In this document: positions 1 to 37,489 of the stretch, piece by piece
How the letters are laid out: each line of letters opens with the position of its first letter
How positions within the stretch are numbered: position 1 is the first letter of the stretch
NCBI RefSeq assembly: GCF_000702065.1
Contig: NZ_JNKN01000021.1
Location: 1-37,489 of the forward strand
Direction of reading: 5' to 3'
DNA from: Kandleria vitulina DSM 20405
Lineage (GTDB): Bacteria > Bacillota_I > Bacilli_A > Erysipelotrichales > Coprobacillaceae
DNA length: 37,489 bases
Notes under the pieces: generated by a model
What the model saw: only the letters and a program-made list of their open reading frames with translations
Database searches by the model: none
What the model was told of the DNA's origin: nothing
Program-made: the position numbers and the translations under genes

Positions 1-116
1 GAAACAGTGTCAGGAATCTTGCCAAGGAGATTCAAAGCCTGAAAATACTGAGAGAACTTAAAATTTTGTTTAGAAAAAGATTCAATAGAATTAATTAAAT
101 GTGTTATACTTTCCAT
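1..116 (-). CDS. Partial unknown protein, N-terminus only (possible transposase)
   Basis: An open frame starts with ATG at 116 and runs off the left edge; about 38 codons are visible. Its ribosome site (AAAGGATG on the minus strand, 124-131) is well placed. The visible residues begin MESITHLINSIESFSK and continue with no recognisable domain. A transposase is suggested only by context: there is a minus-strand terminator and a terminal-repeat-like sequence between this gene and the first + strand gene, as in insertion sequences that shield their transposase from outside transcription. The family cannot be named from so short a piece. Confidence 0.45.
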   Translation of the reverse strand, partial: MESITHLINSIESFSKQNFKFSQYFQALNLLGKIPDTV

Positions 117-157
117 GATGAAACATCCTTTCGTGATATTTTTTGTTCGCGCTAAAA

Positions 158-166
158 GTATAACAC
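158..166 (-). promoter_or_regulatory. Extended -10 promoter for the left-edge minus-strand gene
   Basis: On the minus strand the sequence reads TGTTATACT, an extended -10 box, about 40 bases before the ATG at 116. No clear -35 box is seen. A 9-bp inverted repeat (GATGAAACA at 117-125, TGTTTCATC at 171-179) brackets the promoter and leader. Confidence 0.35.
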
Positions 167-203
167 AGGTTGTTTCATCTTTTTTAGTTAAATACGAAAA
201 AAG

Positions 204-232
204 ATGATTACTAAGATATACTCAGTAATCAT
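204..232 (-). terminator. Hairpin terminator facing left
   Basis: ATGATTACT (204-212) pairs with AGTAATCAT (224-232). Read on the minus strand the stem is followed by C and six T residues, so it would stop transcripts entering the left-edge gene from the right. On the + strand the T run is poorer. Confidence 0.45.
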
Positions 233-259
233 TTTACTGTTTATATAGATAAAATTGAG

Positions 260-302
260 GGTAGTGTATTAGTGCTATGTGGTATAGATTTTTGACACTA
301 CC
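260..302. repeat. Short inverted repeat, terminal-repeat-like end
   Basis: GGTAGTGT (260-267) and ACACTACC (295-302) form an 8-bp inverted repeat. The minus strand from 302 reads GGTAGTGTCAAAAATCTAT, matching 16 of 19 bases of the + strand at 37198-37216. This looks like an insertion-sequence terminal repeat, reminiscent of the IS256 group by general appearance only. Confidence 0.35.
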
Positions 303-324
303 AATTTATTGATGAGGGATGTTT

Positions 325-717
325 ATGAAAATACATGAAGTAAAAGAAAAATGTTATCTGGAAACATTGGAAGAATCGATTACCAATGTGGAGATGGTTA
401 TTAACCATCTTGAAAAGCTCGCGTTAAGAGAAGGGGAGTTTGCGAGTCATATTTTAAGAAAAGATCGCATTATCTCCATATTACACCTTGAATTAGCATT
501 AGCTTCTTACTGTGTCTTATTAAGGAAGATGAGAGAAAATCAGATGATTATCTATAATGATAAATTAAGAGCAGATATCAATTCGATTATTCATTCTAAT
601 CGCTTTGAATATTTTGGAAGCTATATTATTGTTCATTCACAAAAAGGAAAAGAGGAAGTAGATCTTCACTCGCTATTGCGTTATGGGAAATCTATTCTAA
701 AAGAAAATGAAGCCTGA
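325..717 (+). CDS. Hypothetical protein, 130 aa
   Basis: I do not recognise this protein. It is soluble-looking, with no signal peptide or membrane segment. The N-terminal half is rich in Glu, Lys and Leu and likely helical (ETLEESITNVEMVINHLEKL), and a basic, Tyr-containing stretch follows. An earlier in-frame ATG exists at 319, but the ribosome site GAGGG (314-318) abuts it; the second ATG at 325 has about 6 bases of spacing and is preferred. The gene is single, closed by a terminator that overlaps its stop codon. No good sigma-A promoter is visible in the 260-318 stretch. Function unknown. Confidence 0.7.
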   Translation: MKIHEVKEKCYLETLEESITNVEMVINHLEKLALREGEFASHILRKDRIISILHLELALASYCVLLRKMRENQMIIYNDKLRADINSIIHSNRFEYFGSYIIVHSQKGKEEVDLHSLLRYGKSILKENEA

Positions 718-736
718 TTTTGAAATCAAGGCTTTT
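711..736 (+). terminator. Intrinsic terminator after the 130-aa protein
   Basis: AGCCTGATTT pairs with AAATCAAGGCT across a two-base loop, followed by TTTT. The stop codon TGA lies inside the 5' arm. Confidence 0.7.
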
Positions 737-795
737 CCATTGAATTTGTATAGAGATAATGTTATCATTTCATCAGTAAATGGAGGATTAAGGAA

Positions 796-2343
796 ATGAA
801 AAAAAGACCTATAGTTTTATGTATCTTAGATGGTTATGGACTTACTTCCCGTGTGGATGGTAATGCTGTAAAACTAGCAAATACACCAAATTTGGATGAT
901 TTGATGGCTATGTATCCAACAACTACAATTCAGGCATCTGGAAATGCTGTTGGTTTACCAGAAGGACAGATGGGAAACTCTGAAGTAGGACATATGAACA
1001 TCGGAGCTGGTCGTGTTGTTTACCAGTCATTAACTCTTATTAATAAAGCTGTTGAAGATGGAGAATTCTATGAAAACGAAGAATTCCTAGCAGCAATCAA
1101 ACATGCAAAAGATCATGGATCTAAATTACATATCTGGGGATTATTATCAAGCGGTGGTGTTCACTCATTCAATGAACATATCTATGCTTTATTAACTCTT
1201 GCTAGAAGAGAAAGACTTGAAAAAGTTTATGTACATGCTTTCTTGGATGGTAGAGATGTTGCTCCAGATAGCGGACTTTCATTTGTAGAAGAATTAGATG
1301 CTAAAATGAAAGAAATCGGTGTTGGAGAAATCGCTTCAATCTCTGGACGTTACTATGCAATGGATAGAGATAAGAGATTCGACCGTGTTGATTTAGCTTA
1401 TAAAGCAATCGCTGAACATGAAGGACCAAGCTTCACTGATCCAGTTCAGTTCGTAAAAGATTCTTATGCTAATGAAGTATATGATGAATTCGTTGTACCA
1501 GGATATAATAGCAACGTAGATGGTGCTGTAGAAAATGATGATGCAGTTATCTTCGCTAACTTCAGACCTGATAGAGCAATTCAGATGGCAACTGTTATTA
1601 CTAACCCAGAATTCTATGCTGATAAGGGTTATGTACCAGCAGTGAAGAGAGAAAATATTTATTTCGTATCAATGATGAAATATGCTGATAGCGTAAAAGG
1701 TCATATCGCCTTCAAACCACAGGTATTAACTAACGTTCTTGGTGATTACTTATCAGCTAAAGGTATGAAGCAGTTAAGAATTGCTGAAACTGAAAAATAC
1801 GCACACGTAACATTCTTCATGGATGGTGGTGTCGATAAAGAAATCGAAGGTGCAAAAAGAGACCTTATTAATTCTCCAAAAGTTGCTACTTATGACTTAC
1901 AGCCAGAAATGTCAGCTTATGAAGTTAAAGATAAGTTAATTGAAGAATTAGATTCAGGTGAATTTGATGTTGTTATTGTCAACTTCGCAAACTGCGACAT
2001 GGTTGGACATACAGGAATCATCCCTGCTGCTATCTCAGCTGTTGAAACAGTTGATGAATGCGTTGGTGAAGTTTATGACAAAGTATTAGAATTAGGTGGA
2101 ACAATGTTAATCACTGCTGACCATGGTAATGCTGAAACATTATTAGATGAAGAAGGTAACCCATTCACAGCTCATACAACTAACGTTGTACCTCTAATCG
2201 TAACTAACTCTCATATCGCATTAAAAGAAGGCGGTAAATTAGGAGATTTAGCACCAACAATCTTAACATTATTAGGATTGGAAGTTCCTGAAGAAATGAC
2301 AGGTAACGTATTAATCGATAATGAACCAGATTGCTTCCAGTAA
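796..2343 (+). CDS. gpmI: 2,3-bisphosphoglycerate-independent phosphoglycerate mutase
   Basis: GpmI interconverts 3- and 2-phosphoglycerate in glycolysis, using Mn2+ and a phosphoserine intermediate in the cytoplasm. At 515 aa it has the usual family length. The start is MKKRPIVLCILDGYG with the metal-binding Asp of the alkaline-phosphatase fold. The catalytic serine is S62 in MGNSEVGHMNIGAGR, and the C-terminal metal motif ADHGNAE is present. A GGAGG site sits 9 bases before the ATG. It stands alone between two terminators, apart from the pgk-tpiA pair further along this window, and gap and eno are absent here. The identification is firm. Confidence 0.97.
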   Translation: MKKRPIVLCILDGYGLTSRVDGNAVKLANTPNLDDLMAMYPTTTIQASGNAVGLPEGQMGNSEVGHMNIGAGRVVYQSLTLINKAVEDGEFYENEEFLAAIKHAKDHGSKLHIWGLLSSGGVHSFNEHIYALLTLARRERLEKVYVHAFLDGRDVAPDSGLSFVEELDAKMKEIGVGEIASISGRYYAMDRDKRFDRVDLAYKAIAEHEGPSFTDPVQFVKDSYANEVYDEFVVPGYNSNVDGAVENDDAVIFANFRPDRAIQMATVITNPEFYADKGYVPAVKRENIYFVSMMKYADSVKGHIAFKPQVLTNVLGDYLSAKGMKQLRIAETEKYAHVTFFMDGGVDKEIEGAKRDLINSPKVATYDLQPEMSAYEVKDKLIEELDSGEFDVVIVNFANCDMVGHTGIIPAAISAVETVDECVGEVYDKVLELGGTMLITADHGNAETLLDEEGNPFTAHTTNVVPLIVTNSHIALKEGGKLGDLAPTILTLLGLEVPEEMTGNVLIDNEPDCFQ

Positions 2344-2347
2344 TCTT

Positions 2348-2375
2348 AAAAGTGCAGCATTGCTGCACTTTTTGT
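2348..2375 (+). terminator. Intrinsic terminator after gpmI
   Basis: AAGTGCAGCA and TGCTGCACTT form a perfect stem followed by TTTTTGTTTTT. Confidence 0.85.
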
Positions 2376-2388
2376 TTTTCATGAAATA

Positions 2389-2397
2389 TGCTATGAT
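2389..2397 (+). promoter_or_regulatory. Extended -10 promoter for the lipoprotein gene
   Basis: TGCTATGAT is an extended -10 box 27 bases before the start codon. The region at -35 is only a T run, partly the tail of the gpmI terminator. Confidence 0.4.
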
Positions 2398-2423
2398 GTA
2401 AACACGAGACTAAAGGGGGGAAC

Positions 2424-2939
2424 ATGATGAAGAAATCATTCATTTTAATAATCTGTTTCCTTCTTCTTTTAGGATGTACAAGTAGTACAAAAAAAGAGAA
2501 GGTAACAGGAATAAAAGAAATACAATATAAGGCATTGAAAAAGAAGATGTCTCAAAATGTAGAATTCATACTCTACATTGGAAGACCGGATTGTGGAGAC
2601 TGCATGGCCTTTAAGCCTATTTTAGAAGAATATCTTGCTAAAAATAAGAACGCAGGATTATATTATCTTAATACGAAAGCCTATCGTGATGCAGCTAAGA
2701 AAAAAGATGCCACAAAAGAAGAAAAGGATTTCTATGATAATCTCTATAAGACCTTTGAAATTGACTGGACACCAACATTAGAAGTCATTTCCAATGGCAA
2801 GATTGTAAAACAGTACAAGTATCTTGATGAAGCCTATTATGAAATTAAAGATCGTGCTAAACAGATTGAAAAACAGAAAGAGTTTGTAAAGAAATTTAAG
2901 ACATTTATGGATGACTATTTTAAGGAGGATGCTTCATGA
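2424..2939 (+). CDS. Thioredoxin-fold lipoprotein (PedC-like)
   Basis: This is a surface-anchored thioredoxin-like protein of 171 aa. Residues 1-18 are a lipoprotein signal: two Lys, a hydrophobic run and the lipobox LLLGC with C18 as the lipidation site. A charged linker leads to a thioredoxin fold with the active-site pair C57-G-D-C60 (GRPDCGDCMAF) and a cis-proline loop, DWTPTLEV. This layout resembles the PedC/BrcD-type bacteriocin accessory proteins, which are disulfide-active, but no bacteriocin gene is nearby, so a general envelope thiol role is the safer reading. Start may be 2424 or the next codon, 2427, behind a strong GGGGGG site. The stop overlaps the next start by 4 bases, so the two are likely cotranslated. 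Confidence 0.8.
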   Translation: MMKKSFILIICFLLLLGCTSSTKKEKVTGIKEIQYKALKKKMSQNVEFILYIGRPDCGDCMAFKPILEEYLAKNKNAGLYYLNTKAYRDAAKKKDATKEEKDFYDNLYKTFEIDWTPTLEVISNGKIVKQYKYLDEAYYEIKDRAKQIEKQKEFVKKFKTFMDDYFKEDAS

Positions 2940-3703
2940 AATGTCCACACTGTCATAATGAAGTAAAAGATGAAGCACGCTATTGTCCACATTGTGGATA
3001 TCATCTACATGAACAGAAACCATCTATTCCAGTATATCGCTATGTGATCGGAGCAGTCGCAGTTGTTGTATTTATCTTTTACACATTGGCTATGACAATG
3101 TTAAATCAGTATTTTATCAAGCCTCAAATCAGCAACACTATTGGGACAACTGTTAAGGGAGAAGGTACTTTCTTAAAAAGCTATACGTCCCTTGATGAAT
3201 TTAATAAAGCCTTCGATAATGCGGACAAGTTTATTTCACCAATTAAAGATTATAATCAATCATTAAGCAAGACCTATGGCCTTATTTTTACGACAAGCTA
3301 TACTTTCCGTTATTATTCTAATGAGAATCTTAAAGTAAAGATTATTAATAAAGCTATCATCAATAAAGACGTAAGTCTTGAGATAGTAAGAGAATATGAT
3401 CGTACAAAGACGTATGATGAAGAGATGCTTACATTATCAAAATCAGGATGTCTTCTTTTTGATGATCTTAAGATGAAAGACTTAAAGCCCTATATCTTAA
3501 AAATGACAACGAAAAAAACATATCAGAGTCTCCTGAATGCATTTGAAGAGAAACGTACATTGTTTGAAAATAAGGAAGGACTTGGTCATTACGGGGTAGG
3601 TGCCTATCTTGAAGGTGGATCTCTTGTCTACTATCCTGATGGACAATCATATCGAAGTGTACTTGAAATCTATAAAAACAAAAACTATCGTTTAGCGCGA
3701 TAG
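2936..3703 (+). CDS. Zinc-ribbon membrane protein, 255 aa
   Basis: The N-terminus is a four-Cys zinc ribbon (CPHC at residues 3-6 and CPHCGYH near 17-23), followed by a short linker and one membrane segment at about residues 34-55 (YVIGAVAVVVFIFYTLAM). The remaining 200 residues are polar and presumably outside the cell. Similar architectures (cytoplasmic ribbon, one helix, external domain) occur in many uncharacterised Firmicutes proteins. No catalytic motif is visible. It overlaps the thioredoxin-like lipoprotein gene by ATGA, suggesting that the two envelope proteins work together. A GGAGG site lies inside the upstream gene. Function unknown. Confidence 0.8.
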   Translation: MKCPHCHNEVKDEARYCPHCGYHLHEQKPSIPVYRYVIGAVAVVVFIFYTLAMTMLNQYFIKPQISNTIGTTVKGEGTFLKSYTSLDEFNKAFDNADKFISPIKDYNQSLSKTYGLIFTTSYTFRYYSNENLKVKIINKAIINKDVSLEIVREYDRTKTYDEEMLTLSKSGCLLFDDLKMKDLKPYILKMTTKKTYQSLLNAFEEKRTLFENKEGLGHYGVGAYLEGGSLVYYPDGQSYRSVLEIYKNKNYRLAR

Positions 3704-3710
3704 TTTTTTT
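3682..3710 (+). terminator. Intrinsic terminator after the zinc-ribbon gene
   Basis: AAACTATCG pairs with CGATAGTTT, followed by a T run. The stop codon TAG is part of the 3' arm. Confidence 0.8.
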
Positions 3711-3733
3711 CAGGTGTCATATATATAGTTATA

Positions 3734-3742
3734 TGATATAAT
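3734..3742 (+). promoter_or_regulatory. Extended -10 promoter for the LytTR regulator gene
   Basis: TGATATAAT is an ideal extended -10 box. Transcription would begin near 3749, giving a leader of about 87 bases. Confidence 0.55.
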
Positions 3743-3745
3743 GAA

Positions 3746-3761
3746 GTAAGACGTGTCTTAC
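3746..3761. promoter_or_regulatory. 16-bp palindrome at the expected transcription start
   Basis: GTAAGAC-GT-GTCTTAC is a perfect 7-bp dyad directly after the -10 box. It sits where a dimeric repressor would block initiation. It does not look like the direct-repeat sites bound by LytTR domains. Confidence 0.5.
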
Positions 3762-3835
3762 AATTAATATAGGATAATAATTTGGGAAATGTATAGATAT
3801 GTTTGAATGAGATGTTTTTGGAAGGTGAATATTTA

Positions 3836-4648
3836 ATGAGAAAGGATATGGTCAACACTGTCATTGAAAAAACACGACAGATAATTGAAAGCTTCTGGAA
3901 CAAGGAAGTGGAACCCTTAGATGATTTTCTTTCTGATGAAGTTATCTATATAGGACCTTTCAGCGGTCAGTTTGTACACGGCAAGAAGGAAACACTGGAT
4001 CTACTGAAAGGAACAAGGGATGAATTAACAAGCTGTGAATTACGTAATGAAGAGTTTTACCCGATTGTTAATGAGAATCATACATGTGTAGTATGTGGAC
4101 GCTACATCAGTATGAGCAATAAGAATAATAAGGAATTGTTCTATCAGGGACAACGTGTAACTGTCATTTGGGTATTGACGAAGGATAAGGAACTTAAAAT
4201 TACGCATATACACTTGTCATCAGGAAACAAATACTATAATGGAAACAAGGAATTCCCACAGGGGCTTAGCAAGCTTGCTTATAATTATCTACAAGATCAG
4301 ATCTATGCAAATAAGAATAATGATCTGATTCATGTAAAGGATGATAAGAAACAGATTCGTCTGATCAGCTTAGGGGATATTGAATATGCGATGGCATTGG
4401 GACATGATACAGTCATCTATATGAACAATGAAAATATCCACGCTAAAATCACATGGAAGAATTTCTTGGAATTGCTTGATAATCGTTTTATTCAGGTACA
4501 CCGCTCTTATGTTATACAAAAGAGCTGTGTAAAACTAATCGGCAAAAAGTTCTTAGAAATGCAGTCGGGTGATAAAATACCTGTTCCAGCTAAGAATATG
4601 AAGAGTGTTTTCTATACTTTGACACAAAAAAAGGAAAAAGGACAATAA
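3836..4648 (+). CDS. NTF2/SnoaL-like sensor fused to LytTR DNA-binding domain
   Basis: This is a 270-aa one-component transcription regulator. Residues about 1-130 look like an NTF2/SnoaL-type cone fold (helical start, then FLSDEVIYIGPFSGQFVHGK and strands ending in ITHIHLSSG), a fold that often forms a pocket for a small ligand. Residues about 165-265 are a LytTR domain, recognisable by the ITWKNFLELLDNRFIQVHRS stretch and the following basic strand. There is no receiver domain and no histidine kinase nearby. The ATG at 3836 is chosen because GGAAGG (3820-3825) precedes it with suitable spacing; an in-frame TTG at 3803 lacks a site. The gene is monocistronic. The ligand and targets are unknown. 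Confidence 0.8.
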   Translation: MRKDMVNTVIEKTRQIIESFWNKEVEPLDDFLSDEVIYIGPFSGQFVHGKKETLDLLKGTRDELTSCELRNEEFYPIVNENHTCVVCGRYISMSNKNNKELFYQGQRVTVIWVLTKDKELKITHIHLSSGNKYYNGNKEFPQGLSKLAYNYLQDQIYANKNNDLIHVKDDKKQIRLISLGDIEYAMALGHDTVIYMNNENIHAKITWKNFLELLDNRFIQVHRSYVIQKSCVKLIGKKFLEMQSGDKIPVPAKNMKSVFYTLTQKKEKGQ

Positions 4649-4663
4649 ACCTTTTCCTTTTTT
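4626..4663 (+). terminator. Intrinsic terminator after the LytTR gene
   Basis: An A-rich arm containing GGAAAAAGG pairs with CCTTTTCC plus the T run, with one bulged A. The stop codon lies in the loop. Confidence 0.75.
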
Positions 4664-4668
4664 CGTTA

Positions 4669-4697
4669 TTGACTAAAAAACAATGATAAATTATAAT
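4669..4697 (+). promoter_or_regulatory. Sigma-A promoter of hisC
   Basis: TTGACT, 17 bases, TATAAT. The predicted start near 4704 leaves a leader of about 20 bases. Confidence 0.75.
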
Positions 4698-4722
4698 TTC
4701 TAAAAAGAATAGGAGATAAACT

Positions 4723-5775
4723 ATGAGCTGGAAAGATAATCTTAAGAACGTAGAACCATATGTGGCTGGAGAACAGCCTAAAGATAAAAAATTAATTAAA
4801 CTCAATACCAATGAGAATCCATATGATCCAGGTGAAAAAGTGAATGAAGCCATTAAGAGCTTCGATGCCTCTTCACTTTCTCTTTATCCTGATCCAGAAG
4901 CAACAGGCTTAAAGGAAGCGTTGGCTTTATATCATGGTGTCAATGCTAATCAGATCTTCTTAGGCAATGGCTCTGATGAAGTGTTAGCCTTGATCTTTTT
5001 AACATGCTTCAATGGTGAAAAGCCAATTCTATTCCCAGATATTACATATTCATTTTATCCGGTATATTGTCATCTGTTTGATATTCCTTATACACAGATT
5101 CCATTGGATGAACAGTTTTGCATTAACAAAGAAGACTACTATGTAGAAAACGGGGGCGTTATTTTCCCTAATCCTAATGCACCAACTGGAGCTCTTCTTT
5201 CTGTAGAAGATATCAGAGATATCCTTCTCCATAACAAAGATAGCGTTGTAGTGATTGATGAAGCCTACATTGACTTTGGGGGGGAAAGCAGCGTTAAGCT
5301 ATTAGAGGAGTTTGACAATCTCCTTATCACACAGACCTTCTCTAAATTCCGTTCTTTAGCAGGAATCAGATTAGGAGTTGTGATTGGTAATGAATATTTG
5401 ATTTCATGTCTTAATGATGTAAAGAATTCCTTTAACTCCTATCCACTAGATCGACTTGCTCAAGCCATCGGAAAAGCGAGCGTGATGGATAGTGATTATA
5501 TTAAAGAGAACGCTAAAAAAATCATTGCGACAAGAGAGAGAGTTGCTGCTCGCTTAAAGGAACTTGGTTTCGTTATGCCAGAAAGTCGCTCTAACTTTAT
5601 TTTTGTCAAGCATCCATCCTATGATGCCAACAAGCTCTTTAAAGAGCTAAGAGACCAGCATATTCTTGTTAGACATTTTAATGCGCCACGAATTGATCAG
5701 TATTTACGTATTTCAATTGGTACTGATGAACAGATGGATGAATTATTAAAAGCGATTGAGAACCTAGAGGTGTAA
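4723..5775 (+). CDS. hisC: Histidinol-phosphate aminotransferase-type enzyme
   Basis: This is a class II, PLP-dependent aminotransferase of 350 aa, a normal HisC length. Family motifs are LNTNENPYDP at the N-terminus, the SLYPDPEATGLKEAL segment, FPNPNAPTG, VVIDEAYIDF, and the PLP-binding lysine K208 in TFSKFRSLAGIRLG. HisC makes histidinol phosphate, but paralogs also transaminate phenylpyruvate and related acids. No other histidine gene is near, and the gene has its own promoter and terminator, so an aromatic or broad-specificity role is equally possible. AGGAGA precedes the start with good spacing. The family is certain; the substrate is inferred. Confidence 0.88.
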   Translation: MSWKDNLKNVEPYVAGEQPKDKKLIKLNTNENPYDPGEKVNEAIKSFDASSLSLYPDPEATGLKEALALYHGVNANQIFLGNGSDEVLALIFLTCFNGEKPILFPDITYSFYPVYCHLFDIPYTQIPLDEQFCINKEDYYVENGGVIFPNPNAPTGALLSVEDIRDILLHNKDSVVVIDEAYIDFGGESSVKLLEEFDNLLITQTFSKFRSLAGIRLGVVIGNEYLISCLNDVKNSFNSYPLDRLAQAIGKASVMDSDYIKENAKKIIATRERVAARLKELGFVMPESRSNFIFVKHPSYDANKLFKELRDQHILVRHFNAPRIDQYLRISIGTDEQMDELLKAIENLEV

Positions 5776-5789
5776 AAACACCTCTTTTT
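5766..5789 (+). terminator. Intrinsic terminator after hisC
   Basis: AGAGGTGT, AAAA loop, ACACCTCT, then T residues. The stem overlaps the hisC stop codon. Confidence 0.8.
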
Positions 5790-5843
5790 GCTTGTATAGG
5801 AAGATAATTTTTCGCATAATGTTAAAGCAATATTTTATAATTA

Positions 5844-5852
5844 TGCTATAAT
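5844..5852 (+). promoter_or_regulatory. Extended -10 promoter before rapZ
   Basis: TGCTATAAT is an extended -10 box 30 bases before the rapZ start. The -35 region is weak. Confidence 0.5.
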
Positions 5853-5882
5853 GTACACGTATAGTGGTCAGGAGGAATAATT

Positions 5883-6734
5883 ATGGAGGATTATGAAGTT
5901 GTATTAGTATCAGGAATGTCAGGCGCTGGCAAGACATTAGCAATGGCAGGTTTTGAAAACATGGGGTATTATTGCATGGATAATTATCCGGTAGCCCTAT
6001 TAGAAGTATTTGGGGATTTATTGAAATCTTCAAGCTTTGAACCAACAAAGATTGCGATGGCAGTACGCCTTCACGATGCATTGGATGCGATTCGTATTCT
6101 TTCTAATGTCGATCATATAGCTCTAAGTGTCATTGTTTTAGATTGTGATGATGAAACACTCTTGAAGCGCTATAAACAGACAAGACGCTCTCATCCGATG
6201 ATGATTGCCAATATGGCATCAACTTTAACAGAAGCTATTCAGCTTGAAAGACGTCAGTTTGAACGTATGAAATCACAGGCTCATAAGGTCATTGATACGA
6301 CATTATTAAAGCCAAAGGCTCTTCAGGATATTCTAGAATCATCATTCTTTGAAGAACAGCGAGATGTCTTTAGAGTCAGCTTTGTTTCATTTGGCTACAA
6401 GTATGGTGTACCAAAAGATGCCGATTTAATTCTAGATGTACGTTTTCTTCCTAATCCGTTCTATGTGGAAGAACTTCGTCCAAAGACTGGTAATGATGTA
6501 GACGTCTACAACTATGTCATGGAAAAAGAAAGTACAAAGGAATTTGTAAAGAGAACAACAGAATATTATGATTATCTTCTATCGGAATATGAAAAAGAAG
6601 GTAAGATGCAAGTAATTGTAGGAATCGGATGCACTGGCGGACAGCACCGCAGTGTTACACTTACAAATTATTTTGCCAACTATTATAGTCAGTATTATCA
6701 GGTGTATAAATATCACCGCGATGCTGACCATTAA
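5883..6734 (+). CDS. rapZ: RNase adapter / nucleotide-binding protein RapZ (YvcJ)
   Basis: RapZ/YvcJ is a P-loop protein of 283 aa, the usual length. The Walker A motif GMSGAGKT is at residues 11-18, and the C-terminal domain ends with the family signature GCTGGQHRSV. In E. coli RapZ steers a small RNA that controls glucosamine-6-phosphate synthase; in Bacillus YvcJ hydrolyses nucleotides and affects competence. The role here is inferred. The start has GGAGGA 7-8 bases upstream. whiA begins 14 bases after its stop, the conserved partner, but the usual middle gene yvcK is missing. Confidence 0.95.
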   Translation: MEDYEVVLVSGMSGAGKTLAMAGFENMGYYCMDNYPVALLEVFGDLLKSSSFEPTKIAMAVRLHDALDAIRILSNVDHIALSVIVLDCDDETLLKRYKQTRRSHPMMIANMASTLTEAIQLERRQFERMKSQAHKVIDTTLLKPKALQDILESSFFEEQRDVFRVSFVSFGYKYGVPKDADLILDVRFLPNPFYVEELRPKTGNDVDVYNYVMEKESTKEFVKRTTEYYDYLLSEYEKEGKMQVIVGIGCTGGQHRSVTLTNYFANYYSQYYQVYKYHRDADH

Positions 6735-6748
6735 GGAGTGAACACAGC

Positions 6749-7690
6749 ATGCTTTCTTTTGCGAGAAAGGTAAAAGAAGAAATTGTATTTAATGATTTTG
6801 ATGTCGATTGTTCAAAAGCTTTGCTTTGTGCCTTGATCAAGGTTACAGGAACATTGCACTTAGGCAATGGCATGTCTTTAACAATACGTACAGAAAATGC
6901 CAAGATTGCCTCTAAGGCACATAAGCTTATCAAGGAAATCTATCATCCACAATTGGAATTTAGAGTTTCTAAGAAGATGAAACTTAACAAGAACAACGTC
7001 TATATCTTAAGAGTCTCTAAGGCGCGTGTGATTCTTGATGATCTTCATCTTATGGATGGACTAGGTTTTCCTATTGTCCCATCACAAGAAATTCTTCATT
7101 CATCAGATACCAAAAGAGCCTATCTTGCAGGAGTCTTTCTAGCAAGTGGGTCAGTAAACAATCCGGATACATCAAATTATCATCTTGAAATGAATGTCAA
7201 TGATCAGCAGCATGCTGATTTTATTGCCAAACTCATGAATGAATATGAACTGAATGCCAAAGTCATTCAGCGTCGAAAAAAATATGTAATCTATCTTAAA
7301 TCAGCAGAGAAGATTGGTGACTTTCTTCGTGCCATTGGGGCAAGCTCTTCAGTCATGGAATTTGAAATGACAAGAATTGATCGATCAATGGCCAATACTG
7401 TCAACAGATGGAACAACTGCGATATTGCTAATGAGATGAAAGTCATGTCAGCAGCAGAAAAGCAGATTGAAGATATCGCTTATGTCATTGATAAGGCAGG
7501 AATAGAAATACTAGATGAAAAGACTGCTATCGTTGCTAATATTCGTCTAGAAAATCCGGAACTGTCTTTAAATGAATTGGCAGATGTCTACTTTGAAAAA
7601 ACAGGAAAGACTATTTCTAAGTCTGGGCTACATCATCGATTCAGAAAGATCAAGGATGAAGCCAATAAACTCAAGCATATGGAGGAGTGA
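6749..7690 (+). CDS. whiA: DNA-binding protein WhiA
   Basis: WhiA is a conserved Gram-positive protein of 313 aa linked to cell division and, in actinobacteria, sporulation. The N-terminal part (MLSFARKVKEEI through about residue 220) is the degenerate LAGLIDADG homing-endonuclease-like domain without nuclease residues (AYLAGVFLASGSVNNP is its central motif). The C-terminus holds a helix-turn-helix, LSLNELADVYFEKTGKTISK followed by SGLHHRFRKI. It follows rapZ closely with a GGAG site. It ends just before a small Xre regulator whose ribosome site lies over the whiA stop codon, so translation may be coupled. Confidence 0.95.
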   Translation: MLSFARKVKEEIVFNDFDVDCSKALLCALIKVTGTLHLGNGMSLTIRTENAKIASKAHKLIKEIYHPQLEFRVSKKMKLNKNNVYILRVSKARVILDDLHLMDGLGFPIVPSQEILHSSDTKRAYLAGVFLASGSVNNPDTSNYHLEMNVNDQQHADFIAKLMNEYELNAKVIQRRKKYVIYLKSAEKIGDFLRAIGASSSVMEFEMTRIDRSMANTVNRWNNCDIANEMKVMSAAEKQIEDIAYVIDKAGIEILDEKTAIVANIRLENPELSLNELADVYFEKTGKTISKSGLHHRFRKIKDEANKLKHMEE

Positions 7691-7694
7691 TTTT

Positions 7695-7901
7695 TTGACA
7701 ACAATCGAAAAGCGATTTGGTATGCGTATTCGTGAACTGCGCATGCTGCAGGAAATTTCTCAAGAAGAGCTGGCGTGGAGATGTCAGCTTTCTAAAAATT
7801 ATGTCTCTGATGTAGAAAGAGGACGTAGAAATGTCTCATTAAAAGCTATTGAAAAATTTGCAAAAGGTCTCGATGTTAAACTGGAAGACCTTTTTCGATA
7901 A
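7695..7901 (+). CDS. Xre-family helix-turn-helix regulator, 68 aa
   Basis: This small Cro/C1-type DNA-binding protein is almost only the helix-turn-helix: IRELRMLQEISQEELAWRC, SKNYVSDVERGRRNVSL and the closing helix IEKFAKGLDVKLEDLF. The start is a TTG at 7695, 9 bases after GGAGG (7681-7685); a longer frame exists upstream but overlaps whiA and has no ribosome site. No sensor domain is present. Its place between whiA and wall-synthesis genes suggests local regulation, but its targets are unknown. Confidence 0.8.
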   Translation: MTTIEKRFGMRIRELRMLQEISQEELAWRCQLSKNYVSDVERGRRNVSLKAIEKFAKGLDVKLEDLFR

Positions 7902-7912
7902 AAGGAGATTCT

Positions 7913-8146
7913 ATGGATATACTTGTTATATTGTTAATCGTATTAATTGTCTTGCTGCTATTATCATCAGTGATTTCATTTATTATTTATTTATGGCCAT
8001 TGCTTTTGATTGCAGCTATCGTCTACGCTATCGTGAATGCTTTTAAAAAGCCACATGAAGAAGAAGTAGAGATACATGAAGAAAATCCAGATATCATCGA
8101 TGTAGACTACACAGTCGTCGATGAAGAAGAAAAAAAGGAGCAATAA
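7913..8146 (+). CDS. Small membrane protein with acidic tail, 77 aa
   Basis: Residues about 1-45 contain two closely spaced hydrophobic helices (ILVILLIVLIVLLLL and WPLLLIAAIVYAIVNAF), followed by a strongly acidic cytoplasmic-type tail with many Glu and Asp. No known domain is recognised. AAAGGAG precedes the ATG. It lies 11 bases after the regulator gene and one base before the zinc-ribbon gene, clearly in the same transcription unit. A 65-aa frame overlapping it in another phase is a shadow. Confidence 0.7.
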   Translation: MDILVILLIVLIVLLLLSSVISFIIYLWPLLLIAAIVYAIVNAFKKPHEEEVEIHEENPDIIDVDYTVVDEEEKKEQ

Positions 8147-8147
8147 G

Positions 8148-8579
8148 ATGATCTGTTCACATTGTGGAGCTGAAAATCGCGATGATGCCTTATTCTGCAG
8201 TCAGTGCGGTCAGCCAATTTCAAGAGTCTGTCCTAACTGTCATCGTGAAGTATCAAAAGATGCATCATTTTGTCAGTATTGTGGATATGCATTAAAACAA
8301 GATAACGGTGCAGTGTGCCCAAAGTGTCAGCATGTCAATAAGCCAGGAGTTGGCTATTGTGTGCAGTGCGGTACAAAATTAAATCAGTCTGCTACTGAAT
8401 ATAGAATGGAATATATAGAAAAAAACATAGAAGCAGTGGATTCAAAGATTCACTGGAGCAAAGTGCTAAGAATTTTTCTTGTCTTTGTTCTTGTAACAGT
8501 TTTCTGCTACATAATTCTAAAATCAACTCATGGCGTACAGGTCACTGACATGCCTAAGAACGCTATGGTGGTAAAATAA
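8148..8579 (+). CDS. Multi-zinc-ribbon membrane protein, 143 aa
   Basis: Several CxxC pairs form about three zinc-ribbon units in the first 80 residues (CSHCG/CSQCG, CPNCH/CQYCG, CPKCQ/CVQCG), of the double-zinc-ribbon type. A linker leads to one C-terminal membrane helix (VLRIFLVFVLVTVFCYIIL) and a short tail, so the ribbons face the cytoplasm. Such proteins are common and mostly uncharacterised. The ATG at 8148 is chosen because AAGGAG precedes it; the frame extends 9 codons further up without a start site. It is the second zinc-ribbon membrane protein in this window, but the layout differs from the one at 2936. Confidence 0.78.
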   Translation: MICSHCGAENRDDALFCSQCGQPISRVCPNCHREVSKDASFCQYCGYALKQDNGAVCPKCQHVNKPGVGYCVQCGTKLNQSATEYRMEYIEKNIEAVDSKIHWSKVLRIFLVFVLVTVFCYIILKSTHGVQVTDMPKNAMVVK

Positions 8580-8590
8580 GAGAGGTTAAT

Positions 8591-9934
8591 ATGCTAGTAA
8601 GAGAGATACTTGAAGCAACAAAAGGAACCCTTCTTTCAGGTCGTGAGGACGATATAATCGAAGGGTTTACACAAGATTCAAGACAAGCAAAAGAAGGAAT
8701 GATGTACATTCCTTTAAAAGGAGAAAATCATGATGGACATGATTTTATCGCTTCTGCCTTCGATAATGGCGCTAGCGCCATTATCACCGAAAAAGAAGTG
8801 AACTATCCTGACAAGAATGTCATTCTTGTCAAAGATACATTAAAAGCTCTAGGAGATATGGCTCGCTATGTGCGTATTCATTCTCATGCGATTGTTGTGG
8901 GGATTACGGGCAGTGTTGGTAAGACAAGCACTAAGGATATGATCTACAGTGTTGTAAGTGAACATTTCAAGTGCTTGAAGACGCTTGGTAATTATAACAA
9001 CCATATCGGTTTACCGTTGACTATTCTTCGCTATAAGGATGAAGAAGCAATGGTGATCGAAATGGGAATGAACCATCTTGGAGAAATTGATTATCTGACA
9101 AATATTGCCTTGCCTGATGTGGCAGCTATTACCAATGTCGGGACAGCGCACATCGGTGAAGTGGGATCTAGAGAAAATATTCTTAAGGCCAAGATGGAAA
9201 TTACTCATGGTCTAAAGAAAGATGGTGTTCTAGTCATCAACCATGATAACGATATGCTTTCTACTGTAAAAGAAGATGGCTTCACATTAAAAGGTATCGG
9301 TATTGATGATCAAGCAGATCTTATGGCACGAGATGTCATCTTAAATGAAGATTCTTCTTCATTTAAGATTGAAGTAGAAAATAAGTTTTACGATGTTCAT
9401 GTACCAGTTGCTGGAAAACACTTTGTCTACAATGCGTTAGTGGCCATTCAGGTAGGATTGTCGCTAGGTGAAAGCATTGAAGAATGTATTCATGGTGTAG
9501 AACATTTTGAATTAACGAAGAAGAGAGCTGATCTTATTGAAGTAAAGAATGGCATGAAAGTCTTTGATGGGACATACAATGCCAACTTGGATTCAATGAT
9601 TGCTTCTATTGATGTCCTTTCTGCCTACAAGGAAAGAAAGGTTGCAATTTTAGGTGATATGCTTGAACTTGGTGAGTATGAAGAAGAACTTCATAGAGAA
9701 GTTGGAAAGCATCTTGTCGAAAAGAATATTGATTTAACACTTGCGGTAGGAGAAGCTTCGGAGTATATTATCGATGAAGTCAAGAAAGCTGGACGTAATG
9801 GCTATCATTTTAAAAACAAAGAAGAAATGATTAAGGCTATGCATGAATTACTTAATGAAAATGATGTTATTCTAGTAAAAGCGTCCAATGGTATGGGTTT
9901 AAAAGAAGTCGTAGATGATTTAAAAGGAGAATAA
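8591..9934 (+). CDS. murF: UDP-MurNAc-tripeptide:D-Ala-D-Ala ligase MurF
   Basis: MurF adds D-Ala-D-Ala to UDP-MurNAc-tripeptide, the last cytoplasmic step of peptidoglycan precursor synthesis. It has 447 aa, typical length. The N-terminal substrate domain contains FTQDSRQAKEGMMYIPLKG; the ATP loop is GITGSVGKTSTKD near residues 104-116; the central motifs TLGNYNNHIGLPLT and EMGMNHLGEID follow, then the C-terminal domain with FDGTYNANLDSM. It is 11 bases downstream of the zinc-ribbon gene and 3 bases before ddl, which makes its dipeptide substrate. Confidence 0.96.
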   Translation: MLVREILEATKGTLLSGREDDIIEGFTQDSRQAKEGMMYIPLKGENHDGHDFIASAFDNGASAIITEKEVNYPDKNVILVKDTLKALGDMARYVRIHSHAIVVGITGSVGKTSTKDMIYSVVSEHFKCLKTLGNYNNHIGLPLTILRYKDEEAMVIEMGMNHLGEIDYLTNIALPDVAAITNVGTAHIGEVGSRENILKAKMEITHGLKKDGVLVINHDNDMLSTVKEDGFTLKGIGIDDQADLMARDVILNEDSSSFKIEVENKFYDVHVPVAGKHFVYNALVAIQVGLSLGESIEECIHGVEHFELTKKRADLIEVKNGMKVFDGTYNANLDSMIASIDVLSAYKERKVAILGDMLELGEYEEELHREVGKHLVEKNIDLTLAVGEASEYIIDEVKKAGRNGYHFKNKEEMIKAMHELLNENDVILVKASNGMGLKEVVDDLKGE

Positions 9935-9937
9935 TTT

Positions 9938-10972
9938 ATGAAATTACTTTTAGTCTGTGGTGGACAATCAACAGAACATAGTGTATCGAGAATGTCATGT
10001 ACTAATATTAGAAAGAAGATTGATGATACACGCTACGAGGTAACTGTATTAGGTATCGATCAGGAAGGTACTTGGTATCATCTTGATGATGAAGTTAAAG
10101 ATTATGCAAGTGATAATTGGCTTAATAATGCAAAGGAAGTAAAAGAAATCTTCGATTTCTTACGTTCTTTTGATGTTATTTTCCCTGTTCTTCACGGAAT
10201 GTATGGAGAAGATGGAACTATCCAGGGATTATTTGAAATGGCTGGTGTGCCATATGTGGGATGCAGAGTCAATGATTCTGCCAATGCGATGGATAAGGTT
10301 ATCACTAAGAAGTTAATCGATGCAGCAGGTATTAAACAGGTTCCTTCTCTTTATGTCAAGAAACGTTTTGATGATGAATTTGTCATTGTTAATGATGATA
10401 CAACTGAAGAAAAAGATATCGTCAAGAAAGTTATGGATACATTCGGTGTCCCATGCTTTATCAAGGCTAGCCGTTCAGGTTCTTCAGTGGGATGCTATAA
10501 GGTCAACAAGGAAGAAGATATTCTTCCTAAGCTTAAAGAAGCAGGTCAGTATGACCGTAAGATTCTTATTGAAAAGAGCATCAATGCGACTGAATTGGAA
10601 TGTGCAGTATTAGGTAATGATGATATTATTTCATCACGTGTAGGTCAGATTCTTCCACATGGGGAATTCTATACATTTGAATCTAAGTATGAAGATGAAG
10701 AATCAGCGACTTGCATTCCAGCAAGAGTGGATCAGTCTATCCAGGATACTATCAGAAAAGAAGCAGTACGTGCATTTAAGGCTATCGATGGTCATGGATT
10801 AGCACGTTGTGACTTCTTCTTAGATAAAGATACAGGAGATCTTTACCTTAATGAGTTAAATACATTGCCAGGATTTACAAATATTTCAATGTATCCTCAG
10901 CTAATGGAAGATTTCGGTATTTCACAGGAAGAACTCATCAACCGTCTTATCGCGCTCGCATTAGAAAGATAA
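9938..10972 (+). CDS. ddl: D-alanine--D-alanine ligase
   Basis: Ddl is an ATP-grasp ligase of 344 aa joining two D-alanines. The N-terminus carries GGQSTEHSVSRMSC; the core includes HGMYGEDGTIQGLFEM, KASRSGSSVGC and the C-terminal DFFLDKDTGDLYLNELNTLPG with the metal ligands. In the omega loop FESKYEDE keeps the Lys-Tyr pair corresponding to K215-Y216 of E. coli DdlB. Enzymes that make D-Ala-D-lactate tend to have Phe there, so normal D-Ala-D-Ala is predicted. It is cotranscribed with murF and ends at a strong terminator. Confidence 0.95.
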   Translation: MKLLLVCGGQSTEHSVSRMSCTNIRKKIDDTRYEVTVLGIDQEGTWYHLDDEVKDYASDNWLNNAKEVKEIFDFLRSFDVIFPVLHGMYGEDGTIQGLFEMAGVPYVGCRVNDSANAMDKVITKKLIDAAGIKQVPSLYVKKRFDDEFVIVNDDTTEEKDIVKKVMDTFGVPCFIKASRSGSSVGCYKVNKEEDILPKLKEAGQYDRKILIEKSINATELECAVLGNDDIISSRVGQILPHGEFYTFESKYEDEESATCIPARVDQSIQDTIRKEAVRAFKAIDGHGLARCDFFLDKDTGDLYLNELNTLPGFTNISMYPQLMEDFGISQEELINRLIALALER

Positions 10973-10979
10973 TAGAAGT

Positions 10980-11013
10980 AGACGCTAAAGTATTGGCTTT
11001 AGCGTCTTTTTTC
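10980..11013 (+). terminator. Intrinsic terminator after ddl
   Basis: AGACGCTAAAG and CTTTAGCGTCT form an 11-bp stem followed by a T run, ending the rapZ-to-ddl unit. Confidence 0.9.
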
Positions 11014-11165
11014 TTTTTCGTTTTAAAATATTATCTCTTCCTCTTTTTAAATGTAAGCGTTATAATAAAAAAGGACGAAAAAAGTAATGTTTAGGTCATT
11101 TTTTGTTTATTCCAAAATATGTGTGCTTTGATTATCTTGAAATATAAAAATATGTTCATTTTTTG

Positions 11166-11194
11166 TTGACATCATAAGATGTTGAGTGTAACAT
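11166..11194 (+). promoter_or_regulatory. Sigma-A promoter of the ilv-leu operon
   Basis: TTGACA, 17 bases, TAACAT. Transcription would start near 11201, immediately before the T-box leader. The stretch 11014-11165 shows only a one-mismatch cre-like sequence (11051-11066) and no gene. Confidence 0.8.
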
Positions 11195-11200
11195 GTTAAG

Positions 11201-11496
11201 CAAGTTAATAATAAAATACGTTGATGGGAACTAGTAGAGATGAAGACAGGCAGAGAGAGGCTCTGGGTGGTGTAAAGAGCTGCTGTTGACATTTTGAACT
11301 CATCCCTGAGTGGAGCACTGAATCAAGTAGGTGGCTACGGTAATTGCGACCGTTATCACGCTAGAGTATGAACTTAAACATTTAAGCGTACTTAATGAGG
11401 TTGATGTTGTGAAGCATCAATGAACTGAGGTGGAACCACGGAGTATACGCGCTCTCGTCCTCTTTACTAGCAATAGTAGGGACGGGAGTTTTTTTA
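11201..11496 (+). promoter_or_regulatory. T-box leader RNA, leucine specifier (CUC)
   Basis: This leader senses uncharged tRNA and controls the ilv-leu operon. Stem I closes with TTGAT/ATCAA. It contains the AGTA element (11232-11235), AGAGA in the distal part, and the specifier region GAA-CTC-ATCC with CTC at 11299-11301, read by tRNA-Leu. The T-box GAGGTGGAACCACG at 11427-11440 is the antiterminator; a terminator follows. When tRNA-Leu is uncharged, its CCA end should pair with TGG (11431-11433) and allow read-through. The variable base after TGG is A (11434), which pairs with a U discriminator and not the A expected for tRNA-Leu. The identity of the element is clear; amino-acid specificity rests on the specifier and the downstream genes. 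Confidence 0.92.
11452..11495 (+). terminator. T-box attenuator terminator
   Basis: CTCTCGTCC pairs with GGGACGGGAG, with an inner TACTA-GCAA-TAGTA helix capped by a GNRA loop, followed by seven T residues. It is mutually exclusive with the antiterminator at 11427-11440. Confidence 0.9.
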
Positions 11497-11513
11497 TAAC
11501 GTTAGGAGGAGAA

Positions 11514-13205
11514 ATGAAGATGATGAATTACAAGAAGTATAAGAGGTTTGAGACAATTAGTTTGCCAGATCGTACTTGGCCAAACAAGCATATCGAACAT
11601 GCCCCAACATGGTGTTCAGTAGATTTACGTGATGGTAACCAAGCTCTTGTTACTCCAATGAAGATTGAAGAGAAAGTAGAGATGTTCCAGACGTTAGTTG
11701 ATCTTGGCTTTAAGGAAATTGAAGTAGGTTTCCCTAGTGCAAGTCAGATTGAATATGATTTCATCAGAGTCTTAATTGATGAAAACATGATTCCTGATGA
11801 TGTAACTATTCAGGTATTAACACAGTGTCGTGAACATTTGATCAGAAGAACTTTCGAATGTCTTCAGGGTCTTGATCGTGCTATTGTACATATTTACAAT
11901 TCCACAAGTATTCTTCAAAGAGATGTGGTCTTTAATAAAAATAAAGAACAAGTTAAGCAGATTGCTATTGATGGATGTCAGCTTGTTAAAGATCTTTCTT
12001 CTGAATTCGATGGAGAAGTCATCCTAGAATATTCTCCTGAATCATTTACTGGAACAGAAATGGATTATGCGGTTGAAGTCTGTGATGCAGTTATGGATAC
12101 TTGGGGAGCAAGCAAGGATAAGAAAGTCATCATTAATCTTCCTGCTACTGTAGAAATGGATACACCAAATGTCTATGCTGATCAGATTGAATATGTATCA
12201 CGTAAGTTTAAAGATCGTGATCGTGTTATCTTATCATTACATCCACATAATGATAGAGGTACTGGTGTAGCTGCTACTGAATTAGCATTGCTTGCTGGTG
12301 CTGATCGAGTTGAAGGAACATTATTTGGTAACGGTGAACGTACTGGTAATGTGGATCTTGTCACTGTGGCATTGAATATGTATGTACATGGTATCGATCC
12401 TGAATTGGACTTCTCTCATATCAATGATGTAAAAGCAATGTATGAACGTTGTACTAAGATGAAAGTTGGTCCTCGTCAGCCATATGCAGGACAGTTGGTA
12501 TTTACAGCTTTCTCTGGTTCACATCAGGATGCCATCAACAAAGGTATGCATAAATATCATGAACGTGGTGAAGGTATCTGGGAAGTACCTTATCTTCCAA
12601 TTGATGCAGCTGACTTAAATAGACAGTATGAACCAATCGTCAGAATTAACTCTCAGTCAGGTAAAGGTGGCGTTGCCTTTGTTATGGATACAGTCTTCGG
12701 ATATCATCTTCCAAAACAGATGCAGGGTGATTTTGCTAAGGTTGTACAGTCAATCTCAGAAGCTGAAGGAGAAGTTTCTCCAGAAAGAATTTTTGATACA
12801 TTTACTAAAGAATATATTGATAATGAATCTCCATTTAAATTTATTCATCAGAAGCAGACTGATGAATCAGAAGATAAATCACATGAACATGAACGTAAGG
12901 TTGAATTAACAATTAGCGATCATGGTGAAGTGAAGACAATTGTAGGGTATGGAAATGGTCCAATTGATGCAGTAAAAGATGCCTTTAACTCAAATGGTTA
13001 TCCATATATGCACTTATTGGATTACAGTGAACATGCTTTAACTTCAGGGTCTTCTTCAAAGGCAGCATCTTATGTACAGTTGCGTGCTAAAGGAACATCA
13101 ATCACTGAATTTGGTGTAGGTGTTCATGCTGATATTACGACAGCGACAATGAAGGCTATCATTTCTGCAATGAACAGAATTCATCGTCGTTTGAATAAGC
13201 AGTAG
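11514..13205 (+). CDS. leuA: 2-isopropylmalate synthase
   Basis: LeuA condenses acetyl-CoA with 2-ketoisovalerate, the first committed step to leucine. At 563 aa it is of the longer LeuA type (starts KYKRFETISLPDRTWPNKHI). The catalytic TIM barrel shows DLRDGNQAL, the metal-binding SLHPHNDRGTGVA and NGERTGN; the C-terminal 100 residues are the leucine-feedback dimer domain. The frame is open into the terminator, but the ATG at 11514 behind AGGAGG (11504-11509) is the sensible start; ATGs at 11520 and 11523 are also possible. It is the first gene after the T-box. Confidence 0.95.
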   Translation: MKMMNYKKYKRFETISLPDRTWPNKHIEHAPTWCSVDLRDGNQALVTPMKIEEKVEMFQTLVDLGFKEIEVGFPSASQIEYDFIRVLIDENMIPDDVTIQVLTQCREHLIRRTFECLQGLDRAIVHIYNSTSILQRDVVFNKNKEQVKQIAIDGCQLVKDLSSEFDGEVILEYSPESFTGTEMDYAVEVCDAVMDTWGASKDKKVIINLPATVEMDTPNVYADQIEYVSRKFKDRDRVILSLHPHNDRGTGVAATELALLAGADRVEGTLFGNGERTGNVDLVTVALNMYVHGIDPELDFSHINDVKAMYERCTKMKVGPRQPYAGQLVFTAFSGSHQDAINKGMHKYHERGEGIWEVPYLPIDAADLNRQYEPIVRINSQSGKGGVAFVMDTVFGYHLPKQMQGDFAKVVQSISEAEGEVSPERIFDTFTKEYIDNESPFKFIHQKQTDESEDKSHEHERKVELTISDHGEVKTIVGYGNGPIDAVKDAFNSNGYPYMHLLDYSEHALTSGSSSKAASYVQLRAKGTSITEFGVGVHADITTATMKAIISAMNRIHRRLNKQ

Positions 13206-13216
13206 GAGGAAAATAT

Positions 13217-14764
<1,548 letters not shown>

Positions 14765-14771
14765 TCTTAGT

Positions 14772-14831
14772 ACAACACACAAATTTTGTGTGTTGTCATA
14801 AGGAAACAAGATCTTGCTTCCTTATGACAAC
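14772..14831 (+). promoter_or_regulatory. Two overlapping hairpins between ilvC and leuC
   Basis: Hairpin 1 (14772-14796) pairs ACAACACACAAA with TTTGTGTGTTGT. Hairpin 2 (14792-14831) pairs GTTGTCATAAGGAA with TTCCTTATGACAAC and, inside, CAAG with CTTG. They share 14792-14796, so they compete. There is no T run, so neither is a simple terminator; a processing, stability or switching role is possible. Confidence 0.6.
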
Positions 14832-14855
14832 ATATAAAGGGGGATAAAAGAGTAT

Positions 14856-16142
14856 ATGACTAAGATGACGATGACACAAAAAATCCTTTGTGATCACGCA
14901 GGGTTGGATCATGTGACTGCAGGACAGTTGATTGAGGCCAAGCTTGACCTCGTGATGGCAAATGATATTACAGGTCCGATGGCGTTGCCTATTATCGAAA
15001 AGATGGGTGGGCACGTTTTTGATAAAGACAAAGTTGTCTTTGTGCCGGATCATTTTACGCCAAATAAGGATATCAAATCAGCAGAAAATGCGAGAGATAT
15101 TTTAAAATATGCGATTAAAGAAAATCTGACACATGTCATGGTGCAGGGAAAATGTGGTGTGGAACATGCCATCTTGCCTGAACGCGGACTTGTCTATGGT
15201 GGACAGTGCGTCATTGGGGCAGATTCTCATACCTGTACATATGGTGCTTTAGGAGCATTTTCAACAGGTGTTGGAACAACTGATATTGCTGCTGGAATGG
15301 TTTCTGGAACAGCATGGTTCAAGGTTCCAGAAGCAATTAAATTTAATTTGACAGGAAAGCTTCCTCAATTTGTCAGCGGGAAGGATGTCATCCTTCATAT
15401 TATCGGTATGATCGGTGTTGATGGAGCTTTATATAAATCAATGGAATTTGTAGGAGAAGGCGTCAAAGAATTAAGCATGGATGATCGTTTTACTATCTGC
15501 AATATGGCCATTGAAGCAGGTGCTAAGAACGGGATCTTCCCAGTTGATGACTTAGCGAGAGAGTATATGAAAAATGCAGGGGTAGAAGACTGGAAAGAAT
15601 ATACTGCTGATGAAGATGCTGTCTATGAAAGAGTCATTGACATTGATTTAAGTTCAATTAGACCTACAGTCGCATTCCCACATCTTCCAGGAAATGCACA
15701 TACAATTGATGAAGTAGATCAGGAAGAAAAGATCATGATTGATCAGGTTGTTATTGGTTCATGTACAAATGGACGAATGAGCGACTTAAGAAAAGCAGCT
15801 GCTGTTCTTAAAGGACATACAGTTGCTGATAATGTGCGTGTTATGGTTGTACCAGCTACACAGAAAATCTTCATGGAATGTGTTCATGAGGGATTGGTAG
15901 ATATTTTTGTAGAAGCAGGATGCGCCTTCAATACACCATCATGTGGACCATGTATGGGTGGACATATGGGTGTACTTGCAAAAGGTGAAAAATGTGTCTC
16001 TACGACAAATAGAAACTTTGTCGGACGTATGGGAGATACTGAAGCATTGATTTACCTTGCTTCACCAGAAGTGGCAGCAGCTAGTGCTATTGCTGGCTAT
16101 ATTGCCAACCCAGAAAAAGTAGGAGGTATGAGTCATGAATAA
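14856..16142 (+). CDS. leuC: 3-isopropylmalate dehydratase large subunit
   Basis: LeuC with LeuD isomerises 2- to 3-isopropylmalate with a [4Fe-4S] cluster. At 428 aa it is of the shorter, archaeal/HacA-like class. The substrate motif [20 protein letters not shown] and two cluster-ligand regions are visible, [16 protein letters not shown] and [12 protein letters not shown]. The ribosome site AAAGGGGG (about 14837-14843) lies a little far from the ATG, and the gene follows the unusual hairpin pair. The last 8 bases overlap leuD (ATGAATAA), implying coupled translation of the two subunits. Confidence 0.95.
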
Positions 16143-16638
16143 TGCACATGGAACAGTCTTTAAATATGGAGATAATGTCGATACAGATGTTATCATTCCA
16201 GCAAGATATTTAAACTCTTTTGATGCAAAAGAACTTGCATCACATGCGATGGTTGATATTGATCCTACATTTACTAAGCGTGTAAAAGAAGGCGACATCA
16301 TCGTTGCACGTAAAAACTTTGGTTGCGGAAGCTCACGTGAACATGCTCCTCTTGCCTTAAAGAGCGCTGGAGTCGCATGCGTTATCGCCGATTCATTTGC
16401 GAGAATTTTCTATCGTAATGCGATCAATATTGGCTTTGCAATCATGGAATGTCCAGAAGCTGCCGCTGCCATCAATGATGGTGATGAAGTTAAGGTGGAC
16501 TATACAACAGGTACTATTACCGATGTAACAACTGGACAGACATTCCAGGCACAGCCTTTCCCTGAATTTATGCAGAAGATTATTAATGTAGGTGGGTTAG
16601 TGAACTACGTTAATGGAAAGAAGAGTGTCAATGAATAA
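16135..16638 (+). CDS. leuD: 3-isopropylmalate dehydratase small subunit
   Basis: LeuD is the swivel domain of isopropylmalate isomerase. It has 167 aa, matching the short LeuD that pairs with HacA-like LeuC. Signature motifs are [29 protein letters not shown] and [16 protein letters not shown]. It overlaps leuC upstream and leuB downstream by the same 8-base sequence, ATGAATAA. The GGAGGT site sits inside leuC. Confidence 0.95.
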
Positions 16639-17713
16639 ACATATAACAGTGATTAAGGGTGATGGCATTGGACCAGAAGTGGTCAATGCTGCCATCACAG
16701 TCTTAAAAGGTATTGAGAAGAAATATAATCATCATTTTACTTATACAGATATCCTTATGGGTGGATGTGCAATTGATGCCTACGGTGTGCCTTTAAGAGA
16801 TGAGGATGTTGCTTTTGCTAAAACAACAGATGCAATTCTTTTAGGATCAATTGGTGGCAATACCAATACTTCACCTTGGTATAAGCTTCCTTCTGATAAA
16901 AGACCAGAAGCTGGTCTTTTGAAGATCAGAAAGGAACTTGGTCTATTTGCGAACTTAAGACCTGCTGTGCTTTACCCGGAACTTCGCTATGCTTGTCCTT
17001 TGAAGGAATCCATTAGTGAAAAGGGATTTGATATGGTCATCGTTAGAGAATTAACTGGTGGTCTTTATTTTGGTGAACGTGATACAAAGGTAATCAATGG
17101 GGAAAAAGTTGCTCATGATAATCTTGTCTACACTGAAACTGAAATCAGAAGAATTGTTAAGCGTGCTTTTGAAATTGCCTTGAAGAGAAGAAAGAAAGTC
17201 ACTTCTGTAGATAAGGCCAATGTATTGGATTCTTCTCGTTTATGGAGAAGCATCGTCAATGAAGAAGCGGCTAATTATCCTGAAGTAGAAGTAGAACATA
17301 TGCTAGTAGATAATGCTGCTATGCAGCTTGTCAAAGATCCAGCACAGTTTGATGTTATTCTAACTGAAAATATGTTTGGAGATATTTTAAGTGATGAAGC
17401 AAGTCAGGTTACTGGCTCAATTGGAATGCTTTCATCAGCATCACTTAGAGATGATGCATTTGGTATGTATGAACCAAGTGGTGGTTCTGCACCAGATATT
17501 GCCGGAAAAAATATTGCAAATCCAATTGCAACAATTCTTTCAGCCGCAATGATGCTTAGATATTCATTTGATTTAGATGAAGAAGCTGTCGCTATTGAAA
17601 ATGCGGTAAAGAAAGTTATAGAAGAAGGATATCGTACTTTTGATATCTATAAAGAAGGAGATAAGAAAGTTTCTACTTCCGAAATGGGAGAACTTATTGT
17701 CTCAAGATTATAA
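16631..17713 (+). CDS. leuB: 3-isopropylmalate dehydrogenase
   Basis: LeuB oxidises and decarboxylates 3-isopropylmalate with NAD+, giving 2-ketoisocaproate. 360 aa is typical. The motifs are [43 protein letters not shown], the [14 protein letters not shown] metal site and [18 protein letters not shown] of the NAD-binding region. An in-frame ATG at 16613 would add six residues but lacks a ribosome site; ATG at 16631, inside the leuD stop, matches the coupling pattern of the neighbours. Confidence 0.95.
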
Positions 17714-17727
17714 GGAGGAAACATGAC

Positions 17728-19398
17728 ATGAGAAGTGATAATGTGAAAAAAGGTGTTGAAAGAGCACCTCATAGATCATTATTTAATGCACTAGGGTTCA
17801 CTGAAGAAGAATTAGATCGTCCTCTAATCGGGGTTGTGAGCTCATATAATGAAATTGTACCAGGACATATGAATCTTGATAAGATTTCAGAAGCGGTCAA
17901 GAAAGGTGTCTATATGGCTGGTGGTGTCCCAGTGGAAGTGCCTGCAATTGCGGTATGTGATGGGATTGCGATGAACCATACTGGTATGAAATATTCTTTA
18001 GTTACAAGAGAATTGGTCGCAGATTCTACTGAATGTCTTGCAACAGCACATCAGTTCGATGGTTTGGTCATGATTCCTAACTGTGACAAGAATGTTCCAG
18101 GATTATTGATGGCAGCTGCACGTATCAATATTCCTACAATCTTTGTTTCTGGTGGACCAATGCTTGCAGGTGGAGAATTAAGAGGAAAGAAGACTTGTCT
18201 TTCATCATTATTTGAAGCTGTAGGTCAGTTCAATGCTGGTAACATGGAAGCAAGTGAACTTGAAGAATTTGAAAAGAAAGCCTGTCCAACATGCGGATCA
18301 TGTTCAGGTATGTATACAGCCAACTCAATGAACTCATTGACTGAAGCATTGGGTATGGGTCTAAAAGGAAATGGTACAATTCCTGCTGTTTATTCAGCTC
18401 GTATCAGATTAGCTAAACATGCAGGTATGAAGATCATGGAACTTGTAGAAAAAGATATCAAGCCACGTGATATCATGACAGAAGATGCATTTAGAAATGC
18501 GATGACTGTTGATATGGCTTTAGGATGTTCTACAAACTCTATGCTTCATCTTCCAGCTATCGCTCATGAAGCTGGCGTTAAGCTTAATTTGGATATCGCT
18601 AATGAGATTTCTAAGGTTACACCAAACCTTTGTCATTTAGCACCAGCTGGTGATACTTTCATGGAAGACTTGGATAATGCCGGTGGTGTTTATGCGGTCA
18701 TGAATGAATTGGATCAGTTGGGTATCTTAAAGACTGATGGTATTACATGTACTGGTAAGACTATCGCTGAAAATATTAAAGGATGCGTCAATAAGAATCC
18801 AGAAATTATCCGTCCAGTTGATAATCCATATATGAAGACTGGTGGAATTGCGGTATTAAGAGGAAATCTTGCCCCTGATAGCTGTGTTGTAAAAGCATCA
18901 GCTGTTGCTCCTGAAATGATGACACATTCAGGACCAGCTCGTGTATTTGATTGTGAAGATGATGCTATTGCTGCCATCAGAGCAGGAAAAATTGTTGCGG
19001 GTGATGTTGTTGTCATCAGATATGAAGGTCCAAAAGGTGGACCTGGTATGAGAGAAATGCTTTCACCTACTAGTGAAATCGCTGGTATGGGTCTTGATAA
19101 AGATGTTGCTCTTATCACAGATGGTCGTTTCTCTGGTGCAACAAGAGGTGCATCAATCGGACATGTTTCACCTGAAGCAGCTGTTGGTGGACCAATCGCT
19201 TTAGTAGAAGAAGGAGATATCATTGATATCGATATTCCTAATAATAAGATCAATGTAAACGTCGATGATGAAACATTGGCTAAACGTAAAGAAAAATGGC
19301 AGCCTAGAGTTCCTAAGATCAATACTGGCTACCTAAAGAAATATGCGGCTATGGTTACGAGTGCCAATACTGGAGCCGTACTTAAAGTAGATAAATAA
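17728..19398 (+). CDS. ilvD: Dihydroxy-acid dehydratase
   Basis: IlvD dehydrates the dihydroxy acids made by IlvC to the keto acids of valine and isoleucine. 556 aa, standard length. The iron-sulfur ligand regions are PNCDKNVPG (C119) and [18 protein letters not shown] (near 185-192), and SHIGHV-type substrate motifs appear as [20 protein letters not shown] near the end. AAGGAGG lies 9 bases before the ATG; a nearer ATG at 17723 meets a stop at once. Antisense open frames across this gene are shadows. The gene is 14 bases after leuB. Confidence 0.96.
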
Positions 19399-19410
19399 GG
19401 AGGGCCTCTC

Positions 19411-21096
19411 ATGAAACTAAAAGGATCAGACATTGTTGTTGAATGCTTGCTTGAGCAAGGCGTAGAAACTGTCTTTGGATATCCTGGCGGAACAATTCTT
19501 GAAGTTTATGATAGTTTATATAAATATCAGGATCGTATCAATCATGTACTGACTTCTCATGAACAAGGAGCAGCTCATGCCGCTGATGGATATGCCAGAG
19601 CTACTGGTAAAGTCGGTGTCTGTATGGCAACATCAGGACCCGGTGCTACCAACCTTGTTACTGGAATTGCCACAGCGTATATGGATTCTATTCCGCTTGT
19701 TGCAATTACAGCTAATGTTCCTGCAACAGCATTAGGAAAAGACTCATTCCAGGAAATTGATATTAAAGGGGTAACTATCCCAATTACAAAACATAACTTT
19801 ATTGTAAAGAAAGTAGAAGACTTGGCACCAACAATCAGAAAAGCATTCAAGATTGCAGCTAAAGGTCGTCCAGGACCTGTTCTTGTGGATATTACTAAGA
19901 ACGCTACTATTTCTGAGTGTGAATATGAATTTGTTAAGGCTGAAAAAGAAGTTGATAATAAGAAAGTTAATTCTTATCAGCAAGGTGAAATTGAAAAAGC
20001 CATCAAGATGATTGAAGAATCAAAGAAACCATTCGTCTTTGTTGGTGGTGGAGCCATCGCTTCTGATGCGAGTGAAGCATTAAAAGAATTTGTAGAAAAA
20101 ATTGATGCACCAGTTACTGATTCATTAATGGGTAAAGGGGCATTTGATGGCTTAAATCCAAGATATACAGGAATGCTTGGTATGCATGGTACTAAAACAA
20201 GCAACCTTGGCGTTTCTAAATGTGATTTGCTAATTACAATTGGGGCAAGATTTAGTGACCGTGTTATCGGGAATGCAAAGAAGTTTGCCTTGAATGCAAA
20301 ACGTATTCACATTGATATCGATGAAGCTGAAATCAATAAGAACATCAAGGTTGATCTTGGCATCGTCGGTGATGCGAAAGCTATTCTTGAATCATTGAAT
20401 CTATTCTTGAAGCAGCAGAATCATCCAACTTGGATGAAAGAAATCAGGGAACTTAAAGATCGTTTCCCATTAAAATACGATTTAGATCGTTTGACTGGTC
20501 CTTATATTATTGAACAGTTAGACCTTCTTACTGATAGTGAAGCTATCATCACTACTGATGTAGGACAGCATCAGATGTGGGCAGCACAGTACTATCATTT
20601 CCGTCATCCAAGACAGCTCTTGACATCCGGTGGTCTAGGGACTATGGGCTATGGTCTAGGGGCTTGCATTGGTGCTAAATATGGATTACCATATAAACAT
20701 GTTATTAACATCGCAGGTGACGGATGTTTCCGTATGAACATGAATGAACTTGCCACAGCATCAAGATACAATGTGCCAATTATTCAGGTTGTCTTCAATA
20801 ACCACGTATTAGGTATGGTAAGACAGTGGCAGACATTGTTCTATGATAAGCACTATAGTGCTACAGTTCTTCATGATAAAGTTGACTTTGTCAAGACTGC
20901 AGAAGGTCTTGGAGTCAAGGCTGTCAGAGTTACGACTAAAGAAGAAGCAACTGCCGCAATCAAGGAAGCATTAAATTATGATGGACCATTCCTTATTGAA
21001 GCAATTATCGATGATGATGATAAAGTCTTCCCAATGGTTGCACCTGGTGCACCAATTGAAAGCGTCTTTGATGCTGATGATGTTAAAAACAAATAA
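19411..21096 (+). CDS. ilvB: Acetolactate synthase large (catalytic) subunit
   Basis: IlvB is the thiamine-diphosphate enzyme joining two pyruvates, or pyruvate and 2-ketobutyrate. 561 aa, full length. The N-terminal domain has VFGYPGGTILEVYD and the catalytic Glu in LTSHEQGAAHAADGYA; GPGATNLVTGIATAYMDSIP follows; the C-terminal domain has the thiamine/Mg motif starting GDGCFRMNMNELATASRY (about residue 436) and ending in VVFNN. AAGGAGG is well placed. It is the last enzyme gene of the operon, far from its small subunit ilvH. Confidence 0.96.
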   Translation: MKLKGSDIVVECLLEQGVETVFGYPGGTILEVYDSLYKYQDRINHVLTSHEQGAAHAADGYARATGKVGVCMATSGPGATNLVTGIATAYMDSIPLVAITANVPATALGKDSFQEIDIKGVTIPITKHNFIVKKVEDLAPTIRKAFKIAAKGRPGPVLVDITKNATISECEYEFVKAEKEVDNKKVNSYQQGEIEKAIKMIEESKKPFVFVGGGAIASDASEALKEFVEKIDAPVTDSLMGKGAFDGLNPRYTGMLGMHGTKTSNLGVSKCDLLITIGARFSDRVIGNAKKFALNAKRIHIDIDEAEINKNIKVDLGIVGDAKAILESLNLFLKQQNHPTWMKEIRELKDRFPLKYDLDRLTGPYIIEQLDLLTDSEAIITTDVGQHQMWAAQYYHFRHPRQLLTSGGLGTMGYGLGACIGAKYGLPYKHVINIAGDGCFRMNMNELATASRYNVPIIQVVFNNHVLGMVRQWQTLFYDKHYSATVLHDKVDFVKTAEGLGVKAVRVTTKEEATAAIKEALNYDGPFLIEAIIDDDDKVFPMVAPGAPIESVFDADDVKNK

Positions 21097-21116
21097 CATC
21101 CTATAAGGAGGAAGTC

Positions 21117-21962
21117 ATGAAAACATTTATTAAATTCATTGATGGTGTACTGATTGCCTTGCTTGCTTTTACTGTATGTTTATCTTTTGTTTGTAAAGAA
21201 ACAATCATGCAGAAAGAGTATGTTAAGAAGCAATTGGCATCTAGTGAGATATATACTTCTTTAACTAAAGAAATCAAGGAAAGCATTCTTTCTGATTATC
21301 GCAATAGTTCAGTGTACAATGAAGTTTTATCAGCGTATCTTGAACCACTTTTAGATGAAGCTGTTAAAAAGAAAACAGTACAGAAAGAAGTTGAAGCGAT
21401 GGTAGATGATCTTTACGCTGGTAAAGAGATGAGTGTCAAGGGAACTTATTTTACTGAAGACTATAATGATTCTATCAATTCTTATCTTAAGAAGAATAAT
21501 CTTAATGTCATCAATGCTGACATGCTTTCGCCTTTTATATCAAAAGCTGTACAGGTTGCTATCAGTCATGTAGATATGACTAAATATACAAACCGTATTG
21601 CTCAGCAGTTTAAGATCATTAAAGATCATATTCAGATTATCTTTATGGCCTCAAGTGTCAGTCTTGCAGTATTGATCATTCTTTCAATGATCATTGTGAA
21701 AAGAAAGATTCGTTTCTTTGGCTGGACAATGCTACTGACTTCACTCTTGCATCTGCTTTCGCCAATGCTTATGAGTGCTTATATGTCCTATGCTCATCTT
21801 TCATTCAATAAAGAATATCTTACTGATTTCTTTATGTTGATGAAAAGCAAGGTCACTCAGCCAGTCATGATTGCTGGGGTTGTCTATGTGATCTTAGGAT
21901 TTACATTTATCTATTTGAGCAGAAAGAATAAGGAACCTGAAACAGAAGTAAACAATTTCTGA
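21117..21962 (+). CDS. Membrane protein of unknown function, 281 aa
   Basis: An N-terminal helix (IDGVLIALLAFTVCLSFVC, residues about 8-26) is followed by a 150-residue polar, charged region, probably outside the cell, and then three hydrophobic helices in the C-terminal part (IIFMASSVSLAVLIILSMII, FGWTMLLTSLLHLLSPMLM, PVMIAGVVYVILGFTFIYL). No family is recognised. It follows ilvB by 20 bases with an AAGGAGG site and ends at the operon's terminator-like hairpin, so it is cotranscribed with the ilv-leu genes. Cotranscription alone does not show a transport role. Confidence 0.75.
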   Translation: MKTFIKFIDGVLIALLAFTVCLSFVCKETIMQKEYVKKQLASSEIYTSLTKEIKESILSDYRNSSVYNEVLSAYLEPLLDEAVKKKTVQKEVEAMVDDLYAGKEMSVKGTYFTEDYNDSINSYLKKNNLNVINADMLSPFISKAVQVAISHVDMTKYTNRIAQQFKIIKDHIQIIFMASSVSLAVLIILSMIIVKRKIRFFGWTMLLTSLLHLLSPMLMSAYMSYAHLSFNKEYLTDFFMLMKSKVTQPVMIAGVVYVILGFTFIYLSRKNKEPETEVNNF

Positions 21963-21977
21963 AAATAAAATATGTTA

Positions 21978-22015
21978 AAAAACCTCTTGTGCTACGATGA
22001 GTACAGGAGGTTTTT
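21978..22015 (+). terminator. Terminator-like hairpin containing the next gene's ribosome site
   Basis: CCTCTTGTGCT (21983-21993) pairs with AGTACAGGAGG (22000-22010), flanked by A and T runs. The 3' arm includes AGGAGG, the ribosome site of the gene at 22019. In read-through RNA the hairpin would hide that site. Confidence 0.7.
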
Positions 22016-22018
22016 ATT

Positions 22019-22912
22019 ATGAAAAGATTACTAAATTGTACAGGAAAAGAAATGCTGTCTTATAATGGTAAAGAATTAAAACAGGCAATCAAGGCCAGTG
22101 AAGGGCGTACGATTGTGAGTGAGACAGTTATCAGTATTCGTCCGTTGCTAGATGATATTTCAAATCCAGAATTGGCTGCGAGCTTTGGCAGTGATCTCAT
22201 CTTATTGAATACATTTGATGTCCTTCATCCTCATATTGAAGGAATTAATTCTCCTTCACCAGTAGAAACATTAAAGAAGTTAATTGCTAGACCGGTAGGA
22301 TGTAATCTTGAACCAGTGGATGAAAACATTGCGATGATGGAAGAAAGATTAGCTATTCCTGAAGGAAGACAGGCAAGTGAGAAGACGTTTAAGCGCGCTA
22401 ATGAATTAGGACTGCAGTTTATATGTTTAACTGGCAATCCTGGAACGGGGGTAAGCAATGCGTCAATATGTTTGGCAATCAAAAAGGCAAAAGAACATTT
22501 TGATGGATTGATCATTGCTGGAAAGATGCATAGTGCTGGTGTAGATGAAGAGTTGGTCGATCTAGAGGCAATTGCTTCATTTATTGAAGCGGGTGCAGAC
22601 ATTATTTTATTGCCAGCAGTTAACACTGTCCCAGGTCTTGATGAAAAGAGTGTCAGTGAAGCATGCAAATTTATTCATAACCACAATGCATTAGCATTGA
22701 CCGCTATTGGGACAAGTCAGGAAGGGGCTGATGAGCATACCATTCGTGAGATTGCGTTAGCTAATAAAAGATGTGGAGCTGATCTTCAGCACATCGGAGA
22801 TGCGGGATGGTGTGGTATTGCTTTACCTGAAAATATTATGAGTTTATCTATTGCGATAAGAGGAAAAAGATGGACTTATCATCGTATGGCTTCTTCTATT
22901 AATAGGGATTAG
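22019..22912 (+). CDS. Uncharacterised conserved protein (TIM-barrel-like, DUF7916 type)
   Basis: This 297-aa cytoplasmic protein has the start MKRLLNCTGKEMLSYNGKEL and repeated strand-glycine patterns of a TIM barrel: SFGSDLILLNTFDV, GLQFICLTGNPGTGVS, FDGLIIAGKMHSAGVD, AGADIILLPAVNTVPG and GADLQHIGDAGWCGIALPEN. I recall similar proteins in Firmicutes, often beside PTS genes and of unknown activity (DUF7916, remembered and not checked). The end of the barrel (HIGDAGW) resembles sugar- or phosphoenolpyruvate-binding barrels, but no function can be assigned. Its ribosome site is buried in the preceding hairpin. It precedes the pgk promoter. Confidence 0.75.
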   Translation: MKRLLNCTGKEMLSYNGKELKQAIKASEGRTIVSETVISIRPLLDDISNPELAASFGSDLILLNTFDVLHPHIEGINSPSPVETLKKLIARPVGCNLEPVDENIAMMEERLAIPEGRQASEKTFKRANELGLQFICLTGNPGTGVSNASICLAIKKAKEHFDGLIIAGKMHSAGVDEELVDLEAIASFIEAGADIILLPAVNTVPGLDEKSVSEACKFIHNHNALALTAIGTSQEGADEHTIREIALANKRCGADLQHIGDAGWCGIALPENIMSLSIAIRGKRWTYHRMASSINRD

Positions 22913-22955
22913 AATTTAGCTCTAATGACGGAATAAATTAGAAAAATAAAAGAGC

Positions 22956-23002
22956 AAGCGTTTTCATAAATTTAATCATCTTTAATTTAATTGAAAACGC
23001 TT
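22956..23002. promoter_or_regulatory. 11-bp inverted repeat operator upstream of pgk
   Basis: AAGCGTTTTCA (22956-22966) and TGAAAACGCTT (22992-23002) are perfect inverted copies 25 bases apart. Each resembles an imperfect CcpA cre half, and the second covers the -35 box. A dimer or tetramer regulator such as CcpA or a glycolytic repressor could bind here and loop the DNA. Confidence 0.6.
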
Positions 23003-23019
23003 ATTCTAGGTGATATAAT
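22991..23019 (+). promoter_or_regulatory. Sigma-A promoter of pgk-tpiA
   Basis: TTGAAA, 17 bases, TATAAT with an extended TGA before it. Start of transcription is expected near 23026, leaving a leader of only about 16 bases that holds the GGAGGT ribosome site. Confidence 0.8.
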
Positions 23020-23041
23020 GGCACCATGGAGGTCAAGAATA

Positions 23042-24229
23042 ATGGATAAAAAAACAATTAGAGATATTGATGTCGCTGGCAAGACTGTCCTTGTACGTGT
23101 AGACTTCAATGTTCCAATGAAAGACGAAGGAAAGGTTATTACTGATGACAACAGAATTGTTGCCGCTTTACCAACAATCAACTATTTATTAGAACATAAT
23201 CCTAAAGCTGTAGTATTATTCTCACATTTAGGAAAGATCAAGACAGAAGAAGACAAAGCTAAAAACAATATGGCTGTTGTCGCTCCTAGATTAGCTGAAT
23301 TATTAGGTAGAGATGTTAAATTTGTTGACGCAACTCGTGGACCTAAATTAGAAGAAGCAGTTAAGAATGCTGAAAATGGACAGGTTATCTTAGTTCAGAA
23401 CACTCGTTATGAACCAGGTGAAACTAAAAATGATCCTGAATTAGGTAAATACTGGGCATCACTTGGTGATGTATTCGTAGAAGATGCATTCGGTTCTGTA
23501 CATAGAGCTCATGCTTCTACTGTAGGTATTCCTACTAACTTAAAACCTGCTGTAGCTGGTTTCTTACTAGAAAAAGAAATCGCTTATATCGGAAAAGCAG
23601 TTTCTAACCCTGATAGACCATTAGTAGCTATCTTAGGTGGATCTAAAGTATCTTCAAAAATCGGTGTTATTGAAAACTTATTAGGTATTGCTGATAAGAT
23701 CATCATCGGTGGTGGTATGATGTTCACATTTGCTGCTGCAAAAGGTCATAAGATCGGTTCTTCATTAGTTGAAGAAGATAAGATTGAATTAGCTAAGAAA
23801 TACATCGAAAAAGGTGGAGACAAACTTGTATTACCAGTAGATTCAGTTGTAAATACTGCATTTGCTAACGAAGGTGATATCAAAGTTGTTGGTGAAGATG
23901 TACCAGATGGATATATGGGATTAGATATTGGTCCTAAATCTGTTGAAAACATCAAGAAAGCACTTGAAGGTGCTAAGACAGTTATCTGGAATGGCCCAAT
24001 GGGTGTATTCGAAATGTCTAACTTCGCTAATGGTACAATCGAAGTATGTAAAGCATTAGCTGCATTAGATGGTGCTAACACTATCATCGGTGGTGGAGAT
24101 AGTGCTGCTGCTGTTAAACAGTTAGGATTCGCAGATCAGGTATCTCATATTTCTACAGGTGGAGGAGCTTCACTTGAATATATGGAAGGTAAAGTATTAC
24201 CAGGTATCGCTGCTGTAGATGACAAATAA
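23042..24229 (+). CDS. pgk: Phosphoglycerate kinase
   Basis: Pgk makes ATP from 1,3-bisphosphoglycerate in glycolysis. 395 aa, standard length. The substrate motif [41 protein letters not shown] and the nucleotide-binding [13 protein letters not shown] and [14 protein letters not shown] are present. The frame extends 17 codons upstream through the promoter; ATG at 23042, 8 bases after GGAGGT, is the real start. tpiA follows after 23 bases. gapA, the usual first gene of such operons, is missing here. Confidence 0.97.
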
Positions 24230-24252
24230 TAATATCAAGGAGATAGAGAGAA

Positions 24253-24996
24253 ATGGCTAGAAAACCAATTATCGTTGGAAACTGGAAAATGAATAAAACA
24301 ATTGCAGAAACTAAAGAATTCGTTGCTGCAGTTGATCCAAAAGTCACTGATAAAGCTGACTGGGGTATTGCAACTCCATATTTAGACTTACAGGCTGCTA
24401 AAGCTGCTAAAAACTTAATCGTTGCTGCTGAAGATATGCACTTCAAAGATAGCGGTGCTTACACTGGTGCTGTATCTGCAGCTATGTTAAAAGAAATCAA
24501 TGTTGAATGGACTATCTTAGGTCATTCTGAAAGAAGACAGTATTTCGGTGAAACTGATGAAACTGTTAACTTAAAGATGATCCAGGCTATCAACAATGGT
24601 ATCAACCCAATCGTTTGTGTTGGTGAATCACTAGAACAGTATGAAGCAAATGAAACTAAAGATGTTGTTAAAACTCAGGTTGTTGCTGCATACAAAGATA
24701 TCGCTAAAGAAGATGTTGAAAAGACAGTTATCGCTTACGAACCAATCTGGGCTATCGGTACTGGTAAAACAGCTACTAACGAAATCGCTCAGGACGTTTG
24801 TGGATACATCAGAACAGTTGTAGCTGATTTATATGATCAGGAAACAGCTGATAAAGTAAGAATCCAGTACGGTGGATCTGTTAAACCTGCAGGTTTAGCT
24901 GCATTATTAGAACAGCCAGACATCGATGGTGCTCTAGTTGGTGGAGCTTCATTACAGGTTGAATCTTACATCGCAATGATCGAAGCTTTAAACTAA
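24253..24996 (+). CDS. tpiA: Triosephosphate isomerase
   Basis: TpiA interconverts dihydroxyacetone phosphate and glyceraldehyde 3-phosphate. 247 aa. The active-site Lys is in VGNWKMN, the catalytic His in ILGHSERRQYFGE, the Glu in IAYEPIWAIGTGK and the phosphate loop in QYGGSVKP. AAGGAGA precedes the start. It forms a two-gene unit with pgk, closed by a strong terminator. The gene, like pgk, uses strongly biased codons as expected for an abundant enzyme. Confidence 0.97.
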   Translation: MARKPIIVGNWKMNKTIAETKEFVAAVDPKVTDKADWGIATPYLDLQAAKAAKNLIVAAEDMHFKDSGAYTGAVSAAMLKEINVEWTILGHSERRQYFGETDETVNLKMIQAINNGINPIVCVGESLEQYEANETKDVVKTQVVAAYKDIAKEDVEKTVIAYEPIWAIGTGKTATNEIAQDVCGYIRTVVADLYDQETADKVRIQYGGSVKPAGLAALLEQPDIDGALVGGASLQVESYIAMIEALN

Positions 24997-25006
24997 TATA
25001 ATGTGA

Positions 25007-25037
25007 AGATGGATGAGAGATCATCCATCTTTTTTTA
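25007..25037 (+). terminator. Intrinsic terminator after tpiA
   Basis: AGATGGATGA, GAGA loop, TCATCCATCT, then T residues. Confidence 0.92.
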
Positions 25038-25106
25038 TGATAAATCTAAGTAATAAATTAACAAGAGTGTGTATTTATTTAGTTATAAAGTACGTAGATA
25101 TACTGT

Positions 25107-25122
25107 TTGATAACGCATACAT
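25107..25122 (+). promoter_or_regulatory. cre site 1 of the mannose-type PTS operon
   Basis: TTGATAACGCATACAT fits the full CcpA consensus WTGNNARCGNWWWCAW. Confidence 0.65.
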
Positions 25123-25131
25123 TAATAAAAA

Positions 25132-25147
25132 ATGTAAACGTACACAT
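25132..25147 (+). promoter_or_regulatory. cre site 2 of the mannose-type PTS operon
   Basis: ATGTAAACGTACACAT fits the cre consensus with one weak position and is almost palindromic. It lies 10 bases after site 1, on the same helix side to within a few bases. Confidence 0.6.
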
Positions 25148-25223
25148 TTTAAATAAACTTGTATTTATCGATAGTTTTTAAAACCGATTGTCAAGGGATT
25201 TTCAGTGTGTGAAAAATTCTTTT

Positions 25224-25239
25224 AGAAAACGCTTGCAAA
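25224..25239 (+). promoter_or_regulatory. cre-like site 3 overlapping the PTS promoter
   Basis: AGAAAACGCTTGCAA is close to the cre consensus (the first T is A) and covers the -35 box, a position that would repress. Confidence 0.5.
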
Positions 25240-25261
25240 AAGTGACAAATGTCATTAAAAT
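25233..25261 (+). promoter_or_regulatory. Sigma-A promoter of the mannose-type PTS operon
   Basis: TTGCAA, 17 bases, TAAAAT. Start would be near 25268, giving a leader of about 107 bases that includes an 8-bp hairpin (TGAAAACA/TGTTTTCA, 25283-25310). No sigma-54 element (GG and GC boxes) is seen, although related operons often use one. Confidence 0.6.
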
Positions 25262-25374
25262 GTAGACGTAGTAAAGAGCGAATGAAAACATTTACATTTC
25301 AGTGTTTTCACTTAATAGACTATTTGATGGGGATGTCTATTACAAACGCTCTTGTAGAAAGGGGAGTATGAGAA

Positions 25375-26361
25375 ATGGTAGGAATTATCATAGCGAGTCA
25401 TGGTAAGATGTGCGAAGGTATCTTCCAGTCAGGTTCTATGATTTTTGGTGATCAGCCTCAGGTTGCTGTTTGCTCACTTATGCCTAGCGAAGGTCCAGAT
25501 GACTTAAGAGCTAAGGTTGAAGAAGCAATCGCATCTTTTGATGATCAAGAAGAAATCCTATTCCTAGTTGATTTATTTGGTGGTACACCTTATAACCAGA
25601 TCAATGGTTTAATGAAGGGTCACGAAGATAAATGGGCTATGGTTTGTGGATTGAACTTAGGTATGCTTGTAGAAGCATATGGCTGCAGATTAGGTATGGA
25701 CAAAGCACATGATATCGCAGCTCACATCGTTGGTACAGGTAGAGACGGTGTCAAAGTATTACCTGAATCATTAGATACAGCTAAAGAAGAAGCTGCTCCA
25801 GCAGCATCTAATGAACCAACTGGTGCAATTCCAGAAGGAACTGTACTTGGTGATGGACATATTAAATATGTTCTTGCAAGAATTGACACAAGATTATTAC
25901 ATGGTCAGGTTGCTACTGCTTGGACTAAAGCAACTCAGCCAACAAGAATTATCGCTGTTTCTGATAATGTAGCTAAAGATGCATTAAGAAAACAGATGAT
26001 CGAACAGGCTGCGCCTCCTGGGGTTAAAGCCAATGTCGTTCCAATTGATAAAATGTGTAAAGTTGACAAAGACCCACGCTTTGGTTCAACTAAAGCATTA
26101 TTGTTATTCGAAACACCTCAAGATGCTTTAAAAGCAATCGAAGGTGGTGTTCAGATCAAAGAATTGAACTTAGGTTCAATGGCTCATTCTGAAGGTAAGG
26201 TCGTTTGTACAAAAGCAGTTGCTATGGGTCCAGATGACGTTAAGACATTCGAAAAATTACGCGAATTGGGCGTTAAGATTGTAGTTCGTAAAGTTCCAGC
26301 TGATGCTGAAGAAAACTTTGATGCAATCATGAAAAAAGCGAAAGCAGAATTAGGTTTATAA
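25375..26361 (+). CDS. manL: PTS mannose-family EIIAB component
   Basis: This cytoplasmic phosphocarrier is a fusion of EIIA and EIIB, 328 aa. EIIA (about 1-125) has the phosphorylated His9 in IIIASHGKM and DLFGGTPYNQ. An Ala/Pro-rich linker (EEAAPAASNEPTGAIPEG) leads to EIIB (about 160-328) with H176 in RIDTRLLHGQVATAW. It passes phosphate from HPr to the incoming sugar. Mannose-family systems carry mannose, glucose, glucosamine, fructose or others; substrate cannot be read from sequence, but the manO companion favours a general glucose/mannose system. AAAGGGGAG precedes the start. Confidence 0.93.
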   Translation: MVGIIIASHGKMCEGIFQSGSMIFGDQPQVAVCSLMPSEGPDDLRAKVEEAIASFDDQEEILFLVDLFGGTPYNQINGLMKGHEDKWAMVCGLNLGMLVEAYGCRLGMDKAHDIAAHIVGTGRDGVKVLPESLDTAKEEAAPAASNEPTGAIPEGTVLGDGHIKYVLARIDTRLLHGQVATAWTKATQPTRIIAVSDNVAKDALRKQMIEQAAPPGVKANVVPIDKMCKVDKDPRFGSTKALLLFETPQDALKAIEGGVQIKELNLGSMAHSEGKVVCTKAVAMGPDDVKTFEKLRELGVKIVVRKVPADAEENFDAIMKKAKAELGL

Positions 26362-26377
26362 TCAGGAGGAAAAAATA

Positions 26378-27199
26378 ATGTCAGGTATTTCAATTATACT
26401 GGTTATTGTTGTAGCATTCTTCGCTGGTATGGAAGGTATTCTTGATGAATTCCAGTTCCATCAGCCACTAGTTGCATGTACATTAATCGGGTTAGTTACT
26501 GGTCATTTAACTGAAGGAATCATGCTTGGCGGTTCTTTACAGATGATGGCTTTAGGTTGGGCAAACGTTGGTGCTGCCGTTGCACCAGATGCTGCATTAG
26601 CATCAGTTGCTTCAGCTATTATCATGGTATTAGCTTTACAGGGTGGAGCTAGCAATGCAAAAGCAGCAATCGATACTTCTATCGCTGTTGCCGTTCCACT
26701 TTCAGTTGCAGGTTTATTCTTAACAATGATCTGCCGTACTATCGCAATTCCAATGGTACATTTCATGGATGCTGCTGCTGAAAAGGGCAACATCAGAGGT
26801 GTAGAATTATGGCACATTTTAGCAATCTGCTTACAGGGTGTACGTATTGCCGTACCAGCTGCTGCACTTTGCTTCGTTAAACCAGAAGTTGTAACTGGAG
26901 CATTAAACTTAATGCCTTCTTGGTTACAGGGTGGTATGGCTGTCGGTGGTGGAATGGTTGCCGCTGTAGGTTATGCAATGGTTATTAACATGATGGCTAC
27001 TAAAGAAGTTTGGCCATTCTTCGTACTTGGTTTCGTATTAGCATGTATCGATTCTAGCCAGTTAACATTAATTGGTTTAGGTGCAATCGGTGTTGCTTTA
27101 GCATTAATCTACTTAGGATTAAAAGAATCAGCTGGATCTAATGGTGGATCTAACGGTGGTTCTGGAGATCCTTTAGGTGATATTCTTAACGACTATTAA
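26378..27199 (+). CDS. manM: PTS mannose-family EIIC component
   Basis: This is an integral membrane channel subunit of 273 aa with the Sorbose/mannose EIIC pattern: ISIILVIVVAFFAGMEGILDEFQFHQPLV is split around the first helix, then GSLQMMALGWANVGAAVAPDA, and several further helices. It forms the sugar-translocation complex with EIID. The extreme C-terminus is a hydrophilic Gly/Asn/Ser tail (about residues 252-265, SAGSNGGSNGGSGDPLGD), not typical of all family members. It starts 16 bases after EIIAB behind AGGAGG. Confidence 0.93.
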   Translation: MSGISIILVIVVAFFAGMEGILDEFQFHQPLVACTLIGLVTGHLTEGIMLGGSLQMMALGWANVGAAVAPDAALASVASAIIMVLALQGGASNAKAAIDTSIAVAVPLSVAGLFLTMICRTIAIPMVHFMDAAAEKGNIRGVELWHILAICLQGVRIAVPAAALCFVKPEVVTGALNLMPSWLQGGMAVGGGMVAAVGYAMVINMMATKEVWPFFVLGFVLACIDSSQLTLIGLGAIGVALALIYLGLKESAGSNGGSNGGSGDPLGDILNDY

Positions 27200-27220
27200 T
27201 ACTTGAAGGGAGATACGAAA

Positions 27221-28135
27221 ATGGCAGACGTAAAATTAACTAAACAAGATCGTTTTTCTGTAGCATGGCGTCATCAGTTCCTTCAGGGGTCATGGAACTA
27301 TGAACGTATGCAGAATGGTGGTTGGTGTTATGCAATTATCCCAGCTATCAAGAGATTATATCCAAACAAAGAAGACCAGAAGGCAGCTTTAAAGCGTCAT
27401 TTGGAATTCTATAATACACATCCTTATGTATCAGCTCCAGTTATGGGTGTTACATTAGCATTGGAAGAAGAAAGAGCTAATGGTGCTCCTGTAGATGATA
27501 CAACTATCCAGGGTGTTAAAGTAGGTATGATGGGTCCTCTAGCAGGTGTCGGAGATCCAGTATTCTGGTTCACAGCTAGACCTATCTTAGGTGCCTTAGG
27601 TGCATCTATGGCGATGTCAGGATCAATCGCTGGTCCTATCATCTTCTTCGTAGTATGGAACTTAATGCGTTTCGCATTCTTATACTACACTCAGGAATTT
27701 GGTTACAAAGTTGGTACTGAAATCACTAAAGACTTATCTGGTGGATTACTTGGTAAAGTTACTCAGGGTGCTTCTATCTTGGGTATGTTCATCATCGGTT
27801 CATTAGTACAGAGATGGGTATCAATCAGCTTCACTCCAGTTGTTTCAACTGTAAAACAGCAGGCTGGTGCTTATATCGACTGGGCTAAATTACCAGCTGG
27901 TACTAAAGGTATCCAGGAAGCATTAATTCAGTACAATGCTTTAGGTGGAAATGGTTTATCTCAGGATAAAGTAACTACTTTACAGCAGAACTTAAACCAG
28001 TTAATTCCTGGTTTAGCTGCAGTATTATTAACTTTATTATGCTGTAGACTATTAAAGAAGAATGTTTCTCCAATCGTTATCATCATCGCATTATTCGTTG
28101 TTGGTGTTATTGGACGTTTCTTCGGATTCATGTAA
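27221..28135 (+). CDS. manN: PTS mannose-family EIID component
   Basis: EIID is the second membrane subunit, 304 aa. The N-terminal cytoplasmic part has SVAWRHQFLQGSWNYERMQ and GWCYAIIPAIKRLYP; the core has GPLAGVGDPVFWFTARPIL; the C-terminus ends in hydrophobic helices (VSPIVIIIALFVVGVIGRFFG). The frame opens at 27203 but ATG at 27221, 8 bases after AAGGGAG, is the start. A hairpin at 28141 follows the gene. Confidence 0.93.
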   Translation: MADVKLTKQDRFSVAWRHQFLQGSWNYERMQNGGWCYAIIPAIKRLYPNKEDQKAALKRHLEFYNTHPYVSAPVMGVTLALEEERANGAPVDDTTIQGVKVGMMGPLAGVGDPVFWFTARPILGALGASMAMSGSIAGPIIFFVVWNLMRFAFLYYTQEFGYKVGTEITKDLSGGLLGKVTQGASILGMFIIGSLVQRWVSISFTPVVSTVKQQAGAYIDWAKLPAGTKGIQEALIQYNALGGNGLSQDKVTTLQQNLNQLIPGLAAVLLTLLCCRLLKKNVSPIVIIIALFVVGVIGRFFGFM

Positions 28136-28140
28136 TCAGT

Positions 28141-28170
28141 GTTAGACTCGGGTCTTCCGAGTCTAACTTT
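28141..28170 (+). terminator. Hairpin between EIID and manO (weak terminator)
   Basis: GTTAGACTCGG and CCGAGTCTAAC form an 11-bp stem with loop GTCTT. The following TTTATTTA is a poor T run, so partial read-through into manO is likely. Confidence 0.6.
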
Positions 28171-28193
28171 ATTTAGGAAGGATGATTGAATAT

Positions 28194-28574
28194 ATGGCAC
28201 AATCAATGAATACAAAGGTAGATTATTCTGTAGCAGCTTCTTCATTTTTAGGTTTATCAAGTCAAGGTAAAGTTATGGTTGGAGATGTAGCTTTTGAATA
28301 TTACAATGACAGAAATGTCGAAGATTATATACAGATTCCATGGGAAGAAGTGGATTATATCCAGGCATCCGTTCTTTTTGGAAAGTGGATCAACAGATTT
28401 GCGATCTATACAAAGAAAAATGGACATTTCACTTTTTCTGCAAAGGACAATAAGCAGCTTCTACGTGAAGTGAGAAAATATGTTCCACAGGAGAAGATGT
28501 ATCGATCTTTAACATTTTTCCAGGTCATCACCCGTGGTGTCAAAGGAATTGTGAGAAGAATTTTAAGAAAATAA
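28194..28574 (+). CDS. manO: DUF956 family protein, ManO-like
   Basis: This 126-aa protein regularly follows mannose-family PTS operons and is thought to affect their regulation; its mechanism is not established. The start MAQSMNTKVDYSVAASSFLG and the stretch IQIPWEEVDYIQASVLFGKW match my memory of the family. An earlier ATG at 28182 abuts the AGGAAGG site, so 28194 is preferred. The C-terminus is basic (RGVKGIVRRILRK), possibly contacting membrane or nucleic acid. It sits behind a leaky hairpin, so it may be made in lower amount than the transporter. Confidence 0.8.
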   Translation: MAQSMNTKVDYSVAASSFLGLSSQGKVMVGDVAFEYYNDRNVEDYIQIPWEEVDYIQASVLFGKWINRFAIYTKKNGHFTFSAKDNKQLLREVRKYVPQEKMYRSLTFFQVITRGVKGIVRRILRK

Positions 28575-28586
28575 TCTTTCCTTATG

Positions 28587-28616
28587 AAAAGCAATACGTA
28601 AAAGTATTGCTTTTTT
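28587..28616 (+). terminator. Intrinsic terminator after manO
   Basis: AAAAGCAATAC and GTATTGCTTTT form the stem, followed by more T residues. Confidence 0.88.
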
Positions 28617-28670
28617 AACATTGAGTTTACATTTTTCCTGTATACTGATCTTTGGGAGGATTATTGACGA

Positions 28671-31600
28671 ATGCTACAAATTAAGAACATATCTAAGATT
28701 TATCATCTCGATTCTTATGAACAAAAAGCACTTGATGATGTCAGTGTCAATTTTAGAGACAATGAGTTCGTAGCTATTCTTGGCCCTTCGGGGAGCGGGA
28801 AAACTACGTTACTTAATATTATTGGGGGATTGGATCATTATGATGAAGGTGATCTGATCATCAATCATGTTTCTACGAAAGACTATAAAGATAAAGACTG
28901 GGATGCTTATCGCAATAGCAGTATCGGTTTTATCTTTCAGGCGTATAATCTTATAGCGCACCAAAGTGTTCTAGCTAATGTAGAAATGGCTATGACGCTT
29001 ACTGGTGTATCTAGAAAAGAAAGAAGAGAAAGAGCTCTTGAAGCACTAGAGAAGGTAGGACTTTCTGAACATGTGCATAAAAAGCCAAATCAGCTATCAG
29101 GAGGACAGATGCAGCGTGTCGCTATTGCAAGAGCGCTTGTAAACAATCCACCGATTATCTTGGCTGATGAGCCTACTGGGGCATTGGACAGCGCTACAAG
29201 TGTGCAGGTCATGGATCTATTGAAAGAAGTGGCGCAGGATCGTCTTGTCATTATGGTTACACATAATCCCGAATTGGCAGAGGAGTATGCAACACGTATT
29301 GTCAATCTTTCTGATGGAAAGATTACCGATGATTCTCATCCATTTTTAGATACGCAAGATGAAAGCAATACGACGCGTTTTAAGCATACGAAACTTTCTT
29401 TTTTAAGTGCGCTTTCTTTATCGTTAGCGAATCTTTTGACTAAGAAGGGAAGAACAGCTTTAACAAGTTTTGCTGGATCTATTGGGATTATCGGTATCGC
29501 ATTGATATTGGCATTAAGTCATGGAGTCAATCAATATATCGCTGATCAGGAAAATGATATGCTAGGAAGCTATCCGATTGAGCTAGAAAAGCAGGCTATT
29601 GATTTATCTACAATGGTTAATCATACCCAAAAGGAGAAAAGTGTACACGATCAGGCAAAGATCTATTCAAGAAACCTTGTCGCTGATACCGTGGAAACAT
29701 CTCAGAATATGATTAAGCAGAATGACTTAGCTAAGTTTAAGAGTTATCTTGAAAAAAATAAAAACAATCTACAATCTTCAGTGTCAGCTATTGAATACAG
29801 CTATAACATGAACCCTCAGGTCTATCGTTTAGATAAAGACAAGGTAGTAAAAGTCTCTCCAGCTACATTGATTTCTTCTGGCTCATCCGATAGTTCAGGG
29901 ATACAGCTTAGCTTAGGGTCTAATATGAGCATGGGTGGTCTATCTTCTACTTGGACACAGATGGTTTCTGATAAGAAATTACGTAATGATCAGTATGAGC
30001 TTATTAAAGGGAAATGGCCTTCTTCTTATAATGAAGTGGCTTTGATCATGAGTGAAAACAATGAAATTTCAGATTATTCACTCTATACTTTAGGACTCAT
30101 GGACTATGATCATATGCAAAAGCTAATCAAGCAGGTTGAAGATGGCAAGGAAGTAAACGATGAACAGAAGTCCTTTACCTACGATAGTGTCTTAGGTAAA
30201 GAATACAAGGTTTTTGCCCCTTCGCAGATGTATGAGAAGACTGATAAGGCCTATGTGGATAAGTCTAGTGACAACGACTATGTAAAAAAGAATTTATCTA
30301 AAGGGTTAAATGTGAAGATCGTTGCGGTACTCCGTTCCAATGATAAATCATCAATTAAGAGTGGAATTGGTTATGATGCGTCGCTTTCTAATTATCTATT
30401 GAAGCTTACTGCTGATTCTGGAGTAGTGAAGCAGCAGCTTAATAATCCTAAGATTAATGTTTTAACAGGAAAGAAGTTTGGTGAAAAGAGTTCTACAAAT
30501 AAGAATCCGTTCTACCAGATTAATCCTACTGGATCAAATGTCTCACGTATGTTAAGATTTCCTATCTTAAAAGAAACAGAAATGCCTAAGAGCTATACTG
30601 TGACGTTTAAGAACTATAATGGAGATGTCATTCATAGTGAACAGATCAATGAAGGTGAAACGCTTAATGCGTTGAGCTTTGAAACACCAAAAAGAGAATC
30701 TACTAAAGAGAAGGACTATGTCTTTGTAGGATGGATGGGTCCTAATGGTTTTCTTACAAGCAGACAGATTACCAATGTGCAGGTTACTAATGATGTCACT
30801 TACACCGCAACATTTGTAGAGTATACAAAAGATGCTAAGATTGAAGATTATCTTCCTGAAGGAATGACACAATCACAGCTTAATAATGCGATTGAAGATT
30901 ATATTAAAAAACAGGCAACTGTGAATCCTCAGGCTAATGTTAACGAGAAAGAACTTCAAAAATATATTTCCTCATATCTAAAAACGGATGTAGGCCAAAA
31001 GATGGTACGTGACTACATGAAGAAGTATGCACAAAGCTATATGAAAACATATCAGAAACAGATGGCTTCAAAGATGAAGAGCCAGATGTCTTCTTATATG
31101 AAAAAGTATATGCAAAATTACATGAAGAAATATATGAGTAAACTAAAAGGTTCAATGAATATGAATCTTTCTAAAGATCAGCTTCAGGTATTATTGGCTC
31201 AGATGTCTGATACGACACCTACAAGTTATGATGAAATGCTGTCAAAGCTTTCTTATTATACTGAAGGACAGCCTTCAAAGATTTCCATCTATCCTAATAG
31301 TTTTGATGGAAAGGAGAAGGTTGATAAGTTTATCAACAGTTATAATAAGCAAGTAAGCGATGATAAAGAGAAAGTCACTTATACTGATCTCATTGGCGTA
31401 GTAACAAAGAACATTACGTCAATTGTAGATACAATCAGTTATGTGCTTATTGCCTTTGTGGCTATTTCACTTGTGGTATCTTCTATCATGATTGCGATTA
31501 TCACATATATTTCTGTATTGGAACGTACGAAAGAGATCGGTATTTTAAGAGCGCTGGGTGCTTCTAAGAATGGTATTTCTAAGATATTCAATGCAGAGAC

Positions 31601-31835
31601 ATTTATTGAAGGACTGCTTTCAGGGGTATTTGGGATCATTGTGACATTGTTGCTATGTATTCCAATTAATGCCATTGTGAAGTCGCTTGTCGATGTTGAT
31701 CAAGTGGCAAGATTGCCGCTTGAATATGGCGTGATTCTGATTTTAATCAGCGTATTCTTGACTTTAGTGGCAGGGTTCTTCCCATCAAGAATTGCAGCTA
31801 AAAAAGATCCAGTTACTTCGTTAAGAAGTGAGTAG
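28671..31835 (+). CDS. Fused ABC transporter (MacB-like ATPase plus FtsX permease) with large extracellular domain
   Basis: This 1054-aa protein joins an ATPase (residues 1-225: Walker A GPSGSGKTT at 38-46, Q-loop FIFQAYNL, signature LSGGQMQRVAIARAL, Walker B IILADEPTGALD, H-loop VTHN) to a MacB/FtsX-type permease. One helix (near 261-285, SIGIIGIALILAL) is followed by about 630 extracellular residues, then three helices (about 920-1040, ending AGFFPSRIAAKKDPVTSLRSE). The external part includes a beta-grasp-like segment at about 640-720 (YTVTFKNYNGDV... YTATFVEY) resembling Listeria-Bacteroides repeats, and a Tyr/Met/Lys-rich segment at about 780-832. Such transporters move no sugars; they use mechanotransmission, often in antibiotic or wall stress. 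Monocistronic, GGGAGG ribosome site. Confidence 0.88.
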   Translation: MLQIKNISKIYHLDSYEQKALDDVSVNFRDNEFVAILGPSGSGKTTLLNIIGGLDHYDEGDLIINHVSTKDYKDKDWDAYRNSSIGFIFQAYNLIAHQSVLANVEMAMTLTGVSRKERRERALEALEKVGLSEHVHKKPNQLSGGQMQRVAIARALVNNPPIILADEPTGALDSATSVQVMDLLKEVAQDRLVIMVTHNPELAEEYATRIVNLSDGKITDDSHPFLDTQDESNTTRFKHTKLSFLSALSLSLANLLTKKGRTALTSFAGSIGIIGIALILALSHGVNQYIADQENDMLGSYPIELEKQAIDLSTMVNHTQKEKSVHDQAKIYSRNLVADTVETSQNMIKQNDLAKFKSYLEKNKNNLQSSVSAIEYSYNMNPQVYRLDKDKVVKVSPATLISSGSSDSSGIQLSLGSNMSMGGLSSTWTQMVSDKKLRNDQYELIKGKWPSSYNEVALIMSENNEISDYSLYTLGLMDYDHMQKLIKQVEDGKEVNDEQKSFTYDSVLGKEYKVFAPSQMYEKTDKAYVDKSSDNDYVKKNLSKGLNVKIVAVLRSNDKSSIKSGIGYDASLSNYLLKLTADSGVVKQQLNNPKINVLTGKKFGEKSSTNKNPFYQINPTGSNVSRMLRFPILKETEMPKSYTVTFKNYNGDVIHSEQINEGETLNALSFETPKRESTKEKDYVFVGWMGPNGFLTSRQITNVQVTNDVTYTATFVEYTKDAKIEDYLPEGMTQSQLNNAIEDYIKKQATVNPQANVNEKELQKYISSYLKTDVGQKMVRDYMKKYAQSYMKTYQKQMASKMKSQMSSYMKKYMQNYMKKYMSKLKGSMNMNLSKDQLQVLLAQMSDTTPTSYDEMLSKLSYYTEGQPSKISIYPNSFDGKEKVDKFINSYNKQVSDDKEKVTYTDLIGVVTKNITSIVDTISYVLIAFVAISLVVSSIMIAIITYISVLERTKEIGILRALGASKNGISKIFNAETFIEGLLSGVFGIIVTLLLCIPINAIVKSLVDVDQVARLPLEYGVILILISVFLTLVAGFFPSRIAAKKDPVTSLRSE

Positions 31836-31837
31836 AG

Positions 31838-31862
31838 AAGAGACGATTTTCGTCTCTTTTTT
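31838..31862 (+). terminator. Intrinsic terminator after the ABC transporter
   Basis: AAGAGACG, ATTTT loop, CGTCTCTT, then T residues. Confidence 0.88.
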
Positions 31863-31944
31863 AGTAAAATGACATATATTTTGATCGTTAAAAGTTAGGC
31901 AAAAAAAGAAATTGTTGGCTCATAATGGTCAAATTTCGCTAAAA

Positions 31945-31959
31945 TGTAAGCGTTTGACA
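31945..31959 (+). promoter_or_regulatory. cre-like site over the adhE -35 box
   Basis: TGTAAGCGTTTGACA resembles cre but has one extra base in its right half. It contains the -35 box TTGACA. Confidence 0.4.
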
Positions 31960-31983
31960 GTGTGCTGGTGATGATGATATAAT
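31954..31983 (+). promoter_or_regulatory. Sigma-A promoter of adhE
   Basis: TTGACA, 18 bases, TATAAT with TGA in front (extended -10). Start near 31990 gives an unusually long leader of about 180 bases. Confidence 0.85.
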
Positions 31984-31997
31984 CTATTAATATGAAT

Positions 31998-32013
31998 ATG
32001 ATAACGCATTCAT
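31998..32013 (+). promoter_or_regulatory. cre site A in the adhE leader
   Basis: ATGATAACGCATTCAT matches the CcpA consensus at every fixed position. It lies a few bases after the predicted transcription start, suited to repression or roadblock. Confidence 0.7.
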
Positions 32014-32029
32014 TTTGGAAAAATAGAAA

Positions 32030-32045
32030 CTGGTAACGTTTACAA
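32030..32045 (+). promoter_or_regulatory. cre site B in the adhE leader
   Basis: CTGGTAACGTTTACAA matches the cre core TGGTAACGTTTACA exactly, with only the first flanking base off. It is 32 bases from site A, three helical turns. Confidence 0.7.
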
Positions 32046-32169
32046 GAAACTAAAAACCTAATTCGTGCATTTTTTCACAAATAAATCTTGTGTTTTATAT
32101 ATTCATAGTGTACTATGACGATAGACAAAATAAAAAAAGAGTATTTTGTAAATAGATGGAGGACATATT

Positions 32170-34890
32170 ATGGCTGAAAAGAAAGTAACAAAAGATGTCA
32201 AAGAATGGCAGACTGCAGAGCAAGTTGATGCTGCAATTGACGAAATGGTCAAGAAAGCACAGGCTGCTCTTAAAAAGTTTGAACAGCTAGATCAGGAAGC
32301 TGTAGACTACATCGTCGCAAAGATGTCAGTTGCAGGACTTGATCATCATGGATCATTAGCCGAAATGGCAGTTAATGAAACAGGGCGTGGGGTATTTGAA
32401 GATAAGGCTGTTAAGAACTTATTTGCTTGTGAGTATGTAACAAACAATATGAGACATACTAAAACAGTTGGGATCATCAATGAAGATCCATTAACTGGTA
32501 TTACTGAAATTGCTGAACCAGTAGGTGTTGTAGCAGGGATTGTTCCTGTAACTAACCCAACTTCAACAGCTATCTTTAAATCATTGATTTCTATGAAAAC
32601 TAGAAACCCAATCATTTTCTCATTCCATCCAGGTGCACATGATTGTTCAATTGCAGCTGCGAAGGTAATGTATGATGCTGCCGTTGCAGCCGGCGCACCA
32701 GAAGGATGTATCCAGTGGTTACCAATGTCATTAAAGAACGTAGAAGATGGTTCTTTATTGATGCATGCTACTAATGCATTAATGAATCACCCAGGTGTTG
32801 CTACTATTTTAGCAACTGGTGGTAATGCAATGGTTAAGGCTGCTTATTCTTGTGGTAAGCCTGCTTTAGGTGTAGGTGCTGGTAACGTTCCTGCATATGT
32901 AGAAAAGACTGCTAAGATTCCAATGGCAGCTAATGATGTTTATTTATCAAAGACATTTGATAATGGTATGATCTGTGCTTCTGAACAGAACGTTATCGTA
33001 GATAAAGAAATCTATGATGAATTCAAGAAAGAATTAGGTCGTTTCCATGTTTATTACGCTAACGCTGAAGAAAAGAAGAAACTTGAAAAATTCATGTTTG
33101 GATTTGAAGCTTACAGCGAAGGTGTAGAAAACGCTAAATTAAATGGTAAAGTTGCTGGTAAAAATGCAACTTGGATCGCTGAACAGGCAGGATTTAAAGT
33201 ACCTGATGATGTACAGATGATCGTAGTAGAATGTAAAGAAATTGGTCCTAATGAACCAATGACAAGAGAAAAATTATCTCCTGTATTAGCTATGGAAAAA
33301 GCTAACTCAACTGATGAAGGTATCGCTTTAGCAGAAGCTTCAGTAGAATTCAACGGGTTAGGTCATTCTGCAGCTATTCATACTACTAATCATGATATCA
33401 CTGTAGAATTTGGTAAGCGTGTAAAAGCTATCCGTGTTATTGAAAATGCACCTTCTACATTTGGTGGAATTGGTTCAGTTTACAATGCATTCTTACCTTC
33501 ATTAACATTAGGATGCGGTTCTTACGGACACAACTCTGTATCTAACAACGTAAGTACAGCTGATTTATTAAATATTAAGAGAATAGGGAGACGTAACAAT
33601 AATATGCAATGGGTTAAACTTCCTCCAAAGGTATACTTTGAACGTAATTCAATTAAGTATCTAAGAGATATGAGAGATATGGAAAAGGTTATGATCGTTA
33701 CTGATAGAGGTATGTATAACCTTGGATATGTTGCTAAGATTGAAGATGTAATCAGAAGAAGACGTAATAAAGTTGATATTGAATTATTCTTCGACGTACA
33801 GTCTGACCCTACTTTAGAAGTTGTACAATCTGGTGTAGAATTAATGAGAAGCTTTGAACCAGACACAATCATCGCTCTTGGTGGTGGTAGTGCAATGGAT
33901 GCTGCTAAGGTTATGTGGTTAATGTACGAACATCCAGAAGTTAACTTCGATGATATTAAACAGAAGTTCATGGATATCCGTAAACGTGCAATCAAGTTCC
34001 CTGAATTAGGTAAGAAAGCTAAGTTAGTAGCTATCCCAACAACTTCAGGTACTGGTGCAGAAGTTACACCTTTCGCTATCATTACTGATACAAGAAACAA
34101 TGTAAAATATGCATTAACTGATTACTCATTAACTCCAACAGTAGCTATCGTGGATCCAGAATTCACATTGACTGTTCCAGCAACAATCACTGCTGATACT
34201 GGTATTGACGTATTAACTCATGCAATGGAAGCTTATGTATCAATCTTAGCTTCTGACTTCACTGATGGTTGGGCTAAACAGGCTGTTAAGCTTGTCTTTG
34301 AAAACCTCGAAAAATCAGTAATTGAAGGAGATGTAGATGCAAGAATCAAGATGCATAACGCAGCTACAATCGCTGGTATGGCATTTGCCAATGCATTCTT
34401 AGGTGTTAACCACTCAATGGCTCATAAGATCGGTGGAGAATGGCATATTCCTCACGGTAGAGCAAATGGTATCTTATTACCACATGTCATCAGATACAAT
34501 GGTACAGTACCAACTAAGTTAAATGTATGGCCAAAGATTGAAAACTATAAAGCTGATAAGAAATATAGAGAATTAGCAGAATTAATCGGACTTCATCCAA
34601 AGACTGATGCTGAAGGTGTAGAAATGTTTGCACAGGCAGTAGAACAGTTATGGGTAAAAGTTGGTGGAGCTACAAACGTTGCTTCTCAGGGTATCGAAAA
34701 AGATGCTTGGATGGAATCAGTACACAGAATGGCAATGAATGCTTACGAAGATCAGTGTACTCCAGCTAACCCAAGAATGCCTATCGTAAAAGATATGGAA
34801 GAAATCTTTACTAGAATCTATGATTACCAGACTCCATATGGTGATTTATACCCACAGTTCGCTAAAGAAAGAGATGCTAGAAAGAAATAA
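32170..34890 (+). CDS. adhE: Bifunctional acetaldehyde-CoA/alcohol dehydrogenase
   Basis: AdhE reduces acetyl-CoA to acetaldehyde and then ethanol, using two NADH, and forms long helical filaments called spirosomes. 906 aa, full size. The N-terminal aldehyde dehydrogenase half has EPVGVVAGIVPVTNPTSTA and the catalytic C269 in NGMICASEQN. The C-terminal iron-dependent alcohol dehydrogenase half has GGGSAMDAAKVMW, PTTSGTGAEVTPF, HAMEAYVS and the metal-binding region NHSMAHKIGGEWHIPHGRAN. GGAGGAC precedes the start. The gene is single, behind a strong, cre-flanked promoter; this couples ethanol formation to sugar supply. Confidence 0.97.
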   Translation: MAEKKVTKDVKEWQTAEQVDAAIDEMVKKAQAALKKFEQLDQEAVDYIVAKMSVAGLDHHGSLAEMAVNETGRGVFEDKAVKNLFACEYVTNNMRHTKTVGIINEDPLTGITEIAEPVGVVAGIVPVTNPTSTAIFKSLISMKTRNPIIFSFHPGAHDCSIAAAKVMYDAAVAAGAPEGCIQWLPMSLKNVEDGSLLMHATNALMNHPGVATILATGGNAMVKAAYSCGKPALGVGAGNVPAYVEKTAKIPMAANDVYLSKTFDNGMICASEQNVIVDKEIYDEFKKELGRFHVYYANAEEKKKLEKFMFGFEAYSEGVENAKLNGKVAGKNATWIAEQAGFKVPDDVQMIVVECKEIGPNEPMTREKLSPVLAMEKANSTDEGIALAEASVEFNGLGHSAAIHTTNHDITVEFGKRVKAIRVIENAPSTFGGIGSVYNAFLPSLTLGCGSYGHNSVSNNVSTADLLNIKRIGRRNNNMQWVKLPPKVYFERNSIKYLRDMRDMEKVMIVTDRGMYNLGYVAKIEDVIRRRRNKVDIELFFDVQSDPTLEVVQSGVELMRSFEPDTIIALGGGSAMDAAKVMWLMYEHPEVNFDDIKQKFMDIRKRAIKFPELGKKAKLVAIPTTSGTGAEVTPFAIITDTRNNVKYALTDYSLTPTVAIVDPEFTLTVPATITADTGIDVLTHAMEAYVSILASDFTDGWAKQAVKLVFENLEKSVIEGDVDARIKMHNAATIAGMAFANAFLGVNHSMAHKIGGEWHIPHGRANGILLPHVIRYNGTVPTKLNVWPKIENYKADKKYRELAELIGLHPKTDAEGVEMFAQAVEQLWVKVGGATNVASQGIEKDAWMESVHRMAMNAYEDQCTPANPRMPIVKDMEEIFTRIYDYQTPYGDLYPQFAKERDARKK

Positions 34891-34892
34891 TT

Positions 34893-34919
34893 AAAAAGAG
34901 GCCTCGGCCTCTTTTTTTG
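34893..34919 (+). terminator. Intrinsic terminator after adhE
   Basis: AAAGAGGCC and GGCCTCTTT form a stem with a two-base loop, followed by a long T run. Confidence 0.92.
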
Positions 34920-34996
34920 TTTAGTATCAATTTGTAGTCAAAAATTATATAATTAGTAAATAAACTTCAATATAAAGTGTTTTTTTTTATAAATAT

Positions 34997-35005
34997 TGAT
35001 ATAAT
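34997..35005 (+). promoter_or_regulatory. Extended -10 promoter of the L,D-transpeptidase gene
   Basis: TGATATAAT, 40 bases before the start codon. The upstream -35 region is an AT tract. Confidence 0.5.
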
Positions 35006-35044
35006 ATCCAAGTGAAAATAGAATTTTAGGGGGATTAAGAGAGA

Positions 35045-36427
35045 ATGACTTTTTTAAAGAAGAGAAAGCTACCTATCTTAGTGTTTTTGGGGATTATTAT
35101 ATGTTTAGCTGCAAGCTATTTTGCATATCGCCATATTCATGCTAATACTTTTTATGGTAAAACAATCATCAATGGGGTGGATGTGAGTTCACAGACTGTA
35201 AAACAGGCTCAGAGTGCCTTGGAAGCTGAAACCACAAATGGTGTCTTTACAATCTTAAAGGGGAATGAGAAAGTATTGACACTTCATTTAAGTGATGATG
35301 CAGAAACTAAGCTTGATGCAGAAGATGAATTAAAGAGCATCAAGAAAAAACAAGATACACAAAATGTATTTACTTTATTATTTAAAAAGAAAGTCTACGG
35401 TTTAGAATCTGTTTCTTATAACCATAAGAAAATTGCGAAGTTGTTAGCGGGTCAGTCTTGGGTTAAAGATCAAAGCAATCCAACCAGGGATGCATATGTG
35501 ACTTATGATCAAGAGAAAAAAGCTGTCACTATCGTTAAAGAGTACTATGGTACAAACTATAATCCGCAAGATTTAACTACAAAGATCATTGAAGCAATGA
35601 GAGCAGGGAAAACAAGTATTAACTTAACTGATAAAAAATACTATGTTCAGCCTACAATCAAGTCTAATAATCAGGAATTAGTGAAGAAGAAAGACGCTTT
35701 AGGAAATGCGGTTGGTGCTACAATCACTTTATCTTCACAAGGTAAACAGGCGGTAGTAGATGCACCAGTATACTTTAATTGGATGAAATATGAAAATGGA
35801 GAAGTTTCTCTATATAAAAAACGTGTAAAGAAGTATGTAGAAAGTTTAAAGAAAACATTTAATACATACGGTAAACCTATTTCCTTTACGCTTCCTAATG
35901 GTAAAACAATAAAGGCGAGCGGAGGAACATATGGTGCTATTGTCAATGTCGATAAAGAAGTAAAAGCTTTATCAAAAGATATTCTTGAAAAGAAGGTTGT
36001 TACTCGTGCTATCAATGCTAAACATTATGGCAATGATACATTAGGCAAGACTTTTATCCTAGTAAGTCTTGCTAATCAGCGTGTTACTGCCTACAAGAAT
36101 GGAAAGAAGATTTTAACAAGCAGTGTTGTAACAGGAAATACAAGCTTAGGAAGAGGTACAACAGCTGGAGCTTATTATATTTTCTACAAGTCAGCACCTG
36201 CAGTGCTTAGAGGATTTGAAAATGGTAAGCAGACATATGAAAGTCATGTCGATTTCTGGATGCCATTCCATAATGGACAAGGATTACATAATGCGCCATG
36301 GAGAGGTGCGTTTGGTGGTACAATCTATCGCTATAATGGTTCTCATGGTTGTGTCAATATGACTTACAGTGCTGCACAGACGATCTATAAAAACTTTAAA
36401 GTTGGAACACCGGTCATCGTTATTTAA
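35045..36427 (+). CDS. L,D-transpeptidase (YkuD) with membrane anchor
   Basis: This is a wall enzyme that forms 3-3 crosslinks or attaches material to peptidoglycan, 460 aa. Residues 1-28 are a basic end and a signal anchor (KRKLPILVFLGIIICLAASYF). The middle contains repeats of a PG-binding type (TIINGVDVSSQTVKQAQSAL). The C-terminal YkuD domain (about 325-460) holds the catalytic motif NGSHGCVNM with C436. Beta-lactam resistance of crosslinks is typical of the family. The ribosome site AGGGG is about 12 bases from the ATG. No clear partner gene adjoins it. Confidence 0.92.
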   Translation: MTFLKKRKLPILVFLGIIICLAASYFAYRHIHANTFYGKTIINGVDVSSQTVKQAQSALEAETTNGVFTILKGNEKVLTLHLSDDAETKLDAEDELKSIKKKQDTQNVFTLLFKKKVYGLESVSYNHKKIAKLLAGQSWVKDQSNPTRDAYVTYDQEKKAVTIVKEYYGTNYNPQDLTTKIIEAMRAGKTSINLTDKKYYVQPTIKSNNQELVKKKDALGNAVGATITLSSQGKQAVVDAPVYFNWMKYENGEVSLYKKRVKKYVESLKKTFNTYGKPISFTLPNGKTIKASGGTYGAIVNVDKEVKALSKDILEKKVVTRAINAKHYGNDTLGKTFILVSLANQRVTAYKNGKKILTSSVVTGNTSLGRGTTAGAYYIFYKSAPAVLRGFENGKQTYESHVDFWMPFHNGQGLHNAPWRGAFGGTIYRYNGSHGCVNMTYSAAQTIYKNFKVGTPVIVI

Positions 36428-36449
36428 AGGAGCTATGCTCCTTTTCTTT
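36426..36449 (+). terminator. Intrinsic terminator after the L,D-transpeptidase
   Basis: AAAGGAGC, TAT loop, GCTCCTTT, followed by TCTTT. The stem overlaps the stop codon. Confidence 0.75.
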
Positions 36450-36470
36450 ATAGAATAAAAAGGAGGAAAC

Positions 36471-37136
36471 ATGGAAAAACAACCACCACATGTCACAAGC
36501 AAGCTTCGTCATAACATCTTAGAAATGCCCTCAGTTATACATGAAGCAACTGGTATTCGCGTCTATGGACGATTAATCAAGTCATTAGTTTTTACAACAG
36601 ATTTAGCAATCATTCGTAACTGTGATGCTGATGCAGTATTCGCAGTATATCCCTTTACGCCCCAGCAAGCCATCTCTAATGCTATTATCAATGCATCCTA
36701 TATCCCGGTCTTTTGTGGAGTAGGTGGCGGTACAACTAATGGATTACGTACTGTTGGACTTGCCAAGGATGTTGAAAGCCAAGGTGCGATGGGAGTGATC
36801 TTGAATGCCCCCATTACTAATCGCAATCTTTTGGCTGTTTCTCGTTCAGTTGATATTCCTATTATTATTACTGTTGTCAATAAGAAAGTTGACATTAATA
36901 GAAGATTAAAAGCAGGTGCTTCTATCATCAATGTTGCAGCAGGAGAAGATACGCCAGAAGTCGTACAATGGATTCGCAAGTCTTATCCTGATATTCCTAT
37001 TATCGCTAGTGGCGGTAATACGGAAGAGAAGATCAAGAAGACTATTGATGCAGGTGCCAATGCGATCACATTTACACCACCTTTTACTTCTGAATTATTT
37101 AAGACTATGATGGAAGGCTATCGTCAAAAAAAATAA
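36471..37136 (+). CDS. Uncharacterised TIM-barrel-like protein (often labelled hydrolase)
   Basis: This 221-aa cytoplasmic protein has the repeating strand motifs of a small TIM barrel: LVFTTDLAIIRNCDADAVFA, FCGVGGGTTNGLRT, GAMGVILNAP, IPIIITVV, ASIINVAAGEDTPE, IPIIASGGNTEEKI and NAITFTPP. The late GG-N phosphate-cup pattern is like HisA/HisF or synthase-type barrels that bind phosphosugars. Related Firmicutes proteins are usually called hydrolases without evidence. AAAAGGAGG lies 6 bases before the ATG, and a terminator follows. It is a short single gene between the wall enzyme and the right-edge repeat. The function is unknown. Confidence 0.75.
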   Translation: MEKQPPHVTSKLRHNILEMPSVIHEATGIRVYGRLIKSLVFTTDLAIIRNCDADAVFAVYPFTPQQAISNAIINASYIPVFCGVGGGTTNGLRTVGLAKDVESQGAMGVILNAPITNRNLLAVSRSVDIPIIITVVNKKVDINRRLKAGASIINVAAGEDTPEVVQWIRKSYPDIPIIASGGNTEEKIKKTIDAGANAITFTPPFTSELFKTMMEGYRQKK

Positions 37137-37161
37137 AGTACGGATTCTATCCGTACTTTTG
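37135..37161 (+). terminator. Intrinsic terminator after the last complete gene
   Basis: AAAGTACGGAT and ATCCGTACTTT form an 11-bp stem with loop TCT, then T. Confidence 0.9.
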
Positions 37162-37197
37162 CATTATGTCATAGAAAAGAGTATGCTTATTATTATG

Positions 37198-37216
37198 GGT
37201 AGAGTCAAAAGTTTAT
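37198..37216 (+). repeat. Terminal-repeat-like sequence at the right end
   Basis: GGTAGAGTCAAAAGTTTAT matches 16 of 19 bases of the left-edge repeat (minus strand 302-284), in the opposite orientation. It may be the end of an insertion sequence extending beyond the window. Confidence 0.35.
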
Positions 37217-37234
37217 GAAAAACTTGATGAATGA

Positions 37235-37435
37235 CAGATTTCAGGGCTTGATGAACGATGCGATATCATTCATGTAGTATTAAAATTGAATATTTTGAAT
37301 TTTTCTAAACCGAATGATTATGAAGGTAATAAAAAAACACCTAAAAAAGGCGCAATGAGGGTATCGTCTCCTGGAGCACTGCTTGGAGAAATGATTAATT
37401 GTCTGCTGGATGGTACTTATGTGATATCTCAATAA
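37235..37435 (+). other. 66-codon open stretch without a start, possible gene remnant
   Basis: After an in-frame stop at 37232 this frame stays open to a stop at 37433 and contains ERCDIIHVVLKLNILNFSKP and GALLGEMINCLLDGTYV, which look protein-like, but there is no ribosome site or start. It overlaps the minus-strand tail below, and both cannot easily be real. I do not recognise it. Confidence 0.2.
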
Positions 37436-37489
37436 GCTTGAGCCACTGATCAGGCATTAGCATATTATTATCAAACAAGCCAGATACAG
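37395..37489 (-). CDS. Partial unknown protein, C-terminus only
   Basis: A minus-strand frame enters from the right edge and stops at 37395 after about 30 codons (ends WLKLIEISHKYHPADN). It is too short to identify. Its stop lies about 180 bases inside the terminal-repeat-like sequence, so it could be the end of a transposase in the same orientation as the left-edge fragment. Confidence 0.3.
   Translation of the reverse strand, partial: VSGLFDNNMLMPDQWLKLIEISHKYHPADN

Follow-up and report, generated by a model that had tools for sequence, protein, structure and literature searches.

What kind of signal reaches the LytTR DNA-binding domain encoded at 3836–4648 of the window (the whole stretch of 37,489 nucleotides that was analysed)? 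An earlier note on this DNA, made from the sequence alone, had claimed that a soluble, pocket-forming NTF2/SnoaL-like fold is joined here to LytTR in place of the receiver or membrane domain that LytTR normally follows, and had proposed a direct small-molecule sensor working without a partner kinase.

Domain composition and predicted fold

The gene is a complete open reading frame on the forward strand, with the ATG at 3836 and the stop codon at 4646–4648 (270 amino acids); a ribosome-binding-like GGAAGGTG was noticed by eye 5′ of the start codon, at 3820–3827. The Pfam search clearly showed both domains above their cut-offs: SnoaL_3 (PF13474) at residues 14–128 (E 2.1e-6, 28.6 bits vs. 22) and LytTR (PF04397) at residues 173–258, i.e., 4352–4609 (E 1.4e-13, 51.3 bits vs. 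22.6). Combined with the structural data described below, this divides the protein into an NTF2-like domain (residues 1–129, 3836–4222), a low-confidence linker bearing an F-P motif at 140–141 (residues 130–161, 4223–4318; delimited by model confidence and conservation), and the LytTR domain (residues ~164–266, 4325–4633). Neither a receiver (Response_reg) nor a PAS domain was matched in Pfam at E up to 1, an NCBIfam search with the regulator gave no match, and the protein is soluble, having no membrane segment. For this protein, the replacement of a receiver or membrane domain by a soluble fold was thus borne out.

An AlphaFold2 model built from a 10-row alignment of family members had a mean pLDDT of 81 and a pTM of 0.50; pLDDT was mostly 92–96 in LytTR, 60–95 per 10-residue block in the N-terminal domain, and below 50 in the linker (130–161). 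The predicted secondary structure of the N-terminal part (helices 3–21 and 26–29, strands 32–39 and 46–48, helix 50–61, strands 67–79, 83–96, 100–114 and 120–129) has the NTF2-like order. With this model, Foldseek retrieved the LytTR domain of AgrA (4g4k, target TM-score 0.82) and the CaMKII hub (5ig4, 0.74–0.77), and VIA-align 2 matched many NTF2-like chains at Z 15–16 over model residues 1–135, ketosteroid isomerase being among the fold matches. Profile comparison with solved structures likewise gave the CaMKII hub 5ig4 for the N-terminal domain (E 2.2e-5) and AgrA, ComE and 3d6w for the LytTR part; the profiles performed better than a single-protein phmmer search with the regulator against the PDB, which found no match. 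By its predicted structure, the N-terminal part belongs to the NTF2-like folds. The domain search and structure prediction suggested in the earlier note thus agree with the domain fusion that it described, and the fold, on which that note had made its reading depend, came out as NTF2-like by AlphaFold2, Foldseek, VIA-align 2 and the structure profiles alike.

In the regulator's own genome LytTR was matched six times, and SnoaL_3 accompanies only this copy, which is also the sole SnoaL_3 genome-wide. Within the family, the SnoaL_3 score of the closest ortholog (P0002) was 18.7, under the Pfam cut-off of 22, and just 5 of the 10 members of alignment A1 were matched at E up to 0.01. The pairing of SnoaL with LytTR is not a matter of chance, since full-length relatives were found by both profile and single-sequence searches and two orthologs lie in a conserved gene order.

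Gene neighbourhood and upstream DNA

Downstream, the regulator is followed by an aminotransferase gene (Pfam Aminotran_1_2) and, past it, by what we take from the sequence to be rapZ and whiA; upstream lie presumably gpmI, similarly named by reading the sequence, and a thioredoxin-like lipoprotein gene whose Pfam matches were weak and under the cut-off. Immediately upstream, on the same strand, there is a zinc-ribbon ORF (2936–3703) with one membrane segment recognised by eye. The orthologs in genomes G009 (47% identity) and G067 (44%) likewise have the thioredoxin-like gene on one side and the aminotransferase gene on the other, and there the zinc-ribbon gene is absent, so that the lipoprotein gene adjoins the regulator. 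More distant members (in G027, G046, G033, G050, G265 and G044) are located elsewhere, and their neighbourhood genes gave no match besides ABC-type ones. No kinase gene adjoins the regulator in the window, nor is a kinase or membrane partner kept at the two orthologous loci, in line with the proposed independence from a partner kinase. Elsewhere in the window, at 13749–14764, a frameshift interrupts what reads as ilvC (ketol-acid reductoisomerase) in an otherwise intact-looking ilv/leu run; the lesion may be genuine or a fault of the assembly.

The position of the zinc-ribbon ORF, with its membrane segment, immediately upstream on the same strand might suggest that the regulator is one half of a LytTR regulatory system (LRS), inhibited by this membrane protein. 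When judged against the excerpted description of such systems (PMC6193735), the locus differs in having no conserved neighbouring membrane inhibitor: the zinc-ribbon gene is missing at both orthologous loci. Moreover, the two genes have a hairpin near 3680–3708 and a distinct promoter-like site between them, and LRS-type direct repeats were not found in 11 intergenic stretches. We therefore regard an LRS as very improbable here.

The regulator gene probably has its own promoter. The candidate is a sigma-70 site, GTGTCA-17-TATAAT with TG before the −10, at 3714–3742 on the forward strand, identified by consensus match only (10 of 12 positions); promoter-like sites in the upstream region numbered 18 vs. 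15.6 in shuffled sequences, i.e., no excess. Directly after the −10, at 3746–3761, there is a perfect 16-bp palindrome (GTAAGAC and GTCTTAC around a central GT, GTAAGACGTGTCTTAC), which may be an operator or a 5′ RNA hairpin and is a candidate target site of the regulator. When the intergenic stretch was shuffled 500 times, an equally GC-rich repeat arose in 12 cases, and by eye no such palindrome was seen upstream of the two orthologs. The genome has no second exact copy of the palindrome at 3746–3761, which is no evident regulon site because, with up to two mismatches, 11 sites were found vs. 7 for the reversed control. At the other end of the gene, a sequence scan revealed an inverted repeat overlapping the stop codon and followed by a T run (4624–4666), a candidate terminator.

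LytTR-type direct repeats, which the earlier note had suggested looking for upstream of candidate targets, did not rise above chance in the immediate neighbourhood. No pair of LytTR boxes, (TA)(AC)(CA)GTTN(AG)(TG), spaced 19–24 bp apart was present on either strand of the window and four related loci. Direct repeats of 9 bp with 10–13-bp spacers were not above shuffles in the 11 intergenic stretches (a weak test), nor were direct repeats just upstream of the regulator's own −35.

Use of the N-terminal module across the order

To follow the N-terminal domain in other genomes, we used a profile of 12 rows (10 LytTR fusions and 2 kinase fusions, GGDEF classes being absent from the training set), a composition that biases the search towards LytTR and kinase fusions; at the threshold applied (E up to 1e-6), remoter stand-alone SnoaL proteins could escape. 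Across the phylum, 11 of 392 genomes were positive, every one belonging to the regulator's own order, and of the 294 genomes searched within the order, 32 contained the module, at a total of 42 places. Inspection of their open frames and motifs, together with Pfam, assigned every one of the 42 to signalling fusions or to the broken remains of such. The output was LytTR at 16 places, comprising 14 intact proteins, spread over 12 genomes and all matching LytTR in Pfam, and two interrupted copies, one with a single in-frame stop (G164) and one broken (G003). GGDEF outputs were found at 12 places (3 checked with Pfam, 9 assigned by the GGDEF motif alone; one split), PAS-GGDEF at 6, a hybrid histidine kinase at 6 (five plus one truncated copy, G174, which was not scanned), and GGDEF-EAL at 2. 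The broken gene in G003 (locus L109) contains stops and has lost its middle part, a case of regulator decay in one genome.

Residue conservation was evaluated for the 38 intact modules: G40 is invariant (38/38), followed by S128 (34/37), H126 (33/37), H124 (29/36), R107 (29/38, absent from the two closest orthologs) and T109 (28/38). The linker F-P pair (F in 22/36, P in 24/36) is common to the kinase and GGDEF fusions. On a tree of the 38 modules, seven output changes were required in all (the minimum possible being four), the 14 LytTR rows needing two; the tree still leaves room for a single origin of the LytTR fusion.

Since in the relatives this domain always precedes an intact or broken signalling output, it can be considered a portable input module, and its fold is probably a plug-in chemical sensor. 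The direct sensor role claimed in the earlier note was supported indirectly, by relatives that carry the module ahead of GGDEF, GGDEF-EAL, PAS-GGDEF and hybrid-kinase outputs, and weakened by the poor retention of the ligand residues of the CaMKII hub. His395/Arg433/Arg453/Arg469 of the hub correspond to T53/R89/V110/L127 in the regulator, so that one of the four is kept, by a mapping that we take to be approximate, as the human numbers were counted along a stretch of the hub; the same positions vary among relatives. In the excerpt of PMC12148480, these four residues are the ligand residues of the CaMKII-alpha hub.

The fold family includes enzymes, such as the ketosteroid isomerase among the fold matches, and the polar residues H124, H126 and R107 are conserved, so one could imagine a working or recently working SnoaL/ketosteroid-isomerase-type enzyme whose turnover is coupled to regulation. 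However, no catalytic set of any named enzyme was identified, the last strand contains the conserved His and Ser, an arrangement also seen in the CaMKII hub (HFHxS), which is no enzyme, and none of the 42 places showed anything but a signalling fusion, intact or broken, which makes an enzymatic role highly unlikely.

In one relative, G046, the regulator gene may be switched by DNA inversion. At its locus L057, a tyrosine recombinase gene (6005–6886; phage integrase family, confirmed by Pfam) is followed by a non-coding segment of 381 bp, flanked on either side by one arm of a perfect 27-bp inverted repeat (6891–6917 and 7299–7325), then by the SnoaL-LytTR gene (7348–8157) and, just downstream, by a gene for an NTF2-like-GGDEF-EAL protein with the same input module (8394–10166). 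Within G046 the repeat occurs exactly only as this pair; near copies were found singly in G055. Inversion could turn the regulator on, since the better-scoring promoter-like site of the segment faces away from the gene and the one on the forward strand is followed by a terminator-like hairpin. The segment is thus a candidate invertible promoter and phase switch; the switch remains a prediction, because the promoter-like sites (2 vs. 4.4 in shuffles) do not exceed chance. In Clostridioides difficile, inversion is known upstream of c-di-GMP phosphodiesterase genes (excerpt of PMC9286219). The SipW/TasA-like identity given by eye to surface-type ORFs of G046 was not supported by Pfam.

It is quite possible, though we would not count on it, that this order-wide NTF2-like family, with its HxHxS motif and F-P linker, serves generally as an input module that is connected, depending on the protein, to transcription (LytTR), to c-di-GMP synthesis and breakdown (GGDEF, GGDEF-EAL) and to phosphorelay (hybrid kinase), with one ligand class for all and with the transcription branch also switched by DNA inversion in some species.

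Proposed mode of action and known systems

The reading that we find fairly probable is that the regulator is a cytoplasmic one-component transcription regulator, whose NTF2-like input domain binds a small molecule or metabolite and passes the signal to LytTR. The ligand would enter the cone-shaped pocket of the NTF2-like domain, its binding would rearrange the dimer or move the linker, and the grip of LytTR on promoter DNA would change as a result; that the protein binds a ligand, forms a dimer, relays the signal allosterically via the F-P linker and binds DNA is in each case inferred. To our knowledge, no ligand has been identified for any protein carrying this N-terminal module. If the proposal is correct, a cytoplasmic soluble sensor class is added to the LytTR regulators, the ligand of the module could be found via any of several outputs, the GGDEF enzymes offering an easy read-out, and transcription would be linked with c-di-GMP control in a poorly studied bacterial order.

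The role of an NTF2-like domain can also be oligomerisation alone, as in the CaMKII hub. This hub (5ig4), the closest solved sequence relative of the N-terminal domain and similar to it in fold, differs from the regulator in being the large-ring oligomeriser of a kinase. The domain could accordingly be a constitutive dimerisation or protein-interaction domain that binds no small molecule, as in the hub or in ECF41/ECF56 sigma factors with their SnoaL-like tail, the activity being set by expression level or a protein partner. The non-conserved pocket positions known from CaMKII and the possible control of regulator expression by inversion in G046 would fit this, as would the sigma factors, where, according to the excerpt of PMC7730460, SnoaL_2 acts by contacting the sigma core, an anti-sigma partner being described for one of them. 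Against it, the module also precedes outputs that need no extra dimeriser, e.g., hybrid kinases with their own HisKA, and the CaMKII hub itself binds ligands (excerpt of PMC12148480). We consider a pure dimerisation or protein-interaction role rather unlikely and retain the ligand-sensing regulator as the preferred reading. The ECF41/ECF56 factors resemble it in the fusion of an NTF2-like domain to a transcription regulator, but their extension is C-terminal and of the SnoaL_2 type, acts on the sigma core, and is described in that excerpt without LytTR (PMC7730460).

Our literature search did not find the SnoaL_3/NTF2-LytTR combination, co-mentions of LytTR and NTF2 occurring in unrelated passages only; it may well be present in the Pfam/InterPro architecture lists. 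The regulator differs from two-component response regulators in lacking the N-terminal receiver domain. The heme sensor domain of RcoM is of the PAS type. According to the excerpt of PMC11347149, RcoM1 is a single-component CO/heme-sensor regulator with a C-terminal LytTR, RcoM uses three TTCNNGCA repeats, and single-domain LytTR proteins also exist; hence there are published exceptions to the general rule in the earlier note that a receiver or membrane domain precedes LytTR. Like RcoM1, the regulator joins a soluble sensory domain straight to LytTR in one component (PMC11347149); unlike the heme domain of RcoM, its sensor is NTF2-like (SnoaL_3), and an N-terminal heme-binding PAS sensor is absent, PAS being unmatched at E up to 1. 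CoxC (MHYT-LytTR) is also a one-component LytTR regulator and senses a small molecule, CO, but through a transmembrane sensor (excerpt of PMC11347149). From the other side, SO4407 of Shewanella oneidensis, an active diguanylate cyclase, likewise carries SnoaL_3 at the N-terminus of a signalling protein, its output being GGDEF instead of a DNA-binding domain (excerpt of PMC7666153). Soluble one-component LytTR regulators (RcoM) and a SnoaL_3-GGDEF protein (SO4407) are thus already in print, as far as these excerpts go, and therefore the regulator adds a variant to a known kind.
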